Assembly: GCF_006716085.1 (NCBI RefSeq) | Contig: NZ_VFON01000001.1 | Coordinates: 868,001-932,000 of the forward strand | Origin: Leucobacter komagatae | GTDB taxonomy: Bacteria; Actinomycetota; Actinomycetes; Actinomycetales; Microbacteriaceae | Direction of reading: 5' to 3' | DNA length: 64,000 nt | Part shown: positions 1 to 64,000 of the stretch, one piece after another | Layout: each line of letters opens with the position of its first letter | How positions within the stretch are numbered: the first letter of the stretch is position 1 | Made by a program: the position numbers and the translations under genes | Notes under the pieces: model-generated | What the model was told of the DNA's origin: nothing | What the model saw: only the letters and a program-made list of their open reading frames with translations | Database searches by the model: none

Positions 1-146
1 TCCGCGACGAGTCGAGTGAGTGTGACGCGCACAGTTGTGCCGCCGACGCCGAACACCGCTCCCGCTCGGCAGAGCCCCGCGACGTTGGCCTCTCCCCCGT
101 GGGTGCCGAGGAGGTCAAGCAGCAGGGAAGGAGCCGAAAGTGCCAT
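1..146 (-). CDS. PaaX-family transcriptional regulator, N-terminal fragment cut by the window edge
   Basis: Only the first 48 codons are inside the window. The translation begins MALSAPSLLLDLLGTHGGEA and continues into a helix-turn-helix-like segment with the pattern G-V-G-G-T-T-V-R-V-T-L-T-R-L-V. This resembles the N-terminal winged helix of PaaX-type regulators, repressors of phenylacetate catabolism that respond to aryl-CoA thioesters. The gene diverges from a crotonase and an acyl-CoA ligase, which fits a regulator of CoA-ester catabolism. Family membership is inferred from a short fragment, so GntR- or PadR-like alternatives cannot be excluded. Confidence 0.6.
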   Translation of the reverse strand, partial: MALSAPSLLLDLLGTHGGEANVAGLCRAGAVFGVGGTTVRVTLTRLVA

Positions 147-173
147 GCCTCTTTGTTACATGACATGGATACC

Positions 174-183
174 GTTGCGCAAC
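174..183. promoter_or_regulatory. Perfect 10-bp palindrome GTTGCGCAAC in a divergent promoter region
   Basis: GTTGCGCAAC lies 28 bp upstream of the PaaX-like start and 61 bp upstream of the crotonase start. A palindrome between a divergent regulator and its neighbour is a natural operator candidate. The only support is its symmetry and position. The same TTGCGCAA core also sits at the centre of the operator candidate at 20618-20649. Confidence 0.35.
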
Positions 184-243
184 ATTTGAATGATGCGTAG
201 CGTGCTGAGCAGCCGAGCATCAGCGAGCTGCACAGGAGCACAC

Positions 244-1083
244 ATGGAATACATCACAGTCGACACCGATGGACCGATGTGTCTCGTTACTCTCAACCGC
301 CCGGAGGTACGCAACGCGGTGCACCGCCCGATGGCCGATGAGCTCGCAGCGACCGTCGCGGCATTCGAAGCGGATGAGGCTCTCCGCGTCCTGGTTCTCA
401 CCGGCGCGGGCGGCACGTTCTGCGCCGGGGCGGACCTGGGCTCAATGCAGGATCCCGATCTCCGCAACGACGTTTCTCCCGTCGGCGACGGGCCTGGCCC
501 GATGGGTCCCACTCGGCTGCGCGTCGGGAAGCCACTCATCGCGGCAATCGAAGGGTACGCGGTCGCAGGCGGGCTCGAGCTCGCCATCATGGCAGACCTG
601 CGCGTTGCGGCAGAGGACGCCGTGCTCGGCGTGTTCTGCCGCCGTTTCGGGGTTCCCCTCATCGACGGCGGAACAGCCAGGCTCCCCCGCATCGTCGGCC
701 TTGGGCGCGCATTGGATCTGATTCTCACAGGCCGCGCCGTTCCCGCAACGGAGGCACTCGCCATGGGACTGGTCACCAGCCTCACCGCACCTGGGGCAGC
801 ACTCGCAGGCGCCCTCGACCTCGCACGGACAATCGCCAGCTTCCCGCAGGAATGCATGATCACTGACCGCGCCTCGACATACGCTGCAATGGATCTCTCA
901 CTCGAGGAAGCGATCCGCAGCGAAGGCGTTGCGGGCGGCCCGATCGTCGAGCGCGAGGGCATCGCAGGAGCCCGTCGATTTGCGGATGGAGCTGGCCGGC
1001 ACGGGGCATTCTCGACCGAGGCGTCCGCCGCCGGAACGACCGCCGCCGGCGAACCAATCACCGTGACGCCCCCTGCCGACTGA
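244..1083 (+). CDS. Enoyl-CoA hydratase/isomerase (crotonase) family protein
   Basis: 279 residues starting at ATG 244, preceded by AGGAG at about 9 bp; a longer reading from 190 has no such support. Crotonases bind an acyl-CoA and stabilise an enolate through an oxyanion hole. Visible motifs are NRPEVRNAV near residue 18, the oxyanion segment CAGADLG near 60, and AGGLELAIMADLRVA near 108. The Glu of GGLEL matches the first catalytic Glu of classical hydratases (rat Glu144). The second position, 20 residues later, is Cys in VFCRRFGVPLIDGG instead of Glu164. The protein may therefore be an isomerase, thioester hydrolase or one-Glu variant. The acyl-CoA ligase 340 bp downstream suggests a short catabolic module under the PaaX-like regulator. 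Substrate unknown. Confidence 0.85.
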   Translation: MEYITVDTDGPMCLVTLNRPEVRNAVHRPMADELAATVAAFEADEALRVLVLTGAGGTFCAGADLGSMQDPDLRNDVSPVGDGPGPMGPTRLRVGKPLIAAIEGYAVAGGLELAIMADLRVAAEDAVLGVFCRRFGVPLIDGGTARLPRIVGLGRALDLILTGRAVPATEALAMGLVTSLTAPGAALAGALDLARTIASFPQECMITDRASTYAAMDLSLEEAIRSEGVAGGPIVEREGIAGARRFADGAGRHGAFSTEASAAGTTAAGEPITVTPPAD

Positions 1084-1215
1084 GCTGCACCTGCTTATGC
1101 ACCCGTTGGTATGCGCCGCACCGGTTTGAATCAGCTTGCATCGATCGCCTCTCCTGCGGCCCATGCACGGTCGGGCGCTCCTACCTTCGAGCTCGATCTT
1201 CGCGCCATACGCTTC

Positions 1216-1290
1216 CCCGCTCTCCGCTCTCCGTTCTCCGCTCCCCGCGCTCCGCTCTCCGCTCTCCGCTCCCCGCTCTCCGCTCTCCGC
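1216..1290. repeat. Degenerate CTCTCCG-type pyrimidine-rich satellite
   Basis: About 75 bp built from CTCTCCG/CTCCCCG-like units in the 338-bp gap between the crotonase and the ligase. The plus strand is almost purely pyrimidine apart from one G per unit. It runs directly into the (TCTCAG)n tract. Readable frames crossing it encode only low-complexity peptide and are not genes. Confidence 0.85.
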
Positions 1291-1371
1291 TCTCAGTCTC
1301 AGTCTCAGTCTCAGTCTCAGTCTCAGTCTCAGTCTCAGTCTCAGTCTCAGTCTCAGTCTCAGTCTCAGTCT
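1291..1371. repeat. (TCTCAG)n hexanucleotide microsatellite, about 13 perfect copies
   Basis: An uninterrupted hexamer TCTCAG is repeated from 1291 to 1371, ending at a TCTGAG variant. It lies about 50 bp upstream of the acyl-CoA ligase start, probably in its promoter or 5' leader. Tracts of this perfection are prone to slipped-strand length change, which would alter spacing in 6-bp steps. No promoter could be placed with confidence inside it. Confidence 0.95.
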
Positions 1372-1385
1372 GAGTCCGTTTCCCG

Positions 1386-1406
1386 CCCCAACCCCAACCC
1401 CAACCC
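1386..1406 (-). repeat. (CCCCAA)3CCC tract; G-quadruplex-forming on the minus strand
   Basis: The plus strand reads three CCCCAA units followed by CCC. The minus strand therefore carries four G runs separated by TT, the arrangement of a G4T2 telomere-type quadruplex. It ends 5 bp before the AGGAA ribosome site of the ligase gene, so the structure would form on the template strand close to the start of translation. Confidence 0.8.
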
Positions 1407-1421
1407 AGTTAGGAACGCATC

Positions 1422-2981
1422 ATGTCGACACTCGGAGGCGCAATGGCGCGCCAGCCGTTAACCATCGAACTCATTGCCCGCGGCGCTGCCCAGCATCGTG
1501 ATCGCATCGCGGTCACCTTTGGTGATGCGGCCCTCACTGTTTCGGAAGTCGATAGCTTGAGTTGGCGTCTTGCCCGCGCTCTGCTCGGGCCCTGCGGCGT
1601 GACGCCTGGCACACCCGTCGCCCTGCTCATTGACAACGGTTTATTGAGCGTGCCCGTCGACTTTGCGTGCGTACGAGCAGGCATCAATCGAGTGCCGCTG
1701 AACTCGCGTCTCTCTCCAGGGGAACACGCGCAAATGCTCGCTGAGGTGCAGGCGCGTCATCTCGTCGTCGGCCCCGGACTGGAGGAGCGGGCAGCTGAAC
1801 TTGCGGCTCGAGTTCCCGGACTCGAACTGCTCAGTCTTGGTGACGTCGAGCCTCAGACGGTGCCCCTCTTGGAACTCGCCAACCACGCGTCGGATGAAGC
1901 TATTCAGCGCACGGTTTCACCTGACGAAGTCATTCTGACCCTGTTCACGTCGGGCACCACTGGGACGCTAAAGGCCGCCCGACATACTCAGGCCAGCTAC
2001 GCTGCTATCGCGCGAAACGTCATGCTGAACTTGCTCGACCCGAAGCCAGGCGATGCGATGCTGCACGCGGCCTCGCTCATCCATGCAAGCGGGGTGTTCG
2101 TGTTGCCGTTCTGGCTCAGGGGCGCCCGAACCGTCATTCACTCCGCTTTCAACCCAGTGACTTTCCTGGCTGCCCTGTCGAGCGAACGCATCACCGCGGT
2201 CAACCTGGTGCCGACAATGCTGGCGGCACTCGTCGATCATCCCAAATTCAGCCACACCGATGTCAGCGCGTTACAGAATGTAATCTATGGGGCTTCACCG
2301 ATGCCCGCGACGTTGCTTGAACGGGCGATGGAGGCCTGGGGTTCCCACCGATTCTGGCAGTACTACGGACAAACAGAGGCCCCGCTCTGCCTAGCGGTGC
2401 TGCGTCCGGAGGATCAGCAGCTCGCACTCAGCGGTGTCGCGGGTATGCCATGTGTCGATGTTGAGTTGCGTATCCTCGCGGATGATGGCTCTGAAGCGCC
2501 TGCGGGCACTCCCGGCGAGATCGCAGTCCGTGCTCCATCGGCCGTCGACGGCTACCACAATGCGCCAGAGCTCACCGCGGCCACATTCGCCGACGACGGT
2601 TGGGTGAGGACTCGAGACATCGGCGTCATCGACGAGCACGGATTCCTCTCACTCAAGGACCGCACGTCGGACATGATCGTAACCGGCGGCTACAACGTCT
2701 ACCCACTTGAGGTCGAGAACGCGCTCTCTGCGCATCCAGAGGTCAGAGAATGCTGCGTAGTCGGGCTACCAGACAACCGATGGGTCGAGGCAGTAACTGC
2801 GGCGGTTGTGATCCGTGAGGGCGGCAAGGTGACTGAACCGGAGCTTGTTTCCTTTGTTGGTGAACGGCTGGCCGGATATAAGAAGCCCAAGCGGGTCGTC
2901 TTTGTTCAAGAGATACCGAAGACCGCTGTTGGCAAGCTCAATCGGCGGATCCTGCGTGAGCAACTGGGCAAGGTTCAGTAG
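1422..2981 (+). CDS. AMP-forming acyl-CoA synthetase/ligase (ANL superfamily)
   Basis: 519 residues. It activates a carboxylic acid as acyl-adenylate and then transfers it to CoA. The adenylation motifs appear in order: the P-loop TSGTTGTLKAA near residue 177, YYGQTEAP near 310, the hinge GWVRTRDIGVIDEHGFLSL near 395 with RTSDMIVTGGYNVYPLEVE, and the terminal PKTAVGKLNRRIL whose Lys is catalytic for adenylation. Length and motif spacing are normal for FadD/CHC-CoA-ligase-type enzymes. ATG 1422 has AGGAA seven bases upstream; ATG 1443 has GGAGG four bases upstream and could be the true start, removing seven residues. The upstream crotonase and PaaX-like regulator point to fatty or aromatic acid catabolism. 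The substrate cannot be read from sequence. Confidence 0.9.
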   Translation: MSTLGGAMARQPLTIELIARGAAQHRDRIAVTFGDAALTVSEVDSLSWRLARALLGPCGVTPGTPVALLIDNGLLSVPVDFACVRAGINRVPLNSRLSPGEHAQMLAEVQARHLVVGPGLEERAAELAARVPGLELLSLGDVEPQTVPLLELANHASDEAIQRTVSPDEVILTLFTSGTTGTLKAARHTQASYAAIARNVMLNLLDPKPGDAMLHAASLIHASGVFVLPFWLRGARTVIHSAFNPVTFLAALSSERITAVNLVPTMLAALVDHPKFSHTDVSALQNVIYGASPMPATLLERAMEAWGSHRFWQYYGQTEAPLCLAVLRPEDQQLALSGVAGMPCVDVELRILADDGSEAPAGTPGEIAVRAPSAVDGYHNAPELTAATFADDGWVRTRDIGVIDEHGFLSLKDRTSDMIVTGGYNVYPLEVENALSAHPEVRECCVVGLPDNRWVEAVTAAVVIREGGKVTEPELVSFVGERLAGYKKPKRVVFVQEIPKTAVGKLNRRILREQLGKVQ

Positions 2982-3003
2982 GTGCGCTGAGAGCCCTCTG
3001 CCG

Positions 3004-4629
3004 TTACGGCTCAGTTCTGAACCGTACTCGGCTCGGCGGGTCTTCCACGTGTTCCGTTCCCGTAGGGCTCACCCAGGTCAGCACCCCACCGTCGCGCTGA
3101 CTCACTTGCCACCCCGTGTGATGCTTGATCGTGTGGTGACCTCGGCAGAGATACGCAAGGTTGTCAGTCGATGTAGGTCCGCCGTGCTCGGCGGCAACCG
3201 TGTGGTCAACGTCACATCGAGCTACGGGTACGCGACAACCGGGGGCCCGGCAATGCAGATCTCGCGCTGCAAGGAAGCGCTGAATTGTCGGAGTCGGTCG
3301 ATACCTGTCGACGCTGAGCACGGTGCCGCGGCTGTCTACCGAGACAGCGTCCCACACATCGGCGGAGCCCGCGACTCGCTGACCTGCACCCCGAGAGATC
3401 GGCCCGTACCCCACCAGTTCAGAGACAGGCCCACGGGTCGTCAACGCCGCGCTTTCGACCGGAGAGTCATTGCGGGCGCCGGAGCCGGTTTCGAAGCCAG
3501 GCTCGAGGCCGGGTTCGAGGCCAGCCCCGAGGCCGACTGCAGAGCCCGGCACGATGACTTGTACCAGGGCACGTATCCCCCGCGCCCGGCGGTCGGTTGA
3601 GTCGTCGCCGAGAGGGATGTCGCCGAAGAATAGGAGATCGCAGAACGCGTCGGCTTCAGTTTGGTCGAGGGTTCGCTGTTTCGGGATGGGTTTTTCAGAG
3701 CCAGCCGGCGCCTCATTGCTGGTGTAACCAGACGAGTCCCCGCGCTTGTTCCCCTGCCCCTCTGCGTTGTCGGGCGTCCTACGGGTCTCGCCGCTTCGTT
3801 CCGCCTGCGCAGACTCCCCAGCAGACTCCGCAGTAGACTCCGCAGCACTTCCACGAAGCGCCGCCTTCGCAATCCGCCGAATTCGATCGCGAATCCCATA
3901 CGCTTCGAGCGCAGGGAGGTAGGCTCGCAGCTCTGCCATGCCGTCCGGCATTTCCGCGACTCGCACATGGCGCCGCGCGACGGCACGCTGATGCATGACT
4001 TCGACTTCTACTTGGGCGCCCCGTTCAGCGAGCACATGTGCGACCGGTTTCAACCGATTCGGTGGGTCAACCTTGGCCCGAGGGAGCACGTCAGCCTCGT
4101 ATCGGCCCCGGCGCTCCGCTGCCTCACCGTCGCTATCGAGCCCGAAGAGACTCCCCTCATCAACAATGATGCGGAGATGCTCGGCGCTAATCTCCCCGTC
4201 AGCGAGGCTGCGCAGCGATGCGGGGTACAGCGACACCGCCTGATGCGCGACGTCCATGAGCCGCCCTGCCGCGTGTTCACTCATGCGGTATCGAGCCGCC
4301 ACTTCGAGCCTCAGCGATCGTTGAGCCAGGGCACTGTTTGGAGGCGCTGGCCCACCAACCGGGCCGCAGGCACGCTCGACGATGCGGCTCAGCGCCCGTG
4401 TCTGGGCCGCCTCAGCTCGCCGTATCGACAGCATGGCCTCGTCAAGTTGCGCGAAGTCTTCGCGGTCTTGCGCGAGGCGCCTCTCCTGGGACGTGCCGGG
4501 GCCCTGCGGGGAAGCATCGGCTGCACTACGCGAGCCTACCTCAGCCCGCTCAGCGCGGAGGTGAAGTTCGTACGCCGGTGAAAACCCGGACTCATCTGGA
4601 GCATCGGAGGGTGGGTGTAATTCAGTCAT
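3004..4629 (-). CDS. DUF222 domain protein with C-terminal HNH nuclease domain
   Basis: 541 residues. The N-terminal two thirds form the helical DUF222 (13E12-type) region. The C terminus is an HNH module: CRAPGCRVPVARCDVDHTV near residue 455, then LCRGHHTIKH near 490, giving the Cys pair, the D-H of the first strand and the later H-H. These multicopy actinobacterial proteins are thought to be DNA-acting nucleases; their role is unsettled. The middle (about 265-385) is low complexity with ESTAESAGESA and LEPGLEPGFE repeats, probably a flexible linker. The start at 4629 has only a close GGAG. A near-identical C-terminal half appears at the right edge of the window (63661 onward), so these are paralogues. 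Confidence 0.85.
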   Translation of the reverse strand: MTELHPPSDAPDESGFSPAYELHLRAERAEVGSRSAADASPQGPGTSQERRLAQDREDFAQLDEAMLSIRRAEAAQTRALSRIVERACGPVGGPAPPNSALAQRSLRLEVAARYRMSEHAAGRLMDVAHQAVSLYPASLRSLADGEISAEHLRIIVDEGSLFGLDSDGEAAERRGRYEADVLPRAKVDPPNRLKPVAHVLAERGAQVEVEVMHQRAVARRHVRVAEMPDGMAELRAYLPALEAYGIRDRIRRIAKAALRGSAAESTAESAGESAQAERSGETRRTPDNAEGQGNKRGDSSGYTSNEAPAGSEKPIPKQRTLDQTEADAFCDLLFFGDIPLGDDSTDRRARGIRALVQVIVPGSAVGLGAGLEPGLEPGFETGSGARNDSPVESAALTTRGPVSELVGYGPISRGAGQRVAGSADVWDAVSVDSRGTVLSVDRYRPTPTIQRFLAARDLHCRAPGCRVPVARCDVDHTVAAEHGGPTSTDNLAYLCRGHHTIKHHTGWQVSQRDGGVLTWVSPTGTEHVEDPPSRVRFRTEP

Positions 4630-4756
4630 GCTCCGAGTTCAACACGACGCCGCAGCCCTGATCCGGCTATCCCCAGCGGCAATGCGACTCACGGGTGCCG
4701 CGACGAGCATTCGTCCGCTGTGGGCCGAGCAGTGCACGGCCACACCTGAACACGTC

Positions 4757-4828
4757 GAACAGCACGCCGAACAACACGCCGAACAACACGCCAAACAGCA
4801 CGCCGAACAGCACGCCGAACAGCACGCC
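4757..4828. repeat. 12-bp tandem repeat GAACAGCACGCC, six copies
   Basis: Six consecutive 12-mers of consensus GAACAGCACGCC (variants GAACAACACGCC and AAACAGCACGCC) lie in the 335-bp gap between the DUF222-HNH gene and the binding-protein gene. All six frames stay open across the array because the unit is a multiple of three. None of these frames has a ribosome site or resembles a protein, so the array is treated as non-coding. Confidence 0.95.
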
Positions 4829-4886
4829 AAGCGACGCCCCAACCGCGCCAACCGCCTCCAACCAACCCCAGCCGCCCCAAGCGGCA

Positions 4887-4928
4887 AGAGCGTGGCCCCG
4901 GCTCATGTATGAGCCGGGGCCACGCTCT
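4887..4928. terminator. 20-bp perfect hairpin, bidirectional terminator candidate
   Basis: Arms 4887-4906 and 4909-4928 are exact reverse complements around a two-base loop, GC-rich in the middle. The hairpin lies 36 bp beyond the stop codon of the leftward binding-protein gene. There is no good T tract on the minus-strand side, so it may be a stem-only terminator or an mRNA 3'-end stabiliser. Confidence 0.75.
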
Positions 4929-4964
4929 TAACTTGCACTGCGAGAGCTGAAAGGGCGCGAGCGC

Positions 4965-6230
4965 CTAGCCCTCGATCTCGCCGACAGGGTTCGGCGTGTT
5001 CGTGTCGTCGTAGCGGTAGATGCCGATGAGCGCCGACGAAGGCTCATTCTTATCGGTGAGCGGCCCGCCACCGGCTTGACCCTCGTAGTGAATGTCTTTG
5101 CCGTCTTCGAGGAGTGCGAGGCAGTCCTTAAAGGTGCTGCAGGTGTCGCCACCATCCGCGCCCGAGACCGCTGCGAGGTTATCGCGAATCGCTGAAGGAT
5201 CGGTGCTGCCCGCCTTCTGCGCTGCGAGAGCCACGAGCATCACGGCGTCGTACGACTCTGGCGCGAAGTTCGTGCTCTTCGTCGCCGAGCTATCGGCCGC
5301 AACGAGGTCTTCAAGGAACGTTCCCTCAGACGCGCGGCCCGGCGTGGTGCCCTGGGCATTCTCGAGGAGGCCAGCATCGAACTCTGGGTAGGGAACGGTG
5401 TTGCCGTCGACGAGGTAGAGCTTCGAGAGATCGAAGCCCTGCGCTGCGAGCTCGGGGATGATCTGCTTGGCTTCCTCGTAGCTGACGATCGCGATGGCGT
5501 CCGGCTTCTTCGAGAGCGCCGCCGTCACCTCGGAGGTGAACGTGGTCTGCCCCTCGGGGAACTCCTCGCCTGAACCCTTCGCCCCGTAGACGAGCTCTGC
5601 GCCGGCGCCCTCGAGAGTCTCCTGGAAGTTGTCGCGGAGGCCGATACCGTAGTCGTTGTTCTGCGCGAGCATTGCAACGGTCGTGTTGCCGTCCTGCAGC
5701 ACCAGGTTGCCGAGCGCGCGACCCTGGATGATGTCGGACGCGATCGTGCGGAAGTAGAGATCGTTGATACCGGACATCCCGATGCCGGTATTCGACGGGG
5801 ATCCCATCAGGATTCCAGCTTCCGTAAGCCTCGGCATGGCCGCGTTCGAGTTACCGGTGCCCATCGCGCCAAGCACGAACGACGGGTTCGCTTTGATGAT
5901 GTCGTCAACACTCTTGTTGATGATCGTCGGGTCGGAGGCGTCGTGCTCGTTGCCTTCGACGACAAGCTCGACGTCCTTGCCGAGCACACCGCCCGCCTCA
6001 TTGATCTCCGACAGCGCAAGCTTCACAGCCGCCTGCGGCCCGTAGATCAGGTGTGCAAGCGTGCCCGTCTGCGGAAGCAGTGTGCCGATTTTCAGCGCCC
6101 CAGTGTCACCGGCGGGCTTCGTCGTCTCTTCAGACCCTGAGCCGTTACTGGTCGAGCAGCCCGAGAGAGCCAGCGCCGCACCGGCTACGAGCGCGATAGC
6201 CGCGGCTGTCTTCTTGGAGTAAACCTTCAT
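4965..6230 (-). CDS. Branched-chain amino acid-type ABC transporter substrate-binding lipoprotein
   Basis: 421 residues. The N terminus is a lipoprotein signal: KK near residue 6, a hydrophobic stretch, then LSGC with the lipidated Cys at 25. The mature part begins GALKIGTLLPQTGTLAHLIYGP and shows the LivJ/LivK type I periplasmic-binding fold, including NEAGGVLGKDVELV and the conserved ligand-contacting region around VLGAMGTGNSNAAM. It would capture an amino acid or related solute outside the membrane and deliver it to an ABC permease. No permease or ATPase gene adjoins it, so the partner is elsewhere or the protein works as a sensor or shared receptor. Strong hairpin downstream; promoter in the 170-bp gap to smc. 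Confidence 0.88.
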   Translation of the reverse strand: MKVYSKKTAAAIALVAGAALALSGCSTSNGSGSEETTKPAGDTGALKIGTLLPQTGTLAHLIYGPQAAVKLALSEINEAGGVLGKDVELVVEGNEHDASDPTIINKSVDDIIKANPSFVLGAMGTGNSNAAMPRLTEAGILMGSPSNTGIGMSGINDLYFRTIASDIIQGRALGNLVLQDGNTTVAMLAQNNDYGIGLRDNFQETLEGAGAELVYGAKGSGEEFPEGQTTFTSEVTAALSKKPDAIAIVSYEEAKQIIPELAAQGFDLSKLYLVDGNTVPYPEFDAGLLENAQGTTPGRASEGTFLEDLVAADSSATKSTNFAPESYDAVMLVALAAQKAGSTDPSAIRDNLAAVSGADGGDTCSTFKDCLALLEDGKDIHYEGQAGGGPLTDKNEPSSALIGIYRYDDTNTPNPVGEIEG

Positions 6231-6334
6231 TGGTTACGCCTTTCCATACGTTTTGGTACGCCCCACCTTTGGAGCGGTACGTTCGTAGCGTATCGCCGAG
6301 CGCGAGACTTGTGGGGTGCCCTGCAATGCCTGAG

Positions 6335-6344
6335 ACAAATTTGT
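6335..6344. promoter_or_regulatory. Palindrome ACAAATTTGT upstream of the binding-protein gene
   Basis: A perfect AT-rich 10-bp palindrome stands out in a GC-rich gap, about 105 bp upstream of the binding-protein start. A TTGACG on the minus strand lies at 6352-6357. A matching -10 box at normal distance was not found, so the promoter assignment is uncertain; the palindrome may be an operator. Confidence 0.25.
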
Positions 6345-6400
6345 TAGATTCCGTCAACAGCGACGCTTGCCGTGGCGCCGGAAGAGCCTGGGCTCGGCCT

Positions 6401-9400
6401 CTAAGACTCTTCGCCGAGCCGCTGCCCCACGACCGCGGAAATCCCATCGCGGCGCATTGAGACGCCGTAGAGCGCGTCGGCAATCTCCATGGTGCGCTTC
6501 TGGTGGGTGATGACGATGAGCTGTGAGGTCGCCCTGAGCCGTTCGAACACCTGCAGCAGCCGCCCGAGGTTCGCGTCATCGAGCGCCGCCTCGACCTCGT
6601 CCATGATGTAAAACGGGCTGGGCCGCGCCTGGAAGATGGCGACGAGTAGCGCCACTGCCGCGAGCGAACGCTCCCCACCAGATAGCAGCGAGAGGCGCTC
6701 CACCTTCTTGCCCGCGGGGCGAACTGCGATGTCAATGCCCGTGGAAAGCAGGTCGTCAGGGTTCGTGAGCGAGATCTCGCCGGCGCCGCCTGGGAAGAGG
6801 ATCGGGAACACCTCAGCAAACGCCGCCCGCGTATCCTCGAAGGCCGCAGCGAAGATGCCCTGCATGTGCTCGTCGAGCTCCTCGATGATCTGCCGCAGGT
6901 CTGCGCGGGTTTTCGTGAGGTCCGCGAGCTGATCGACAAGGAACTTGTGCCGCTGCTCAAGCGCCGCGAATTCCTCCAGCGCGAGCGGGTTGATCCGCCC
7001 AAGCTCGGAAAGTCGACGCTCCGCCTTCGCAAGGCGCTTCTCTTGTTCAGCGCGCACGTATGGGATCGTGGGCCGCGCAGGGGGCGAAGCAGCGGCAGCG
7101 GCAACCTCAGCACCAGCACCAGCACCAGCACCAGCACCAGCACCAGCGCCACCACCAGCACCCGGAAGGTCTCCCTCGCCGCTTTCCGAGGCTCCCGCGG
7201 GCTCCTCAGCAAGCCCGAGTTCCATGGCGAGCTGCTCCTCGAGCGTGAGCTCGCGTGCGGCGCCAGAGTCGACGTCTGCGCCAGCAGCAGCACCGCCACC
7301 ACCAACACCAGCAGCAGCACCGCCATCCGCGGGCGCCGCGCCCTGCGGCGAGCCGAGATCCTCACCTGTCGGGATCCCGACCTCGGGCCCATACTCGGCG
7401 ACCAATATCTCCTCGACCAGGCCGAGCTCGTTCCCCGCGCGTTCCAGCAGCGATGACAGCTGCAGCTTGCGCTCGTAGCTCTTGAGCTCCGCCCCGTGGA
7501 CAAGCTCGGTGATCGACTGGAGTTTGCTCCGCCCCTCGGCTTCCTCCGAGCGCAGCAGCGTAAGCTCCTGGCTGTTGCGCGCGCGCTCCTGCTCGGCGGC
7601 CTGCTGCTCGATGCGGGCCTCGCTGAGGGAGCGATCGCACGCGTCAAGGATCCCGGGAAGCGTTTCAGCGACGTGTTCAGCGCGGGCGACCTGCCTGCTG
7701 CGAAGCACGGCCCGGCGAGCAGCCTCTTCCGCGGCGGTACGCTCCGCGGCGAACTGGTGCGCGAGCGCGACGCTGCGCTCCTCGGCGGCGCGGGCCCGCT
7801 CCTTGGCGGTCTCGAACGCGAGCCGCGCCTCGATCTCGGACGCGCGCGCGCGATCCACCTCGGCGACCAGCCCATCGCGCTGGCTCGCGTCGAGGATCGG
7901 GCGGGGCTTCGCCGCCGCGGCCTCGAGAGCCTGCGTCGCCGCGTCGACCTGCTGCGCAGCCTCGTCACCCGATCCTGAGACCCCGGCGAGCGCCGTCGCT
8001 GCTCGCTCCGCCTCCGACCTGGTCGCCTCGGCCCGGACGACGAGCTGCTGCCTGCGCCTGGCGTGCTCCGCGAGGCGGGCATCGGCCTCGCGGAGCTCGG
8101 CGTACGCCGCCTTGCTCTCCGCCTTCAGCCTCGTCGCGCGCTCGCGCTGGTCGGCGAGCTCGGCCGCGGCGGCCTCGATCTCTGCCGCGATCTGGGCGAG
8201 CCTGCTCCGCGCTTCACCGAGATCGGCCGTGAGCTCGATGCGCGACGGCGCCTGCCCCGAGCCGCCCGCCAGCGTGTGCTCGGTGAGCACGTCACCGTCG
8301 GCCGTAACGATCGTGAAGCCGCTCGCTGGCAGCGCCGCCGCAAGCTTCGCGGCGCCGCTGACCGCGGCGTCAATACTCTCTGCGACGTAGCTCCGGGCGA
8401 GCAGCCCGCGGACCCCCGCGGGAGCCTCGAGCAGGATCTCCGAGACCGCAACAAGGCCCTCAGGGGCTGGCGCGGTGTTCGTCGTATCGAGCCGATGGTT
8501 CGCGGCGCCCGCAATCACCGCGCGTAACCGGCCGAGGTCACGCTCGCGTGCGCCCGCGACCGCGCCGCCCGCGACGTCAACACTCTCGACGAGCAGCGCG
8601 TCACCGAACACCCCGAGGGCCGCGCCCACCGCGGCCTCGTAGCCCTCTCGCACGCGCACGTGATCCGCGACGCGGCCGAGGATCCCGTCGGGCTGTTCCG
8701 CCAACAGGGCGCCCGAGGCGTCGCGCTGGTCGAGGGATCGCGCGAGTGCGCTCGCCCTGGCTTCAAGCCCGGCTGACTCCTGTTCGAGCGCGTGCAGCGC
8801 GGACCGCAGTTCGTCGACGAGCCGCTCGGCCTCGGTCTCCCGCTCCTGCGCTTGCCGGTACGCCCCGTCGAGGCCGCCCTCGGGAAGCGCGGCATCGGCG
8901 CTCTCGGACTCGAAGGCCGAGAGCTCCGCCTCGGCGTCGGCTGCCCTGGCCTCGGCCTGCGCGAGTGCCTGCGTGCGCCGCTCGAGCTCGGCGGCGATCG
9001 TCGCCCGCTTCTGCTCCGCGGAGTCGAGGCGTCCCCTGAGGTCGGAGAGTTCGAGGTCGTGTCGCGATACGAGCTCTGCCTGAGCTTGGATTTGTTCGTC
9101 GATCCCGTCGAGCGCCTGCTGCGACCGCCTCGTGGCCTGCTCGGCGGCGCGCCACTGATCCTCATGTTCGGGAATGCGCGCCGCGAGCTCGTGGGCTTCC
9201 TCCCGCGCTTCGTCGACGCTCGCGCGGCTCGTGAGCGCGACCTGCTCCGGCGCCTCAGACTGCGTCGCGAGGAACGTCAGGCGCTGCTGCGCCTGCGCGA
9301 ACAGGCCGCGAAGCTTCGACTGCGCGCTCTCAAGCGCGAACGTGACGCGCCGCGCCGCGTCAAGCTCGTCGCCCTGCTGCTCTTGCTCGAGGCGCGCGAT

Positions 9401-10204
9401 CCTGAGCTGCTTCTGCTCGACCTGCTCCTGGAGGACGATCCGCTCGGAGTGGCGCTCCGACTCGTCTCTCGCGAGGCTCGCGAGTTCCGCCCGCAGTCGG
9501 GTGACGTCGTCAGCGAGCAGGCGCGCCTTCGCGTCGCGCACCTCGGCGGCGATGGTCTGTGCCTGCCGCGCCACCTCCGCCTGGCGCCCGAGGGGCTTGA
9601 GCTGGCGCCGGATCTCGCCCGCGAGGTCATTCAACCGGGTGAGATTCGTCTCCATCGCGTCGAGCTTGCGGAGCGTACGCTCCTTCCGGCGGCGGTGCTT
9701 GAGAATGCCCGCGGCCTCCTCGATGAACCCGCGGCGGTCCTCGGGCGTCGCGCGCAACACGGTGTCGAGCTGCCCCTGACCGACGATGACGTGCATCTCG
9801 CGGCCGAGCCCCGAGTCGCTCAAGAGCTCCTGCACGTCGAGCAGCCTGCACGACTCGCCGTTGATGGCGTACTCGCTCGAGCCATTGCGGAAGAGGATCC
9901 TGCTGATCGTCACTTCCGTGTACTCGATGGGGAGTGCGCCGTCGCTGTTGTCGATCGTGAGGCGCACCTCGGCCCTGCCGAGCGGCCCACGCGTTGAGGT
10001 GCCTGCGAAGATGACGTCTTCCATCTTGCCGCCGCGGAGCGTCTTCGCCCCCTGCTCGCCCATCACCCAGGCGAGCGCGTCAACAACGTTTGACTTTCCC
10101 GACCCGTTCGGGCCGACGATCGCCGTGACACCGGGCTCGAACTGAAAGGTCGTCGGCTGCGCAAAGGACTTGAATCCGCGAAGGGTCAGGCTCTTCAGGT
10201 GCAC
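6401..10204 (-). CDS. smc: Chromosome segregation ATPase SMC
   Basis: 1267 residues from GTG 10204, which has AAGGA at 8 bp and gives the canonical N terminus VHLKSLTLRGFKSFA; an upstream extension to 10384 is not supported. SMC dimers with ScpA/ScpB condense and segregate the origin region. Walker A GPNGSGKSN lies near residue 32, followed by the first coiled coil. The hinge is around 500-660 (VRVREGYEAAVGAALGVFGDALL), then the second coil, the signature LLSGGERSLAAVALL and Walker B YIMDEVEAALDD near 1205. The protein is longer than the usual 1180-1200 because about 90 low-complexity Gly/Ala residues (near 965-1055, including a GAGAGA run) interrupt the C-terminal coil just before GRINPLALEEF. 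It is not next to mutM/rnc, which lie 25 kb away. Confidence 0.97.
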   Translation of the reverse strand: MHLKSLTLRGFKSFAQPTTFQFEPGVTAIVGPNGSGKSNVVDALAWVMGEQGAKTLRGGKMEDVIFAGTSTRGPLGRAEVRLTIDNSDGALPIEYTEVTISRILFRNGSSEYAINGESCRLLDVQELLSDSGLGREMHVIVGQGQLDTVLRATPEDRRGFIEEAAGILKHRRRKERTLRKLDAMETNLTRLNDLAGEIRRQLKPLGRQAEVARQAQTIAAEVRDAKARLLADDVTRLRAELASLARDESERHSERIVLQEQVEQKQLRIARLEQEQQGDELDAARRVTFALESAQSKLRGLFAQAQQRLTFLATQSEAPEQVALTSRASVDEAREEAHELAARIPEHEDQWRAAEQATRRSQQALDGIDEQIQAQAELVSRHDLELSDLRGRLDSAEQKRATIAAELERRTQALAQAEARAADAEAELSAFESESADAALPEGGLDGAYRQAQERETEAERLVDELRSALHALEQESAGLEARASALARSLDQRDASGALLAEQPDGILGRVADHVRVREGYEAAVGAALGVFGDALLVESVDVAGGAVAGARERDLGRLRAVIAGAANHRLDTTNTAPAPEGLVAVSEILLEAPAGVRGLLARSYVAESIDAAVSGAAKLAAALPASGFTIVTADGDVLTEHTLAGGSGQAPSRIELTADLGEARSRLAQIAAEIEAAAAELADQRERATRLKAESKAAYAELREADARLAEHARRRQQLVVRAEATRSEAERAATALAGVSGSGDEAAQQVDAATQALEAAAAKPRPILDASQRDGLVAEVDRARASEIEARLAFETAKERARAAEERSVALAHQFAAERTAAEEAARRAVLRSRQVARAEHVAETLPGILDACDRSLSEARIEQQAAEQERARNSQELTLLRSEEAEGRSKLQSITELVHGAELKSYERKLQLSSLLERAGNELGLVEEILVAEYGPEVGIPTGEDLGSPQGAAPADGGAAAGVGGGGAAAGADVDSGAARELTLEEQLAMELGLAEEPAGASESGEGDLPGAGGGAGAGAGAGAGAGAEVAAAAASPPARPTIPYVRAEQEKRLAKAERRLSELGRINPLALEEFAALEQRHKFLVDQLADLTKTRADLRQIIEELDEHMQGIFAAAFEDTRAAFAEVFPILFPGGAGEISLTNPDDLLSTGIDIAVRPAGKKVERLSLLSGGERSLAAVALLVAIFQARPSPFYIMDEVEAALDDANLGRLLQVFERLRATSQLIVITHQKRTMEIADALYGVSMRRDGISAVVGQRLGEES
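7111..7146. repeat. (CACCAG)6 in-frame microsatellite inside smc
   Basis: Six exact CACCAG units encode the alternating Gly-Ala run of the SMC insertion on the minus strand. A second Ala/Gly-coding cluster of CAGCAG/CCACCA triplets follows at about 7275-7325. Unit changes would keep the reading frame and alter only linker length. Confidence 0.9.
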
Positions 10205-10521
10205 GCCGTGTCCTTCCCGTCTCAGGTGCCTCGCTTGCTTCGGTGCGTCGGCTGACGCGCCAGCGTACGCAGTAACTTGCGCAGTGACTTGCGCAGAGTA
10301 TGCCCAAACACTACCGGGTGGGCGCGGAGAGAGCCCCTCTCCCGCGCCGAAAACTGGGGCGGGCGCGCTGGACCTGGTCACCACGCACCTCGCCTAACCC
10401 GCCGCGTCAGTGACCGTTCACGCCCGGGGAGGGCTGGTGCCCGCTCTTCCGACGAACTAGTCTGACCCTGAGGAGCTGTCAAAAATCTATGTTTCGACAG
10501 TGATAAATCGAGGGGGATTCT
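10205..10521. promoter_or_regulatory. Divergent intergenic region of smc and the surface-protein gene, with a short inverted repeat
   Basis: This 317-bp gap serves smc leftward and the surface-protein gene rightward. A TAGTCT resembling a -10 box is at 10458-10463. CTGTC (10476-10480) and GACAG (10496-10500), extended inward by AAA/TTT, form a small hairpin or operator just ahead of the GAGGGGG ribosome site of the surface-protein gene. No other gene is seen. Confidence 0.4.
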
Positions 10522-12744
10522 TTGCGCTTAAAAGCTCGGCTGGGGTCGATTGTTGCCGCCGCCATCGTTGTCACGTCCGTCGGGGCCGCGCCGGCCATGG
10601 CGGAGTCTGAAGTGCCCGACACACAGCCACCGCCGGCCTCGCGAATGCTCGACAGCCCCTGCGCGGGAGTGAGCTTTCCGCTCGCTCTCGAGGCCTCGTC
10701 AAAGTCGTACCTCGTCACCAAAGACGACGACTCCGAGGACGATGGCAGCCTCCGGTGGGCCTTCGCCCAGGCAAACGAGCACCCCGGCATCGACGAGGTC
10801 GTCGTCGCGGCAGACCTCGTTGTGCGAAGCACCGGGGATATCGAAGTAAACGGCGCTATCGTCCTGCGCGGCGAGAATGCCGCATCCGAGATCACGAACG
10901 TCTCTGACGACGCCGCACTTTTCTTGGACTACAACGCGGACGAGGAGTTCCCTTTCTTCGCTAGCAACATCGTGCTCTCAGGGGCCTCTGATGCAGCCGA
11001 CCCGCTCGGGCTCTACTTCCGAAGTGAGGTGTGCTCAGTCGGGCTCCATAATGTGACACTCCAAGGCTTCGCCGACTACGGCCTGCTCGTCGGCGACACC
11101 TGGCCCTTCCCCCTGTTTGAGATCAAAGACAGCTTTGTCACCGGGAACCGCACGAGCGGCCACGGCTACGGCGACGGCGCGATCACGCTCGAGAACGAGG
11201 GCATCGCGGGCGACATCCGAATCATCAATACCGAGTTCCGCGACAACGAGGTCACCGCGTTTAATGTCTATGCGGATCTCGATAGCAGCTCCGACCTCCG
11301 TTCGACGATGCTCGTCGAGAACTCGCGGTTCATCAACAACCGTGAGACGTCCGACGATGAGCGCGCCGGAGCACTCCAGCTGAGCTGGGTCAGTGCCGAT
11401 TCGCTTGAGGAAGAAGAGGGGCTACCCCCGATTCCCGGACCGTTCCTAACGATTAGGGACACTCTCTTCGAGAACAATGCCGGAGGGCTCGTTGGCGCTG
11501 TGGGTATCGGGGGACTCAGCTTTTCGAACGAAACTTCAGCCGAGGCCACCATGGTCTCGATCGAGCGCTCCACTTTCGACGATAACGTTGCGCTCATCAG
11601 TTCCCCTGGTTACAACGGACTTGCAAGCGACATCCAGATCCAGAGCGAGTCCCTCGACGACTTTCCAGGAGTTACTGCGCTGCGTGTCAGCGACTCGACC
11701 TTCCAGTCAGCTGCGGATTCGAGCGTGCCCAACATCCATTTTGACGAGGTTGACGGGCGTCATGTGTTCGATCACATCACCCTCGTGGGGAACGGCATCT
11801 CGTACCGAGACTCGGTCGAGGAAAACGCGTCGTTCGAGTTCACCAATTCTGTGCTGAGCACCGGCACCCGTGATCCGCTGGAATTTGATGATGCTCCGAT
11901 GCGGGCCGGGGTTGCCGCTAAGGCTGCTGGCGAGGACGTCGTCCCGGCTTTCTCCGAGAGCCACATGGCCTACACCACCGCGCCATCGCTTGTTCCCGCC
12001 GGTGAAGGACGCCTCGTTGGTACGACAGCAGACTTCGCGCTCGGGGCGCTTGATGCTTCGCTCGGGCTCACCCCTGTCATGGTGCCGGGAACAGGGTCGA
12101 AACTTATCGACGCGGCGGGCCCCGGAGGCTCCCCCACCGACCAGCGTGGGCTTGCCCGCCCGCAAGGCGCGGGGCCAGACATCGGAGCTGTCGAGGTCGA
12201 AACCCAGCCCGCAACCATTGAGATCGGTGACGACCAGACCGGCAACGCAGGCGACACGATCACCTTCGACGTGACCCGCGCAAACGCGACCGAGAACCCC
12301 TGGACCGGCGAAGCCACCGTCAAGGTCACCACCCACGACGGCACCGCGACCGCGGGAACTGACTACACCGGCATCGAGGAAACCCTCACCTGGGAAGACG
12401 GCGACACCAGCCCGAAAACCGTCACCGTTCACACCAGCCCCGGCCACGTCGGCGAGGGCAACGTCACCTTCACCGTCACGCTCTCCGACCCCGGAACAAA
12501 CACGACCCTCGGAGACCGCGTCACCGCCACCGGCACCATCATCCGTGACGAAGACGGTGGCACGGTGACCCCGCCGAAGCCCGACCCCAAGCCCAAGCCA
12601 GAACCGGGCAAGACCGGCACGAAGGACCCGCTTGCCGACTCAGGTAGCAACGCGTTCGCGGGCATCGCTGTGATCGGCGCCCTCCTGGCAGCGGCAGGCG
12701 GAGCATTCCTCTTGCTGCGCCGCCGCCGGGGCACGGCAGCGTAG
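10522..12744 (+). CDS. Secreted cell-wall-anchored protein with beta-helix region and Calx-beta domain
   Basis: 740 residues, TTG start with a strong GAGGGGGA five bases upstream. The signal peptide ends at PAMA, near residue 28. Residues about 60-470 resemble parallel beta-helix 'choice-of-anchor' proteins, with repeating asparagine-rich turns such as SRFINNRETSDD and DTLFENNAGGL. Residues about 580-670 form a Calx-beta domain (GDTITFDVTRANATENPWTGEATVKVTT, then DGTATAGTDY). The C terminus has a Pro/Lys linker, LADSG as a sortase-like signal, a hydrophobic helix and RRRRG. It is therefore probably linked to peptidoglycan by a class E-like sortase and exposed as an adhesin or matrix protein. 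Ligand unknown. A second protein of the same general design lies at 28829-32110. Confidence 0.8.
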   Translation: MRLKARLGSIVAAAIVVTSVGAAPAMAESEVPDTQPPPASRMLDSPCAGVSFPLALEASSKSYLVTKDDDSEDDGSLRWAFAQANEHPGIDEVVVAADLVVRSTGDIEVNGAIVLRGENAASEITNVSDDAALFLDYNADEEFPFFASNIVLSGASDAADPLGLYFRSEVCSVGLHNVTLQGFADYGLLVGDTWPFPLFEIKDSFVTGNRTSGHGYGDGAITLENEGIAGDIRIINTEFRDNEVTAFNVYADLDSSSDLRSTMLVENSRFINNRETSDDERAGALQLSWVSADSLEEEEGLPPIPGPFLTIRDTLFENNAGGLVGAVGIGGLSFSNETSAEATMVSIERSTFDDNVALISSPGYNGLASDIQIQSESLDDFPGVTALRVSDSTFQSAADSSVPNIHFDEVDGRHVFDHITLVGNGISYRDSVEENASFEFTNSVLSTGTRDPLEFDDAPMRAGVAAKAAGEDVVPAFSESHMAYTTAPSLVPAGEGRLVGTTADFALGALDASLGLTPVMVPGTGSKLIDAAGPGGSPTDQRGLARPQGAGPDIGAVEVETQPATIEIGDDQTGNAGDTITFDVTRANATENPWTGEATVKVTTHDGTATAGTDYTGIEETLTWEDGDTSPKTVTVHTSPGHVGEGNVTFTVTLSDPGTNTTLGDRVTATGTIIRDEDGGTVTPPKPDPKPKPEPGKTGTKDPLADSGSNAFAGIAVIGALLAAAGGAFLLLRRRRGTAA

Positions 12745-12756
12745 GAACGGCAGAAA

Positions 12757-12801
12757 CGTTAGGGCCGCCCTTTCCCACTGTGGGGAGGGGCGGCCCTAAC
12801 G
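12757..12801. terminator. Bidirectional terminator between convergent genes
   Basis: A 14-bp perfect stem (12757-12770 with 12788-12801, arm CGTTAGGGCCGCCC) plus an inner CCCAC/TGGGG pairing lies between the stops of the surface protein and the RND pump. Position and symmetry suit termination from both sides. Confidence 0.85.
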
Positions 12802-12805
12802 CTAC

Positions 12806-15800
12806 CTAGTCACGGCTTGAGCCGCCGAGAGGCCCACCATCAGGGGCACCATCAGGGGCATCTCCAGAGGCACCTGCAGGGCCGCCTTCCGCGTCGCCCG
12901 TCGCCGGCGCGTTCGTCTCCTCAGCAGACGCCAGCCCAAGAGCCTCGGTCAGGGCCGCCGTGTCGCCAGAGACCGCGCCCGCGACAGCGACAACGCCAGC
13001 CATTCCCGCGGCCTTGGCCGCACGCTTCGCGGCGCGCTTCTCGAGCTTCCGCTCCCGGCGCCGCTCGACGAGAGTGTAGAGCACTGGCACGAGGATGAGC
13101 GTCAGAAGCGTCGACGACACGAGGCCACCGATCACGACGATCGCGAGCGGGCGTGAGATGAAGACCCCACCGCCCGTAAGCCCGAGCGCCATGGGAACGA
13201 GCGCGAAGATCGTCGCCGCCGCCGTCATCAGGATCGGCCGCAGGCGCAGCCTCGTGCCGTGTTCAACTGCCTCGTCGAGTGATGCCCCGCTCTCACGAAG
13301 CCTGTTGATGAGGTCCATGAGCACGATTGCGTTTGTGACGACGATGCCGATGAGCATCAGCAGGCCGATGAGCGCGGGCAGGCCGAGCGGCACACCGGTG
13401 ATGAGCAAGCCGAGGATCGCGCCCGTCGCTGCGAACGGAATCGAGATAAGTAGCACGAGCGGTCCGCGGAAACTGCGGAACGTCGCCACCATCACAAGCA
13501 GCACGAGCATGATCGCGGCGAGCATCGCCACGCCGAGCTGACCGAATGCCTCGTCCTGCTGTGCACTCACGCCACCGAGCTCGAAGCTCACGCCCGCGGG
13601 CAGGTCGGTCGTGGCGATCGCCCGGTCCACGGCTGTGTTGGCGGCGTCGAGCTGGCCCGTCTTCGGCGTCACCGAGAGCACGACCTGGCGTTCGCCGTCG
13701 GCGCGGGTGATCACGGGGGCCGTCATTTCTTCCTCGACCGCAGCGATCTCGGAGAGCTTCATCGGGGCGCCCTTCGCCTCCGTCGCCGCTTTCGTCTCGG
13801 CCTCGGCTGCCTGCTGGTCAACGAGGGCCTGGGCGGCGTCTGCCTGGCCCTGACGCAGCGCAGCGATCTGCTCGTCGATGCCCGCGATCCCGCTCTGAGC
13901 GCCGTCGATTGCCGCTTGCAGGCCGGCCAGCTGCTCCGCGCGTTCCTGCGCGGCCTGCTGCTTACCGGCATCCTTCGGGTCAACGGGCGGGTATGGCGTC
14001 ACCGGCGCGGCAGCGAGCGCCGCGAGCTGGGAGTTCAGCTCTCCGAGCTGCTGGACGAGCTCTGCGCGCTGATTGCCCGCCTCCCAAATCTGGTTCGTGA
14101 GGTCTGCGTTGGCTTTCAGTCGAGCTTCCTCGGCCTCGGCCTCGGCCTTCTCCTGGAGGGCGTCGCTCGCGGCCTTCTGCACGATCGCGGTCTGCTGCGG
14201 CGTCACCGGAAGGAGCAAATCGCCGAGCGTCGCCGCCGTGTACTCGGTGCCCGGGGTGCGCAACACGATATCGCGCTCCGCGCCCTCAAGCATGAGTCGG
14301 CCGATCGTTTCGCCCTGCATTGCGTCGCTGATCGTCTTCGCGACGGCGGCGCGGTCGAACCCGAGGCGCGCAGCCTTGGCCTCGTCGAGCTTCACCCGCA
14401 TGACCGGCTGCTCGCCCTTGATATCGGAGTAGACGCTCTGCACGCCCTTGGCTTCCGCGAGCTCCTTTTCGAGCAGCTCGCTCGCCTCGCGGAGCGCGAC
14501 GGGGTCGTTGCCGCGGATCTGGAGCGCGATGCCGCCGCCCCCGCCCGCGTCGCCGACGAACGCGTCCTGCGTCTGGAGTCGCAGCTCGCCGGCGTCGGTG
14601 AGCTTGTCGAGGGCGCCCTGGACGGCCCCGCTCACGCGCTCGACGTCCGCGCCGTCTGCGAGTTGCAGGTCGTACGAGATGGTCGGCTGGCCCTCGCCGC
14701 CGACAGGAATCGACGTCATAACGTCACGCACCCCATCAACCTTCGCGAGCGCCTGCTCGACGGGTTCGGCCTCCGCAACGAGGTCCGTCGCCCCCTCCTT
14801 CGCGGTCTGGGTGAGCTGCAGGCTCTCCTGCCCCGATGAACCGAGGAAGTCGGTCTTCAGGAACGCGGTCATGCCGAGCGTCAGCGCGAGGATCAGGCCC
14901 GAGCTCACGAGCGTGATCACCGGGTGACGACGGGTCGCCGAGAGCGCGGGCATGAATGCCCGCTGCAACCGGTCCGGCGCCGAGTGGATCTCATCGAGTT
15001 CGGAGGGCACGCGATCAGGATCAGCGTCGGCGTCGCCCGTCTCGCCAGCCAGGCCCGCCTCGCCAGCCAGGCCCGCCTCGCCGTCCGTGCCGGCGCCCGC
15101 TTCGCCACGGCGCGGCTTCGGGGGCTTCTGCATGAACCAGTAGGCAAGCACAGGAACGATGGTGAGCGCGACAACGAGCGAGGCGATGAGCGCGATCGAG
15201 ACGGTCACGGCGAACGGCCGGAAGAGCTGCCCCGCCATGCCCGACACGAACGCGATCGGGAGGAACACGGCAACTGTTGTCAGGGTCGACGCGGTGATCG
15301 CCCCGGCGACCTGGCGAACGGAGGCCACGACGCCCTCGATGGTCAGCGGGCCGGTCCCGCGCCGTCGGCTGATGTTCTCGATGACGACGATGGAGTCGTC
15401 AACGACGCGGCCGATCGCGATCGTGAGTGCGCCGAGCGTCAGGATGTTCAGGGTGTTGTCGCTCATTTGCAGGCCGATCAGTGTGATCAGTAGCGAGAGC
15501 GGGATTGAGACCGCGGCGATGATGGTGGACCGCCAGGAGGCCAGGAACGCGAGGATCACGAGCACCGCGAAGACGAGGCCGAGTCCGCCCTCAACAGCGA
15601 GGTCGTGGATCGACTGCTCGATAAACGGGGCCTGGTCGAAGATCGTGACGAACTCGGCCTTGAGCCCGGGGGCCTGGCGGTCGAGCTCGGCGGTGACGGC
15701 GTGCGAGATCTGCACGACGTTCGCCCCGCGCGCGGGCATGATTTGAAGCGTGAGGGCAGGCTTGCCGTTGACGCGAGAGATCGTATCGGCGGGAATCGTC

Positions 15801-16585
15801 TCGGTTCGCACGTCCGCGAAGTCCGAGACGCGCACGACGCCGTCCTCGGTCGCGATCGGGAGCGCCGCGATGTCGTCGAGCGACCCGATGCCGGTGCCAA
15901 CCGTGACGGGGATGGATCCCGCTTCGCCGTCGATCTGCCCGGCGGGCAGGCTCGCGCCGTTCGCCTGCAGCACGGCCTGGACCGTGGCGGGCTCGACCTT
16001 CAGCTTTGCAACGTCGGCTGGCCGGAGATCAACGACGACCCGTTGGGCCTCCCGGCCCGAGAGCGTCGCCTTCTGCACGCCCGGAAGCGCCTGGAGCGCG
16101 GGGACGACACTTTGCTCAAGCGCGTCGCCGAATGTCGTTTCGTCGCCGCTTGTTCCAGCGCTCAGCATCATGGCGGGCATATCGTCAGCGCCGCCGGAGA
16201 AAACCTCCGCCTGCGCGCCGCTCGGGAAACTCGGTTTCAGGGCGTCCAGGCTTGCGCGAATGGTGCGCACCGTCTCCTCGGCGTCCTCATCAAACGGCCA
16301 CTCGACCATGATGTTCGCGTAGCCGCTCGAGGTGTCGGAGTTGACGCTCGTGACGCCCGGGATCGACTTGATCGCCTGCTCAGTGGGCTCGGTGACCGCC
16401 TTCACCAGCTCCTCGGGCGCGAGGCCGTCAGCCTGGACCGATACGTAGGCCATCGGCACCTTCATCGACGGCATGAGCTCTTGTTTGAGCGCTCCCATCG
16501 AGATGATGCCGAGCACCGCGACCGCGAGGGTCACGAGGCCGACTATCAAGCGGTTCTTCAAACTGAGACGGGTGAGCGGGGTCAT
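12806..16585 (-). CDS. HAE1/AcrB-type RND efflux pump with inserted coiled-coil hairpin
   Basis: 1259 residues. It starts MTPLTRLSLKNRLIVGLVTL, as in SwrC/AcrB-family proton-driven exporters of lipophilic compounds. The layout is TM1, a porter domain (about 35-330), TM2-6 with GRVVDDSIVVIENI near 400, a cytoplasmic linker carrying AGEAGLAGEAGL repeats near 505-525, the second porter half, TM8-12 with LIGIVVTNAIVLMDLINR near 1080, and an acidic Gly/Ala tail. Between LGDLLLPVTP and GAPMKLSEIAAV, in the docking region (about 795-935), some 140 Ala/Glu/Gln-rich residues form two helical stretches around a Pro-rich turn. No membrane-fusion protein gene adjoins. DNA encoding the linker has an 18-bp tandem duplication at 15043-15078. 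Confidence 0.92.
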   Translation of the reverse strand: MTPLTRLSLKNRLIVGLVTLAVAVLGIISMGALKQELMPSMKVPMAYVSVQADGLAPEELVKAVTEPTEQAIKSIPGVTSVNSDTSSGYANIMVEWPFDEDAEETVRTIRASLDALKPSFPSGAQAEVFSGGADDMPAMMLSAGTSGDETTFGDALEQSVVPALQALPGVQKATLSGREAQRVVVDLRPADVAKLKVEPATVQAVLQANGASLPAGQIDGEAGSIPVTVGTGIGSLDDIAALPIATEDGVVRVSDFADVRTETIPADTISRVNGKPALTLQIMPARGANVVQISHAVTAELDRQAPGLKAEFVTIFDQAPFIEQSIHDLAVEGGLGLVFAVLVILAFLASWRSTIIAAVSIPLSLLITLIGLQMSDNTLNILTLGALTIAIGRVVDDSIVVIENISRRRGTGPLTIEGVVASVRQVAGAITASTLTTVAVFLPIAFVSGMAGQLFRPFAVTVSIALIASLVVALTIVPVLAYWFMQKPPKPRRGEAGAGTDGEAGLAGEAGLAGETGDADADPDRVPSELDEIHSAPDRLQRAFMPALSATRRHPVITLVSSGLILALTLGMTAFLKTDFLGSSGQESLQLTQTAKEGATDLVAEAEPVEQALAKVDGVRDVMTSIPVGGEGQPTISYDLQLADGADVERVSGAVQGALDKLTDAGELRLQTQDAFVGDAGGGGGIALQIRGNDPVALREASELLEKELAEAKGVQSVYSDIKGEQPVMRVKLDEAKAARLGFDRAAVAKTISDAMQGETIGRLMLEGAERDIVLRTPGTEYTAATLGDLLLPVTPQQTAIVQKAASDALQEKAEAEAEEARLKANADLTNQIWEAGNQRAELVQQLGELNSQLAALAAAPVTPYPPVDPKDAGKQQAAQERAEQLAGLQAAIDGAQSGIAGIDEQIAALRQGQADAAQALVDQQAAEAETKAATEAKGAPMKLSEIAAVEEEMTAPVITRADGERQVVLSVTPKTGQLDAANTAVDRAIATTDLPAGVSFELGGVSAQQDEAFGQLGVAMLAAIMLVLLVMVATFRSFRGPLVLLISIPFAATGAILGLLITGVPLGLPALIGLLMLIGIVVTNAIVLMDLINRLRESGASLDEAVEHGTRLRLRPILMTAAATIFALVPMALGLTGGGVFISRPLAIVVIGGLVSSTLLTLILVPVLYTLVERRRERKLEKRAAKRAAKAAGMAGVVAVAGAVSGDTAALTEALGLASAEETNAPATGDAEGGPAGASGDAPDGAPDGGPLGGSSRD
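15043..15078. repeat. 18-bp tandem duplication in the RND pump gene
   Basis: Two identical 18-mers CGCCAGCCAGGCCCGCCT are adjacent and in frame, encoding the repeated Gly-Glu-Ala-Gly-Leu-Ala linker of the RND pump. Confidence 0.9.
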
Positions 16586-16742
16586 AACGCCTTTCGGGCA
16601 GGGTCGATCTCACGTACCGATCCAGTTTGGCGTTCCCGTTCGCTCCCCGCGTCGTACCCAGGTACGACGCCCGTCCACCCAGGGGATGATCTTTCAGGCG
16701 CCCCGCGCTTCCCGGCGCTCGCTCCCGCGCCGCTTTCGAACG

Positions 16743-17129
16743 CTACACGACGGGGATGATGCTGCCGTCAGTGTCGCGCCTGCCAAATCCAAAGGCGCGA
16801 TCCACCGCGATGTGCACGAACCACGCAAGCCCAGCGAGTCCGAGGGCCCAGACGCCGCCGTCCATCGCCCCGGTGAGCAGGAAGACCGCGAAGCCAACGG
16901 CAAGGACCCCGACGGCGATGAGGGCGTTGTGCATCGTGTTGTAGAAGGCGACGCGCTCGGGCTTCAGGCGCCCCGGGCTCGCGAACGCCCCAATCAGCGC
17001 GAAGTCGGGCAGGATCGCGAAGATCAGGGCGACGGTGACCGCCGGCCACCCGAACCACACGCACCACAGCACGGTGATGATCAGCCAGAGGAGGGCGCTC
17101 ATGCCCCAAACCACACGCGAATAACCCAT
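16743..17129 (-). CDS. DUF4260 family membrane protein
   Basis: 128 residues with four predicted membrane helices. The conserved C-terminal signature HIAVDRAFGFGRRD (about 107-120) and the internal FYNTMHNAL (about 63-71) match DUF4260 proteins, small integral membrane proteins of unknown function. The ATG at 17129 is the only sensible start. It lies 157 bp from the pump start and has no operon partner. Confidence 0.7.
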   Translation of the reverse strand: MGYSRVVWGMSALLWLIITVLWCVWFGWPAVTVALIFAILPDFALIGAFASPGRLKPERVAFYNTMHNALIAVGVLAVGFAVFLLTGAMDGGVWALGLAGLAWFVHIAVDRAFGFGRRDTDGSIIPVV

Positions 17130-17195
17130 GAGGCAATGCTATTGGGTGCGCTCGAAGCCCGGGCACAGCTGAGCTGTGCCCAGGCCGGGTCGCCG

Positions 17196-17783
17196 CTACC
17201 CCTTCGCGACGCTCACGACGACGGGCGTCGGGTTCGCGAACAGGTCGTAGACGGGGCAGTTGATGTCGACCGCGTCGCGGAGCTGCTCGTAGCGCTCCTG
17301 CGTTTCGGGCCCGGTGAGCTCAACGTGAAGGCGGATCCCGCTGAAGCCGGGCCGCACAGTCTCGTCCTTCCCGAGGAGGCGGGCGGCGTCGAGGTCGCCC
17401 TCGGCGCGCACGCGAATGTCGTCGACCTGAATCCCGAGCGCCTGCGCATACAGCCGGTACACGACGACCTGGCAACCGACGAGCGCGCCGAGCGCATAGT
17501 CAACGGGGCTCGCGGCGACGTCGTCGCCAGCGAGCGCGGCCGGCTCGTCGATGACGAACTCGTGTTTGCCGGCCCGTACGCGGGTAGCAACCCCACCCTC
17601 GCCAACGCCCTCGACCCGGTAGGTGAGCTTTGAGGAGTCGCGGTTCTGGTCGATGCGCTTACTCCAAGCGGCGCCCGCGTCATCGAGTCGCTGCGCGCGG
17701 TCTGCGGCGGTGATGCTGGGAACGGTGACGCTGGGGATCGTGGTGGACTGGGGGCGGTCTGTGGCGAGTGCGAGAGAAGTCAT
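17196..17783 (-). CDS. OsmC family protein
   Basis: 195 residues from ATG 17783. OsmC/Ohr proteins are thiol-dependent peroxidases for organic hydroperoxides. The typical fold is seen in VATRVRAGKHEFVIDEPAALAGDDVAASPVDYALGALVGCQVVVYR, where GALVGCQ carries the N-terminal redox Cys. The usual second Cys appears in DINCPVYDLF near the end (about residue 180). The latter spacing is typical of the YhfA-like OsmC group rather than of Ohr. A GTG at 17852 would add 23 residues with no homology-like character. The gene diverges from the hydrolase at 17942. Confidence 0.8.
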   Translation of the reverse strand: MTSLALATDRPQSTTIPSVTVPSITAADRAQRLDDAGAAWSKRIDQNRDSSKLTYRVEGVGEGGVATRVRAGKHEFVIDEPAALAGDDVAASPVDYALGALVGCQVVVYRLYAQALGIQVDDIRVRAEGDLDAARLLGKDETVRPGFSGIRLHVELTGPETQERYEQLRDAVDINCPVYDLFANPTPVVVSVAKG

Positions 17784-17927
17784 GTCGGCTACGGTACAGA
17801 GCCGAAAAGCAGCCCGCATCCGCCGCCGAAACACGGTGAAACGGGGCGTCACACGGCGTCATGTTGGCGCGGCGACGGGCGCGCCTGTCCCGGCGCCGGG
17901 CACCCCGGTGTCACCCCGCGGCCCTGT

Positions 17928-17933
17928 TATGAT
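17928..17933 (+). promoter_or_regulatory. -10 box TATGAT of a probable leaderless transcript
   Basis: TATGAT ends 8 bp before the ATG of the alpha/beta hydrolase gene, and there is no ribosome site in between. Transcription would start at or next to the start codon. No clear -35 hexamer is visible. Confidence 0.5.
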
Positions 17934-17941
17934 TCGGAAAC

Positions 17942-18709
17942 ATGAACACTATGATTTCGGGATCGGGATCCGATGTTCTCTTCCTGCATGGCGGCGGCGT
18001 CGCGGGCTGGATGTGGCGGCCCGTGCTCGACGTGCTCGCCGGCGGCCTGCGGGCGATCGTCCCTGATCTGCCCGGCCACGGCTCGAGCGGCTCCGTCGAC
18101 TACGTTTCCCACGACGAAACGCTCGCCCGGCTCGCCGACCTGATTCGTGACCGTGCACCCCGCGGAGTGACCGTCGTCGGCTTCTCGCTCGGTGGGCAGC
18201 TCGCCCTTCGGCTTGCGTCCGAGCATCCGGAGCTCGTTCGGGCCGCACTCGTCGTGAGCGCCGAGACCACGCCCGCTCCCGCGCAGGCCGCGACGCTCGC
18301 GCTGCTCAGAGCTTCCGCGCCGCTCGCGAAACGCGAGTGGTTCGCGAAGCTGCAGGCCCGTCAGCTCGGCGTGCCCGCGACGCTCCTCGGGCGGTACATC
18401 ACAGACAGCGCCAGGGTGTCGGAGGCGACGCTCCTCGCGAGCGTCAAGGAGAACATCTCGTTCACGCTCCCCGACGGGTGGGCGGCGTTCGCGGGGCCCG
18501 CGACCGTCGTCGTTGGAACAAAGGAGCGGGGGCTCATGCGCGCGTCCGCCGAACTCACGCACGCTGCGCTCCCCCACAGCACCCTCGTTGTCGCGGAGCG
18601 CGCGGGCCACGACGCGCCCTTCACGCGGCCCGAGCTCATCGCGGCCGAGCTGCGCGCGCTGCTGTCGGATGAGGATCCTGAGCGGCCTCAACGCGAGGTA
18701 TCCGAGTGA
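17942..18709 (+). CDS. Alpha/beta hydrolase
   Basis: 255 residues. HGGGVAGWMW (about 16-25) forms the oxyanion loop, GFSLGG (about 80) is the nucleophile elbow with catalytic Ser, and AGHDAPFTRPE near 222 supplies the His. The size and HGG start resemble small esterases/lactonases of the MenH/PcaD type, but the substrate cannot be inferred. It probably forms an operon with the HAD hydrolase, whose GTG overlaps its TGA, and possibly the GNAT gene after that. Confidence 0.8.
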   Translation: MNTMISGSGSDVLFLHGGGVAGWMWRPVLDVLAGGLRAIVPDLPGHGSSGSVDYVSHDETLARLADLIRDRAPRGVTVVGFSLGGQLALRLASEHPELVRAALVVSAETTPAPAQAATLALLRASAPLAKREWFAKLQARQLGVPATLLGRYITDSARVSEATLLASVKENISFTLPDGWAAFAGPATVVVGTKERGLMRASAELTHAALPHSTLVVAERAGHDAPFTRPELIAAELRALLSDEDPERPQREVSE

Positions 18710-19422
18710 CGGCCGCGCCAAGCCCGCGAGCGACGGCACGCCCCAAGACGCACGTCTTCTTCGATTTCTTCGGCACGCTCGTGGACTATGACCCTTCCGT
18801 CCACCCCGCCTCCCGCAACGCGCCGCACGAGTTCGCCGTGCGCGCCGGTGCCCCGATCGATGCGCCCGCCGCGAGTCGATTGTGGGAGCGGGCGTGGCTG
18901 GAAGTCGACGGGCAGGCGGCGAGTACGGGGCGAGAGTGCTCGATGCGCGAGATCGCTGAACGCTTCAGCGAGCTCGCAGGCATCGCCGCACCCGACGCTG
19001 AGCTCGAATGCCTCGTCGACGACTACCTCGAGGCCTGGACCTCAGGGATCACTCTCGCCTCCGGCGCCGAAGCATGCCTCGCGGCGCTCGCCCCTCTGCA
19101 CACGCTCGCGGTCGTGAGTAACGCGCACGATCCACGCCTGGTGCCGCGCATGCTCCGCAGGTTTAAGATCGAGCACTTCTTCACGGATGTCATCACCTCT
19201 GTGGAATTGGGCTGGCGCAAACCACACCCCGAGATCTACCGGATCGCCCTTGAACGCACCGCGGGCTCAGTCGACGCCACGGTCTTCGTCGGCGACACCT
19301 GGGAGGCCGATGTGGCCGGGCCGCGCGCCCTCGGCATGGACGCCATCTACGTGGGCTTCCCCCGACGCGACCGCGCTGCGGTGGGGCTCGCCGAGGTTGC
19401 CTCGCTACTGGGCGTCGGATAG
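18706..19422 (+). CDS. HAD-superfamily hydrolase
   Basis: 238 residues; the GTG start overlaps the previous stop (GTGA), indicating translational coupling. Motif I is FFDFFGTLVDY with DFFGT in place of the usual DxDGT, so the general acid/base Asp is Phe, as in several haloacid dehalogenase-like subgroups. Motif II is VVSNAHD near 120, the motif III Lys is in ELGWRKPHPEIY, and motif IV is VFVGDTWEADVAGP. A helical cap lies at about 20-95. Likely a phosphatase or dehalogenase acting on a small metabolite. Confidence 0.82.
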   Translation: MTAAPSPRATARPKTHVFFDFFGTLVDYDPSVHPASRNAPHEFAVRAGAPIDAPAASRLWERAWLEVDGQAASTGRECSMREIAERFSELAGIAAPDAELECLVDDYLEAWTSGITLASGAEACLAALAPLHTLAVVSNAHDPRLVPRMLRRFKIEHFFTDVITSVELGWRKPHPEIYRIALERTAGSVDATVFVGDTWEADVAGPRALGMDAIYVGFPRRDRAAVGLAEVASLLGVG

Positions 19423-19431
19423 GTTCACAGG

Positions 19432-19899
19432 ATGGCAGCCACGCTCTCGCACACGATTAGGCAGTTCACCGAGGCAGACACGGAGCAGGCGGTGGCGCTC
19501 TGGGAGACGTGTGGGCTGACGCGCCCCTGGAACGACCCGCGGTCTGACATCGCCCGCAGCCTCGCCGCGCAGCCCGAGCTGTTTTTCGCGGCCGTGGCAG
19601 ATCAGGCTGCGCCCCGCACAAAGCCCCAACTCCTCGGGACGGTGATGGCGGGGTACGACGGCCACCGCGGCTGGATGTACTACCTCGCGACCGCGCCCGA
19701 GGCCAGAGGAGCAGGAATCGGGCGCGCCCTCGTCGCTGAGGTTGAGCGACGCCTTGAGTCGCTGGGCTGCCCCAAGGCGCAACTCATGGTGCGCACTGAC
19801 AACACCCAGGCCACCGGGTTCTACGAGGCCCTCGGGTACGGGGTGAACGAGGTGCTCGTGCTCGGCAGGCGGCTCATCGAGGACTCCCCGGCCGCGTAG
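19432..19899 (+). CDS. GNAT family N-acetyltransferase (YpeA-like)
   Basis: 155 residues. The acetyl-CoA-binding motif is EARGAGIGRALVAEVERRL (about 89-107). N-terminal IRQFTEADTEQAVALWETCGLTRPWNDP and C-terminal MVRTDNTQATGFYEALGY match the YpeA/RimI-like set. The acceptor is unknown. The start lies 10 bp after the HAD stop, so co-transcription is likely; a TAGGTT six bases before the ATG could also give an internal leaderless promoter. Confidence 0.82.
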   Translation: MAATLSHTIRQFTEADTEQAVALWETCGLTRPWNDPRSDIARSLAAQPELFFAAVADQAAPRTKPQLLGTVMAGYDGHRGWMYYLATAPEARGAGIGRALVAEVERRLESLGCPKAQLMVRTDNTQATGFYEALGYGVNEVLVLGRRLIEDSPAA

Positions 19900-19959
19900 C
19901 CATGCGGGGGGTTTCTCGGGGTTTCTCGGGGCTTTCCCGCTCGGCGCGCTCACTCCGGC

Positions 19960-20019
19960 TGCGATCGACGTTGCTGATGCCGAGACTGCCCCGAAGCATG
20001 ATGTCTCGGACCGATCGCA
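19960..20019. other. Nested inverted repeats between convergent genes
   Basis: An outer pair TGCGATCG (19960-19967) / CGATCGCA (20012-20019) encloses an inner pair CCGAGAC (19980-19986) / GTCTCGG (20003-20009). The element lies in the 171-bp gap between the GNAT and mepB stops, where terminators are expected, but it has internal spacers and no T tract. Structured 3' end, recombination remnant or small RNA are all possible. Confidence 0.4.
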
Positions 20020-20070
20020 TACGGAAGGGTTGAGGGCTCGGGGACGCTTTGCGACTAACCGGCTGCCCCG

Positions 20071-20562
20071 CTATCCGTCGAGGAGCGTGAAGGCTGGCGC
20101 CTGCGCTCGTTGGGTTCGGGCTGCCTGCGCGTTGAGTCCGTCGCACCAGCTCGGGTACAGACGGAATCCGCGCTTGCCTGCGCAGCCCGCGTGCTGCGTG
20201 ATTCCGAGGTCCATCAGCATCTCTGCGGTAAACCGAAACACCCCCGACCGGGCGAGTGTTCCGGACTCAGCGGTTGCTCCTGGCTCGGCGACAAAGACGA
20301 GCAGCCCCGCTGTCCCATCGTCGGCGGCAAACGGCTGGGTCTTCCCGTCAGCGCCCCGCTCCCAGACGGCGACGAACGCGCCTGGCTTCGTGGGGGTGAT
20401 GCGGGCGGTGCGGATCCGCCAGCGTTCCTCGGCCTCACCCACTCTCAGCAGCACGGTTCCAGACTCGTACTCGCCACCCTGTTCCTCTGGTGTCGGACCG
20501 CCGAGCACCTCGCCGAGGCCGACCAGGCGCGGAGACAACCGGTGAAACGTTGGAAATGACAC
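20071..20562 (-). CDS. MepB family protein
   Basis: 163 residues. The C-terminal half FRFTAEMLMDLGITQHAGCAG followed by GKRGFRLYPSWC carries the MepB signature known from the third gene of the staphylococcal mepRAB multidrug-efflux operon, whose biochemical role is undefined. The GTG start is preceded at seven bases by TAGGCT and no ribosome site, suggesting a leaderless message. It diverges from an arsR-MFS pair and shares their 101-bp promoter region. That context again links MepB with an exporter, although the regulator and pump here are from other families. Confidence 0.8.
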   Translation of the reverse strand: MSFPTFHRLSPRLVGLGEVLGGPTPEEQGGEYESGTVLLRVGEAEERWRIRTARITPTKPGAFVAVWERGADGKTQPFAADDGTAGLLVFVAEPGATAESGTLARSGVFRFTAEMLMDLGITQHAGCAGKRGFRLYPSWCDGLNAQAARTQRAQAPAFTLLDG

Positions 20563-20598
20563 CCGAGAAGCCTACCCCGGCGCCGCCTACAGGCCCGA

Positions 20599-20614
20599 CG
20601 CCACAACGCCACAA
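20599..20614. repeat. Tandem CGCCACAA octamer
   Basis: Two head-to-tail copies of CGCCACAA lie between the mepB promoter and the 32-bp dyad. They may be part of the same regulatory array or a chance duplication. Confidence 0.35.
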
Positions 20615-20617
20615 GAT

Positions 20618-20649
20618 GCACAATAAATCTTGCGCAATAGTTCTTGTGC
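20618..20649. promoter_or_regulatory. 32-bp symmetric operator in the mepB / arsR divergent promoter
   Basis: The sequence has the symmetric form GCACAA - 6 bp - TTGCGCAA - 6 bp - TTGTGC: the outer arms are exact reverse complements and the centre is self-complementary. The central TTGCGC also sits 16 bp before TATTCT (20652-20657), so it can serve as the -35 box of the leaderless arsR promoter. A bound repressor would occlude RNA polymerase. The likely ligand-responsive protein is the ArsR-type regulator encoded immediately downstream. Confidence 0.65.
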
Positions 20650-20663
20650 GATATTCTCGTTTC

Positions 20664-21245
20664 ATGGCCGATCAAGCAAACCTCCACCGCGCTGCCCACA
20701 TGCGCGTGCTCGCCCACCCGACACGACTGAAGCTGCTCGCCCTGCTGCGGGAGCACGGTCCCCAGACTGCCGCCCTCCTCGCACGACACGTCGATGAGGC
20801 GCCTGGCTCCCTGAGCTACCACCTGCGAAAGTTGGCAAGCGCCGACCTCATCGAGGAGGCGACCGACGCGGGCACCGACGCGCGCGAGCGGTGGTGGCGC
20901 GCCACACACGCAGAGACGGTGTGGAACACGGCGGAGTTCGCGGCCGACCCCGAACGCCTCGCGGCCCAGCAAGACATGTACCGAGCGCTCGGGCAGGCCT
21001 ACGCGCAGCGCCTCGCCGCCTACATCGACGGAGCTGGCGAACTCGACCGAATCTGGCTCGAAGCTGGCTTTCTGACAGACCGGAGCCTGCGGCTCACCCC
21101 CGGGCAGCTCGGGCAGCTCGGCTCAGAACTTGAAGCACTCCAGGAGCGCTGGCTGTCGGTGAGCCGCGAGAACATCGCCCAACCCGACGTGAGCCCCGAC
21201 GCGGCAGACGTCTTCTTCCTCGTGCAGGGCTACCGGCAGCCATGA
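20664..21245 (+). CDS. ArsR/HTH_20-type winged-helix regulator
   Basis: 193 residues from ATG 20664. An upstream in-frame extension crosses the promoter and is rejected. The winged helix is RVLAHPTRLKLLALLREHGPQTAALLARHVDEAPGSLSYHLRKLASADLI (about 13-62), followed by the wing and ERWWRATH. The C-terminal half is helical and carries no cysteine cluster, so metal sensing is unlikely; a small organic ligand is more probable. No ribosome site is visible, and TATTCT seven bases upstream implies a leaderless transcript. The downstream MFS gene overlaps by four bases (ATGA). The gene most likely represses itself, the pump and mepB. Confidence 0.85.
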   Translation: MADQANLHRAAHMRVLAHPTRLKLLALLREHGPQTAALLARHVDEAPGSLSYHLRKLASADLIEEATDAGTDARERWWRATHAETVWNTAEFAADPERLAAQQDMYRALGQAYAQRLAAYIDGAGELDRIWLEAGFLTDRSLRLTPGQLGQLGSELEALQERWLSVSRENIAQPDVSPDAADVFFLVQGYRQP

Positions 21246-22501
21246 GTAGGCGTTCCGACGCCGCCAAGAGCCCCGACCAGCCGGGCCGCCCCGCAGCGAT
21301 GCGCTCCCTCCGCGCCCTGCTCGTCAGCCACGCGCTCTCGCGAACGGGAAATGTCGTCACTGTCTTCGCGATCCCGTTCGCGGTGCTCGCCACGGGCGGG
21401 TCTGCGCTGCAGGTGGGGCTCGCCGCGGCCGCCACGACGGCGCCCGTCGTCATCGGTGGTACGTTCGGCGGCGTGGTCATCGACCGCATCGGACACGTAC
21501 GGGCGTCGGTCATCGCAGACCTCATCAGCGGGGCGACGCTCGCCCTGATCCCTCTCCTCGCGCGTGCCGATGCGCTCCCCTACGGGGCGCTGCTCGCGCT
21601 CGTCTTCCTCGGTGGGGTGTTCGACGCTCCGGGCGAGACCGCGCGGCGGGTGCTGCTGCCGCCGCTCTCACAGCGGGCGGGGCTTCCCATCGAGCGGTCC
21701 ATCGGCTTTCTCGACGGCACGAGCCGGCTGTCGGCGCTGCTCGGTGCGCCCCTCGCGGGCGCCCTGGTCGCAGCCATTGGGCCACACCCCGCCCTGTTCG
21801 CCACCGCGGCGGCCTTTGCGCTCTCGGCCGCGATCACGGCGGGCCTCGTGCGTCTGCCCGCGGGCGCGGTCGAACGCGAGCCATCGCTCGGCTACTGGCG
21901 CGACCTCGCGGAGGGAATGCGGTTCACGGTTCGGGATCCCTTGCTCGCGCGCATCGTCGCCCTCGTGCTCCTCACCAACGCGCTCGACGCGGCGCGCTCG
22001 GGGACGCTGATGCCGCTCTACGCGGCGGAGCAGCTCGGCGGCCCGACCGCCCTCGGGGTGGTCGTCGGGGTGTTCGGCGCCGCCGCCCTCCTCGGTACCG
22101 TCGCGTTCGGATACGTCGCGCACCGGCTCCCGCGAAGGATCCCGTTCGCGCTGTGCTTCGCGGTTGCGGGCGCATTCTCTTTCGCGCCAGCGCTGGGGGC
22201 CGGGGTGCCGGGCATGGTCGCGGCCGCCACCGTCAGCGGGCTCGCCGCGGGGGCAATCAACCCGATTCTCGGCGCGGCGCAGTTCGAGCGCATCCCTCCC
22301 CAGCTCAGGGGCCGCGTGCTCGGGCTTGTGACAGCGGGTGCGTGGGCCGGAATGCCGGTCGGCAGCCTCCTTGGCGGCGTCGGGGCCGAGCTCATCGGGG
22401 TGCGCTGGATGTTTCTCGCGATTGGGGTGGTCTACGTCGCAGCGACGCTCACTCCCCTCGCCGGCGGGCAGTGGAAGCTTATGGAACGAGGCCGGGGTTA
22501 G
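21242..22501 (+). CDS. MFS transporter, drug-exporter type
   Basis: 419 residues with about 12 hydrophobic segments. The N terminus LLVSHALSRTGNVVTVFAIPFAVLATGGSALQVGL and loop 2-3 GGVVIDRIGHVRA (motif A-like, G-x-x-x-D-R-x-G) match the EntS/Mef-like MFS_3 group of exporters. Its ATG overlaps the arsR stop, so expression is translationally coupled to the regulator. The 3' end overlaps by four bases the stop of the convergent GyrI-like gene. The substrate is unknown; the context predicts the compound that also inactivates the regulator. Confidence 0.87.
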   Translation: MSRRSDAAKSPDQPGRPAAMRSLRALLVSHALSRTGNVVTVFAIPFAVLATGGSALQVGLAAAATTAPVVIGGTFGGVVIDRIGHVRASVIADLISGATLALIPLLARADALPYGALLALVFLGGVFDAPGETARRVLLPPLSQRAGLPIERSIGFLDGTSRLSALLGAPLAGALVAAIGPHPALFATAAAFALSAAITAGLVRLPAGAVEREPSLGYWRDLAEGMRFTVRDPLLARIVALVLLTNALDAARSGTLMPLYAAEQLGGPTALGVVVGVFGAAALLGTVAFGYVAHRLPRRIPFALCFAVAGAFSFAPALGAGVPGMVAAATVSGLAAGAINPILGAAQFERIPPQLRGRVLGLVTAGAWAGMPVGSLLGGVGAELIGVRWMFLAIGVVYVAATLTPLAGGQWKLMERGRG

Positions 22502-23154
22502 CTATCCGCGGCACGCGCCGCCGAATCGCCCGGCCCAACTCGCTCGACGGGTTGCCGCAGGAGCGTGCGCATCCGCTCCGGGGCGGTCTTCCGCGGGTCG
22601 CTGAAGTACACCTCATGATGGGTGCCGCGCATCGCGAGCCCCGCGGACGGAATAAACCGCTCATGCAGCTCTTCGAGCACCGGGGCCTCGTCGTCGAACG
22701 AACCAACGTGCAAGGTTTGCACGCAGAGCCCTTCAGCGAGCGTCGCAAAGCGGACACGTTCGAGCATCTCGGGGGCATTCTTCCCGCCGAGACCGCGCAC
22801 AACGGTGTCGAACATGGCGTGGTCGATCCACTCCGGAACCATGATCATCATCGTCCAGCGCCATACCGACTTGTCGCGCGACACCGTGAAAGAGTCCATA
22901 TCGTCGGCCCACCAGAGCCCTTCAAGCGGTGGGACAACGTAGTCACGGCCCAGCTCACGCTTGCTCGCAAACTTCAGCTTGTACGCGACCGGATACAGCG
23001 CCTCAAGCGCGCGGGCGTACTCGCCGCCCTCGTTGGGGTCGCCCTGGCCGTCAATCATGAGGTACGTCGTCTCAGGCACCTGGGCGAGGCGGAACTCGCC
23101 TCGCTTCGCCCGGAAGCTGTCGAGCGTCTTCTTGAAATCGATCTTGTCTGACAC
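22498..23154 (-). CDS. GyrI-like small-molecule-binding domain protein
   Basis: 218 residues from GTG 23154, which has AAGGAG five bases upstream; a reading extended to 23727 runs through the convergent methyltransferase and is rejected. The sequence SDKIDFKKTLDSFRAKRGEFRLAQVPETTYLMIDGQGDPNEGGEYARALEALYPVAYKLKFASK is typical of stand-alone GyrI-like proteins (SBMC-like fold), which bind lipophilic ligands and in some cases hydrolyse xenobiotics. Its C-terminal GTHHEVYFSDPRKTAPERMRTLLRQPV is also characteristic. Proximity to a drug pump is suggestive but the strands are convergent. Confidence 0.82.
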   Translation of the reverse strand: MSDKIDFKKTLDSFRAKRGEFRLAQVPETTYLMIDGQGDPNEGGEYARALEALYPVAYKLKFASKRELGRDYVVPPLEGLWWADDMDSFTVSRDKSVWRWTMMIMVPEWIDHAMFDTVVRGLGGKNAPEMLERVRFATLAEGLCVQTLHVGSFDDEAPVLEELHERFIPSAGLAMRGTHHEVYFSDPRKTAPERMRTLLRQPVERVGPGDSAARAADS

Positions 23155-23245
23155 GCGGGCTCCTTCATTCGGGTGGCGCCAGCCTACACGCGGCGCGGCC
23201 CGGACTGGCCTGGGCCGGCACTGGGCCGGCGGTACACTGCTACCG

Positions 23246-23998
23246 ATGAGCACCCAGCCTGCAGCACCCGGCGCCGCCCCGCTTTCCTCCGCGCCGCCCG
23301 CCAAGCTGTCCACCGCACTGCCCACCGAGCTCGCTCGTCCGATCGCGACGACACTCGCGGCCTTCGAGGCCTCCCGCGCGGCTGGCGCTGACGAGGACGT
23401 GCACATGGTCGCCGCCGTCGTCGACTGCGTGGTCTCAGCTCTGTCCGCTCCCGGCGCGCTCGTGGCCGACCCATTCGCCGGATTCGGCACGACGCTCGCC
23501 CGCGCGGCCGCGCTTGGGCGACGCACGTTCGGCGTCGAGCTCCTTCCCGAGCGCGTCGAGCTTGTGCGGCGGCTCGTGCCCTCCGCGCAGGTCATCGAGG
23601 GTGACGCGCGCGAACTCCTCCGCCTCGCGCGGACCGCGACGCCGACCGTCGACGCGGGGTCCGTTGACCTCATCCTCACCTCGCCGCCATACATGACCGC
23701 GAACAACCACCCGGCCGATCCTCTCACCGCCTACGAGCACGATACCGGCGACTACGCGCGCTACCTCGCCGAGCTCGGCCTCGTCGCCGCGCAGTGTGCC
23801 CGCCTGGTGAGGCCCGGAGGCTTCGTGGTGTGGAACGTCGCCGACATCTTGCACCACGGCCACACGACGCACCTCATTGTGGACTGCGGCAAGGTGCTCG
23901 ACAGGCACTTCACCCGCGTCGGGGTCACGGAGATCGCGTGGAACGTGTACCCGCACGATCTCGTCGCCGATGCCCTCCTCGTGTTTCAGCGCCAGTAG
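23246..23998 (+). CDS. SAM-dependent methyltransferase with DPFAGFGTT and TSPPY motifs (TRM11-like)
   Basis: 250 residues from ATG 23246. Motif I is DPFAGFGTTLARAAALGRRTFGVE (about 75-98), then EGDAREL, and the catalytic TSPPYMTANNHP (about 149), the SPPY tetrad of amino-methyltransferases. In the common N4/N6 DNA enzymes SPPY precedes the FxGxG motif; here the order is reversed, as in TRM11-type RNA or circularly permuted DNA methyltransferases. No restriction nuclease is nearby. TACACT seven bases before the ATG and no ribosome site suggest a leaderless transcript. The target (tRNA guanosine or DNA) cannot be decided from sequence. Confidence 0.8.
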   Translation: MSTQPAAPGAAPLSSAPPAKLSTALPTELARPIATTLAAFEASRAAGADEDVHMVAAVVDCVVSALSAPGALVADPFAGFGTTLARAAALGRRTFGVELLPERVELVRRLVPSAQVIEGDARELLRLARTATPTVDAGSVDLILTSPPYMTANNHPADPLTAYEHDTGDYARYLAELGLVAAQCARLVRPGGFVVWNVADILHHGHTTHLIVDCGKVLDRHFTRVGVTEIAWNVYPHDLVADALLVFQRQ

Positions 23999-24045
23999 CA
24001 GACGATTACACATATCGCTTTCGCGCTGATCACCGCGTCAGCCGC

Positions 24046-24393
24046 CTAGTCGGCCAGGGTGCAGTTGGCCCCTTCGACGATGAGCCGGATCGTCGGGTTC
24101 GGCTCGTCGATCGACCCGGCAACGGAGCACACCTTACCCGCCTCGATCTCGACCTCCCCGAAGGGCACGCCCTCAAACGCCATCGTGGTGCCCTCGCCGA
24201 GCTCGAGTGCCTCAAAGGCCTCTCCGTCGACGCTGACCCGCACCTGAACCTGTTCGCCCGCGAGGTCTTCGGGAAGCTGTCGCAGCTCGATTGTCGCCGT
24301 GCCGGTTTGAGCGGAGGCGCAGCCCGCGAGCGTCAGGCTTGCCGCGGCTGTCGCGAGGGCGAGCGCCGCGGTGGTCAGGAGTCGTCCGTGCAT
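24046..24393 (-). CDS. Small lipoprotein of unknown function
   Basis: 115 residues. The signal peptide ends in LTLAGC, with the lipidated Cys at 25. The mature part is a short beta-rich domain (TATIELRQLPEDLAGEQVQVRVSV, then EALELGEGTTMAFEGVPFGEVEIEAG), reminiscent of a single Ig- or transthyretin-like sandwich, with two further Cys that could form a disulphide. No family was recognised. CATACT lies six bases before the ATG, so the message may be leaderless. It diverges from the VOC gene. Confidence 0.65.
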   Translation of the reverse strand: MHGRLLTTAALALATAAASLTLAGCASAQTGTATIELRQLPEDLAGEQVQVRVSVDGEAFEALELGEGTTMAFEGVPFGEVEIEAGKVCSVAGSIDEPNPTIRLIVEGANCTLAD

Positions 24394-24449
24394 ACGGCTA
24401 GTATGGCAACCACCTTGACGACTGCGCGAGGAAGGTGCAGGCTACCCCC

Positions 24450-24926
24450 ATGCACCAGGGCATCCGCTTTGACCACGTTGGCATTACTGTTGAGCACCTC
24501 GAACCGGCGGTCTCGTTCTTCGAATCCTTTGGCTTCGAGGTCGAAGGCCGCACGTTCGTTGAGGGCGAGTTCATCGATGCCGTGACCGGAATCCCCGGTT
24601 CCCGTTCCGAGATCGTCATGCTGTCGCTCCCGGGTTCCCCGAGCGGGGGCGGCGCGACGGCGATCGAGGTGTCGAGTTTCGTGCGACCGGCCCACACAAC
24701 TGGTACCCACGCGCCAATGGCGAACGAGGTCGGGCTCCGCAGTCTCGCGTTTGAGATTGAGGGCCTGGACGCGAAGCTCGCCGCGCTGGCCGCAGACGGC
24801 TACGGCCTCATCGGCGGCGTCGGCGAGTACGAGGGCGCCTGGCGGATGGCGTATGTGCGGGGGCCGGAGGGCATCATCGTCGCACTCACCGAGCGCGTGA
24901 AAGACCCAAGCGGCTCGGGAGGCTAG
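24450..24926 (+). CDS. VOC family (glyoxalase/bleomycin-resistance fold) protein
   Basis: 158 residues from ATG 24450; a GTG at 24435 would add five residues. The beta-alpha-beta-beta-beta repeats are recognisable: IRFDHVGITVEHLEPAVSFFESFGFEVEGR and VGLRSLAFEIEGLDAKLAALAADGYGLIG. The metal-site positions H9 and Glu in VGEYEG / GPEGIIVALTE are visible. Members are dioxygenases, isomerases, lyases or antibiotic-binding proteins; no specific role can be claimed. Its stop overlaps that of the convergent DinB-like gene by four bases. Confidence 0.8.
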   Translation: MHQGIRFDHVGITVEHLEPAVSFFESFGFEVEGRTFVEGEFIDAVTGIPGSRSEIVMLSLPGSPSGGGATAIEVSSFVRPAHTTGTHAPMANEVGLRSLAFEIEGLDAKLAALAADGYGLIGGVGEYEGAWRMAYVRGPEGIIVALTERVKDPSGSGG

Positions 24927-25453
24927 CTCCCTTCAAAACCCCGTTCCCCGATCCCAAGGACATAGGCGGCCTGCGCCACGTGTTCAAGCGCGTCTGCCGA
25001 GATGCTCACGAGGCGTACGCCGAGCGTGACGGGCGGGTCCCACCGCTCGTCCACCACGCGAGACAGGTCGGCCTCGGCGAGGGTCTCGATGAATGCGACC
25101 TGGGCGTCGACGACCGCGGCGAGGTGTTCGAGCAGGAGGCCGGGGTCGTCAACGACAATCGCGCGCGCCTGCTCAGGGGTGTGGCCGTACCCGAGGTCAT
25201 CGGGAACGGTGCCGAGCGCGAAGCGAACGTCGAACCCGGCGGCGGACCAGACGGGCTCAAGGGCAGTGAGTGCTGCGAGCTGGACGTCGATCTCGCGCGC
25301 GGCATGCCACAGCAGCCAGGCAATCGAGTTGTCGTGATGCGGGTGCGCGTTGAGTACCACGGAGGTGAGTTGCTCGCGAAGCATCTCGGCGGCCGCCACG
25401 GGCCGGCGGGCGAGGTCTGTGAGCATTGCGGTTGTGGGTGCGGGTGCGTTCAT
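24923..25453 (-). CDS. DinB/DUF664-like four-helix protein
   Basis: 176 residues. HHDNSIAWLLWHAAREIDVQLAAL (about 39-62) and the C-terminal ADALEHVAQAAYVLG (about 152-166) place histidines as in DinB-like proteins, which bind a divalent metal in a four-helix bundle. Actinobacterial relatives include mycothiol-dependent transferases and uncharacterised stress proteins. No promoter landmark was seen. Confidence 0.75.
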   Translation of the reverse strand: MNAPAPTTAMLTDLARRPVAAAEMLREQLTSVVLNAHPHHDNSIAWLLWHAAREIDVQLAALTALEPVWSAAGFDVRFALGTVPDDLGYGHTPEQARAIVVDDPGLLLEHLAAVVDAQVAFIETLAEADLSRVVDERWDPPVTLGVRLVSISADALEHVAQAAYVLGIGERGFEGS

Positions 25454-25488
25454 GCGTCAACGATACGCCGCGGCACTGGCACTTAGCC

Positions 25489-25857
25489 CTACAGCGCAAC
25501 GATGAGCGAGAGCACGGCGAGCGCAAGCACGACCGGCGTCATAACGAAGCGCTCACGCTTCGAGCGCGAGATGCCGTTCATGACGATGCCGAGCACGCTG
25601 TACCCGAAGATCACCCATGTTCCAATGGTTGCCGCTGGCTCAGGCACCAGGTCGATGATGCCGGCTCTGCTCAGGATGACGAGCTCGAACGCGGCGTACA
25701 GCAGCAGGGAGGCAGCTGAGCCGACCCTGAGCCTCACGGGGAGTCGACCCCGGTGCTGCCCACCCCAGCAGTACGCGCCAACGGGGGCGCCGGCCGCCGC
25801 CGCAATCTGGAAGACCCCGAGTGCCACGATAACGACCGTGAATATGATGGCGGCCAC
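25489..25857 (-). CDS. Small integral membrane protein
   Basis: 122 residues from GTG 25857, preceded by GGGAG at 8 bp; a TTG at 25875 would add six residues. Four hydrophobic segments are predicted (about 1-25, 45-65, 75-95, 104-122), the last ending ALAVLSLIVAL at the C terminus. The short loop SRSKRERFVMTP is basic and probably cytoplasmic. No family recognised. Confidence 0.6.
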   Translation of the reverse strand: MAAIIFTVVIVALGVFQIAAAAGAPVGAYCWGGQHRGRLPVRLRVGSAASLLLYAAFELVILSRAGIIDLVPEPAATIGTWVIFGYSVLGIVMNGISRSKRERFVMTPVVLALAVLSLIVAL

Positions 25858-25896
25858 TGATTCAGCTCCCGTCAACCTCGTCGTTGCTGCTGGGCG

Positions 25897-26772
25897 TCAC
25901 AGCACTGATGGGGGCACAGCACTGATGCGCACGGCGGTGCCACTCACCTTGACTCCGCCGTCACCGCTGGCGTCCACCTCGAGCAGACAGGGCTGCCCCA
26001 TGTCTTCGCCCTGCAGCACACGAAACTCCCCGGTCTCCGGCAGCAACCCATTCGCGCGGAGGAACCCACCGAGCGCGGCGGCCGCGGCCCCGGTCGCCGG
26101 GTCCTCGACGACCCCGCCGATCGGAAACGCGTTGCGCGAGTGGATGAGATCTGCGCGCTCGCGGCTGAGCAGGCTCACGGTCCCCCACCCCTCACGCAGC
26201 ATGAGTGCGGTCAGCGCGGCGAAGTCGTAGTCGAGCGTCGCGAGGCGCTCGCGCGTTCTCGCCCAGAGGATCGGGTGCCAGAGCCCGCCAAACGCGAGGC
26301 CCGTCGGCAGATCGGGATCCAAATCTTCGATATCCCAGCCGAGTGCCGCGATGAGCTCCGTGAGCGGCCCCGACCCGAGCTCGGCCGTCTTCGGCGTGAC
26401 CGTGGTGAGGGTCGCCCGGAAGCCGTCTTCGGCCCGCGCCACGCTCACGCGGATCTCCCCGACGTTGGTGTGGAGCAGCAGCTCCCCCGCCCCAAGCGCA
26501 GCATCGGCGAGCGCGACGGCTGCAGCGACCGTCGCGTGGCCGCAGAAGTCGACCTCCGCCTGCGGGCTGAAGTACCGGATCCGGTACTCGCGGTCGCCGC
26601 GCGGCTCGAGGAACGCGGTCTCAGAGTAGCCAAGCTCGGCGGCCAACCCGAGCCTGTCGGCGTCGGTCAGCGCCGAGGCGTCGAGCACGACACCTGCCGG
26701 GTTGCCGCCGCCCGTTGGGGTCGGGAAGGCACTATACCTGAGCGTTGGGATGGCACCGTGGAGCGTTGTCAT
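25897..26772 (-). CDS. PhzF family isomerase/epimerase-like protein
   Basis: 291 residues with the two-lobed diaminopimelate-epimerase-like fold of PhzF. Visible signatures are PTGGGNPAGVVLD (about 19-31), ELGYSETAFLEP with the conserved Ser-Glu (about 47-58), VDFCGHATVAAAVAL (about 73-87) and EDPATGAAAAALGGFL (about 215). PhzF isomerises trans-2,3-dihydro-3-hydroxyanthranilate in phenazine synthesis, but most homologues outside phenazine clusters have unknown substrates, and no phenazine gene is present here. Confidence 0.87.
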   Translation of the reverse strand: MTTLHGAIPTLRYSAFPTPTGGGNPAGVVLDASALTDADRLGLAAELGYSETAFLEPRGDREYRIRYFSPQAEVDFCGHATVAAAVALADAALGAGELLLHTNVGEIRVSVARAEDGFRATLTTVTPKTAELGSGPLTELIAALGWDIEDLDPDLPTGLAFGGLWHPILWARTRERLATLDYDFAALTALMLREGWGTVSLLSRERADLIHSRNAFPIGGVVEDPATGAAAAALGGFLRANGLLPETGEFRVLQGEDMGQPCLLEVDASGDGGVKVSGTAVRISAVPPSVL

Positions 26773-26833
26773 GTGCGAAGCATAGCCGACGCATCGCCGG
26801 CTGCGGCACCCTGTCTCCGGTGCTGGCCCAACA

Positions 26834-26867
26834 CAAATGGGGTCCGGCCAAAGCCGAACCCCATTTG
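26834..26867. terminator. Terminator of aceA
   Basis: Stem CAAATGGGGT (26834-26843) with ACCCCATTTG (26858-26867), plus inner CGGC/GCCG pairing, lies 48 bp beyond the isocitrate lyase stop on its downstream side. Minus-strand sequence after the stem is TGTTGG, moderately T-rich. It could also end the divergently placed PhzF promoter region. Confidence 0.8.
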
Positions 26868-26914
26868 CTGGAAATTTGCGTTTCTCGCTTACGGGCGTGC
26901 GCCCGGGAGACGAG

Positions 26915-28507
26915 TTAGAACTGGTTCATCGTGTTGTCTTTACCACCCGCCTTCAGCGCTGCGTCACCTGCAAAGTATTCCTTGTGGTTGTCACCGATGT
27001 CGCTGCCGGCCATGTTCTGGTGCTTCACCGTCGCGATGCCCTGGCGGATTTCCTCACGCTGCACGTCGCGAACGTAGGTGAGCATGCCCTCGTCGCCGAA
27101 GTAGCCCTTCGCGAGGTTGTCGGTCGACAGCGCCGCTGTGTGGTAGGTCGGGAGGGTGATGAGGTGGTGGAAGATGCCGGCGCGTGCCGAGCCGTCCTTC
27201 TGGAAGGTGCGGATCTTCTCGTCTGCGAGCGTGGCGAGCTCGGTGCCGTCGTACTCCACGGCCATGAGCTTGTCGCGGTCGTATACCGAGACGTCCTTGC
27301 CCTCTTCTGCGAGCTGGTCGAAGGCCTGCTGGCGGAAGTTCAGCGTCCAGTTGAACGACGGGCTGTTGTTGTAGACGAGCTTCGCGTTCGGGATGACCTC
27401 GCGGATGCGGTCGACCATGCCTGCGATCTGCTCAACGTGCGGCTTCTCGGTTTCGATCCAGAGCAGGTCGGCGCCGTTCTGCAGCGACGTGATGCAGTCG
27501 AGCACGCAGCGGTCTTCGCCCGTGCCGGCGCGGAACTGGTAGAGGTTCGATGCGAGGCGCTTCGGGCGCAGCAGCTTGCCATCGCGCTTGATAACAACGT
27601 CACCGTTGCCGAGCTGGTCTTCCGAGATCTCTTCGACGTCGAGGAACGAGTTGTACTGGTCGCCGAGGTCGCCCGGGGTGTTGGTGACGGCCAGCTTCTG
27701 CGTGAGGCCAGCGCCGAGCGAGTCGGTGCGGGCGACGATCACGCCGTTGTCGATGCCGAGCTCGAGGAACGCGTAGCGGACGGCGTTGATCTTCGCGAGG
27801 AAGTCCTCGTGCGGCACGGTGACCTTGCCATCCTGGTGGCCGCACTGCTTCTCATCGGAGACCTGGTTCTCGATCTGGATCGCGCAAGCGCCGGCCTCGA
27901 TCATCTTCTTCGCGAGCAGGTAGGTTGCCTCGGGGTTACCGAAGCCTGCGTCGATGTCGGCGATGATCGGCACAACGTGGGTCTCGAAGTTGTCGATCTG
28001 CGACTGGACGAACTCGACGGCGGTCTCGTCGCCGGCGACCCGCGCATCATCGAGCTGCGTGAAGAGCAGGTCGAGTTCGCGGGCATCGGCCTGACGCAGG
28101 AAGGTGTAGAGCTCTTCGATGAGGGCCGGCACCGAGGTCTTCTCGTGCATCGACTGGTCGGGCAGCGGGCCGAACTCCGAGCGGAGGGCGGCAACCATCC
28201 AGCCCGAGAGGTACAGGTAGCGCTTGTTAGTGGTCTTCAGGTGCTTCTTGATCGAGATGAGCTTCTGCTGACCGATGAAGCCGTGCCAGACGCCGAGCGA
28301 CTGGGTGTAGACCGACGAGTCTGCGTCGTACTCGCCCATGTCCTTGCGCATGATGTCGGCGGTGTACTGCGCAATCTCAAGGCCGGTCTTGAAGCGGTTC
28401 TGAGCACGCATCCGGGCCACGTACTCGGGGTTGATCTGCGCCCAGCCGGTTCCGTTCTCAGCCTTGAGTGCCTCTACTGCCTCGAGATCGTCTTTGAATG
28501 CAGTCAT
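26915..28507 (-). CDS. aceA: Isocitrate lyase, long (about 530-residue) type
   Basis: 530 residues with AAAGGAG six bases before the ATG. It splits isocitrate into succinate and glyoxylate, the entry step of the glyoxylate shunt. The active-site loop is EKQCGHQDGK (about 217), with Gln where the classical signature has KKCGH. IIADIDAGFGN (about 180), YNNSPSFNW (about 400) and KHQNMAGSDIGDNHKEYF near the end are all present. Length and wording throughout resemble the Pseudomonas aeruginosa-type enzyme rather than the ~430-residue mycobacterial Icl1. No malate synthase gene adjoins. A set of GTGAT/ATCAC half-sites precedes the gene. Confidence 0.96.
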   Translation of the reverse strand: MTAFKDDLEAVEALKAENGTGWAQINPEYVARMRAQNRFKTGLEIAQYTADIMRKDMGEYDADSSVYTQSLGVWHGFIGQQKLISIKKHLKTTNKRYLYLSGWMVAALRSEFGPLPDQSMHEKTSVPALIEELYTFLRQADARELDLLFTQLDDARVAGDETAVEFVQSQIDNFETHVVPIIADIDAGFGNPEATYLLAKKMIEAGACAIQIENQVSDEKQCGHQDGKVTVPHEDFLAKINAVRYAFLELGIDNGVIVARTDSLGAGLTQKLAVTNTPGDLGDQYNSFLDVEEISEDQLGNGDVVIKRDGKLLRPKRLASNLYQFRAGTGEDRCVLDCITSLQNGADLLWIETEKPHVEQIAGMVDRIREVIPNAKLVYNNSPSFNWTLNFRQQAFDQLAEEGKDVSVYDRDKLMAVEYDGTELATLADEKIRTFQKDGSARAGIFHHLITLPTYHTAALSTDNLAKGYFGDEGMLTYVRDVQREEIRQGIATVKHQNMAGSDIGDNHKEYFAGDAALKAGGKDNTMNQF

Positions 28508-28522
28508 CGTGACTCCTTTGTA

Positions 28523-28568
28523 GTGATTGCCAGATCTGTGGTGATTGCCTGATCACTTCTCGGTGATC
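28523..28568. promoter_or_regulatory. Cluster of GTGAT/ATCAC half-sites upstream of aceA
   Basis: Within 46 bp there are two GTGATTGCC direct repeats 18 bp apart (28523 and 28541), then GATCAC (28551-28556) and GTGATC (28563-28568) as an inverted repeat with six-base spacer. GTGAT at 28541 and ATCAC at 28552 also pair with a six-base spacer. Such overlapping dyads 15-60 bp upstream of a start codon are typical of a repressor or carbon-source regulator site; the protein is unknown. Confidence 0.5.
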
Positions 28569-28603
28569 GTTGCGGGCTACTTCTCACTCTGCACCCCCGC
28601 AAC
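28569..28603. promoter_or_regulatory. Inverted repeat GTTGCGGG / CCCGCAAC upstream of aceA
   Basis: Eight-base perfect arms at 28569-28576 and 28596-28603 with a 19-base spacer, directly behind the GTGAT cluster in the 321-bp gap. Possible second operator or activator site of aceA. The rest of the gap (28604-28749) shows nothing recognisable. Confidence 0.35.
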
Positions 28604-28749
28604 CCGCCGAGATGCACATTCCGGGGGTGAAATAAGCGGGTATTTCTACTCGCTAGAATTTTCGGCGCGTGCGGCGCATAGTCCGGAGTGCGCTTCGCTT
28701 CGTGCCCGGTGATGCAGGCGATACTGGCACGGGAGTGCGGGCAGCGAAA

Positions 28750-28795
28750 CGGCCCGGTCGATTGGCGAGCTTTCGCTCCCCTCTCGACCGGGCCG
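28750..28795. terminator. Terminator of the large repeat surface-protein gene
   Basis: Arms 28750-28761 and 28784-28795 (CGGCCCGGTCGA and its complement) with an inner GCGAGC/GCTC stem; the minus strand continues TTTCG. It lies 34 bp past the stop at 28829. Confidence 0.85.
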
Positions 28796-28828
28796 ACCGC
28801 GCGCGTTTCACGCGCCCACAAGCTGCAC

Positions 28829-31800
28829 CTAGCCCCGAAGCGTCAGCCTCCGCGCGCGAACCACGGCGACCGCCCCAAGCCCGAGGAGCAGCGCGGCCGC
28901 CAGGGCAGCGGGGAGTAGCGCATCGCCACCGGTGCTCTCAATTGTCGGCGGCTTCGGCGGATGCACGGGCGGAGCGACGATTGCGCTCCAACCGGCGACG
29001 AGCGTCACATCCGCTGTGACGGGCGTCGCGAAATCGTACGCAGCCCCCAGGCGCGTCCATCCAGTGAACGTGAAGCCTTCGCGCACCGGGTCAGCGGGCC
29101 GCGCCACGGTTCCGCCGTGCGCAACCTTCACCTGGGTGACACTCGCCCCGTTCGCCGGGTCGAACCTCACGGTATGGGTGACGACCGCTTCGGCCTCCCA
29201 GCCTGCGACAAGCGTAATGTCGGAGACAACCGCACTCGCGAAGTCATATGGCGCTCCTGAGAGCGTCCAGCCCGTGAAGGAGTAGCCATCACGGATGGGG
29301 TCAGCGGGCTTGGCTGCTGAGCCGCCGTGCGGGACCGTCACAGTGAAGGCCGTCTCGCCATTTTGCGGATCGAAGGTGACCGTGTGGTCACCGACGGGCG
29401 CTAGCTCCCAGCCCGCAATGAGTGTGATGTCAGCCGACACTGCAGTGGCAAAGTCGTAGGCTGCCCCGTTGAGCGTCCACCCGGTGAACACGTAGCCTTC
29501 GCGCGTCGGGTCTGCACCTGGCCGGGCAGCGGTTTCACCCGCAATGACCTGCTGACTAAACGTATCGCCGCCATTGTCAGGGTCAAATGTCACGGTGTAG
29601 GTGACGACCGGAATCTCAGCCCAGGTCGCGACGAGCGTGATGTCGGCTGTCACCGGTGTCGTAAAGGCGTAGGGGGAACCGTTCAAGGTCCACCCCTCAA
29701 ACGTAAACCCGTCGCGAATCGGGTCAGCCGGTTCGCCAACCGGGTCGCCGTCTGCCACCTGAATCGCCGTGGTCGCGCTGCCATTCGCGGGATCGAATGT
29801 GACGGTGTGCAGCGGCACTTCGACTTCCTCCCAGCCAGCTACGAGCAGCAGGTCGCCCTTGACGGGTGCCGTGAAGTCGTACGCGGCGTCGTCGAGCATC
29901 CATCCGGTGAAGGTAAAGCCGTCCTTGACAGGATCAGCGCTGGGCTTCTCAACTGCGGCCCCGTCCGCCACCGTGACCGTCGACGTTGCCTCGCCGTTGT
30001 CGGGGTCGAACGTGACGGTGTGGTTCGGTACTTCAGCTTCTTCCCAGGTCGCCACGAGGGTCAGGTCGGATTCCACCTGGGTCGCGAAGTCGTAGGGAGC
30101 TCCGTCAAGTGTCCAGCCCGTAAAGGTAAAGCCGTCTTTCACAGGCGGTGTTGGCTCGGTGGCGGTGCCGCCGTGCGCAACTGTCTCCGTTGATGTGGCT
30201 TCTCCGTTGTCGGGGTCAAAGGTCACAACGTAGTCGTTCGGCTGGAACTGCGCGTACACAGTTTGAGCAGCGGCCGCGATCGGCGCAGTGATGGCCTGCC
30301 CTCCGGTTGCGCTGTCGAACCAGCCAACGAATGTGTGGCCGGCTGGCGGCGTCGGGTCAGTGATTGGCGCTGGCACACTCGCACCCGGGGCCGCCACTTC
30401 GAACCAACCGTTCGTCGCTGCGGCGTCGCCAACAAAGGTGCCCTGTGCACCGGGCAGCTGGGGTGTCAGGCCGCTCCAGGAGCCACCATTCGTGGCTGCG
30501 TCGAACCTCACGTAGTCCATCGTGAAGCTGCCCGCATCTTGCGGGCCCGCAGCCCGGTACGCGACGCCGCGCTGATCCGCCGCGAGCCCGGTGTCATCGG
30601 TCACGATGCGTGATGCGGTGGGAGTCGAGCCGGTGAGCGGTGGCACGATTGCGAGCGTCGGAACGGGCTTGCTCTCGCTACCAGCACGGCTGTCACCCGC
30701 GATGACCGCTGTACCGTTGGCTCCCACCGATGGGTTTACTGACCCAAAGACTCCCGTAGCGTGCGCATCTTCTTGGCCTGTTGGAACCTTGCAGCTCACG
30801 CCACCCGTGCAAGTGAACGACGAGCCAAACACTCCGGCGACTGAGTTCGACCGAGTGAACACGTTGTTGGAGAGCTCGCCGATGGGGCGCTGGAAGCCGC
30901 CGGAGTTGAACGTCGTGTGGACGCCAAAATCAACGCCGCCACGGCCCGAAGCCTTCGTGTTTCCAAAGAACGTACTGTTCGAAATGTTGACGTCTACGCG
31001 AAGTGATGCCTGGATCGCGCCGCCCGTGTCACTTGTCTCACCACCCGAAACGTTGTCGGCGAAGGTCGAGTTCTTAACAGTCAGGTTGGTAGTGAATGGC
31101 CGGCTTGAGCTCGAGTTCTGCCCCTCGACAAAGATGGCCGCCCCGTCGTCCTGTGCGGTATTCCTGGCGAACGTACTGTTCGTCACGACGAGCGACCCAG
31201 TCGCCGTCGTGTTCGGGTTAAACACTGAGACCGCCCCACCGTCAGCGTTCGCTGGGCTCGTGGACGAATACGTACTGTTGCCTTCGAACAGGTCGTTGTC
31301 AAGCGTCAGCTGAACGTGTGAGTTGTGTACTGCAATCGCGCCGCCGCGTGGCTGTGATCCGCCATCCACGAAGGAGTTATCTCGGAACAGGGAGTTCTGA
31401 ATCGTCACGGCACCGCGCGACCCCGCGCCAATCAGCATGGCGCCGCCGGAGTAGCCGCCCCCACTCAACCCGTTGTTCTCGAGTACGGAGATGTTGTTCA
31501 TCGTCGTTGTTGCGTCTGCATTGCCGCGGCCATAGCCGAGCGCGGACGCGTAGCCGGCCGAGTTGCCCTGGAGCGTCACATCCTCCACCAAGAGATGCCC
31601 CGACCCTGACCCGCCGATACCGAAGGCGCGTTGCCCAAGCCCTGAAATCGTCAACGCCGAAACCTCGGCCTGAGCGGTTCCTTCCAGGGAGACCTCCAGC
31701 CCGCCATTGGTTGCGCCGGAACGCGGCTCGAGCGAGAGGTTGCTGAGCACTGCAGATCCGGATCCCCCGACGGTCATGGAAAGGTGCCGGCCTGTGGGCG

Positions 31801-32110
31801 GGGCCTGCAGCGTCTTGCCGGCGCCGTCAACGACGATCGCCACGTCGGCGCTGTTTGACAGAGTGACTGTGGTTGGAAGCTCGTCGGGGAAGGCTGCCCC
31901 CAGCGTCACGGTCGTATCCGTGGTCGCGTCGTTGAAGGCAGCCCGAAGGTCGTCCACCGTATCAACCGTCACGGTGTCAACTGCGTGCGCTGGTGTGCTC
32001 AACAATGCCGTACCGAAGAGCATCGCGGAGACAGTGAGCAGGGCACCAATAGCGCGCGACCGCGACTTGGCAGCACCATGAACTATTGGGCTTGATGTGA
32101 TGAGCTCCAT
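28829..32110 (-). CDS. Large surface protein: beta-helix domain plus six Listeria-Bacteroides repeats
   Basis: 1093 residues. A signal peptide ends at TPAHA (about residue 43). Residues about 50-500 form a beta-helix region with Asn/Gly-rich turns (NSTFARNTAQDDGAAIFVEG, NSTFFGNTKASGRGG), followed by a linker. Six repeats of about 69 residues (roughly 640-1050) follow, each with the pattern TVTFDPxNG...DGFTFTGWTLxGxxYDFxTxVxxDITLVAxW, the InlB-B/Flg_new repeat. The C terminus has PPKPP, STGG, a membrane helix and RARR, a probable wall- or membrane-retention signal with a degenerate sortase motif. Likely an adhesin-like stalk protein. The gene stands alone, with a terminator behind it. Confidence 0.85.
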   Translation of the reverse strand: MELITSSPIVHGAAKSRSRAIGALLTVSAMLFGTALLSTPAHAVDTVTVDTVDDLRAAFNDATTDTTVTLGAAFPDELPTTVTLSNSADVAIVVDGAGKTLQAPPTGRHLSMTVGGSGSAVLSNLSLEPRSGATNGGLEVSLEGTAQAEVSALTISGLGQRAFGIGGSGSGHLLVEDVTLQGNSAGYASALGYGRGNADATTTMNNISVLENNGLSGGGYSGGAMLIGAGSRGAVTIQNSLFRDNSFVDGGSQPRGGAIAVHNSHVQLTLDNDLFEGNSTYSSTSPANADGGAVSVFNPNTTATGSLVVTNSTFARNTAQDDGAAIFVEGQNSSSSRPFTTNLTVKNSTFADNVSGGETSDTGGAIQASLRVDVNISNSTFFGNTKASGRGGVDFGVHTTFNSGGFQRPIGELSNNVFTRSNSVAGVFGSSFTCTGGVSCKVPTGQEDAHATGVFGSVNPSVGANGTAVIAGDSRAGSESKPVPTLAIVPPLTGSTPTASRIVTDDTGLAADQRGVAYRAAGPQDAGSFTMDYVRFDAATNGGSWSGLTPQLPGAQGTFVGDAAATNGWFEVAAPGASVPAPITDPTPPAGHTFVGWFDSATGGQAITAPIAAAAQTVYAQFQPNDYVVTFDPDNGEATSTETVAHGGTATEPTPPVKDGFTFTGWTLDGAPYDFATQVESDLTLVATWEEAEVPNHTVTFDPDNGEATSTVTVADGAAVEKPSADPVKDGFTFTGWMLDDAAYDFTAPVKGDLLLVAGWEEVEVPLHTVTFDPANGSATTAIQVADGDPVGEPADPIRDGFTFEGWTLNGSPYAFTTPVTADITLVATWAEIPVVTYTVTFDPDNGGDTFSQQVIAGETAARPGADPTREGYVFTGWTLNGAAYDFATAVSADITLIAGWELAPVGDHTVTFDPQNGETAFTVTVPHGGSAAKPADPIRDGYSFTGWTLSGAPYDFASAVVSDITLVAGWEAEAVVTHTVRFDPANGASVTQVKVAHGGTVARPADPVREGFTFTGWTRLGAAYDFATPVTADVTLVAGWSAIVAPPVHPPKPPTIESTGGDALLPAALAAALLLGLGAVAVVRARRLTLRG
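28985..30237. repeat. Six in-frame ~207-bp repeats encoding the Listeria-Bacteroides domains
   Basis: Approximate limits of the six diverged repeats in the surface-protein gene. Protein conservation is strongest at FDPxNG and GWTLxGxxYDF, and DNA identity between units is visible but imperfect. This suggests older duplications than the short satellites elsewhere in the window. Confidence 0.8.
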
Positions 32111-32246
32111 GCCAGCAACACTAAGAGTTATCTGTCGAATGTCAATGAGTTTTCAAGAAAACTCTCAACCGCATGGAAGATACATAGCCCAAGCGAACAA
32201 TCTGCCAATCGTCGGCCCCAGCGCGAATATCATACGTACACGAACA

Positions 32247-32275
32247 AACGGCTCTCCGCGGCCCGGAGAGCCGTT
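32247..32275. terminator. Terminator of the SUKH gene
   Basis: A 12-bp perfect stem (32247-32258 with 32264-32275, arm AACGGCTCTCCG) and five-base loop; on the minus strand it is followed by TGTTCGTG. It lies 28 bp past the stop of the leftward gene at 32303. Confidence 0.85.
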
Positions 32276-32302
32276 CTAGAACCGACCCGGCGCCACATCG
32301 AG

Positions 32303-32848
32303 CTACTGAAACGTCGCGGTAAGTTCGCGCGGCAGGAGTACGGTTTCGGGCGTATTCGCCGCGTTCCCCTGAGCGGCGATCGCCGTAAGCAGCGCCCTGA
32401 AGTCGGGGGCGATCTGATCCGTTGCCTCGAACTCGGGTTCTCGCCCGCTCACGACCACGCCGTCGGAGCGAACGGCGAGGTACCAATAGTTGTCGGCAAC
32501 TCCAAGTAAGATCGGCACGTGCTCGCGCCAAAAGGCAGCTATCTTGAGCTTCTCTGTTTCACTCACGGCGGCCTCGATGCTGATGCGCCGAAATTCATCC
32601 CACGCGAAGGGTTCGCCACTCGCGTTGTAGTCCTCCTGGCTGAGGAACCAGACGGTCTGGTCAGAACTCGAAAGCTCCCCAAAGCGGGCACCCCACGCCT
32701 CAAGCAGGGCACTTGACCCCTCAAACCCCGAGAGTGGTCCTCCCATATCCCCTCGATCGTGGTTGAACTTGCCGCTGCCGCGGCAACACCAGCCGACGCC
32801 AGAAAGCCGCGCGATAGCCGAATCGATAAGCGCCGCGTCTGTGGGCAT
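32303..32848 (-). CDS. SUKH (SMI1/KNR4-like) domain protein
   Basis: 181 residues from ATG 32848, which follows a very G-rich GGAGGGGGGGAAG ribosome site; longer readings lack one. The core FAWDEFRRISIEAAVSETEKL, then FWREHVPILLGVADNYWYLAVRSDGVVVSGREPEFEATDQIAPDFRALL is the SMI1/KNR4 fold with its Gly-Val-Ala-Asp and hydrophobic strand pattern. Stand-alone SUKH proteins are frequent immunity proteins against contact-dependent or polymorphic toxins. No toxin gene is recognised next to it, so it may be an orphan immunity gene. It diverges from a DUF1877 gene across a direct repeat. Confidence 0.7.
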   Translation of the reverse strand: MPTDAALIDSAIARLSGVGWCCRGSGKFNHDRGDMGGPLSGFEGSSALLEAWGARFGELSSSDQTVWFLSQEDYNASGEPFAWDEFRRISIEAAVSETEKLKIAAFWREHVPILLGVADNYWYLAVRSDGVVVSGREPEFEATDQIAPDFRALLTAIAAQGNAANTPETVLLPRELTATFQ

Positions 32849-32963
32849 CGCTTCCCCCCCCTCCAAACAGAATCGAGGCCTGCACCTGGGCGACAATTCT
32901 GGCAGACGCAGGTTCCGCGCGCCACGATCCGGGGCCGCTACGCTAGTCGGGTGGCCAGGCATG

Positions 32964-33005
32964 GCCCTGCCAATCGACAGAAATTGCCCTGCCAATCGAC
33001 AGAAA
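32964..33005. repeat. Two copies of a 20-bp direct repeat in a divergent promoter region
   Basis: GCCCTGCCAATCGACAGAAA occurs at 32964-32983 and 32986-33005, spaced by TT. It lies between the SUKH and DUF1877 genes, 13 bp before the latter's start. It could be a duplicated binding site or a recent 22-bp slippage event. Confidence 0.9.
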
Positions 33006-33017
33006 GCGATACACGGT

Positions 33018-33503
33018 TTGCAACTCGGACTTCACTTCCGGCTCACTGACGAGCAGATCGCACCAGTGCTTGCGGCCGCTGGCGACGACGCCCTCCTCAC
33101 CGTCCTCACGACCTACGAAGAAGACCCCACTGTGTTCACGCTCGCATGCGAGACCGACAAGGCATGGGACCCGATCGCCTGCGCACTGTCGCCCGCCGGA
33201 GATGAGGGCCCGTGGCCGGCGCGCGGCGTGATCGGCGGTTCGCGCTCACTCCAGCAGGACGACGACGAATCCTGGGTCACCTATCTCACGCCAGCAGAGG
33301 CCGCTGAAGTCGCCACCTACCTGGAGTACCTCACCGACGCAGACTTCTCCCGCGCATACGCCGAAATGCCTGAGGAGCTCCGCAACCCCGAGTTCGGGCA
33401 AGATGAAGAGTCGTACGCGCTTGGAGCGCTGTCAGGGCTCCGGGAATTCTTCCTTGCTGCGCGGGACGAGCACGCCCACGTCGTGTTTAACGTGCTGCAC
33501 TAG
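33018..33503 (+). CDS. DUF1877 (YfbM-like) family protein
   Basis: 161 residues from a proposed TTG 33018, which gives the family-like N terminus (M)QLGLHFRLTDEQIAPVLAA; a ribosome site is weak (AGAAAG). CETDKAWDPIACALSP (about 44-59) is the conserved DUF1877 segment with its Lys-Ala-Trp. The function of the family is unknown; members often sit beside SUKH or polymorphic-toxin immunity genes, which fits the divergent neighbour here. The end overlaps the stop of the convergent membrane-protein gene by four bases. Confidence 0.7.
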   Translation: MQLGLHFRLTDEQIAPVLAAAGDDALLTVLTTYEEDPTVFTLACETDKAWDPIACALSPAGDEGPWPARGVIGGSRSLQQDDDESWVTYLTPAEAAEVATYLEYLTDADFSRAYAEMPEELRNPEFGQDEESYALGALSGLREFFLAARDEHAHVVFNVLH

Positions 33504-33931
33504 GTCGTTGAGTTCTCGCCGTCGTCGGTTCGACAGAGCTTCAGCCATAACCCCAGAACATAGCCCAGGACGGCGACCGTAAGCGCGCTGACGAACGAGA
33601 ATGCGTCGGGCCACAGCCGTTCGAGCGAGGCGTACGCCACCCAGAACACGCCCGCGGCGGTCGGGGCGAGCCAGTTGAACAGGAACCCTGTCTTGGCTGT
33701 GACGGCGAGCGAGATGAAGTGACCAAGCAGAAACGTCGCGATCGCCGTGACTGTTGCATAGCCAGCTGCGCCAAGCGACCAACCGGCGACACCATCAGCA
33801 TCCCAGTGCATCACAACGCCCTGGGCAGGCACCGTGAGCCAGGCGAGCCCGGCTGCCACCAGTGCGATCGCTATCTCCACAAAGATGGGGCGCACAGGTC
33901 CAGACGACTCCGTTCCCTCGCCTACGCTCAT
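33500..33931 (-). CDS. DUF1648-like membrane protein
   Basis: 143 residues from ATG 33931. Three to four hydrophobic segments are predicted. The first loop, VPAQGVVMHWDADGVAGWSLG, matches the DUF1648 pattern (V-x-x-H-W-x-x-x-G), found in SdpI-like immunity proteins and other small membrane proteins. A longer reading to 34000 is less likely. It could provide immunity or signalling at the membrane, but this is inference from a short motif. Confidence 0.6.
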   Translation of the reverse strand: MSVGEGTESSGPVRPIFVEIAIALVAAGLAWLTVPAQGVVMHWDADGVAGWSLGAAGYATVTAIATFLLGHFISLAVTAKTGFLFNWLAPTAAGVFWVAYASLERLWPDAFSFVSALTVAVLGYVLGLWLKLCRTDDGENSTT

Positions 33932-34022
33932 AGTGGCCACCCTAGCAACCCCCGGACTCATCGTCGCGCACCTCGCGCAAAGAGTGCGCGTACCCGCCAA
34001 GAAGGTCCCCTAGACTGCACTC

Positions 34023-34538
34023 ATGAAGCTCCGTGGCCCCTCGCTCCTTTTTGCTGCCTGGGCAATTCACGATGTCGAAGAGGCCCTGGCCTTCCCCGCT
34101 ACATGTGAGCATCTCGCTGCACGATCGGGCGTTGGGGCCCTTCGGCTGGACGCGCGTCAGTCTTGGTTCGCGGTGGGGCTGATGGGAATCGCGGTAGCGA
34201 CGGCCTGTTGGCAGGGGGCACGAACTGGCGGGCGCTCTCGGCTGTATCGGGCGACAGTGGCTGGGCTTGAGGCGCACGTTTACACCCATATCGCTGGGTC
34301 GCTTGCGCTCCGACGGTACACGGCCGGTGCCGCCACCGCAGTCCCGGTTATGCTGCCAGGCGCGCGGGCGGCTCGAAATGAGCTTCGGCTGTTGGGACAA
34401 CCGGTCAATTCTCAGGATCTCGCTCGGGGCGCGTCTCTGCTCGTCCCTACGGCGGTGCTCAGTCAGCTAGTGGCCAGGTTGGTGCCGCGACGAGAGAAAG
34501 GTCGCTCGCACGTTAGTCGCACGCTTCAGCGACGCTGA
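34023..34538 (+). CDS. HXXEE domain membrane protein
   Basis: 171 residues. FAAWAIHDVEEALAFPATCEHLA (about 10-32) contains the H-x-x-E-E signature that names this integral membrane family. Further hydrophobic segments follow near 47-65, 90-110 and 130-155. Function unknown; the His/Glu set suggests a metal site in the membrane. TAGACT six bases before the ATG and no ribosome site indicate a leaderless transcript. Confidence 0.7.
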   Translation: MKLRGPSLLFAAWAIHDVEEALAFPATCEHLAARSGVGALRLDARQSWFAVGLMGIAVATACWQGARTGGRSRLYRATVAGLEAHVYTHIAGSLALRRYTAGAATAVPVMLPGARAARNELRLLGQPVNSQDLARGASLLVPTAVLSQLVARLVPRREKGRSHVSRTLQRR

Positions 34539-34648
34539 TCCGCTGGCACCGAGAGTTGCGCTACCAGTCCATTCCGCTCACGGGCAACGCCCCTTCCGCT
34601 GAGGTGCGTAAGCCAGCCAGTTGGCCAGCCGCGATGAAGTGTCTTGGC

Positions 34649-35062
34649 TCAGCTCGCGACCTCGGCACCGCAGCTCGGGCAGTTCAGCACATTCGCGGGG
34701 TTTGTGCCGCTCCGCCGCATCCTCGTGGGCAGCGCGGCCCTGCACGACCCACATCGCCATATGCGTGCGATGACGATGCTTCGCGCCAGCCCGAGTAGCA
34801 GCAGCGCCCAGCACAGGCAGAGCAGCGTGCCCCAGAACGGGAGGTCACGCCAGACAAGGAACACCGCCAGGACTGCTCCCATCATCACCGACGTGAGTGC
34901 GAAGAGCGCCAGCTGAACCCTCCGGTACCGCTGTGGCGGTAGCTGCGACGTAATGGCGCCGGGGTTTCGCTCAGTCCACGCCCAGACGCGCCACACGCAG
35001 ATCGCGAGCACGACGAGCCCGCCTGCGACAATCCAAACCTCAAGCGGCACGATAAACTTCAC
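34649..35062 (-). CDS. Membrane protein with C-terminal zinc ribbon
   Basis: 137 residues from GTG 35062. Three hydrophobic stretches (about 5-25, 48-68, 75-95) are followed by CGSC ... CPSC (about 104 and 129), a four-cysteine zinc-ribbon pattern expected on the cytoplasmic face. It begins 21 bp after the mutM stop on the same strand, so it may be transcribed with mutM. No family recognised. Confidence 0.6.
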   Translation of the reverse strand: MKFIVPLEVWIVAGGLVVLAICVWRVWAWTERNPGAITSQLPPQRYRRVQLALFALTSVMMGAVLAVFLVWRDLPFWGTLLCLCWALLLLGLARSIVIARIWRCGSCRAALPTRMRRSGTNPANVLNCPSCGAEVAS

Positions 35063-35083
35063 CCGGATTCAACAGCTCCACGG

Positions 35084-36085
35084 CTACGAAGACTTTCGCC
35101 GCTGGCACCGCGGGCAGTAGTGGCTCGACCGCCCGCCGAATGGGACGCGCTTGATCGCGGTGCCGCAGCGCGGGCAAGCCTCTCCCCCGCGGCCATAGGC
35201 ATTCAGGGAGTGCGCAAAATAACCGGCCTGCCCGTTCACGTTGACGTACTGCTCGTCGAAGCTCGTGCCGCCCTCGGCGAGCGCCTGATCGAAAACCTCG
35301 CGAAGGTGGTGCAGCAGCGCGACCGCTCCCCGCGGCGAGATCGCCGCCCCCGGGGTGTCGGGGTGCACGCGGGCACGCCACAGCGTCTCGTCTGCATAGA
35401 TATTGCCGACACCGCTGACGATGCGCTGATCGAGCAGCAGCTTCTTCGCCCCGACGCCGCGCGACCGGATCGCGGTGACGAACCCGGCGTCGTCGAAGTA
35501 CTCATCGAGCGGATCGCGCGCGATGTGTGCGGCCTGCGCCGGGATCGACCCGGCCGGCGCCGTGGGCGTCAGCGTGTCGAGCGCGAGCGAGCCAAAGAGG
35601 CGCTGATCCGAGAAGTCGAGCCTGAGCTCGCCGTGTTCGGGGTGCTCGATCCAGGTCCGGATCCGCACATGCCTGTCATCTGCCGCGTCGGTCGCGCGGA
35701 GCAGCATCTGCCCGCTCATGCCGAGATGCGCGAGGAGTGCCGTGTCGGGGTCGCCGGGGCCGCCGTGCTCTCCGGGGCCGCCGGCGCCTTCGGGGACCCC
35801 GGGCCTCGCGGTGTCGGGCGCGAGCGGGATCCACAGAAACTTGCCCCGCCGCAGCGGCGCCGTGAGCGTGCGCCCGGTGAGGCGGCGCTCGAAGTCACCG
35901 GCCCGCCCGCGGCCCGTCTCCGCGGAGAGGGTGCGGCCGTGCCCGCCAAGGCCCGGTTCCTCGCCAACGGGCGTGTGGCGTTTGAGCGCCCGCGGATCCA
36001 TCACCTCAACGGCGAGGACGCGCGCGCCGGTGACGGCCGGGGCGAGGCCCGCGCGCACGACCTCAACCTCGGGTAGCTCGGGCAT
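35084..36085 (-). CDS. mutM: Formamidopyrimidine-DNA glycosylase
   Basis: 333 residues. It removes 8-oxoguanine and Fapy lesions and nicks the abasic site. The N terminus PELPEVE supplies the catalytic Pro and Glu after Met removal, RRGKFLW carries the conserved Lys (about 80), GMSGQM follows, and the C-terminal zinc finger is CPRCGTAIKRVPFGGRSSHYCPRC with the phosphate-binding Arg. The protein is about 40 residues longer than usual because of a Gly/Pro-rich loop (RPGVPEGAGGPGEHGGPGD, near 95) and an extra loop near 45. The ATG directly follows the rnc stop (TAGATG). Confidence 0.96.
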   Translation of the reverse strand: MPELPEVEVVRAGLAPAVTGARVLAVEVMDPRALKRHTPVGEEPGLGGHGRTLSAETGRGRAGDFERRLTGRTLTAPLRRGKFLWIPLAPDTARPGVPEGAGGPGEHGGPGDPDTALLAHLGMSGQMLLRATDAADDRHVRIRTWIEHPEHGELRLDFSDQRLFGSLALDTLTPTAPAGSIPAQAAHIARDPLDEYFDDAGFVTAIRSRGVGAKKLLLDQRIVSGVGNIYADETLWRARVHPDTPGAAISPRGAVALLHHLREVFDQALAEGGTSFDEQYVNVNGQAGYFAHSLNAYGRGGEACPRCGTAIKRVPFGGRSSHYCPRCQRRKSS

Positions 36086-36916
36086 CTACGCGCGTCCGGC
36101 GGCCGGGGCTCCAGGCTGCGCGACCAAGGCCGGATCAGCCTTGCTGCTGTGCCGCGCTTTGCGCCCCGAACGGGCAGCGCGGGCAGCGCGCAGCTGGGCT
36201 GCCGCGTCTCGGGCGGCGGCGAGCTCCGCTACCTTCTTGCTCGTACCCTCGCCGCGACCGACGACATCGCCGAGCCGCACGGTTGACGTGAACACGCGCG
36301 CGTGGTCTGGGCCGGTTCCCTCGGTGTCGTAGGCGGGGCTCGGGAGACCGCGAGTGGCGGCCTCCTTCTGGAGTGTCGTCTTCGGGTCGAGTACCTCGGT
36401 AAACCGGTCTGGGTCGTCGAGCAGCGGGTCAATGAGCTGCAGCACGAACCTCGCGGCGGTGTCGGGGTCGGTCGACAGGAAGACCGCACCGATGACAGCT
36501 TCGACAGTGTCGGCAAGGATCGAGTCCTTGTCGCGGCCGCCGGTCTGCTCCTCCCCCTTGCCGAGCCGCAGCTCGGCTCCGAGGTCGAGGCCGCGGGCGA
36601 CCTCGGCGAGCGCGAGCGTCGACACGAGCGCTGCACGGCGCTTCGCGAGCTCGCCCTCGGTGAGGTCTGGGTGCTCGCGGTAGAGCTTCACCGTGACCGC
36701 CTGTCCGAGGATTGAGTCGCCGAGAAACTCGAGGCGCTCGTTGTGCGGGGCTGCCCCGTGCTCGTAGGCCCACGAACGGTGGGTCAGCGCGAGCTCGAGC
36801 AGCTCCTGGTCAACCGCAACGTCGAACGCGTGAAGAAAGCCGCCTGGCACTCCCTGAGGGGTGCCCGACGGCTCTCCGTGTTCGTGTCGCGGGAGTGAGT
36901 GATCATTCCCCTTCAC
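36086..36916 (-). CDS. rnc: Ribonuclease III
   Basis: 276 residues. It cleaves double-stranded RNA in rRNA processing and mRNA turnover. The catalytic signature is ERLEFLGDSILG (about 43-54) with the metal ligands Glu/Asp, and DTVEAVIGAVFLS (about 138) holds the second set. A double-stranded-RNA-binding domain follows at about 175-245. The C-terminal tail is basic and Ala-rich. It sits between rpmF and mutM, the usual actinobacterial order; the stop abuts the mutM start. Confidence 0.97.
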   Translation of the reverse strand: MKGNDHSLPRHEHGEPSGTPQGVPGGFLHAFDVAVDQELLELALTHRSWAYEHGAAPHNERLEFLGDSILGQAVTVKLYREHPDLTEGELAKRRAALVSTLALAEVARGLDLGAELRLGKGEEQTGGRDKDSILADTVEAVIGAVFLSTDPDTAARFVLQLIDPLLDDPDRFTEVLDPKTTLQKEAATRGLPSPAYDTEGTGPDHARVFTSTVRLGDVVGRGEGTSKKVAELAAARDAAAQLRAARAARSGRKARHSSKADPALVAQPGAPAAGRA

Positions 36917-36925
36917 GGGTAAGTC

Positions 36926-37129
36926 TTACGCGTCAGCTACGCGGCGACCCTTGTACTCGAGGAACAGAGCGTTGCCCTGCGAGTCCTCGACCACGCGGGC
37001 GCGGTGCGGGAGGCTGTATACGGTCTTGCCGTTCTCGACAGTCTTGACGAGTGCGGGTACCGAAGCCTTCCACGCCGAACGGCGGTGACGGGTGTTCGAA
37101 CGCGACATCTTGCGCTTGGGAACAGCCAT
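36926..37129 (-). CDS. rpmF: 50S ribosomal protein bL32
   Basis: 67 residues from ATG 37129 with AGGAAAGAG upstream. [21 protein letters not shown] is the invariant bL32 N terminus. This version has no zinc-binding Cys pair, so it is the zinc-independent form. It lies 9 bp before rnc and 13 bp after DUF177, in the standard cluster. Confidence 0.98.
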
Positions 37130-37142
37130 GATGCTCTCTTTC

Positions 37143-37688
37143 CTAGTTACTCTCAGATTCGGGCACACCCGAACCTAATGATTCTACAGCCTTGAAGTCA
37201 GCCAGTGCCGCCCAACGCGGATCAACATCCACATTAGTCGCCATCGCAGCCTCGGCATCGCGCAACTCGCCGGACTCGGGATCGAGCCCAGGGCAGTCCG
37301 GGCGACACACAGGCTGGAACGGCAGTGCAAGCACTACCGCGTCTCGGAGCGGGGGTTCAAGATCCACGTGATCACCGTGAACCCCATACTCGTCGGCCTC
37401 CGTAGGAGTATACGCGAAAAGTTCCTGAAATTCGACTTCAAATGGCGCGGTGAAATCGCGGAGGCAACGACCGCACTCCGCGTGCATCGTCGAGCGCACC
37501 GTAGCAGAGACGAGGATGCCCTCGTGTACTGATTCGAGGCGCACATCGAGCGACAGCTTTTCGCCCTCAGGGATCGAGGCAAGCGCTTCGCCGAAGCGGT
37601 CGGGAACGACGATGTCGATCTCGCGCTCGCGCATCTCCCCCGGGCGGTTCATGATGTCGCGAACGCTCTCCTCATAGAGCCGCGCCAT
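37143..37688 (-). CDS. DUF177 (YceD) family protein
   Basis: 181 residues. The family gene is nearly always found before rpmF and has been implicated in 23S rRNA accumulation. CGRCLRDF (about 73-80) and [13 protein letters not shown] (about 128-140) are the characteristic cysteine segments. Its ATG overlaps the coaD stop by one base (TAATG), implying translational coupling. Confidence 0.92.
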
Positions 37689-38182
37689 TATGCGGGCCTC
37701 GTCGAAGCGAGGAAGCGGGCGACGGCAGCAGGAACGTACGGGCTCACGTCACCGCCGAGCGACGACACCTGCCGCACCAGCGTGCTCGACACGTGCGCGT
37801 GCGACGGCTCGGGCAGCATGAAGACGGTCTCGACGCCCGCGAGGCTGCGGTTCATCAGCACCATGGGCGTCTCGTACGCAACGTCAAGCTGCGAACGAAT
37901 GCCCTTCACGAGAACGGAAGCGCCGACCTCGGTGCAGTAGTCGACGAGAAGGCCGACCGACCACGAGGCAACGATGATGTTGTCTGGGGTCTCGGGGTCT
38001 TCGTCGAGCGACTGCTGGATCAGTGCCATGCGCTCCGAAATCGGCAGCATCGCCGACTTCCCTGGATTGTGGACGACTAGTACGTGGACCTCGTCGAAGA
38101 CTGCCGCTGCGCGGCGGATGACGTCGAGGTGGCCCAGGGTGATCGGGTCGAACGACCCGGGAACCACTGCGATTTTGCTCAT
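37688..38182 (-). CDS. coaD: Phosphopantetheine adenylyltransferase
   Basis: 164 residues from ATG 38182, which gives [22 protein letters not shown]. The nucleotidyltransferase motif [11 protein letters not shown] (about 7-17) and the ISSTLVR-like C-terminal motif ([10 protein letters not shown], about 127) are present. It converts 4'-phosphopantetheine and ATP to dephospho-CoA. A longer reading to 38239 is rejected. The gene follows the response regulator by 34 bp and precedes DUF177 in an operon-like run. Confidence 0.96.
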
Positions 38183-38216
38183 GCCTCTACAGTACGCGGT
38201 TGTGGCGAGAGTTGCC

Positions 38217-38927
38217 CTACAGTCCGTGCTGCTTTGCAAAGATTACGGCGTGCACGCGGTCGCGCAGCTGCAGTTTTGAGAGGACCCTGCCAACGTGCGT
38301 CTTCACGGTCGACTCGGAAAGGAACAGTTCGGCGCCGATCTCGGTGTTGTTTTTTCCGTCAGCAATGAGCTTGAGCACGTCGAGTTCGCGTTCCGTGAGT
38401 TCGCTGAGTTCGGCGGCCACGGGCGCGTCGCTTCCGGGCCCGGGCGCCGCGAACAGTGCAGCCGGCGCTGCCCCGCCCGTCTCGCGCATCCGCTCGATCA
38501 TGCGGGCCGTCACCGCGGGCGCCATCGCGGCATCCCCGCTCGCAACCCGCCGGATCGCGTCGACGAGCTCCGTCGGTCGCGCATCTTTGAGCAGGAACCC
38601 GCTCGCGCCGGCCTGGATCGCGCCGATCGCGTACTCGTCGAGGTCGAATGTCGTGAGCACGAGCACGCGGGTCGCCGGGAACTCGGCGACGATGCGCTTC
38701 GTCGCGTCGATGCCGTTCATGCCCGGCATGCGCACATCCATGAGTACGACGTCGCAACCGCTCCCCTCGCCCGAGAGCCTCGCGAGCTCGGCGAGCGCCT
38801 CACCGCCGTCACCGGCTTCGGCGACAACCTCCATGTCGGTCTCTGACAGCAGCACGAGGCGGAAGCCGGTGCGGATCAGCTCCTGGTCGTCGACGAGCAT
38901 GATTCTGGTGCGGGTGGAATCGCTCAC
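38217..38927 (-). CDS. NarL/LuxR-type response regulator
   Basis: 236 residues. The receiver has the acidic pair DD (about 13-14), the phosphorylatable Asp in [13 protein letters not shown] (about 62), Thr in LVLTTFD and Lys in GFLLKDA. The C-terminal LuxR helix-turn-helix is [43 protein letters not shown] (about 177-219). It pairs with the histidine kinase 77 bp upstream and probably controls the ABC exporter genes in the same run. Confidence 0.95.
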
Positions 38928-39004
38928 GGTCGCGCCTCTCCGATCGGTATGTCGTTGGGTATCAGTCTATGCCGCAGCCCCGGCGAGCTACTGGGCACGC
39001 GCAA

Positions 39005-40297
39005 CTACTGGGCACGCATCGAGCCCGCGGGCCCGGCAGGGAAGAATGCTCGAAGCTGCCACCCCGGGCCGCTCGGCGCGGGGCCCGAATCGATGGAGCC
39101 GCCGAACACGCGAACGCGCTCCGCGAGCCCGGCGAGCCCGCGCCCCGACCCGAGGCCCGTCGTCGGGCCGACCGTGTTCGCTGGGCGGCCGTGATCGCGG
39201 ACGATAATCTCGATCCCGGCAGGGGTGCCGCTGAGCGTCACCTCCGCGCGTGCGCCAACGCCCGCGTATCGCAGCACGTTCGTGAGCCCCTCCTGCACGA
39301 CGCGGAAGATCGCCAGGCCCTGCAGCCGATCCTGCAGGCTGCCGAGGCTGTCTTCGAACTCGACGTACAGGCCCGCGTCTTCGAACCCGCGCACAAGCCC
39401 CGGGATGTCGTCGACGCTCGGCTGCGGCGCCATGTCGGCGGCCTCGCTCATCTGCAGCGCACCGAGCAGGCGGCGCATTTCGGTGAGCGCGGTGCGCCCG
39501 GTCTCGGCGCTGCGCTGCATCGCGTTCGCGGCCTCTTTCGGGGCGGTCTCGACGGCGCGAGCGCCGCCCTCCGACAGCGCAATCATCACCGAGACGGAAT
39601 GAGCGACGATGTCGTGGATCTCGCGCGCGATGCGCGAGCGCTCCTCCGCGACGGCGAGCTGCGCGAGCTGGTCGCGCTCGCGGGCGAGCTGGTGCGCGCG
39701 GTCGATGATCGCTTCGAGGTAGCGGCGCCGGTTTCCGAGGTTGATGCCGATGAGCAGCACAGCGAGCGCCCAGATCGCGTCGAGCACGATGATGCCGATG
39801 AGTCCCCGCCCCTGCGGGTCCTCTCCGAACACCGTCGAGGCCGACGGGATTGACGCCCCGAGAATACTTCCGCCCACCGCGACGGCATAGGCGATCCAGC
39901 CCGTGCGAACGTCGCGGTAGACCGGCACGGCGTACAGCAGAAACCAGCTCGCGACCGCGTTCGCGACGATGAGCGGCCCGCCGTCACCGAGCAGGGCGAC
40001 CGTGACGATGATGAGGCCGAGCAGAGGCGCCCGGCGTCGGAAGATGAGGGCCACGGTGCCGGCGGCGAGGCGCAGCGACACGAGAAGCGTGTAGGCGGCC
40101 GCCACCACGACGTTCCCGTCAGAGCGGTCGTAGAGGACGCTGAAGATGTCGAACAGCGCGAGCGGGATCGCGCCAATGAGATAGCAGACGAGGATCCCGA
40201 GGTCGATTGCGCGCGGATGCGCGGCAACCCAGCGCCGGATCGCACCCGGAGGGTTCGGAAGGAACGCCTCGGAGGTGGCGCGTGCGGCCTCACTCAT
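39005..40297 (-). CDS. Sensor histidine kinase, HisKA_3 type
   Basis: 430 residues from ATG 40297, which has GGGGGAG upstream; an ATG six codons earlier lacks one. The N-terminal half has five to six membrane helices. ERSRIAREIHDIVAHSVSVM (about 205-224) holds the autophosphorylated His; the ATPase domain ends with GLGSGRGLAGLAERVRVFGG. Such NarX/DesK-like kinases usually sense envelope stress or membrane-active compounds. The last codons duplicate a 13-bp block CTACTGGGCACGC located just past the stop. Confidence 0.93.
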   Translation of the reverse strand: MSEAARATSEAFLPNPPGAIRRWVAAHPRAIDLGILVCYLIGAIPLALFDIFSVLYDRSDGNVVVAAAYTLLVSLRLAAGTVALIFRRRAPLLGLIIVTVALLGDGGPLIVANAVASWFLLYAVPVYRDVRTGWIAYAVAVGGSILGASIPSASTVFGEDPQGRGLIGIIVLDAIWALAVLLIGINLGNRRRYLEAIIDRAHQLARERDQLAQLAVAEERSRIAREIHDIVAHSVSVMIALSEGGARAVETAPKEAANAMQRSAETGRTALTEMRRLLGALQMSEAADMAPQPSVDDIPGLVRGFEDAGLYVEFEDSLGSLQDRLQGLAIFRVVQEGLTNVLRYAGVGARAEVTLSGTPAGIEIIVRDHGRPANTVGPTTGLGSGRGLAGLAERVRVFGGSIDSGPAPSGPGWQLRAFFPAGPAGSMRAQ

Positions 40298-40405
40298 TGG
40301 TCTCTCCCCCATCACACTCTTACCCTACTGGCGCGGGCGGGAAACTCCCTCGGTCCGGCCACGCATGGACCGAACCGAGGGAGACCGAACCGAGCCTGGC
40401 CGAAC

Positions 40406-41275
40406 CTACTTCGCGTCGCGAGACTTGAGCACGGCGAGCCCGAGCGCCGCCGGCACCGCGGCCCACAGCACGATCGCAAGCATCGCGCCCCAGTAGCCCG
40501 GGTCCGTGCCCGCCGCGACATCGCCCATGCTCAGCGTGCTGCCGAGGGCCAGCGGAAGATAGTTCGAGACGGTGGGAACCCACTCCCAGCCGGTCATCGA
40601 CAGGAACTGGAACCCGATTGGCAGGACAAAGATGAGGCCAGCGACGACCGAGATACCTCCGGCCGTCGAGCGGAGGATCGCAGCGAAGCCGAAGCCGAGC
40701 AGCGCGACGCACACGAGGTACACGATCGCGCCGAGCGCGCCCGTGAGCACTGGTACCGAGAACATCTCGGAGGCCGCGTCGGGGAGGAACAGCACACCAA
40801 TGGCGAGGCCAAGGACGACGAGGACGAGCGCAGTGATCGCCGCGATCGCGGCGAGGACGAGCGCCTTGCCGAAGTACATGGGCGAGCGCTTCGGCACCGC
40901 CGCGAGGCTCGACAGGATCATCCCGCTCGAGTACTCGCTCGACATCACGAAGACCCCGAGCACACCGAAGATCAGCGCGAGGAAGGGCGAAGCGAAGGTC
41001 GAGACCGTGAGGAGATAGCTCTGCAGCGCCTCCCCGGACAGCGCGAAAACCTCAACGCCCTCGTAAGAGAAGGAGCTCTTCATCGCCCAGGCGCTGAGGA
41101 GGCTGAGGCCCGCGCTCGCGAGCAGGGTAATGAGCAGGGTGATGCGGATCGATCGCAGCGAGCTCAGCTTGATGCGCTCAGACTTGAGCACTCCGCCGAA
41201 GCTGAGCCGCGGCGCCCGGCCCGAGCCTGCGAACGTCTGACGCGTTGCGGGGGGCGTGTACGTGGGAGAAGTCAT
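40406..41275 (-). CDS. ABC-2 type exporter permease
   Basis: 289 residues with six predicted membrane helices. The first, after an N-terminal Pro/Thr-rich tail, is preceded by LKSERIKLSSLRSIRITLLITLLA, the usual entry of ABC-2 permeases (Ser-Glu-x-x-K). SEYSSGMILSSLAAVPKRSPMYFGKAL (about 112-138) is the conserved cytoplasmic coupling loop. It forms a complete exporter with the ATPase encoded 52 bp upstream. Confidence 0.9.
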   Translation of the reverse strand: MTSPTYTPPATRQTFAGSGRAPRLSFGGVLKSERIKLSSLRSIRITLLITLLASAGLSLLSAWAMKSSFSYEGVEVFALSGEALQSYLLTVSTFASPFLALIFGVLGVFVMSSEYSSGMILSSLAAVPKRSPMYFGKALVLAAIAAITALVLVVLGLAIGVLFLPDAASEMFSVPVLTGALGAIVYLVCVALLGFGFAAILRSTAGGISVVAGLIFVLPIGFQFLSMTGWEWVPTVSNYLPLALGSTLSMGDVAAGTDPGYWGAMLAIVLWAAVPAALGLAVLKSRDAK

Positions 41276-41327
41276 GGTGAGAGTTTCCAGTTCGTCGAAA
41301 AGTCAGTGGGGTCGAGCGGCGCGGTGG

Positions 41328-42242
41328 CTAGCCAGCCGCGTACTCGAGTTCGTCGCGGGTGAGCTGGAGGTAGGCGTCCTCGAGGCTGCCCGTCACGGGC
41401 GTGAGCTCGTGGAGCACGATGCCGTTCACGGCCGCGACCTCGCCGATCTCGGCCGCCGTGAGGCCCGCAGCGGAGAAGCCCTGGCCGTCGCCACGGTCAA
41501 GGGGCTGCAGGTCGATGTCTGGGCGGCCGGTCATCACGAGCGAGGCGAGTTCTGCCGCCTGCGGGCTGCGCACGGTCACTCGCGCCGTGCCGTTGCCGAC
41601 GAAGTCCGAAATGGGCGCGTCCGCAACGACGCGGCCACGACCGAGCACGATCACGTGGTCGGCGGTCTGAGCCATCTCGCTCATAAGGTGGCTCGACAGC
41701 AGCACGGTGCGGCCTTCGCTCGCAAGGTGGCGCAGGAGGTTGCGCACCCAGAGCACGCCGTCGGGGTCGAGGCCGTTGACGGGCTCGTCAAGGATGAGCA
41801 CCTTCGGGTCGCCAAGCAGCGCGGCGGCAATACCGAGGCGCTGACCCATGCCGAGCGAGAACCCGCCGACGCGCTTGTTCGCGACCGATTCGAGGCCGGT
41901 GAGCTCGATGACCTCGTTGACCCTGGCGTCCGAGATGCCGTGGGTCGCCGCGAGCGCGCGGAGGTGACTGCGCGCGCTCCGGCCGGGGTGCACGCCCTTG
42001 GCGTCGAGCAGCACGCCGATCTCAGCGAGCGGGGCGCGCAGCCCCGAGTAGCGTTCTCCGTTCACGGTGACCGTTCCGGCGCTCGGCTTGTCGAGGCCGA
42101 CCATGAGCCGCATGCTCGTCGACTTTCCGGCGCCGTTCGGTCCGAGGAAGCCGGTGACCTGCCCCGGCTTGATCGTGAAGCTGACGTTGTCGACAGCCTT
42201 CTTCGCACCGTAGTGCTTGGTGAGTCCGCGAGCCTCGATCAT
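41328..42242 (-). CDS. ABC exporter ATP-binding protein
   Basis: 304 residues. Walker A FLGPNGAGKST (about 33-43), signature FSLGMGQRLGIAAALLG (about 127-143), Walker B VLILDEPVNGLDPDG (about 146) and the His switch LLSSHLMSEM are all present. The C-terminal domain (about 205-304) is that of DrrA/BcrA-like drug or peptide exporters. First gene of an ATPase-permease-kinase-regulator set, the arrangement of peptide-antibiotic resistance modules. Confidence 0.95.
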   Translation of the reverse strand: MIEARGLTKHYGAKKAVDNVSFTIKPGQVTGFLGPNGAGKSTSMRLMVGLDKPSAGTVTVNGERYSGLRAPLAEIGVLLDAKGVHPGRSARSHLRALAATHGISDARVNEVIELTGLESVANKRVGGFSLGMGQRLGIAAALLGDPKVLILDEPVNGLDPDGVLWVRNLLRHLASEGRTVLLSSHLMSEMAQTADHVIVLGRGRVVADAPISDFVGNGTARVTVRSPQAAELASLVMTGRPDIDLQPLDRGDGQGFSAAGLTAAEIGEVAAVNGIVLHELTPVTGSLEDAYLQLTRDELEYAAG

Positions 42243-42413
42243 GGTGTCTCCTTTTGGTAGGGAGGTTGAGCGTATGGCTTCAGCCTAGAAAACGCAGCGC
42301 TCCCACGTATCCCACTTGAGTATCGCGCCAGTAGTACCTGGGTACCGTTTGCGCGTGCGGCCACCACTACTCAGGGATGCGGCTGGGAAAGCTTCCGCAG
42401 CGGGGTACTGACC
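42243..42413. promoter_or_regulatory. Intergenic region upstream of the ABC exporter
   Basis: 171 bp between recG and the ABC ATPase. The two-component-controlled promoter should lie here. No clear -10/-35 pair or dyad was recognised by eye. The ATPase gene has AAAGGAGAC before its start. Confidence 0.3.
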
Positions 42414-44669
42414 CTACGACTTCGCGAGATTCTCGAGGTGCTCCTCTTCGCGCGAGATCATCGCGGCGAGGCCGGGGTGGGTGATGAGCTCAGGATCCAC
42501 ATCGAGGAGCGACCCGGCGAGCTCCCTCGCGTGGGCGATGAGCTCGCCGTCGTGGGTGACCCTGAGGAGCTTGAGCGTCGAACGCCCGCCGGACTGGGCC
42601 GTGCCAAGGATGTCCCCCTCGCGCCGCAGTTCAAGGTCGATCTCGGCGAGCGCGAAGCCGTCGATCGTGGCGGCGACGGCCTCGATGCGCTCGCGTGCGG
42701 TCGTGCCCTGCTCTGCGGTGCTCATCAGCAGGCACAGCCCGGCGTGGGCGCCGCGCCCAACGCGCCCTCGCAGCTGGTGCAGCTGCGAGACACCGAAACG
42801 GTCGGCGTCCCGCACGATCATGATCGAGGCGTTCGGCACGTTCACGCCGACCTCAATCACGGTCGTCGCGACGAGCACGTGGATGTCGCCTGCGGCGAAC
42901 TCGCTCATCACCTGATCTTTCTCGGGGCCGGGCATGTCGCCGCTCAGCGCCTCGACCCGCATCCCGGCGAATCGCGCCATCGCGCGGATCTCAGCCACGG
43001 TGTCGCTCACGTTCGCGAGCGGCCGCTTGGCCTGCGCAGCGGGTCCACCAGCGGCGGACGCACCAGCGGCGGATGTACCAGCAGCGGCTCTACCAGCCAA
43101 AGGCGCCGTCGTCGCCTCCGCCTCGTCAGCGGCCAGCTCTCCCTCCTCAAGGCTCGGGCTCTTCCCTCCCGAGATCGCTGGGCAGACAACGTAGATTTGC
43201 CGCCCGGACTCGATGTCCTCGGCGGCGCGCTCCCACACCCGCGCTGCGCGGCGCGGCATCTCGATCTCGGGCACGACGAACGTTTCGATCCCTTGCCGAC
43301 CGGGGGGAAGCTCGCGAATCGTCAGCGTCTCCAAGTCGCCAAACGCGGTCAGCGCGACGGTCCGCGGGATGGGGGTCGCGGTCATCGCGAGCACGTGCGG
43401 CTGAGCACCCTTCTGCCTGAGCGCCTCGCGCTGTTCGACGCCGAACCTGTGCTGCTCATCAATGACCGTCAGTCCGAGGTCATAGAACGTCACGCCCTCG
43501 CTCATGAGGGCGTGAGTGCCGACGGCGATGCGCGCGGTGCCCGAGGCGAGCGACAGCAGCGCCCTGCGGCGTTCGGCGGCCGGCATGCGGCCCGTCACGA
43601 GCACGGGGTTGAGCCGCGCCGCGAGATCGGGGCCGAGCGCCTCCACGACCGACCGGAAGTGCTGCGACGCGAGTACCTCGGTCGGGGCGAGCAACGCGCT
43701 CTGGCCGCCCGACTCGGCGACCTGCAGCATCGCGCGCAGCGCGACGAGCGTCTTACCTGAGCCGACCTCGCCCTGGAGCAGCCTGTGCATTGGGTGCGGA
43801 AGCGCGAGTTCCTGCGCGATGACGCGGCCGACCTCGGTCTGGTCACCCGTGAGGGTGAACGGGAGTGCGGCGTCGAAGCTTTCGAGGAGGGCGCCCGGCT
43901 CCCGGGGAGTGCTGGGCTCTGCGGCGTGCTGCCGCCGCCGGTAGAGCAGGGCGAGCTGCAGGTCGAACGCCTCCCGGAACTTCAGGCTGCGCTGCGCCGA
44001 GCGCCAGTCTGAGTCGTTGCGGGGGCGGTGGGCGGCCTCAAACGCAGCGCCGAGCGCGAGCAGCCCCTCGGAGCGGAGCAGCTGGGTGGGAAGCGGGTCG
44101 GGCACATCGGTGAGCGCGTCGAGCACCATCGCTACCGAGCGCGCCACTGTCCAGCTCGGCATCTGGGTCGTCGCCGGGTAGATCGGCACGGGGGTCTCAG
44201 CCCAGGCCTTCGCAGCCGCCTCCTCGAGCTGCGCACCGCCCGGCACCTCGGCGTCGGCGTCGAAGAACTCGTAGTCGGGGTGCTGCAGCTGGTAGGCACC
44301 ACGGTACTCCGAGACCTTGCCTGCGAAGATGCCCTGGCGCCCGGCCCTGAGCTCGTTCGCGCGGAAGGCCTGGTTGAAGAAGGTGAGCGTCAACGTGCCG
44401 ACGCCATCGGTGATGCGGGCCTCGACGATTTGGCCCGGGCGCCGCTGCATGCGCCGCACCTGCACGTCAAGCACCTGCGCGACCACCGTGACCTGCTCGC
44501 CGACGGGGAGGCCAACGAGCGGGGTCAGCTCGCCCCGGCGGGAGTACCGGCGCGGCAGGTGCTCAAGCAGGTCTTGCGCGGTCACGACGCCGAACGCCTT
44601 CTCAAGGGCCTTCGCGCTCCGCCCACCGATGATCCCGCTGAGCGGTGATTCGAGAGTCACGGTCGCCAT
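42414..44669 (-). CDS. recG: ATP-dependent DNA helicase RecG
   Basis: 751 residues. It remodels stalled replication forks and Holliday junctions. The N-terminal wedge/OB domain is at about 50-150; Walker A is LLQGEVGSGKTLVALRA (about 292); the helicase box is VIDEQHRFGVEQR (about 400); motif III is AMTATPIPRT; and DADRFGVSQLHQLRGRVGR (about 630) is the conserved C-terminal motif. After VCPAI (about 490) an insertion of some 55 residues contains AGTSAAGASAAGG, encoded by a 15-bp tandem repeat, at a surface loop of the second RecA domain. It is oriented opposite to rsmD, its usual co-directional neighbour. Confidence 0.97.
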   Translation of the reverse strand: MATVTLESPLSGIIGGRSAKALEKAFGVVTAQDLLEHLPRRYSRRGELTPLVGLPVGEQVTVVAQVLDVQVRRMQRRPGQIVEARITDGVGTLTLTFFNQAFRANELRAGRQGIFAGKVSEYRGAYQLQHPDYEFFDADAEVPGGAQLEEAAAKAWAETPVPIYPATTQMPSWTVARSVAMVLDALTDVPDPLPTQLLRSEGLLALGAAFEAAHRPRNDSDWRSAQRSLKFREAFDLQLALLYRRRQHAAEPSTPREPGALLESFDAALPFTLTGDQTEVGRVIAQELALPHPMHRLLQGEVGSGKTLVALRAMLQVAESGGQSALLAPTEVLASQHFRSVVEALGPDLAARLNPVLVTGRMPAAERRRALLSLASGTARIAVGTHALMSEGVTFYDLGLTVIDEQHRFGVEQREALRQKGAQPHVLAMTATPIPRTVALTAFGDLETLTIRELPPGRQGIETFVVPEIEMPRRAARVWERAAEDIESGRQIYVVCPAISGGKSPSLEEGELAADEAEATTAPLAGRAAAGTSAAGASAAGGPAAQAKRPLANVSDTVAEIRAMARFAGMRVEALSGDMPGPEKDQVMSEFAAGDIHVLVATTVIEVGVNVPNASIMIVRDADRFGVSQLHQLRGRVGRGAHAGLCLLMSTAEQGTTARERIEAVAATIDGFALAEIDLELRREGDILGTAQSGGRSTLKLLRVTHDGELIAHARELAGSLLDVDPELITHPGLAAMISREEEHLENLAKS
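43044..43088. repeat. 15-bp tandem repeat, three copies, inside recG
   Basis: Three consecutive 15-mers close to CGCACCAGCGGCGGA encode the Ala/Gly/Ser-rich loop in RecG and preserve the frame. Confidence 0.9.
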
Positions 44670-44712
44670 GCATCAAGGCTAGCGGCAGCGACCGACAATG
44701 CGCGCGATTTTC

Positions 44713-44757
44713 CACAGGGGTAGTCTGCACATGGGTAACCAGCACAGGGGTAGTCTG
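44713..44757. repeat. Three 15-bp tandem units overlapping a promoter
   Basis: CACAGGGGTAGTCTG occurs at 44713-44727 and 44743-44757, with a diverged copy CACATGGGTAACCAG between them. The last copy contains TAGTCT (44751-44756), a -10-like hexamer six bases before the GTG start of the phosphatase. The array could therefore contain duplicated promoters. Confidence 0.85.
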
Positions 44758-44762
44758 GGCGT

Positions 44763-45614
44763 GTGACAGAAACACTCGATCGCCGCATCCCGCTCGTAAC
44801 CGTGCCGAACCTGCGCACCCTCGGTGGGCTTCCCGTCGCAGGAGGCACCGTAGCTCAGGGTCTCCTGTTCCGGTCGGCAACGCTCGGCGCTGTCTCCCCG
44901 GTAGACGGCGAGGCGCTCGTGGGGCTCGGGATCCGGCGCGTCGTCGATTTCCGCACCGCGGGCGAGCGGCGTTCCGCCCCCGACAGGCTCCCCGCGGGCG
45001 TCGAAGGCGTCGACCTCGACGTGCTCGGCGACCACGCGCGCGACCTCTCCGCGAGCCTCGCCCACCTCGGCATGCCGGGTGACGAGGGGCGCGGCGAGGT
45101 CACGGAGGAGCAGCTCGTCGCCATTCGCGCGAAGATGAGCGAGAGGCTCGGCGATGGGCGCGGCGTGAAAATCCTGCAGGATTCGAACCGGCTCATCGTC
45201 TCAAGCGACTCCGCGATCACGGCGTTCCGCGGGTTCTACGAGGCACTCACGGAGCCGGGCGACTACGCCCCCACGCTCTTCCACTGCACGACGGGGAAGG
45301 ATCGCACAGGCTGGGCCGCTGCGTCCTTCCTGCTGCTGCTCGGCGCCGACGAGGAGACGGCCATGGCCGACTACCTGCAGACCAACGTCGACATTCTTCC
45401 GATGATCGAGCCGATGCTCGAGCGCGCGGAGCGCAACGGCGTTGATTCCTCGCTCATCAAGCCCGTCCTCACGGTGCACGAGAGCATGCTTCAGGCCGCG
45501 TTCGACGAGATGCGCGAGCGCTTCGGGTCGATCGAGGGCTACTTCGTCCGCGGTCTCGGACTCACCGAGGGGCGGCTCGCCGCGCTCGCCGACCGCTTCG
45601 TCGCGAAGGCCTGA
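44763..45614 (+). CDS. Tyrosine/dual-specificity protein phosphatase (IphP/Y_phosphatase3 type)
   Basis: 283 residues from GTG 44763, apparently leaderless. The signature loop is HCTTGKDRTGWAAASFLLLLG (about 177), C-x5-R with the nucleophilic Cys, and N-terminal VPNLRTLGGLPVAGGTVAQGLLFRSATLG is typical of the IphP/MptpB-like group. Those enzymes dephosphorylate phosphotyrosine or phosphoinositides and some are secreted; no signal peptide is seen here. Followed two bases later by rsmD. Confidence 0.88.
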   Translation: MTETLDRRIPLVTVPNLRTLGGLPVAGGTVAQGLLFRSATLGAVSPVDGEALVGLGIRRVVDFRTAGERRSAPDRLPAGVEGVDLDVLGDHARDLSASLAHLGMPGDEGRGEVTEEQLVAIRAKMSERLGDGRGVKILQDSNRLIVSSDSAITAFRGFYEALTEPGDYAPTLFHCTTGKDRTGWAAASFLLLLGADEETAMADYLQTNVDILPMIEPMLERAERNGVDSSLIKPVLTVHESMLQAAFDEMRERFGSIEGYFVRGLGLTEGRLAALADRFVAKA

Positions 45615-45616
45615 CC

Positions 45617-46207
45617 GTGACACGCATCATCGCGGGCCGAGCCGGCTCGCTGCGCTTGGAGGTGCCAAAAGCTGGCACCCGCCCAACGAGCGACAGGGTA
45701 CGCGAGGCGATCTTCTCAGCACTCGAGTCGTGGGGCGTCGTCGCGTCCGCGCGAGTCGTCGACCTCTACGCTGGCTCAGGGGCGCTCGGACTTGAGGCCG
45801 CGAGCAGAGGGGCCTCGTCGGTGACGCTCGTCGAGAAGCACCCGCAGGCAGCGCAGGTCGCCGGGCGCAACGCGAAGACGGTGCTGCAGGCGTGGCGCGG
45901 TCAAGGGCCTGATATCGCCCCGTCCGTCAAGGTCGAGCGCCAGTCCGTGCAGGCTTTCCTGGACCGAGAGCTCGCGCGCGGTTCGGGGGCGCACTGGGAC
46001 GTGGCGCTCATCGACCCGCCGTACGATCTCGACGAGGAGTCACTCACGGCAAACCTCACGGCTCTCGTGCCGCTCCTCGCGCCCGAGGCCGTCGTGCTCG
46101 TTGAGCGGAGCAGCCGCTCCCCCGAGCCGACGCTGCCAGCTGGGCTCGCGCCGATCCGAAACCGCGCGTACGGCGAGACCGTGTTGTGGTGGTCTGAGCC
46201 GGTCTAG
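45617..46207 (+). CDS. rsmD: 16S rRNA (guanine966-N2)-methyltransferase
   Basis: 196 residues, GTG start two bases after the phosphatase stop. MTRIIAGRAGSLRLEVPKAGTRPTSDRVREAIFS is the RsmD N terminus; VVDLYAGSGALGLEAASRG (about 46-64) is the SAM site and ALIDPPYDL (about 132) holds the D-P-P-Y catalytic motif. It is on the strand opposite to recG and coaD, its usual companions. Confidence 0.94.
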   Translation: MTRIIAGRAGSLRLEVPKAGTRPTSDRVREAIFSALESWGVVASARVVDLYAGSGALGLEAASRGASSVTLVEKHPQAAQVAGRNAKTVLQAWRGQGPDIAPSVKVERQSVQAFLDRELARGSGAHWDVALIDPPYDLDEESLTANLTALVPLLAPEAVVLVERSSRSPEPTLPAGLAPIRNRAYGETVLWWSEPV

Positions 46208-46313
46208 CTCCGACACCCAAACCATTGGCCTTCGGCCCGTCGGTATCGGATATGCACTGGGTATGCCCGCCACGCAAGCACTGGCCGATTCCCTGTGCCG
46301 ATCCCATACGGAA

Positions 46314-46385
46314 GGCGCGACCAACCCAAATAACAGGGGCGCGACCAAACCGCACAGCACCGGCGCGACCAAACCCCAAAACGCC
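46314..46385. repeat. 24-bp tandem repeat, three copies
   Basis: GGCGCGACCAA begins at 46314, 46338 and 46362, exactly 24 bp apart, with diverging spacer halves. It lies in the gap between the convergent rsmD and gabD genes. There are no unique spacers of CRISPR length. Confidence 0.85.
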
Positions 46386-46395
46386 TCAACGCAAA

Positions 46396-46424
46396 CGGGG
46401 CCCGGGTCAACGACCCGGGCCCCG
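46396..46424. terminator. Strong terminator between rsmD and gabD
   Basis: A 13-bp perfect GC stem (46396-46408 with 46412-46424, arm CGGGGCCCGGGTC) and AAC loop lie 16 bp past the gabD stop, placed to stop both convergent transcripts. Confidence 0.9.
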
Positions 46425-46440
46425 CAGCATCTACCGCGTG

Positions 46441-47907
46441 TTAGCGCGGGATGAGAGTGTACTTCGTCGAGAGGAACTCGTGGATCCCCTCGAAGCCGCC
46501 CTCGCGGCCGATGCCCGACTGCTTGAGCCCACCGAAGGGAGCCGCGGCGTTCGACACGAGGCCGGTGTTCAGGCCCATCATGCCGGTCTCGAGCTTCTCG
46601 ATCATGCGGTGTCCGCGAGCGACGTTCTCGGTGAAGACGTAGCTCACGAGGCCGTACTCGGTGTTGTTCGCGAGCTCGACAGCCTCGTCCTCAGTCGAGA
46701 AGCGGATGATGCCGAGGACGGGTCCGAAGATCTCCTCGCGCATGATCGCCGACTGCGGGCTGAGCTTGTCGATGACGGTCGGCTGGAAGAAGTTGCCGGG
46801 TCCGTCGATCGCCTCGCCACCAGTGACGATGGTCGCGCCGGTCTCGACAGCGTCTGCGACGAGGCGGGCGGTGTTCGCCACTGCCTTCTCCTCGACAAGC
46901 GCGCCGATGTCGTTGCCCTCGTCAGCGCCGCGACCGATCGTCATCGCAGCAACCTTCTCGCCGACGCGACGAGCGAACTCGTCTGCGACCGACTCGTGCA
47001 CGATGATGCGGTTGGCAGCGGTGCACGCCTGGCCGATGTTGCGGAACTTCGCGAGCAGCACGCCCTCAACAGCCTTATCGAGGTCTGCGTCCTCGAAGAC
47101 GACGAACGGAGCGTTGCCGCCCAGCTCCATCGAGGTGCGGAGCACGTTCTGCGCAGCGGCCTGGAGCAGCGTCACGCCAACCGGCGTCGAGCCGGTGAAC
47201 GAGAGCTTGCGGAGGCGGGTGTCCGAGAGCAGGGCGCTCGACTGAGCGCTCGACTTCGACGTCTGCACGACGTTCACGACGCCTGCGGGCAGGCCAGCGT
47301 CTTCGAGCAGCTGCGCGAAGAACATCGTCGTGAGCGGGGTGAGCGCTGCGGGCTTGATGACCACGGTGCAACCAGCAGCGAGCGCCGGAGCGATTTTGCG
47401 GGTTGCCATCGCGAGCGGGAAGTTCCACGGCGTGATGAAGTAGCACGGCCCGACCGGGATGTGCGAGACGACCATGTTGCCGGTCCCCTCGGGGTTCGGG
47501 CGGTAGTCGCCGCGCACGCGCACGGCCTCTTCCGAGAACCAGCGGAGGAACTCGCCGCCGTAGTTCACCTCGCCACGAGCCTCGGCGATGGGCTTGCCCA
47601 TCTCCATCGACATGAGCAGCGCGAACTCTTCCTTGCGCTCCATGAGCAGGTCGAACGCGCGGCGCAGAATCTTCGAGCGCTCGCGCGTCGAGGTCGCTGC
47701 CCACTCGTCCTGCACTGCGACTGCCGAGTCGAGGGCGCGCACTGCGTCCTCAACCGTGGCGTCGGCGATCGTCTTGATGACGGCGCCGGTCGCGGGGTCT
47801 ACGACGTCGAACGTCGCACCGGAGGTCGAGTCCTCCCACTTTCCACCGATTGCGAGCCCGGAGGGTACGCGGTCGAGGAGTTCCTGTTCGTTGGGCTTCA
47901 AAGCCAT
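46441..47907 (-). CDS. gabD: Succinate-semialdehyde dehydrogenase (NAD(P)+)
   Basis: 488 residues from ATG 47907 with AAAGGAAA upstream. It oxidises succinate semialdehyde to succinate, the second step of the GABA shunt. [15 protein letters not shown] (about 148), SFTGSTPVG (about 221), MELGGNAP with the general-base Glu (about 250) and GQACTAANR with the nucleophilic Cys (about 287) are all in place. It lies 84 bp downstream of gabT on the same strand, and the pair ends at a strong hairpin. Confidence 0.95.
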
Positions 47908-47941
47908 GAGCGGGTTTCCTTTCAGACTAAATGCGCTCACA

Positions 47942-47973
47942 GAGCGCGGTGCCCCGAGAGCGCGGTGCCTCGG
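47942..47973. repeat. 16-bp tandem duplication between gabT and gabD
   Basis: GAGCGCGGTGCCCCGA (47942-47957) is followed by GAGCGCGGTGCCTCGG (47958-47973), with one or two differences. It lies in the 84-bp gap of the operon. Confidence 0.8.
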
Positions 47974-47991
47974 GAGCGGGTGGGGTGGGTG

Positions 47992-49326
47992 TTAGTTCGC
48001 TGCCAGCGCGTCAGCGACGATCTGGAGGGCCTCACGGAGCAGCTCGTCGGAGATCGAGAGCGGCGGGAGGAAGCGCACGACGTTGCCGTAGGTGCCGCAG
48101 GTGAGGAGGATGACGCCCTCGTTCGCTGCGTGCTTCGCGATCGCGCTGGTGAGCGCGGCTGCGGGGTTCTTCGAGCCCGACTCAACGAACTCGACGGCCA
48201 TCATGGCGCCGCGGCCACGGATGTCACCGATGCGGTCGTCGTTCTTCTGGAGCTCAGCAAAGAACTCGGTGATGATCGCGCCGATCTCGGTTGCGCGAGC
48301 AGCGAGGTTTTCCTTCTCGTAGGTGTCGATCGTCGCGAGCGCAGCGGCGCACGAGATCGGGCTGCCGGTGTAGGTGCCGCCGAGGCCGCCTGCGTGAGCC
48401 GAATCCATGATCTCGGCGCGGCCGGTCACTGCCGACAGCGGGAGGCCGCCTGCGATGCCCTTCGCGGTGGTGATGAGGTCGGGGACGACGCCCTCGTGGT
48501 CGGCAGCGAAGCGGTCGCCGGTGCGGGCGAAGCCGGTCTGCACCTCGTCGAGGATGAAGACGACCTTGTTCGCGGTCGCCCACTCCTGCAGCGCGGGGAG
48601 GAAGCCCTCGGCCGGAGCGATGAAGCCGCCCTCGCCCTGGATGGGCTCGATGATCATGGCTGCGAGGTTGTCAGCGCCAACCTGCTTCTCGATCTGCGTG
48701 ATGGCAACCTGAGCTGCCTCTGCGCCGGTCAGGCCGTCGCGGTACGGGTACGAAGCCGGTACGCGGTAAACCTCGGGCGCGAAGGGGCCGAAGCCATCCT
48801 TGTACGGCATGTTCTTCGCGGTCATCCCCATGGTGAGGTTGGTGCGGCCGTGGTAGGCGTGGTCGAAGACGACGACGGCGTTCTTCTTGGTGAAGTGGCG
48901 GGCGATCTTGATCGCGTTCTCAACCGCCTCAGCACCCGAGTTGAAGAGTGCGGAGCGCTTCTCGTGGTCGCCGGGGGTGACCTCGTTGAGCTTCTCGGCG
49001 ACGGCGATGTAGCCCTCGTAGGGGGTGACGGTGAAGCAGGTGTGGGTGAACTGCTGGACCTGCGCGGTCACGGCCTCGACGACTGCGGGTGCCGAGTTGC
49101 CAACGCCGGTCACGGCGATGCCGGAACCGAGGTCGATGAGCGAGTTGCCGTCGACGTCAACCATGACGCCGCCGCCTGCCGCAACGATCGAGACGGGAAG
49201 AGCAACGCCAACGCCAGCTGCGACAGCTGCGTTCTTTCGTGCGAGCATCTCCTGCGACTTCGGGCCGGGGATGCTGGTGACGAGCTTGCGCTCCTGCGGG
49301 AGTGAGGGGCCGCCGGTGAGAGTCAT
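47992..49326 (-). CDS. gabT: 4-aminobutyrate aminotransferase
   Basis: 444 residues from ATG 49326 (AAAGGAGA upstream); the reading extended to 49470 is rejected. This class III PLP enzyme transfers the amino group of GABA to 2-oxoglutarate. FNSGAEAVENAIKIAR (about 111), HAYHGRT (about 138), EPIQGEGGF (about 206), FILDEVQTGFARTG (about 240) and the PLP-binding Lys in TTAKGIAGGLPLSAV (about 271) are visible. First gene of gabT-gabD; the promoter is shared with the divergent PucR gene. Confidence 0.95.
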   Translation of the reverse strand: MTLTGGPSLPQERKLVTSIPGPKSQEMLARKNAAVAAGVGVALPVSIVAAGGGVMVDVDGNSLIDLGSGIAVTGVGNSAPAVVEAVTAQVQQFTHTCFTVTPYEGYIAVAEKLNEVTPGDHEKRSALFNSGAEAVENAIKIARHFTKKNAVVVFDHAYHGRTNLTMGMTAKNMPYKDGFGPFAPEVYRVPASYPYRDGLTGAEAAQVAITQIEKQVGADNLAAMIIEPIQGEGGFIAPAEGFLPALQEWATANKVVFILDEVQTGFARTGDRFAADHEGVVPDLITTAKGIAGGLPLSAVTGRAEIMDSAHAGGLGGTYTGSPISCAAALATIDTYEKENLAARATEIGAIITEFFAELQKNDDRIGDIRGRGAMMAVEFVESGSKNPAAALTSAIAKHAANEGVILLTCGTYGNVVRFLPPLSISDELLREALQIVADALAAN

Positions 49327-49426
49327 GGATGTCTCCTTTACGTTGAGTGGGTTGGGCGCGTGAGCGGTTTCCCACCACAGCGCCGGACACCTCCAAGGAT
49401 AGGGCCGGTGCACCTCAGCGAAGAGT

Positions 49427-49437
49427 GCCATAATGGC
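49427..49437. promoter_or_regulatory. Palindrome GCCATAATGGC overlapping the pucR -10 box
   Basis: GCCAT-A-ATGGC is a perfect dyad that includes CATAAT (49429-49434), a plausible -10 hexamer eight bases before the pucR ATG. A regulator binding here would block its own promoter and could act on gabTD about 100 bp away. Confidence 0.45.
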
Positions 49438-49442
49438 GTTTG

Positions 49443-50729
49443 ATGATGCAATATTTCGCCGAACCGGCAATCCACTCTTGGATCGATCTCGACACGCTCC
49501 TCCGCGACTACGAGCTCGGTCTCGTGGTGGTCGCGGGCGGTGACAGCGAGACGGGTTCGCGCACGGTGCAGTGGGTGCACTCGACCGACCTCACGGATCC
49601 TACGCCGTTCCTCACCCCCCGCACCGTGCTGCTCACGACGGGCGCACAGTTCAAGGGAACGCTCGGCATCCGCACGGCCGAGGCCTACGTGTCACGCCTC
49701 GTCGCCGCGGGAACGACCGCGCTCGGTGTCGGTGTCGGGATTCGCTGGGACCGAATCCCGCCGACCCTCGTCGAGGCGTGCGAGAAGCTCGCGCTCCCCC
49801 TCATCCGCGTCCCCTACGACACCCCGTTCATCGCGATCACGCGTGCGGCAGCGCGGCTCATCGACGCCGCCGTCCATGCCCAGAACCTGGATCGGATCGC
49901 GCAGGAACGCGCGGGAACTGGCTCACGCCCTGGATCCCAATCAGGATCCGCGCGCCGCGCCGGGCTCGACCGCGCAGAGGCGGCGCTCGCGACCGCGGTC
50001 GTCCGTCTGCTCATCGCCGGACGGCGTGACCTCGCCGAGGAGGTCGCAGGCCCCTTGTTCCCGCGGCTGCCGCGCGGGCAGGTCTCGGTCATCGCGCTCC
50101 CCGGCTCGCCCCGGGAGCTTGATCTCGACGCGCTCGGAGACGGCAGCGCCGCGGGCGTCGTCGACGGACGCCTGCTGATCATCTGCGAGCCGGGCCAAAT
50201 TCCGACGGCGAAGCGGATCGCGCGCGGCATCCCTGGGGGGCTGTCGGAGCGCGGCTCGCTCGACGACCTCGTCGAGCTGGTCGCGCAGGCTGACCGGGCG
50301 CTCGAGCACTCACTCGCGCAGGATCGGTCGGGTGCGGGCGAGGCGGCTGGCCGGGTAGCGGCAAGCGCCTCGCGTCCGAGTGCCGCGAACCGCATCGTTG
50401 AGTACCGGCCGGCGATGCACGCTGGGCTGCTCCAGCTCATCGGCGAGAGCCAGGACGCCCGCCGACGCGCGTCGGGGTTCCTCTCCCCCGTGCGCGCGCA
50501 CGACCGCAAGCACGCCGACGAGATCGAGCGGAGCCTTGAGGCGTGGCTGCGCCACAACGGCCAGCTCTCCCCCGCGGCCGAGGAGCTCGGGATCCACCGC
50601 CACACGCTGCGCGCGCGGATCCGCACCGCCGCGAGCCTGCTGCAGCGGGACATTGACTCGCCGGATACGCGGTCTGAGCTGTGGACGGCGATGCGGATCG
50701 CCGCGCCGCCCGCCGGGGCCCAGCACTAG
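49443..50729 (+). CDS. PucR family transcriptional regulator
   Basis: 428 residues; ATG 49443 is directly followed by another ATG and no ribosome site is visible. The N-terminal PucR ligand-binding domain starts LDTLLRDYELGLVVVAGG and contains LTPRTVLLTTGAQ (about 58). The C-terminal PucR helix-turn-helix is SLEAWLRHNGQLSPAAEELGIHRHTLRARIRTAASLL (about 363-399). It diverges from gabTD and is the obvious candidate regulator of GABA use, by analogy with PucR-type controllers of nitrogen-compound catabolism. Confidence 0.9.
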   Translation: MMQYFAEPAIHSWIDLDTLLRDYELGLVVVAGGDSETGSRTVQWVHSTDLTDPTPFLTPRTVLLTTGAQFKGTLGIRTAEAYVSRLVAAGTTALGVGVGIRWDRIPPTLVEACEKLALPLIRVPYDTPFIAITRAAARLIDAAVHAQNLDRIAQERAGTGSRPGSQSGSARRAGLDRAEAALATAVVRLLIAGRRDLAEEVAGPLFPRLPRGQVSVIALPGSPRELDLDALGDGSAAGVVDGRLLIICEPGQIPTAKRIARGIPGGLSERGSLDDLVELVAQADRALEHSLAQDRSGAGEAAGRVAASASRPSAANRIVEYRPAMHAGLLQLIGESQDARRRASGFLSPVRAHDRKHADEIERSLEAWLRHNGQLSPAAEELGIHRHTLRARIRTAASLLQRDIDSPDTRSELWTAMRIAAPPAGAQH

Positions 50730-50770
50730 CGCAGGGCTCGGCCCGGCTGCTTAGCGCCCTGCTCAGCGCC

Positions 50771-51394
50771 TTACTTAGCGGAGAACGACGCCTCGACCTG
50801 GACGCTCACTGAGATCTGGCCCACCGTGACCTCGGGCGCAGCCGCGGCCGACATCGCGAAGCGGGCCTCACCGATCGGCGACGGGCCGCCCCCAGCACGC
50901 CCGTCGCGCAGTGACAGGAGTGTCAGGCTGGGCGCGGTGATGGCGGCCGCAAAGTCTTCAGCGGCGGAGCGGGCGTCGTTCACGGCGGCGCTTCGCAGGT
51001 TGCGGGTCCACTCCTCGCGGAGCGCCGAGCTCAGCTCCCACTGCACGCGGACGTCGGCGCCGCTTCCGGTGAGCTCTGCCGCGACCTCGCCGACCCGGTC
51101 GAGCGCGCTCAAGACGATGCGCACGTTGGCGTGAGCCTGGTGCTCGACGATGTTGTTGCCGTTTTCGTCGCGCCAGGAGTTCGAGTAGGTCGAAACGGGG
51201 TCTGCGACGTATTCGAGAGCTGCGCCCTCGGCGACGAGCGCTTTCGCGCGTTCGACGAGCCCGGCGTGCGCGGCGTTCGCTGCTTCGAGGGCGACCTCGC
51301 GCGCGGCGTCTCGGCTCGAGACGGAGGCGTAGATGTCGGCTTGGTCGGCGGGCACACGCGCCTCGGCCGAACCCATCACAGTAATGTTCGTCAT
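50771..51394 (-). CDS. SIMPL (DUF541) domain protein
   Basis: 207 residues from ATG 51394 with GGGGAGA upstream. ITVMGSAEARVPADQADIYASVSSRD at the start and VTVGQISVSVQVEASF at the end are the framing strands of DUF541. Members are found in all domains; roles proposed range from oxidative-stress protection to channel formation. Unlike many relatives it has no signal peptide, so it is predicted to be cytoplasmic. It lies downstream of thiL on the same strand. Confidence 0.85.
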   Translation of the reverse strand: MTNITVMGSAEARVPADQADIYASVSSRDAAREVALEAANAAHAGLVERAKALVAEGAALEYVADPVSTYSNSWRDENGNNIVEHQAHANVRIVLSALDRVGEVAAELTGSGADVRVQWELSSALREEWTRNLRSAAVNDARSAAEDFAAAITAPSLTLLSLRDGRAGGGPSPIGEARFAMSAAAAPEVTVGQISVSVQVEASFSAK

Positions 51395-51451
51395 CGGTGT
51401 CTCCCCACCTTCGCGGTGGAAACCCACCGTCGAGCCGCAGCGTACCCCGGG

Positions 51452-52549
51452 CTAGCTGCCCAGCGTTGTGAGCTTATTGTATGGATCCCACCCGCCCGGC
51501 GCATAGGGTTCACCGTCCACGCTCAGGGAACCGACAGCGGGCGCGGCGGTGCCGGCAGCGGGCGCGGCGGTGCCGGCAGCGGGTGCGGCGCTCCCGAGCT
51601 CCGTGACCGTTCCAATCACCTGAAACCCTGCCGGGAGCTCGGTGCCCGCGGGGAAGGTGGCCAGCAACCCGTGGTCCTCCCCGCCCTCAAGCATAGCGCG
51701 GAGCGGCACGGCAACCCCCTGTTGCGAGCCGAACGCCCCGCGCAGCACGTCACTCGCAAGGTCAAGCGCGACGCCCGACGCGCGCGCGAGCCTTGCGGCA
51801 TCGAGCGCGAGTCCGTCGGACACGTCCATCATCGCCGTCGCCCCGGCCTCACTCGCGACGACTCCGAGCCCGATCGGCGCAGCGGGGGCAAACTGCGCGG
51901 CGAGTTCCGCGGCGTGGCGCTCCCGGAGCTCAGGAAGCCCCTCCGCGTGAGCAACGCCCTCCTCGTCGGAGCAGTGCTGGAAGAGCAGGGCGAGCCCGAG
52001 GCCGGCGAGCCCCAGCGGACCCGCGTATGCCACCGTGTCGCCAGGCGCAGCGCCGGCGCGCGTCACAGGGGCGCGGCCCTCCATGTCGCCGAGCGCGGTG
52101 ACTGCCGCCGTGAGCACGGGGGCCTGCCCGAGGTCACCGCCAACGACGCCGCAGCCCGGCGCGAGCGCGCGGCAGGCGGCGTCGATCCCGCGTGCGATCT
52201 CCTCGAGGAGCGCCACGGGCGTCGTCTTTGGGCACGCGAGCGCGACCGTGAGCGCTGTCGGCCGCGCCCCCATCGCCGCGACGTCGGAAAGGTTCGTGGC
52301 GGCAAGTTTCCACCCGAGGTCGAAGCCACGGTGCCACGCGAGGCGGAAGTCGGGCCCCTCGATCATGGTGTCGGTCGTGACGACGACGTCGCCGACAGAC
52401 GAGAGCACCGCGCAGTCATCACCGGGACCGATCGAGGCCGCCCGAGCTGGGCCGAGCTGGGCGAGGATACGGGCGAGCACGCCCGACTCGCGAAGCTCCC
52501 CGACCGTGACGCCCACGTGCCCATCGCCAGATTCACGAACTGTCTGCAT
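51452..52549 (-). CDS. thiL: Thiamine-monophosphate kinase
   Basis: 365 residues. It phosphorylates thiamine phosphate to the diphosphate coenzyme. IGPGDDCAVLSS (about 40), TTDTMIEGPDF (about 58), WKLAATNLSDVAAMGARPTA (about 80) and GVVGGDLGQAP (about 138) are the conserved motifs of the PurM-like fold. Near the C terminus a 21-bp tandem repeat encodes AAPAAGT units (about 320-345), an insertion absent from ordinary ThiL. The IS481 element sits 69 bp upstream of the start and probably separates thiL from its original promoter or neighbour. Confidence 0.94.
   Translation of the reverse strand: MQTVRESGDGHVGVTVGELRESGVLARILAQLGPARAASIGPGDDCAVLSSVGDVVVTTDTMIEGPDFRLAWHRGFDLGWKLAATNLSDVAAMGARPTALTVALACPKTTPVALLEEIARGIDAACRALAPGCGVVGGDLGQAPVLTAAVTALGDMEGRAPVTRAGAAPGDTVAYAGPLGLAGLGLALLFQHCSDEEGVAHAEGLPELRERHAAELAAQFAPAAPIGLGVVASEAGATAMMDVSDGLALDAARLARASGVALDLASDVLRGAFGSQQGVAVPLRAMLEGGEDHGLLATFPAGTELPAGFQVIGTVTELGSAAPAAGTAAPAAGTAAPAVGSLSVDGEPYAPGGWDPYNKLTTLGS
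51531..51592. repeat. 21-bp tandem repeat, about three copies, inside thiL
   Basis: GCCGGCAGCGGGCGCGGCGG-type units at 51551-51571 and 51572-51592, with a slightly shortened copy before them. They are in frame and encode Ala/Pro/Gly/Thr linker residues. Confidence 0.88.
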
Positions 52550-52617
52550 AGCTCAACGGTACCGCGCGGCAGGGGGCGGTCCATGCCGGGACGCGCAAGG
52601 TCGTACAGCGACGCTCA

Positions 52618-52623
52618 GCTAGC
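52618..52623. repeat. Left copy of the 6-bp target duplication GCTAGC
   Basis: GCTAGC directly precedes the left inverted repeat; an identical GCTAGC (53718-53723) directly follows the right one. CTAG-centred targets are known for IS481. Confidence 0.85.
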
Positions 52624-53717
52624 TGTAGTGTCCAGGGTCGTTGTTTGATCTGGACTCCGTGACAGAGACGAGAACCTCCGGGCAGAGTGGAGCTGCTACC
52701 ACTACAGCTCTACACCGGAGGTTCTCGTGTCCCACGCTAACGCAGCCCTGACCCCACGCCAACGACTCCGCATCGCCCGCCTCATCATCGATGAAGGATG
52801 GACAGTCGCGCACGCCGCTGACTATTTCCACGTCGCCTGGCCGACCGCTCAGAAATGGGCTCGCCGCTACGCCGAGCATGGGATCGCCGGCATGACCGAC
52901 CGATCCTCTCGCCCGCACGCCCACCCGAACCAGACCCCGCGCCCGATCGTGCGGAAGATCAAGCACCTGCGGATCACGCGCCGACTCGGCCCGGTCGAGA
53001 TCGGCGGTCTCCTGCAGCTTCCACCCTCCACGGTTCACGCAGTCTTGGTGCGGGAACGGTTGAACCGGCTCTCCCACATCGACCGGAAGACCGGGGAACC
53101 AGCCCGCAGGTACGAACACCCGCATCCGGGTTCCCTGATCCATGTCGATGTGAAGAAGCTCGGCAACATTCCTGACGGAGGAGGCTGGCGCACGGTCGGA
53201 CGAGTCCAGGGTGGGAAGAACCGGGCTGCGACTCCCGGGAAGGAACGGAGCCGTAGGCGTGACGTGCTGATGCGGCACGCCTACGTGCACACCGTGATCG
53301 ATGACCACTCCCGAGTCGCGTATGCCGAGATCCACGATGACGAGCGGGCCGAGACCGCGATCGGAGTACTCCAGCGGGCCGTGTCCTGGTTCCAAGATCG
53401 CGGGGTGCGGGTCGAGCGGGTGCTCTCGGACAACGGATCCGCGTACCGCTCTCACGCCTGGCGTGATGCCTGCAGCGGCTTGGGAATCACACCGAAGTGG
53501 ACACGCCCGTACCGGCCGCAGACCAACGGGAAAATCGAGCGGTTCCATCGCACCCTCGCGGACGGGTGGGCGTACAGTCGGCACTACTCTTCAGAGCAGG
53601 CGAGACGGAAAGCGCTCCCCGCGTGGCTGCACTACTACAATCAGCACAGGCCCCACTCGGCCATCGGGCAGCTCCCGCCAGTCACACGACTATCGAGCAA
53701 CCTCCCCGGGCAGTACA
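52624..53717 (+). mobile_element. Complete IS481-family insertion sequence, 1094 bp
   Basis: The left end begins TGTAGTGTCCAGGGTCG. The right end, read on the opposite strand, begins TGTACTGCCCGGGGAGG. The ends match at 19 of 26 positions. The element carries one transposase gene and is flanked by GCTAGC on both sides, so it appears complete. It sits inside a 19-bp tandem array whose units continue on the right (53721-53796), with one unit on the left. No internal stop or frameshift is seen, so it may be active. Confidence 0.92.
52668..52728 (+). promoter_or_regulatory. Hairpin sequestering the transposase ribosome site and start
   Basis: ACGAGAACCTCCGG (52668-52681) is the exact complement of CCGGAGGTTCTCGT (52715-52728). 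The right arm contains the GGAGG ribosome site and two bases of the GTG start codon (52727). In a transcript entering from outside the element, the 14-bp stem would hide both. A transcript starting inside the loop would lack the left arm. Confidence 0.75.
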
Positions 53718-53722
53718 GCTAG
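52727..53722 (+). CDS. IS481-family transposase; stop codon supplied by the target site
   Basis: 331 residues, GTG start with GGAGG five bases upstream. The N terminus has two helix-turn-helix segments (LTPRQRLRIARLIIDEGWTVAHAADYFHVAWPTAQKWARRY). The integrase core shows DDE residues: D in HVDVKKLG / TVIDDHSR, D in VLSDNGSAYRS (about 225) and E in QTNGKIERFHRTL (about 266). The reading frame runs past the right inverted repeat: the final codons AGC TAG straddle the end of the element, and the TAG belongs to the duplicated GCTAGC. Confidence 0.95.
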   Translation: MSHANAALTPRQRLRIARLIIDEGWTVAHAADYFHVAWPTAQKWARRYAEHGIAGMTDRSSRPHAHPNQTPRPIVRKIKHLRITRRLGPVEIGGLLQLPPSTVHAVLVRERLNRLSHIDRKTGEPARRYEHPHPGSLIHVDVKKLGNIPDGGGWRTVGRVQGGKNRAATPGKERSRRRDVLMRHAYVHTVIDDHSRVAYAEIHDDERAETAIGVLQRAVSWFQDRGVRVERVLSDNGSAYRSHAWRDACSGLGITPKWTRPYRPQTNGKIERFHRTLADGWAYSRHYSSEQARRKALPAWLHYYNQHRPHSAIGQLPPVTRLSSNLPGQYS

Positions 53723-53723
53723 C
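53718..53723. repeat. Right copy of the 6-bp target duplication GCTAGC
   Basis: Identical to 52618-52623; contains the TAG (53720-53722) used as transposase stop. Confidence 0.85.
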
Positions 53724-53796
53724 ACAGCGAGGCTCAGCCAGCACAGCGAAGCTCAGCCGACACCGCGACGCTCAGCCGACACCGCGACGCTCAGCC
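53721..53796. repeat. 19-bp tandem array, four copies, interrupted on its left by the IS
   Basis: Units of 19 bp with core CAGCGAxGCTCAGCC or CACCGCGACGCTCAGCC follow each other at 53721, 53740, 53759 and 53778. A fifth, partial unit (ACAGCGACGCTCAGC) remains to the left of the IS at about 52605-52619. The IS therefore landed in a pre-existing array upstream of thiL. Confidence 0.88.
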
Positions 53797-53838
53797 CGCT
53801 CTCCGGCTCTGCCGCACGGCACCGGATAGGCTTGGAGG

Positions 53839-54429
53839 GTGAAAGCTCGTGCCGCCCGTACTGTCCGTACCGCCGCTCTCGTCGTCTCTGCCGGGGCTAT
53901 CGCCGCGGCCCTGACCGGGTGCTCGCAAGACGTTCCGATGGAGCCAGCGGCCGACGCGAACAACCCCGCCTGCGCCGACGTCATCGTTCGGCTCCCGTCG
54001 ACCGTTGACGGGCTCGACCGCCGGTACACGAACGCCCAGTCAACGGGCGCCTGGGGAGACCCCGCGAGCGTGCTGCTCTACTGCGGCATCGAACCGAGCG
54101 GGCCGACAACAGACAGCTGCGTGTCGGTCAACGGCGTCGACTGGATCATTGACGACTCGCGCGCACCGATGTTCCGCTTCGAAGCGTACGGCCGTAGCCC
54201 GGGCCTCGAGGTGATCGTGAACTTCGATGACGGCGTGTCAGGCACCAACGTCATCACTGAGCTCAGCGCGTCCGTAAAGAAGCTCCCGCAGGAGCGCAAG
54301 TGCACGGCAATCACAGACACGATCGACGATTCCCAGTTCGGGGACGAACCGCAGACCGACGTGGCGCCCGACGAGTCGACGGCCGAAACGCCCGACGGCA
54401 CTGCCCCTGAAGCACCCTCGGGGGAATAG
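53839..54429 (+). CDS. DUF3515 lipoprotein
   Basis: 196 residues from GTG 53839. The signal peptide ends AAALTGC with the lipidated Cys at 28. The mature domain (ACADVIVRLPSTVDGLDRRYTNAQSTGAWGDPASVLLYCGIE, then VDWIIDDS) matches DUF3515, actinobacterial lipoproteins usually encoded beside ddl or thiL. The acidic Asp/Glu/Pro tail (about 165-196) is probably disordered. TAGGCT six bases before the start and a crowded GGAGG suggest a leaderless or near-leaderless message. Confidence 0.85.
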   Translation: MKARAARTVRTAALVVSAGAIAAALTGCSQDVPMEPAADANNPACADVIVRLPSTVDGLDRRYTNAQSTGAWGDPASVLLYCGIEPSGPTTDSCVSVNGVDWIIDDSRAPMFRFEAYGRSPGLEVIVNFDDGVSGTNVITELSASVKKLPQERKCTAITDTIDDSQFGDEPQTDVAPDESTAETPDGTAPEAPSGE

Positions 54430-54444
54430 CGCGAGACACCCTCG

Positions 54445-54478
54445 GGTGAGTAGCGGCGCACCCGCGCCACTACTCACC
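54445..54478. terminator. Terminator between DUF3515 and ddl
   Basis: GGTGAGTAG plus GGCGC (54445-54459) pairs with GCGCC plus CTACTCACC (54464-54478), with one bulged or mismatched base and a four-base loop. It lies between convergent stops. Confidence 0.8.
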
Positions 54479-54498
54479 TCAGCTCTTCGCAGCCCTGT

Positions 54499-55653
54499 CT
54501 AGTACGCGGGGCGCTTCTCGAGCGCGAGCTCGATGAGCTCGGTGATGAGCTCGGAGTAGCTCATGCCTGAGGCCTCCCACAGCATCGGGTACATCGACGC
54601 TGGGGTAAACCCGGGAAGGGTGTTGAGCTCGTTGAGCACCGGCCCATCTTCGGTGAGGAAGAAGTCGATGCGCGAAAGCGTGCGCGCCTGCGTGCCCTCG
54701 AACGCGCGGACAGCGGCGTCGCGGATCGCCTCGAACTCGGCCTCGGTAACCTTCGCCGGCAGCACGAGCTCAACGCCCGAAGCGCCGAGGTACTTCGCCT
54801 CGAAGTCGTAGAAGTCGCGGCCCGTGACGACGATCTCGCCGATCACGCTGCTCGTGCGGGTTGGCTGACCCTCGCGGCCCTCCAGAACGGCGATCTCAAC
54901 CTCACGGCCGGTGATCCCGGATTCGATGAGCACCGTGCGATCCTCAGCGAACGCGACCTCAAGCGCGGCGGGAATCTCACTCGCCTCGGTGACGCGGCTC
55001 ACGCCGACCGACGAGCCCGCGCGCGCCGGCTTCACGAACAGTGGGTAGGCGAGGCCGTCATCGAGGGTCTCGACGAGCGCCGGGTTGCGATCGATTTCGC
55101 CGCGGGTCACCGTACGCCAGGGCGCGACCGGGATCCCCATGCTCTGCAGCACGACCTTGACGAGGTGCTTGTCCATGCAGAGCGAGGAGCCGAGCACCCC
55201 GGAGCCGACGTACGGCATGTCGATGAGGTCGAGCATCCCCTGGATCGTACCGTCCTCGCCATACGGGCCGTGGAGCATCGGCATCACGGCGTCGACATGG
55301 CCGAGCGTGCTCAGCGTGCCGTCGCTCGCCACGAGCGTCAGCGAGCGGGTGTCGACCGAGGCGGGCCAGATCACGCGGGTGCCGTTGTCGCGCACCTCGG
55401 GAAGCGCCGGGGCGTCGAGGCGGTAGTCAGCGAGGTCTTCCTCCTGCATGCGAACCATCGCGCCGCGCTTCGTGATGCCGACGAGCACGACGTCGAACTG
55501 ATCGCGGTCGATTGCACGCAGCACGCCAGCCGCGGTGACACAGCTGATGCCGTGCTCGCTCGAACGCCCGCCAAAGACGAGGGCTACGGTGCGCTTTGCT
55601 GTAGGCGCTGCCTGAGATGGCGCTGTAGTGGACGCTGCCTGAGATACGCTCAC
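54499..55653 (-). CDS. ddl: D-alanine--D-alanine ligase
   Basis: 384 residues from GTG 55653, which has AAGGAG at 8 bp and overlaps the gpsA stop as GTGA. The ATP-grasp enzyme makes D-Ala-D-Ala for peptidoglycan. VFGGRSSEHGISC (about 25), LHGPYGEDGTIQG (about 120), FVKPARAGSSVGVSRV (about 203), SRIDFFLTEDGPVLNELNTLPG (about 330) are the conserved ligands. A short Ala/Ser/Thr-rich N-terminal tail precedes the domain. Confidence 0.96.
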   Translation of the reverse strand: MSVSQAASTTAPSQAAPTAKRTVALVFGGRSSEHGISCVTAAGVLRAIDRDQFDVVLVGITKRGAMVRMQEEDLADYRLDAPALPEVRDNGTRVIWPASVDTRSLTLVASDGTLSTLGHVDAVMPMLHGPYGEDGTIQGMLDLIDMPYVGSGVLGSSLCMDKHLVKVVLQSMGIPVAPWRTVTRGEIDRNPALVETLDDGLAYPLFVKPARAGSSVGVSRVTEASEIPAALEVAFAEDRTVLIESGITGREVEIAVLEGREGQPTRTSSVIGEIVVTGRDFYDFEAKYLGASGVELVLPAKVTEAEFEAIRDAAVRAFEGTQARTLSRIDFFLTEDGPVLNELNTLPGFTPASMYPMLWEASGMSYSELITELIELALEKRPAY

Positions 55654-56828
55654 GACGTACGCTCCTTCCGGCGCCCGAACAGGCGCTTCCAACCCGGCTT
55701 CGACTCGCGCTTGAGCACGAGTTCGCGACGCGGGATTCCGTCTTCGGTTGCGAGGTGCGGGCCGAGGTTCTTCGGCTCCATCTCGCCGTCGAGCACCATC
55801 GCGACCTGCTGCACGATGGGCATGACGATGCCACGGGATTTCGCGAGTTCGAGCACGGGCGCGACCGAGGTGATGCCCTCGGCGACCTGCTGCATCTGCT
55901 CGCGGGTCTCCTCCTGCGAGTAGCCCTGCCCGATGAGCCTGCCTGCGGTGTTGTTGCGCGACAGCGGTGACTGGCAGGTCGCGATGAGGTCTCCCAGGCC
56001 CGCGAGGCCCGAGAGCGTGATCGGGTCGCCACCCTGCGAGACCGCGAACTCGGTCATTTCCGCGAGGCCGCGGGTGATGATCGAGGCTTTCGTGTTCTCG
56101 CCGTAGCCGACGCCGTCGACGATGCCGATCGCGAGCGCGATGAGGTTCTTGAGCACGCCGCCGAGCTCAGTGCCAGTCACATCATGGTTCACGTAGGTGC
56201 GGAAGTACGGGGCCGAGCAGGCCTGAGCGACCTCCTGCGCAACCGCGATCGACGCGCACGAGGCGACGGCGCCCGTCGGTTGTTCCTTCGCGATCTCGAG
56301 CGCGATGTTTGGCCCCGAGACGACAGCGATCCTGTCGGGTTCAAGATCGAGCGTGTCGTGGATGACCTCACTCATGCGCATCGTTGTGGTGCGTTCAACG
56401 CCCTTCACGAGGCTCACGAGCACGCTCGACGGTTCGAGGAACGGCTCGATGTCTTGCAAGTTCTGGCGCAACGACTGGCTCGGAACCGCGAGGAACACGA
56501 GGCGGGCGCCGCGGAGCGCCTCGGCGAGGTTCGAGGTCGCCTTCAGCGTTTTTGGCAGGTTGATGCCGGGGAGGTACTGCGTGTTGCGCCGCGCGACCTT
56601 GATCTCATCGGCGACCTCGGAGCGCCGCGCCCAGATCGTCACGTCCGATCCGGCATCGCAGAGGACCTTGGCGAACGTAGTCCCCCAGCTCCCTGCCCCG
56701 ATGACCGCGACCTTGGTGCCGTGACCTGCTTGCCCTGGCCGACCTGCTTGCCCTGGCCGACCGGCTCGCGCTGCTGCCGCGTTCAAAAACGCCCCGTCTC
56801 GTTCTGCTGGTGTTTCGCGGGATCCCAT
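55650..56828 (-). CDS. gpsA: Glycerol-3-phosphate dehydrogenase (NAD(P)+)
   Basis: 392 residues. It reduces dihydroxyacetone phosphate to sn-glycerol 3-phosphate for phospholipids. VAVIGAGSWGTTFAKVL (about 40-56), the catalytic Lys in GGVLKNLIALAIGIVDGVGYGENTKA (about 230) and GLAGLGDLIATC (about 296) are present. The start at 56828 lies inside plsC, with GAGGAA upstream. The first 37 residues form an extra tail with GRPGQAGRPGQAG, encoded by an 18-bp tandem duplication at 56723-56758. Overlaps join plsC, gpsA and ddl into one operon. Confidence 0.95.
   Translation of the reverse strand: MGSRETPAERDGAFLNAAAARAGRPGQAGRPGQAGHGTKVAVIGAGSWGTTFAKVLCDAGSDVTIWARRSEVADEIKVARRNTQYLPGINLPKTLKATSNLAEALRGARLVFLAVPSQSLRQNLQDIEPFLEPSSVLVSLVKGVERTTTMRMSEVIHDTLDLEPDRIAVVSGPNIALEIAKEQPTGAVASCASIAVAQEVAQACSAPYFRTYVNHDVTGTELGGVLKNLIALAIGIVDGVGYGENTKASIITRGLAEMTEFAVSQGGDPITLSGLAGLGDLIATCQSPLSRNNTAGRLIGQGYSQEETREQMQQVAEGITSVAPVLELAKSRGIVMPIVQQVAMVLDGEMEPKNLGPHLATEDGIPRRELVLKRESKPGWKRLFGRRKERTS
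56723..56758. repeat. 18-bp tandem duplication in the 5' part of gpsA
   Basis: GACCTGCTTGCCCTGGCC occurs twice head to tail, in frame, in the N-terminal extension of GpsA, close to the plsC stop. Confidence 0.9.
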
Positions 56829-57556
56829 CGTTCCTCGGGCGCGGTCTCGCCGCGCAGCCCCTCGAGGAGCGCCGTGATCTCGTTCATGAGCTTCTTCGTC
56901 GCCTCGTTGATGAGTTTCTGGTCGACGTGGCGACCCGCGAACTCGCTCATGTCCATCGGCTCGCCGATCGCGACCTCGATGGTCTTGCGCGGGAACGGGC
57001 GAATTGTCTTGCCGTAGCGCGGCATGAGTTCTTGCGTGCCCCAGTGCGCGGCGGGGATGAGCGGCACGCCGCTCTCGAGGGCGAGGCGAACTGCACCGCT
57101 CTTGCCGCGCATCGGCCAGAGATCAGGATCGCGCGTGAGTGTCCCCTCGGGGTACACGATCACGCCGCCCTGGCTCTCGATCAGGGTGCTCGCCGAGCTC
57201 ATGGGGTTGTCGAGCCCCGTCGCACGGCTCGCTCCTGCCCGCTCGACGGGGATCTGCCCGCTCTTGCGCAGCATCCAGCCGAAGACGGGCACCTTGAAGA
57301 GGCTCTCCTTCGCCATGAAGCGCGGCACGCGGCCGAGGTGCCAGACAGCGGCGCCCATCGCGATGGGGTCGATCTCGCTGAAGTGGTTCGGCGCGAGGAT
57401 AAACGGGCCGCTCTTCGGAATCTTCGAATCCGGGGTAAAGCGATAGCGAACCATGAGCGACCACACAGGAAGGATCAATCCCGCGAGCAGCCAGAACATG
57501 GAAGGCTTGCGCTTCTCCGCCCCAGGAAGGCTTCGTAGCTTCACCGTTTTCGTCAT
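56783..57556 (-). CDS. plsC: 1-acyl-sn-glycerol-3-phosphate acyltransferase
   Basis: 257 residues. It acylates lysophosphatidate in phospholipid synthesis at the membrane. NHFSEIDPIAMG (about 56-67) is the H-x4-D catalytic box, and VIYPEGTLTRDPDLWPMRGKSGAVRLA (about 133) is the phosphate-binding region. One N-terminal membrane anchor is predicted. It overlaps the gpsA start by 46 bases, so the two lipid-synthesis genes are coupled. Confidence 0.92.
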   Translation of the reverse strand: MTKTVKLRSLPGAEKRKPSMFWLLAGLILPVWSLMVRYRFTPDSKIPKSGPFILAPNHFSEIDPIAMGAAVWHLGRVPRFMAKESLFKVPVFGWMLRKSGQIPVERAGASRATGLDNPMSSASTLIESQGGVIVYPEGTLTRDPDLWPMRGKSGAVRLALESGVPLIPAAHWGTQELMPRYGKTIRPFPRKTIEVAIGEPMDMSEFAGRHVDQKLINEATKKLMNEITALLEGLRGETAPEERWDPAKHQQNETGRF

Positions 57557-57632
57557 GGTTCAATTATCCCCGAATCCCGCGCACGCAACTGCATAAGCGC
57601 CAGTGCGGCGCGGGACTCCTGTGGATCTCGCC

Positions 57633-59078
57633 CTAGGCCTCGAACACGAAATCGGCGCCGAGGAGCCGAAGCTTCTCGATGAAGTTCTCGTAGCCGCGCG
57701 CGATGATGCCGATGTTCGACACCTTCGACTCCCCCTCCGCGATCATCGCGGCGATGAGGTGGCTGAACCCGCCCCGCAGGTCAGGGACCACGACGTCGGC
57801 CGCCGTGAGCGGCGTCGGCCCGGTAATGACAGCGGCCTGCTCGAACTCGCGGCGCTTCACGCGGCGCGATTCGTCGTGCAGCCCGTTCTGGTGGACGACG
57901 ATGTTCGCGCCCATCGTGTTCAGCGCATCGGTGAACCCGAAACGGTTCTCGTACACGGTCTCGTGAATGGTCGACGTCCCGCTCGCCTGGGTGAGCGCAA
58001 CGACGAGCGGCTGCTGCCAGTCCGTCATGAAGCCGGGGTGCACATCGGTCTCGATCGTGACGGGCTTCAGATCGCCACCCGGGTGCCAGAATCGGATGCC
58101 GTCGTCGTGCACGTCGAAGTCGCCACCGACCTTGCGGAAGGCGTTCAAGAAGGTCATCATCTCTTCCTGGCGCACGCCACCGACGAAGATGTCACCCTTC
58201 GTCGCGAGCGCGGCGGCGGCCCAGCTCGCGGCCTCGTTACGGTCGAAGATGGCCTTGTGGTCGTACCCGCGCAGCTCCTCGACGCCCTCGATGAAGATCA
58301 CCCGGTTGGGCTCCATCGAGATGATCGCGCCCATCTTCTGCAGAATGCAGATGAGGTCGATGATCTCGGGCTCGATCGCGGCGTTACGCAGCTCGGTCTG
58401 GCCCTCAGCGAGCACGGCCGTGAGCAGCACCTGCTCGGTCGCGCCGACCGAGGGGTACGGCAGCTCAATGTTCGCGCCCTTCAGGCCGTTCGGGGCGGTG
58501 AGGCTGATGCCGCTCGGCAGCTTCTCTACGACCGCGCCGAACTCGCGGAGCGCATCGAGGTGGAAGTCGATCGGGCGATCGCCGATCCGGCACCCGCCAA
58601 GATCGGGGATGAACGCCTCGCCGAGGCGGTGCAGGAGCGGCCCGCAGAACAGGATCGGGATCCGTGAGGAGCCCGCGTGCGCGTCGATGTCGGCCTTGTG
58701 CGCGACCTCGACGTTCGAGGGGTCGAAGTGCCACTCGTCCGCGTTCTCACCCTTGGTGATGAGCACGCCGTGGAGGGCGAGCAGGCCTGCAACGACGCGC
58801 ACGTCGGAAATGTTCGGCACGTTGCGCAGCACGCTGGGGGTCTTGCCGAGCAGGGTCGCGACCATAGCCTTAGTGGCGAGGTTCTTCGCGCCGCGCACCT
58901 CAATGCGCCCCTTGAGCGGCTTGCCGCCCTTGATGATGATCTCATCGGAGGTGAGGCCGACCTTTGCGCCCTGGTTTGCGGCGTCGTGCTGGAGGGCCTG
59001 GGATGCGGTCTCCTCCTCGTTCGGCTTCGTCAGACCCGCCGGGATCTCCGGCGTGTCCGTCTGCTCAGCGTTGCTCAC
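57633..59078 (-). CDS. murA: UDP-N-acetylglucosamine 1-carboxyvinyltransferase
   Basis: 481 residues from GTG 59078 with AGGAGG at 7 bp. It transfers enolpyruvate to UDP-GlcNAc, the first committed step of peptidoglycan synthesis. GGKPLKGRIEVRGAKNLATKAMVATLL (about 51) contains the KN pair, and PDLGGCRIGDRPIDFH (about 159) holds the active-site Cys, so fosfomycin sensitivity is expected. About 45 extra N-terminal residues are Glu/Thr-rich and dispensable-looking. Confidence 0.96.
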   Translation of the reverse strand: MSNAEQTDTPEIPAGLTKPNEEETASQALQHDAANQGAKVGLTSDEIIIKGGKPLKGRIEVRGAKNLATKAMVATLLGKTPSVLRNVPNISDVRVVAGLLALHGVLITKGENADEWHFDPSNVEVAHKADIDAHAGSSRIPILFCGPLLHRLGEAFIPDLGGCRIGDRPIDFHLDALREFGAVVEKLPSGISLTAPNGLKGANIELPYPSVGATEQVLLTAVLAEGQTELRNAAIEPEIIDLICILQKMGAIISMEPNRVIFIEGVEELRGYDHKAIFDRNEAASWAAAALATKGDIFVGGVRQEEMMTFLNAFRKVGGDFDVHDDGIRFWHPGGDLKPVTIETDVHPGFMTDWQQPLVVALTQASGTSTIHETVYENRFGFTDALNTMGANIVVHQNGLHDESRRVKRREFEQAAVITGPTPLTAADVVVPDLRGGFSHLIAAMIAEGESKVSNIGIIARGYENFIEKLRLLGADFVFEA

Positions 59079-59089
59079 GTGGGTGCCTC

Positions 59090-59692
59090 CTAGGCGGTCG
59101 TGGAGGGCAGGGTCGTGGGCATCCAGCCCGGGCGACGTGCCTCAAACTCAGTAATAGCGGACTCGTTGCGGAGCGTCAGGGAGATGTCGTCAAGACCCTC
59201 CATGAGCCGCCACCGAGTGTAGTCGTCAATGTCGAATGAAACCGTCAGGTCGCCCGCGGTGACCGTGCGGTCCTCGAGGTTGACCGAAACGGTGGTCTTG
59301 GGGTCTGCCTCGATGACGGCCCAGAGTCGCTCGACGTCTGCCTCGGAGACCTGGGCCGCGAGGAGCCCCTGCTTGCCCGAATTGCCGCGGAAGATGTCGG
59401 CGAAGCGAGCCGAAATCACGACCTTGAACCCGTAGTCGCGCAGCGCCCACACGGCGTGCTCACGGGAGGAGCCCGTGCCGAAGTCGGGGCCGGCGATCAA
59501 GATCTGGGCGCCCGCGTACTGCGGCTGGTTGAGCACGAACTCGGAGTCTTGGCGCCAGTGGTAGAAGAGCGCGTCGTCGAACCCGGTCTTCGTGACCCGC
59601 TTGAGGAACACCGCGGGGATGATCTGGTCAGTGTCGACGTTCGAGCGTCGCAGCGGGACGGCGGTCGCGTTCAGTGTGGTGAACTTCTCCAT
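59090..59692 (-). CDS. leuD: 3-isopropylmalate dehydratase, small subunit
   Basis: 200 residues. With LeuC it isomerises 2- and 3-isopropylmalate in leucine synthesis. [19 protein letters not shown] (about 15-33) and [34 protein letters not shown] (about 68) are the swivelling-domain signatures. It follows leuC by two bases and precedes murA by 11, all on one strand. Confidence 0.97.
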
Positions 59693-59694
59693 GA

Positions 59695-61152
<1,458 letters not shown>

Positions 61153-61210
61153 TGCTTCTCTTCATTCTCTTGCTTTGCGACGCGCAAATCACCGTTGCGA
61201 GCGCGAATAG

Positions 61211-61246
61211 AACGGCCATGCAAGAACCCCGCGACGGGAGGCCGTT
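61211..61246 (-). promoter_or_regulatory. Antiterminator pairing in the leuC leader
   Basis: On the transcript, AACGGCC (from 61240-61246) in the loop of the terminator can pair with GGCCGTT (from 61211-61217) downstream. Forming this pair removes bases needed around the terminator stem, so the two structures compete. Confidence 0.6.
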
Positions 61247-61264
61247 GGCTAGATCCCGTCGCGG
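61229..61264 (-). terminator. Attenuator hairpin of leuCD
   Basis: Stem CCGCGACGGGA with TCCCGTCGCGG (61254-61264 and 61229-61239), 11 bp perfect, 14-base loop, followed on the transcript by GGTTCTTG. Its first arm overlaps codons 9-14 of the leader peptide, directly after the two Leu codons. The T tract is weak. Confidence 0.7.
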
Positions 61265-61293
61265 CCACGAAGAAGCTGGTGCCGCTGACGCAT
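61249..61293 (-). CDS. leuCD leader peptide MRQRHQLLRGRDGI
   Basis: A 14-codon frame from ATG 61293 to TAG 61249. Codons 7-8 are CTT CTT, adjacent Leu codons of a kind rare in this GC-rich genome. TAGACT (61301-61306, minus strand) ends seven bases before the ATG, so the transcript is probably leaderless. Ribosomes stalling for lack of leucyl-tRNA would cover the first arm of the hairpin that follows and let leuCD be transcribed. It is the classical leader-peptide attenuation arrangement. Confidence 0.75.
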   Translation of the reverse strand: MRQRHQLLRGRDGI

Positions 61294-61358
61294 GATGAAG
61301 AGTCTAACACTCTGCCCATGCCATCCATTCCCGGGGCCGTTAGCCCGGCACAACAAGA

Positions 61359-61390
61359 CCCCGGAACGCACCGTGCGATGCGTCCCGGGG
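61359..61390. terminator. Terminator of terC
   Basis: CCCCGGAACGCA (61359-61370) pairs with TGCGTCCCGGGG (61379-61390) with one mismatch and an eight-base loop. It lies 27 bp past the terC stop on its downstream side. Confidence 0.75.
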
Positions 61391-61416
61391 CCCTGCAGAA
61401 GCATGCCCGCCGGCAG

Positions 61417-62451
61417 CTACTTGTCGCCCTCGTCGTCAAGGTGCGGCTCAGCCGCGCCGAGGTGGAGCGTTTCGCCGGTCGCCTTCGCGACCTGCTTTGC
61501 CTTCCACACGCTCGCGACCGTGGCGATCACCATCGCGGCGAGGATGAACAGGAGCGAGGTACCGGTGCTGATCTCGGGGACCGCGACCGGGTTGCCACCG
61601 TTGATGAAGGGCAGCTCGTTCTCGTGGAGCGCGTGGAGAATGAGCTTCACGCCGATGAAAGCGAGGATCGCGGCGATGCCGTACTTGAGGTACGGCAGCT
61701 TCTCGAGCAGCCCGCCGAGCAGGAAATAGAGTTGGCGGAGCCCCATGAGGGCGAACACGTTCGCCGTGAACACGATGAACGGACTCTGGGTGATGCCGAA
61801 GATCGCCGGGATCGAGTCGAGCGCGAAGAGCAGGTCGGTCGCGCCGAGAGAAATGAGCACGAGTAGGAACGGCGTGAACATCCGCTTGCCGGCGACGGTC
61901 GTGCGGAGCTTGCCGCCATCGTACTCATCGCTGAACGGCATGACTTTCTTCACCTGGCGGATGAGCCAGCCGTCGCCCTGCTCGTCGTGCCCGCCCGGCT
62001 TCACCTGCTGCCAGGCCGTCCAGATGAGCCACGCGCCGAAGATGAAAAACACCGCGATGAACCGCTCGATGATCGCGGCGCCGACGAGGATGAAGATGCC
62101 GCGGAAGATCAGGGCGAGCACGATGCCGATCATGAGCGCGCGCTGCTGGTACGCGCTCGGAACCTTGAATGCTCCAAGGATCAGCACGAACACGAACAGG
62201 TTGTCGATCGAAAGACTGTACTCGGTGAGCCAGCCTGCTACGAACTCGGTCGCGTGCTGCGCGTCGCCGAGTAGGTAGATCGCCCCCGCGAACAGCAGCG
62301 CGAGCAGCACGTAGAAGCCGACCCACAGGCTGGCCTCGCGCATGGATGGAACGTGGGGCCGCTTAATGATGAGCAGCAGGTCAACAATCAGGATCACGGT
62401 GAGCAACACCATTGATCCGATTTCGAACCAGAGGGGTAAAGCGGTTGTCAC
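61417..62451 (-). CDS. TerC family membrane protein, probable manganese exporter
   Basis: 344 residues from GTG 62451; AAGGAG lies 12 bases upstream, a little far, and the long reading to 62712 crosses the leader RNA. Eight to nine membrane helices. EYSLSIDNLFVFVLILGAF (about 77-95) and the repeat SLGATDLLFALDSIPAIFGIT (about 202) hold the conserved acidic Asp/Asn residues of TerC. TerC/Alx/MntP-type proteins export Mn2+ or help metalate exported proteins. The riboswitch-like leader upstream strongly supports a manganese role. Confidence 0.9.
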   Translation of the reverse strand: MTTALPLWFEIGSMVLLTVILIVDLLLIIKRPHVPSMREASLWVGFYVLLALLFAGAIYLLGDAQHATEFVAGWLTEYSLSIDNLFVFVLILGAFKVPSAYQQRALMIGIVLALIFRGIFILVGAAIIERFIAVFFIFGAWLIWTAWQQVKPGGHDEQGDGWLIRQVKKVMPFSDEYDGGKLRTTVAGKRMFTPFLLVLISLGATDLLFALDSIPAIFGITQSPFIVFTANVFALMGLRQLYFLLGGLLEKLPYLKYGIAAILAFIGVKLILHALHENELPFINGGNPVAVPEISTGTSLLFILAAMVIATVASVWKAKQVAKATGETLHLGAAEPHLDDEGDK

Positions 62452-62496
62452 GGTAGAGACATTCTCCTTCGGGCTGGCGCAGGGTGCGCGAAACTC

Positions 62497-62606
62497 CGAA
62501 AGTCTCTTCCCGGCTCCAACGAACCCGTCGGCTCCGCACCCGCACCGGCCGCGCGGTCTTCGCGTGGCGTATTGACGATACGGGCGAGGTGGAATACTCC
62601 CCTTCG
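62497..62606 (-). ncRNA. yybP-ykoY (manganese) riboswitch candidate upstream of terC
   Basis: The RNA read from 62606 begins CGAAGGGGAGTATTCC, continues through CGTCAATACG and ends GAGACTTTCG. GGGGAGUA and CGUCAAUxCG are hallmark strands of the yybP-ykoY class, and GAGACUUUC resembles its 3' AAGACCUUUCC strand. CGAAGG (62601-62606) pairs with CTTTCG (62497-62502) to close P1 at all six positions, with one G-U. TATACT (62616-62621, minus strand) is a good -10 box ten bases upstream. The expression platform may act on the distant ribosome site. Confidence 0.72.
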
Positions 62607-62615
62607 CAGTGCACA

Positions 62616-62621
62616 AGTATA
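62616..62621 (-). promoter_or_regulatory. -10 box TATACT of terC
   Basis: Minus-strand TATACT lies ten bases ahead of the riboswitch P1 strand, so transcription would begin right before it. No clear -35. The remainder of the gap to 62768 holds the promoter of the UPF0114 gene, not resolved by eye. Confidence 0.6.
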
Positions 62622-62768
62622 ACTCGCGAGGCCCAGCCTTCGTCCACCGTTCATGACCGAAGCTCCGGACTTTCCGTTTCCCCAGGCACAGAAACACGCG
62701 CTGGGATAACATATGACTCTATTTTTCCCGCTTCCAGCTTTTGCTCTGAGCCCCGATGGAGAACAACC

Positions 62769-63587
62769 GTGAACGAACGATCGACGCCGCCAATCCAGCG
62801 CAGCACCGACCGTGGACCTGGCGCCGCCTCCCGCACCCTCGCCGCGTTCATCTTTGCGAGCCGCTGGCTGCAGGCACCGCTCTACCTCGGGCTCATCATC
62901 GCGCAGGGCGTCTACGTTGTGCTGTTCTTTGTCGAGCTGTGGCACCTGTTCGAGAACGTCATTGTCTCGGGAAAGATCACGGAGACCGACGTGATGCTGT
63001 CGGTGCTTGCGCTCATCGACATCGTCATGATCGCGAACCTCCTCATCATGGTCATCATTGGCGGCTACGAGACCTTCGTCTCGAAGATCCGCGTCGAGGG
63101 CCACCACGACGAGCCCGAGTGGCTCTCGCACGTCAACACGAACCTGCTCAAGGTGAAGCTCGCGGTTTCGATCATCTCGATCTCCTCGATCCACCTCCTC
63201 AAGACCTTCATTGAGGTTGGCCGCATGGAAGACGGCCTCGTCGTCGGCCCGAACGGGAAAGTCATCTACTCCAACGACGGCGTGTTCTGGGAGGTCATGA
63301 TCCACCTCGCGTTCATCGTCTCTGCGCTCGCGCTCGCTTGGATCGACAAGATGGCGCAGCACCACCCGGCGGTGCAGCGCGACGAAGTCACCGCCGGAGC
63401 CATCGAGGCGCAGCTCTCGGGCACGGGCTTCGCTGCCCCGGGCCAGGCGAGCGCAGTCGCGGGGTCGCCGGAGGCTGCCGGCTCGGTGGGCGCTGCCGGC
63501 TCGGTGGACGGGTTCGTCACGGTGAGACTTCCTGCCGGTTCAGCCCTTCCGGAGGGCGCTGAGGTCATTCACCCCGAGCGCCCGTAA
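62769..63587 (+). CDS. UPF0114 (YqhA-like) membrane protein
   Basis: 272 residues from GTG 62769 with GGAG at 8 bp; the reading from 62484 crosses the terC leader. LYLGLIIAQGVYVVLFFVELWHLFENV, then LSVLALIDIVMIANLLIMVIIGGYETFVSK, then VNTNLLKVKLAVSIISISSIHLLKTFI match the YqhA family of four-helix membrane proteins of unknown function. A 100-residue Ala/Gly-rich C-terminal tail is unusual and contains an 18-bp tandem duplication (63475-63510) encoding AAGSVGAAGSV. Confidence 0.85.
   Translation: MNERSTPPIQRSTDRGPGAASRTLAAFIFASRWLQAPLYLGLIIAQGVYVVLFFVELWHLFENVIVSGKITETDVMLSVLALIDIVMIANLLIMVIIGGYETFVSKIRVEGHHDEPEWLSHVNTNLLKVKLAVSIISISSIHLLKTFIEVGRMEDGLVVGPNGKVIYSNDGVFWEVMIHLAFIVSALALAWIDKMAQHHPAVQRDEVTAGAIEAQLSGTGFAAPGQASAVAGSPEAAGSVGAAGSVDGFVTVRLPAGSALPEGAEVIHPERP
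63475..63510. repeat. 18-bp tandem duplication in the UPF0114 gene
   Basis: GCTGCCGGCTCGGTGGGC at 63475-63492 is followed by a copy with one change at 63493-63510, in frame, in the tail region. Confidence 0.9.
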
Positions 63588-63660
63588 GGCGCAAGCGGCC
63601 AACCGCGCAACCTGGCAACCGTCCAGGCGCCCGACCATGGGTAGTGGCTTGCCTGAAACC

Positions 63661-64000
63661 TCATTCGTCTGCCCGACGAAACCTCACCCGGCTCGGCGGC
63701 CTGTCGAGATGCCTTCGACCGGTAGGACTCACCCAGGTCACGACCCCGTCGGAGCCCTGCGACACCTGCCAGTCTGTGTGGTGCTTGATCATGTGGTGCC
63801 CGCGACAGAGGTGAGCAAGATTGACCGTCGAGGTGGCCCCACCGCGGACCGCATCGACCGTGTGGTCAAGGTCGCACCGCTTCGCGGGTACCCTGCATCC
63901 CGGCGCCCGACAGTGGAGGTCTCGAGCCGCGAGGAATCGAGCCATCTCAGCGGAGGGCCGGTAGCGGTCTACGGAGATCACTCCCCCTGCCTCGTCGACG
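63661..64000 (-). CDS. DUF222-HNH protein, C-terminal part (continues past the window edge)
   Basis: The last ~112 codons are inside the window and stay open to position 64000. LHCRAPGCRVPAKRCDLDHTV, then LAHLCRGHHMIKHHTDWQVSQ, then PPSRVRFR form an HNH domain closely similar to the C terminus of the protein at 3004-4629, including the SVDRYRP lead-in. It is a second paralogue of the same family. The N-terminal DUF222 part would lie to the right of the window. Confidence 0.85.
   Translation of the reverse strand, partial: VDEAGGVISVDRYRPSAEMARFLAARDLHCRAPGCRVPAKRCDLDHTVDAVRGGATSTVNLAHLCRGHHMIKHHTDWQVSQGSDGVVTWVSPTGRRHLDRPPSRVRFRRADE

Follow-up and report, generated by a model that had tools for sequence, protein, structure and literature searches.

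Classical repressors of the ArsR/SmtB family, such as SmtB and AzuR, are winged-helix proteins. Their operators are described as single or paired inverted repeats of the 12-2-12 type close to the promoter (PMC8790569), with half-site cores 6 bp apart and, as we read the sites printed there, with TGAA/TTCA as the core. In S. aureus, the mepRAB system unites MepB, the MarR-like regulator MepR (PMC3617543), and the MATE efflux pump MepA (PMC12321651). A review states that the mepB promoter region is not bound by MepR and that MepB showed no association with multidrug phenotypes (PMC3617543), and two later papers link mutations of S. aureus mepB to omadacycline or linezolid susceptibility (PMC9722764; PMC12321651).

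In this study, we analysed a 64,000-nucleotide stretch of the Leucobacter komagatae genome (hereafter the window), in which a mepB-like gene lies divergent from an arsR-MFS gene pair (Table 1). Like mepRAB, the locus combines a homologue of S. aureus MepB (structure 4LQE) with a regulator and a putative efflux pump; unlike mepRAB, the pump belongs to the MFS, and the link to mepB is found in just 2 of 52 arsR loci. Like ArsR/SmtB operators, the repeats upstream of arsR lie near the promoter and have cores 6 bp apart, whereas their cores are CAA/TTG, the units are contiguous at a rigid pitch of 14 bp in one to three copies, and the adjacent regulator is a cysteine-free protein of 193 residues. 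The reading that we prefer, with a probability of about 0.83, is that a cysteine-free autorepressor of the ArsR family controls the arsR-MFS pair through a tandem operator at a leaderless promoter, and that mepB is a separate accessory gene.

Table 1. Features of the mepB/arsR-MFS region, numbered from the first letter of the window
Feature	Position	Strand	Remarks
MepB-like gene (mepB)	20071-20562	-	PF08877, 116.3 bits (cut-off 27); start GTG at 20562
Candidate mepB -10 box	20569-20574	-	TAGGCT; leaderless arrangement TAGGCT-N6-GTG; apart from the operator
Putative tandem operator	20618-20649	.	RCAA-N6-TTGY twice without a gap (14-bp units at 20620-20633 and 20634-20647), flanked by outer GC bases
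Inferred arsR -35 box	20630-20635	+	TTGCGC; mid-operator; 16 bp before TATTCT
Inferred arsR -10 box	20652-20657	+	TATTCT; 6 nt before ATG; leaderless promoter
ArsR-family (HTH_20) regulator gene (arsR)	20664-21245	+	193 aa
MFS_1 gene	21242-22501	+	ATGA overlap with arsR; PF07690, 112.5 bits
GyrI-like gene	22498-23160	-	PF06445; convergent with the MFS gene

Genes and proteins of the locus

The coordinates bear out the arrangement proposed in the initial annotation, namely mepB diverging from an arsR-MFS pair joined by an ATGA overlap, with a dyad in the gap between the two arms, which spans 20563-20663 and measures 101 bp if mepB starts at the GTG given in Table 1. Within the window, no Rfam family matched at its gathering score. 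The GyrI-like protein downstream of the MFS gene has orthologues of 71-73% identity at two other loci (L056 and L057), and its gene adjoins arsR-MFS in two other Leucobacter genomes, G003 and G004.

The regulator carries an ArsR-type winged-helix domain, with scores of 48.9 bits for PF12840 (cut-off 27) and 36.3 bits for PF01022 (cut-off 22), and it also narrowly matches the MarR model PF01047 (25.5 bits against a cut-off of 24.6). The best scores are thus HTH_20 and ArsR for the regulator and MFS_1 for the pump, a combination that differs from the MarR and MATE families of mepRAB. The protein contains no cysteine; of 52 homologues, 49 likewise have none in the part that aligns, and three have one. 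The cysteine-containing metal site of ArsR/SmtB metal sensors is accordingly missing, and the score for the metalloregulator model NF033788 stays below the cut-off (45.1 vs 55). Metal sensing by this ArsR was judged unlikely from the lack of cysteines, a judgement that concerns metal sites built with cysteine. The predicted structure (pLDDT 87) includes a long helical C-terminal part, and its nearest fold in the PDB is Kfla_6221 of Kribbella flavida (4g6q; E 4.2e-4, 17% identity, TM 0.49), deposited as a functionally unknown protein.

The MFS protein has its best NCBIfam matches to TIGR00900 (2A0121; 160.3 bits, cut-off 319.6) and Tap (137.7 bits, cut-off 625), yet it scores under both of these curated efflux cut-offs. 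From its similarity to these nearest models, it may be regarded as a candidate efflux pump. The mepB product belongs to the MepB family, as it exceeds the PF08877 cut-off and adopts the MepB fold in comparison with 4LQE (E 2e-14). It has an extra stretch at about residues 94-104 and the lowest PF08877 score (115.8 bits) of 24 genus members.

The putative operator and the arsR promoter

The 32-bp dyad originally described in the gap reads GCACAA-N6-TTGCGCAA-N6-TTGTGC. It has one match in the window at up to three mismatches against none expected from 100 shuffles, and since the pattern was derived from the site itself, the independent evidence is its conservation. We collected 52 arsR loci by protein score alone, consisting of 49 from the 398 genomes of the family at E<=1e-30 and three from the genus search (G003, G004, and G030). 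An RCAA-N6-TTGY unit lies just upstream of arsR in all 52; the site is conserved at orthologous arsR genes, contrary to the second of the two observations by which the initial annotation would have been refuted. By comparison, no such unit occurs in a stretch of equal length inside any of the 52 arsR genes, and in 10,400 mononucleotide shuffles single units arose 67 times and double units never. Two units are present in 46 loci, three in three, and one in three, one of which (L216) also has a degenerate upstream unit under looser matching. Distances between units of up to 60 bp take only two values, 14 bp (52 pairs) and 28 bp (3 pairs). Three-unit operators were seen at L158, L185, and L197, and in G127, G387, and G412 as overlapping pattern matches only.

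A search that started from the DNA pattern gave a similar picture. The exact two-unit pattern is present in 35 of the 398 family genomes, whereas the same pattern read backwards is present in none, and all 30 loci examined for their neighbours, further places in five of the 35 genomes being outside this check, adjoin a gene for an ArsR homologue (26-100% identity). At class level, a slightly wider pattern was found in 7 of 296 genomes, among which are the source genome of the window and two family members, and all five loci examined there (L219-L223) again adjoin an ArsR homologue. These counts do not represent independent events because many of the loci are close relatives and the protein and DNA tests overlap. 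An MFS homologue follows in 34 of the 34 arsR loci that have enough downstream DNA for this check, the other 18 of the 52 having too little. The operator rule appears limited to this subfamily, since upstream of three weaker ArsR homologues in the genus (L059, L060, and L061; 33-36% identity) the 14-bp unit is absent and another site, GCACAA-N3-TTGTGC, is present, whose spacer measures 3 bp. At L190 (G389:C3:44567-45112), the arsR homologue contains an in-frame TAG and the operator is intact. In the window's own genome, the site in the gap is the sole exact match of the two-unit operator, and relaxing the search to two mismatches yields three places, compared with two for the pattern read backwards, so a larger regulon of two-unit sites, to which this search was directed, is unlikely.

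As in ArsR/SmtB systems, the sequences of all 52 loci place an inverted-repeat site with half-site cores 6 bp apart over the regulator's own promoter, and it is very probable that the ArsR regulator encoded next to the dyad uses it as its operator. To this extent the symmetric operator of the initial annotation stands, but a pair of abutting 14-bp units seems a better description of the site than a single operator of 32 bp. A single operator, bound by one dimer or a tetramer centred on TTGCGCAA and lacking a unit array, seems improbable to us. Such a site would be in keeping with the perfect palindrome that TTGCGCAA forms at the centre and with the finding of exactly two units in 46 of the 52 loci. 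Against this, one-unit (L199 and L200) and three-unit sites (L185, L192, and L197) occupy the same promoter position, the central CG is conserved at 0.88 and 0.69 compared with at least 0.96 for the CAA/TTG cores, and, over 50 loci, comparison of the N6 stretches of the paired units gives nearly equal agreement in mirrored (2.88 of 6) and in direct orientation (2.74 of 6).

The core of the dyad had also been proposed to double as the arsR -35 box, and the spacing of TTGCGC, 16 bp upstream of TATTCT, agrees with this. Among the 52 arsR loci, 50 have a TANNNT box 5-8 nt before an in-frame start codon, and in these 50 the distance from the -35 box (TTGYRC between the units) to the -10 box is 15-18 bp. 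From the -10-to-start spacing by itself, we infer that arsR is transcribed without a leader, and the arsR promoter thus looks leaderless with the operator over its -35 box and spacer. The earlier proposal that both promoters of the gap look leaderless fits the spacing on either side.

Our preferred reading of a tandem operator can be put as the following model. Because the half-site spacing within a unit is that of a classical ArsR/SmtB site, each RCAA-N6-TTGY unit would be expected to hold one ArsR dimer, and in the resting cell two dimers would sit side by side over the -35 box and the spacer, blocking the leaderless arsR-MFS promoter. A small-molecule inducer, probably a substrate of the pump and, given a regulator without cysteines, probably not a metal, would release ArsR, whereupon regulator and pump would be made together by way of the ATGA overlap. 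The mepB gene would escape this control as an accessory gene with its own promoter, inserted in a variable gene island by rearrangement.

mepB as a probably separate neighbour

The initial annotation had taken the locus for a MepB-regulator-pump triad equivalent to mepRAB. Among 54 Leucobacter genomes, PF08877 is found in 24 and a close arsR (at least 64% identical) in four, and only two of the 24 mepB-bearing genomes, that of the window and G030 (Leucobacter sp. G161), have arsR-MFS beside mepB. Seen from the regulator, the 52 arsR stretches extend upstream by roughly 0.7-1.5 kb or further, and two of them contain mepB. Gene calls in these relatives were made with a codon-usage script, which missed some mepB loci, and an HMM was used for those. 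A wider survey covered the best 80 of 458 mepB relatives found with an alignment query and excluded the window's own genome; about 20 of these loci come from genus genomes already counted, and one Gordonia contributes three contig-end copies. An operator unit within 250 nt upstream of mepB was found in one of the 80, that of G030. In Gordonia spumicola, L133, L135, and L137 are three contig ends that seemingly represent one mepB locus. Querying the genome contigs with the single MepB protein gave no relative.

MepB was also sought outside chromosomes. Among 72,556 plasmid records, 73 match MepB, and the 10 loci inspected have a transposase, integrase, or recombinase in seven, a transcriptional regulator in four, and GNAT in three; no annotated drug pump lies within 2.5 kb of mepB in any of these 10 of the 73 records, whose gene table is incomplete. 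Viral contigs gave no confirmed relative, and seven phage records match MepB at 31-34%. Over the 24 mepB-bearing genomes of the genus, the 80-locus survey, and 10 of the 73 plasmid records, the triad was rejected as a recurring unit.

The neighbours of mepB elsewhere are mixed. Forty proteins near mepB in the genus fell into varied families, among them DNA methylase-like, ASCH, GNAT, glyoxalase-like, luciferase-like, and solute-binding proteins, amidotransferase, dihydrodipicolinate synthase-like proteins, PAP2, transposase, and ABC subunits, and eight had no family. MepB homologues of related genomes are thus largely without association to pumps, which the initial annotation itself had named as grounds for abandoning its reading. 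There are exceptions, at a few loci for MFS genes and at some for regulators. An MFS_1 gene lies tail to tail with mepB in G032, with an ABC ATPase on the other flank (and in G016 likewise, judging from the equal layout), and an MFS protein is present at L131 of the survey. In G012 (L036, 5159-6310), the gene immediately preceding mepB, in the same orientation, encodes an HTH_20 regulator of ArsR type, without a pump among the called genes next to it, and an equal layout suggests this arrangement also for G051 (L038); a TetR gene lies beside mepB in G004.

Proteins with at least nine predicted membrane helices make up 13 of 155 immediate and 7 of 148 second neighbours in the 80-locus survey, a higher share than at a distance of three to six genes (13 of 435). 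Ten of the 20 candidates within two genes of mepB were scanned, and another three or four belong to genus loci that were analysed separately. The ten comprise three Na/Ca exchangers, an amino-acid permease, glutamate and alanine symporters, TerC, FUSC (fusaric-acid-resistance-like), an ABC permease, and the MFS protein of L131. The excess of membrane proteins near mepB is present in the counts, is spread over many transporter families, and is partly repeated in sister species. An Na/Ca-exchanger-like gene within two genes of mepB occurs in two genera, in Leucobacter (L044/L046; G044 and G028) and in Brevibacterium (L114/L126/L132). GNAT acetyltransferase genes recur adjoining or near mepB on chromosomes as well as on plasmids, in the window (19432-19899), at L035, L037, L043, and L055, and at L226, L228, and L231.

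The mepB gene appears to have a promoter of its own. Its candidate -10 box TAGGCT and GTG start are kept with equal spacing at the mepB of another L. komagatae genome, G018 (L039), where no operator unit is present in the 400 nt upstream. In both genomes that link mepB to arsR-MFS, 15 nt separate the operator from the arsR ATG, whereas its distance from the start of mepB is 57 bp in the window and 97 bp in G030; in the window, its near edge at 57 bp is upstream of the position expected for a mepB -35 box. ArsR bound some 57-87 bp ahead of the mepB start might nonetheless influence this gene in the window genome.

These observations leave little room for a true divergon, in which ArsR bound to the shared dyad would repress both arms and MepB would take part in the drug response, and we regard it as very unlikely. 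The divergent orientation that the window shares with G030, together with the drug susceptibilities linked to S. aureus mepB mutations, would agree with it. On the other hand, mepB is absent from all but two of the arsR stretches, the operator is kept without an adjacent mepB in G003, G004, and G014, the mepB box is kept without the operator in G018, the operator-to-mepB distance differs between the two linked genomes, and, according to the review on S. aureus, the promoter region of mepB is no target of MepR there.

An alternative that does without co-regulation is that MepB and arsR-MFS are linked in function as members of a resistance island under selection, which would also include the GNAT, GyrI-like, and hydrolase genes. 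A hydrolase-HAD-GNAT block flanks mepB in G000, G030, G018, and G038 (where a contig end falls inside mepB) and flanks arsR-MFS-GyrI in G003 and G004, and GNAT is near mepB in 3 of the 10 plasmid loci. At the island, though, the two are found not only together but also each alone, and mepB elsewhere has varied neighbours, which makes such a selected linkage doubtful. G003 carries arsR-MFS-GyrI in the island with the operator kept, and no PF08877 match is found in its genome; G014 likewise keeps the operator in a genome that lacks mepB; G004 has the arsR-MFS-GyrI block and operator, and its mepB lies 17 kb away near resolvase-type and TetR genes; G018 has the island with mepB and without arsR-MFS. 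According to our preferred reading of mepB as a separate gene, MepB is probably a mobile neighbour with an endonuclease-like fold, and we place it outside the regulated unit.

It had further been suggested from the gene neighbourhood that MepB has a role in drug response independent of the pump type. The susceptibilities linked to mepB mutations in S. aureus make a drug-related role of MepB possible, but this locus is no evidence for one.

Significance of the ArsR-MFS pairs

We found no report of an RCAA-N6-TTGY tandem operator in the open-licence literature, represented mostly by titles and the starts of abstracts, and one may be in print elsewhere. It is tempting to speculate, tentatively and at odds that we would put below even, that an undescribed and largely cysteine-free ArsR subfamily exists in Actinomycetes, which would act at one to three head-to-tail RCAA-N6-TTGY units with a rigid 14-bp pitch over leaderless promoters. 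The number of units would then set how strongly the efflux genes are repressed, and adjacent dimers, lying about 120 degrees apart around the helix, might touch each other and thereby bind cooperatively.

In summary, a short DNA pattern serves as a predictive rule for the site at which a group of ArsR-MFS pairs, from Microbacteriaceae and also a few other Actinomycetes, is likely to be controlled, and shows where the inducers of these pairs may be sought. For MepB, the analysis removes a tempting but weak argument, namely that its position beside another type of pump and regulator speaks for a pump-independent role in drug response.
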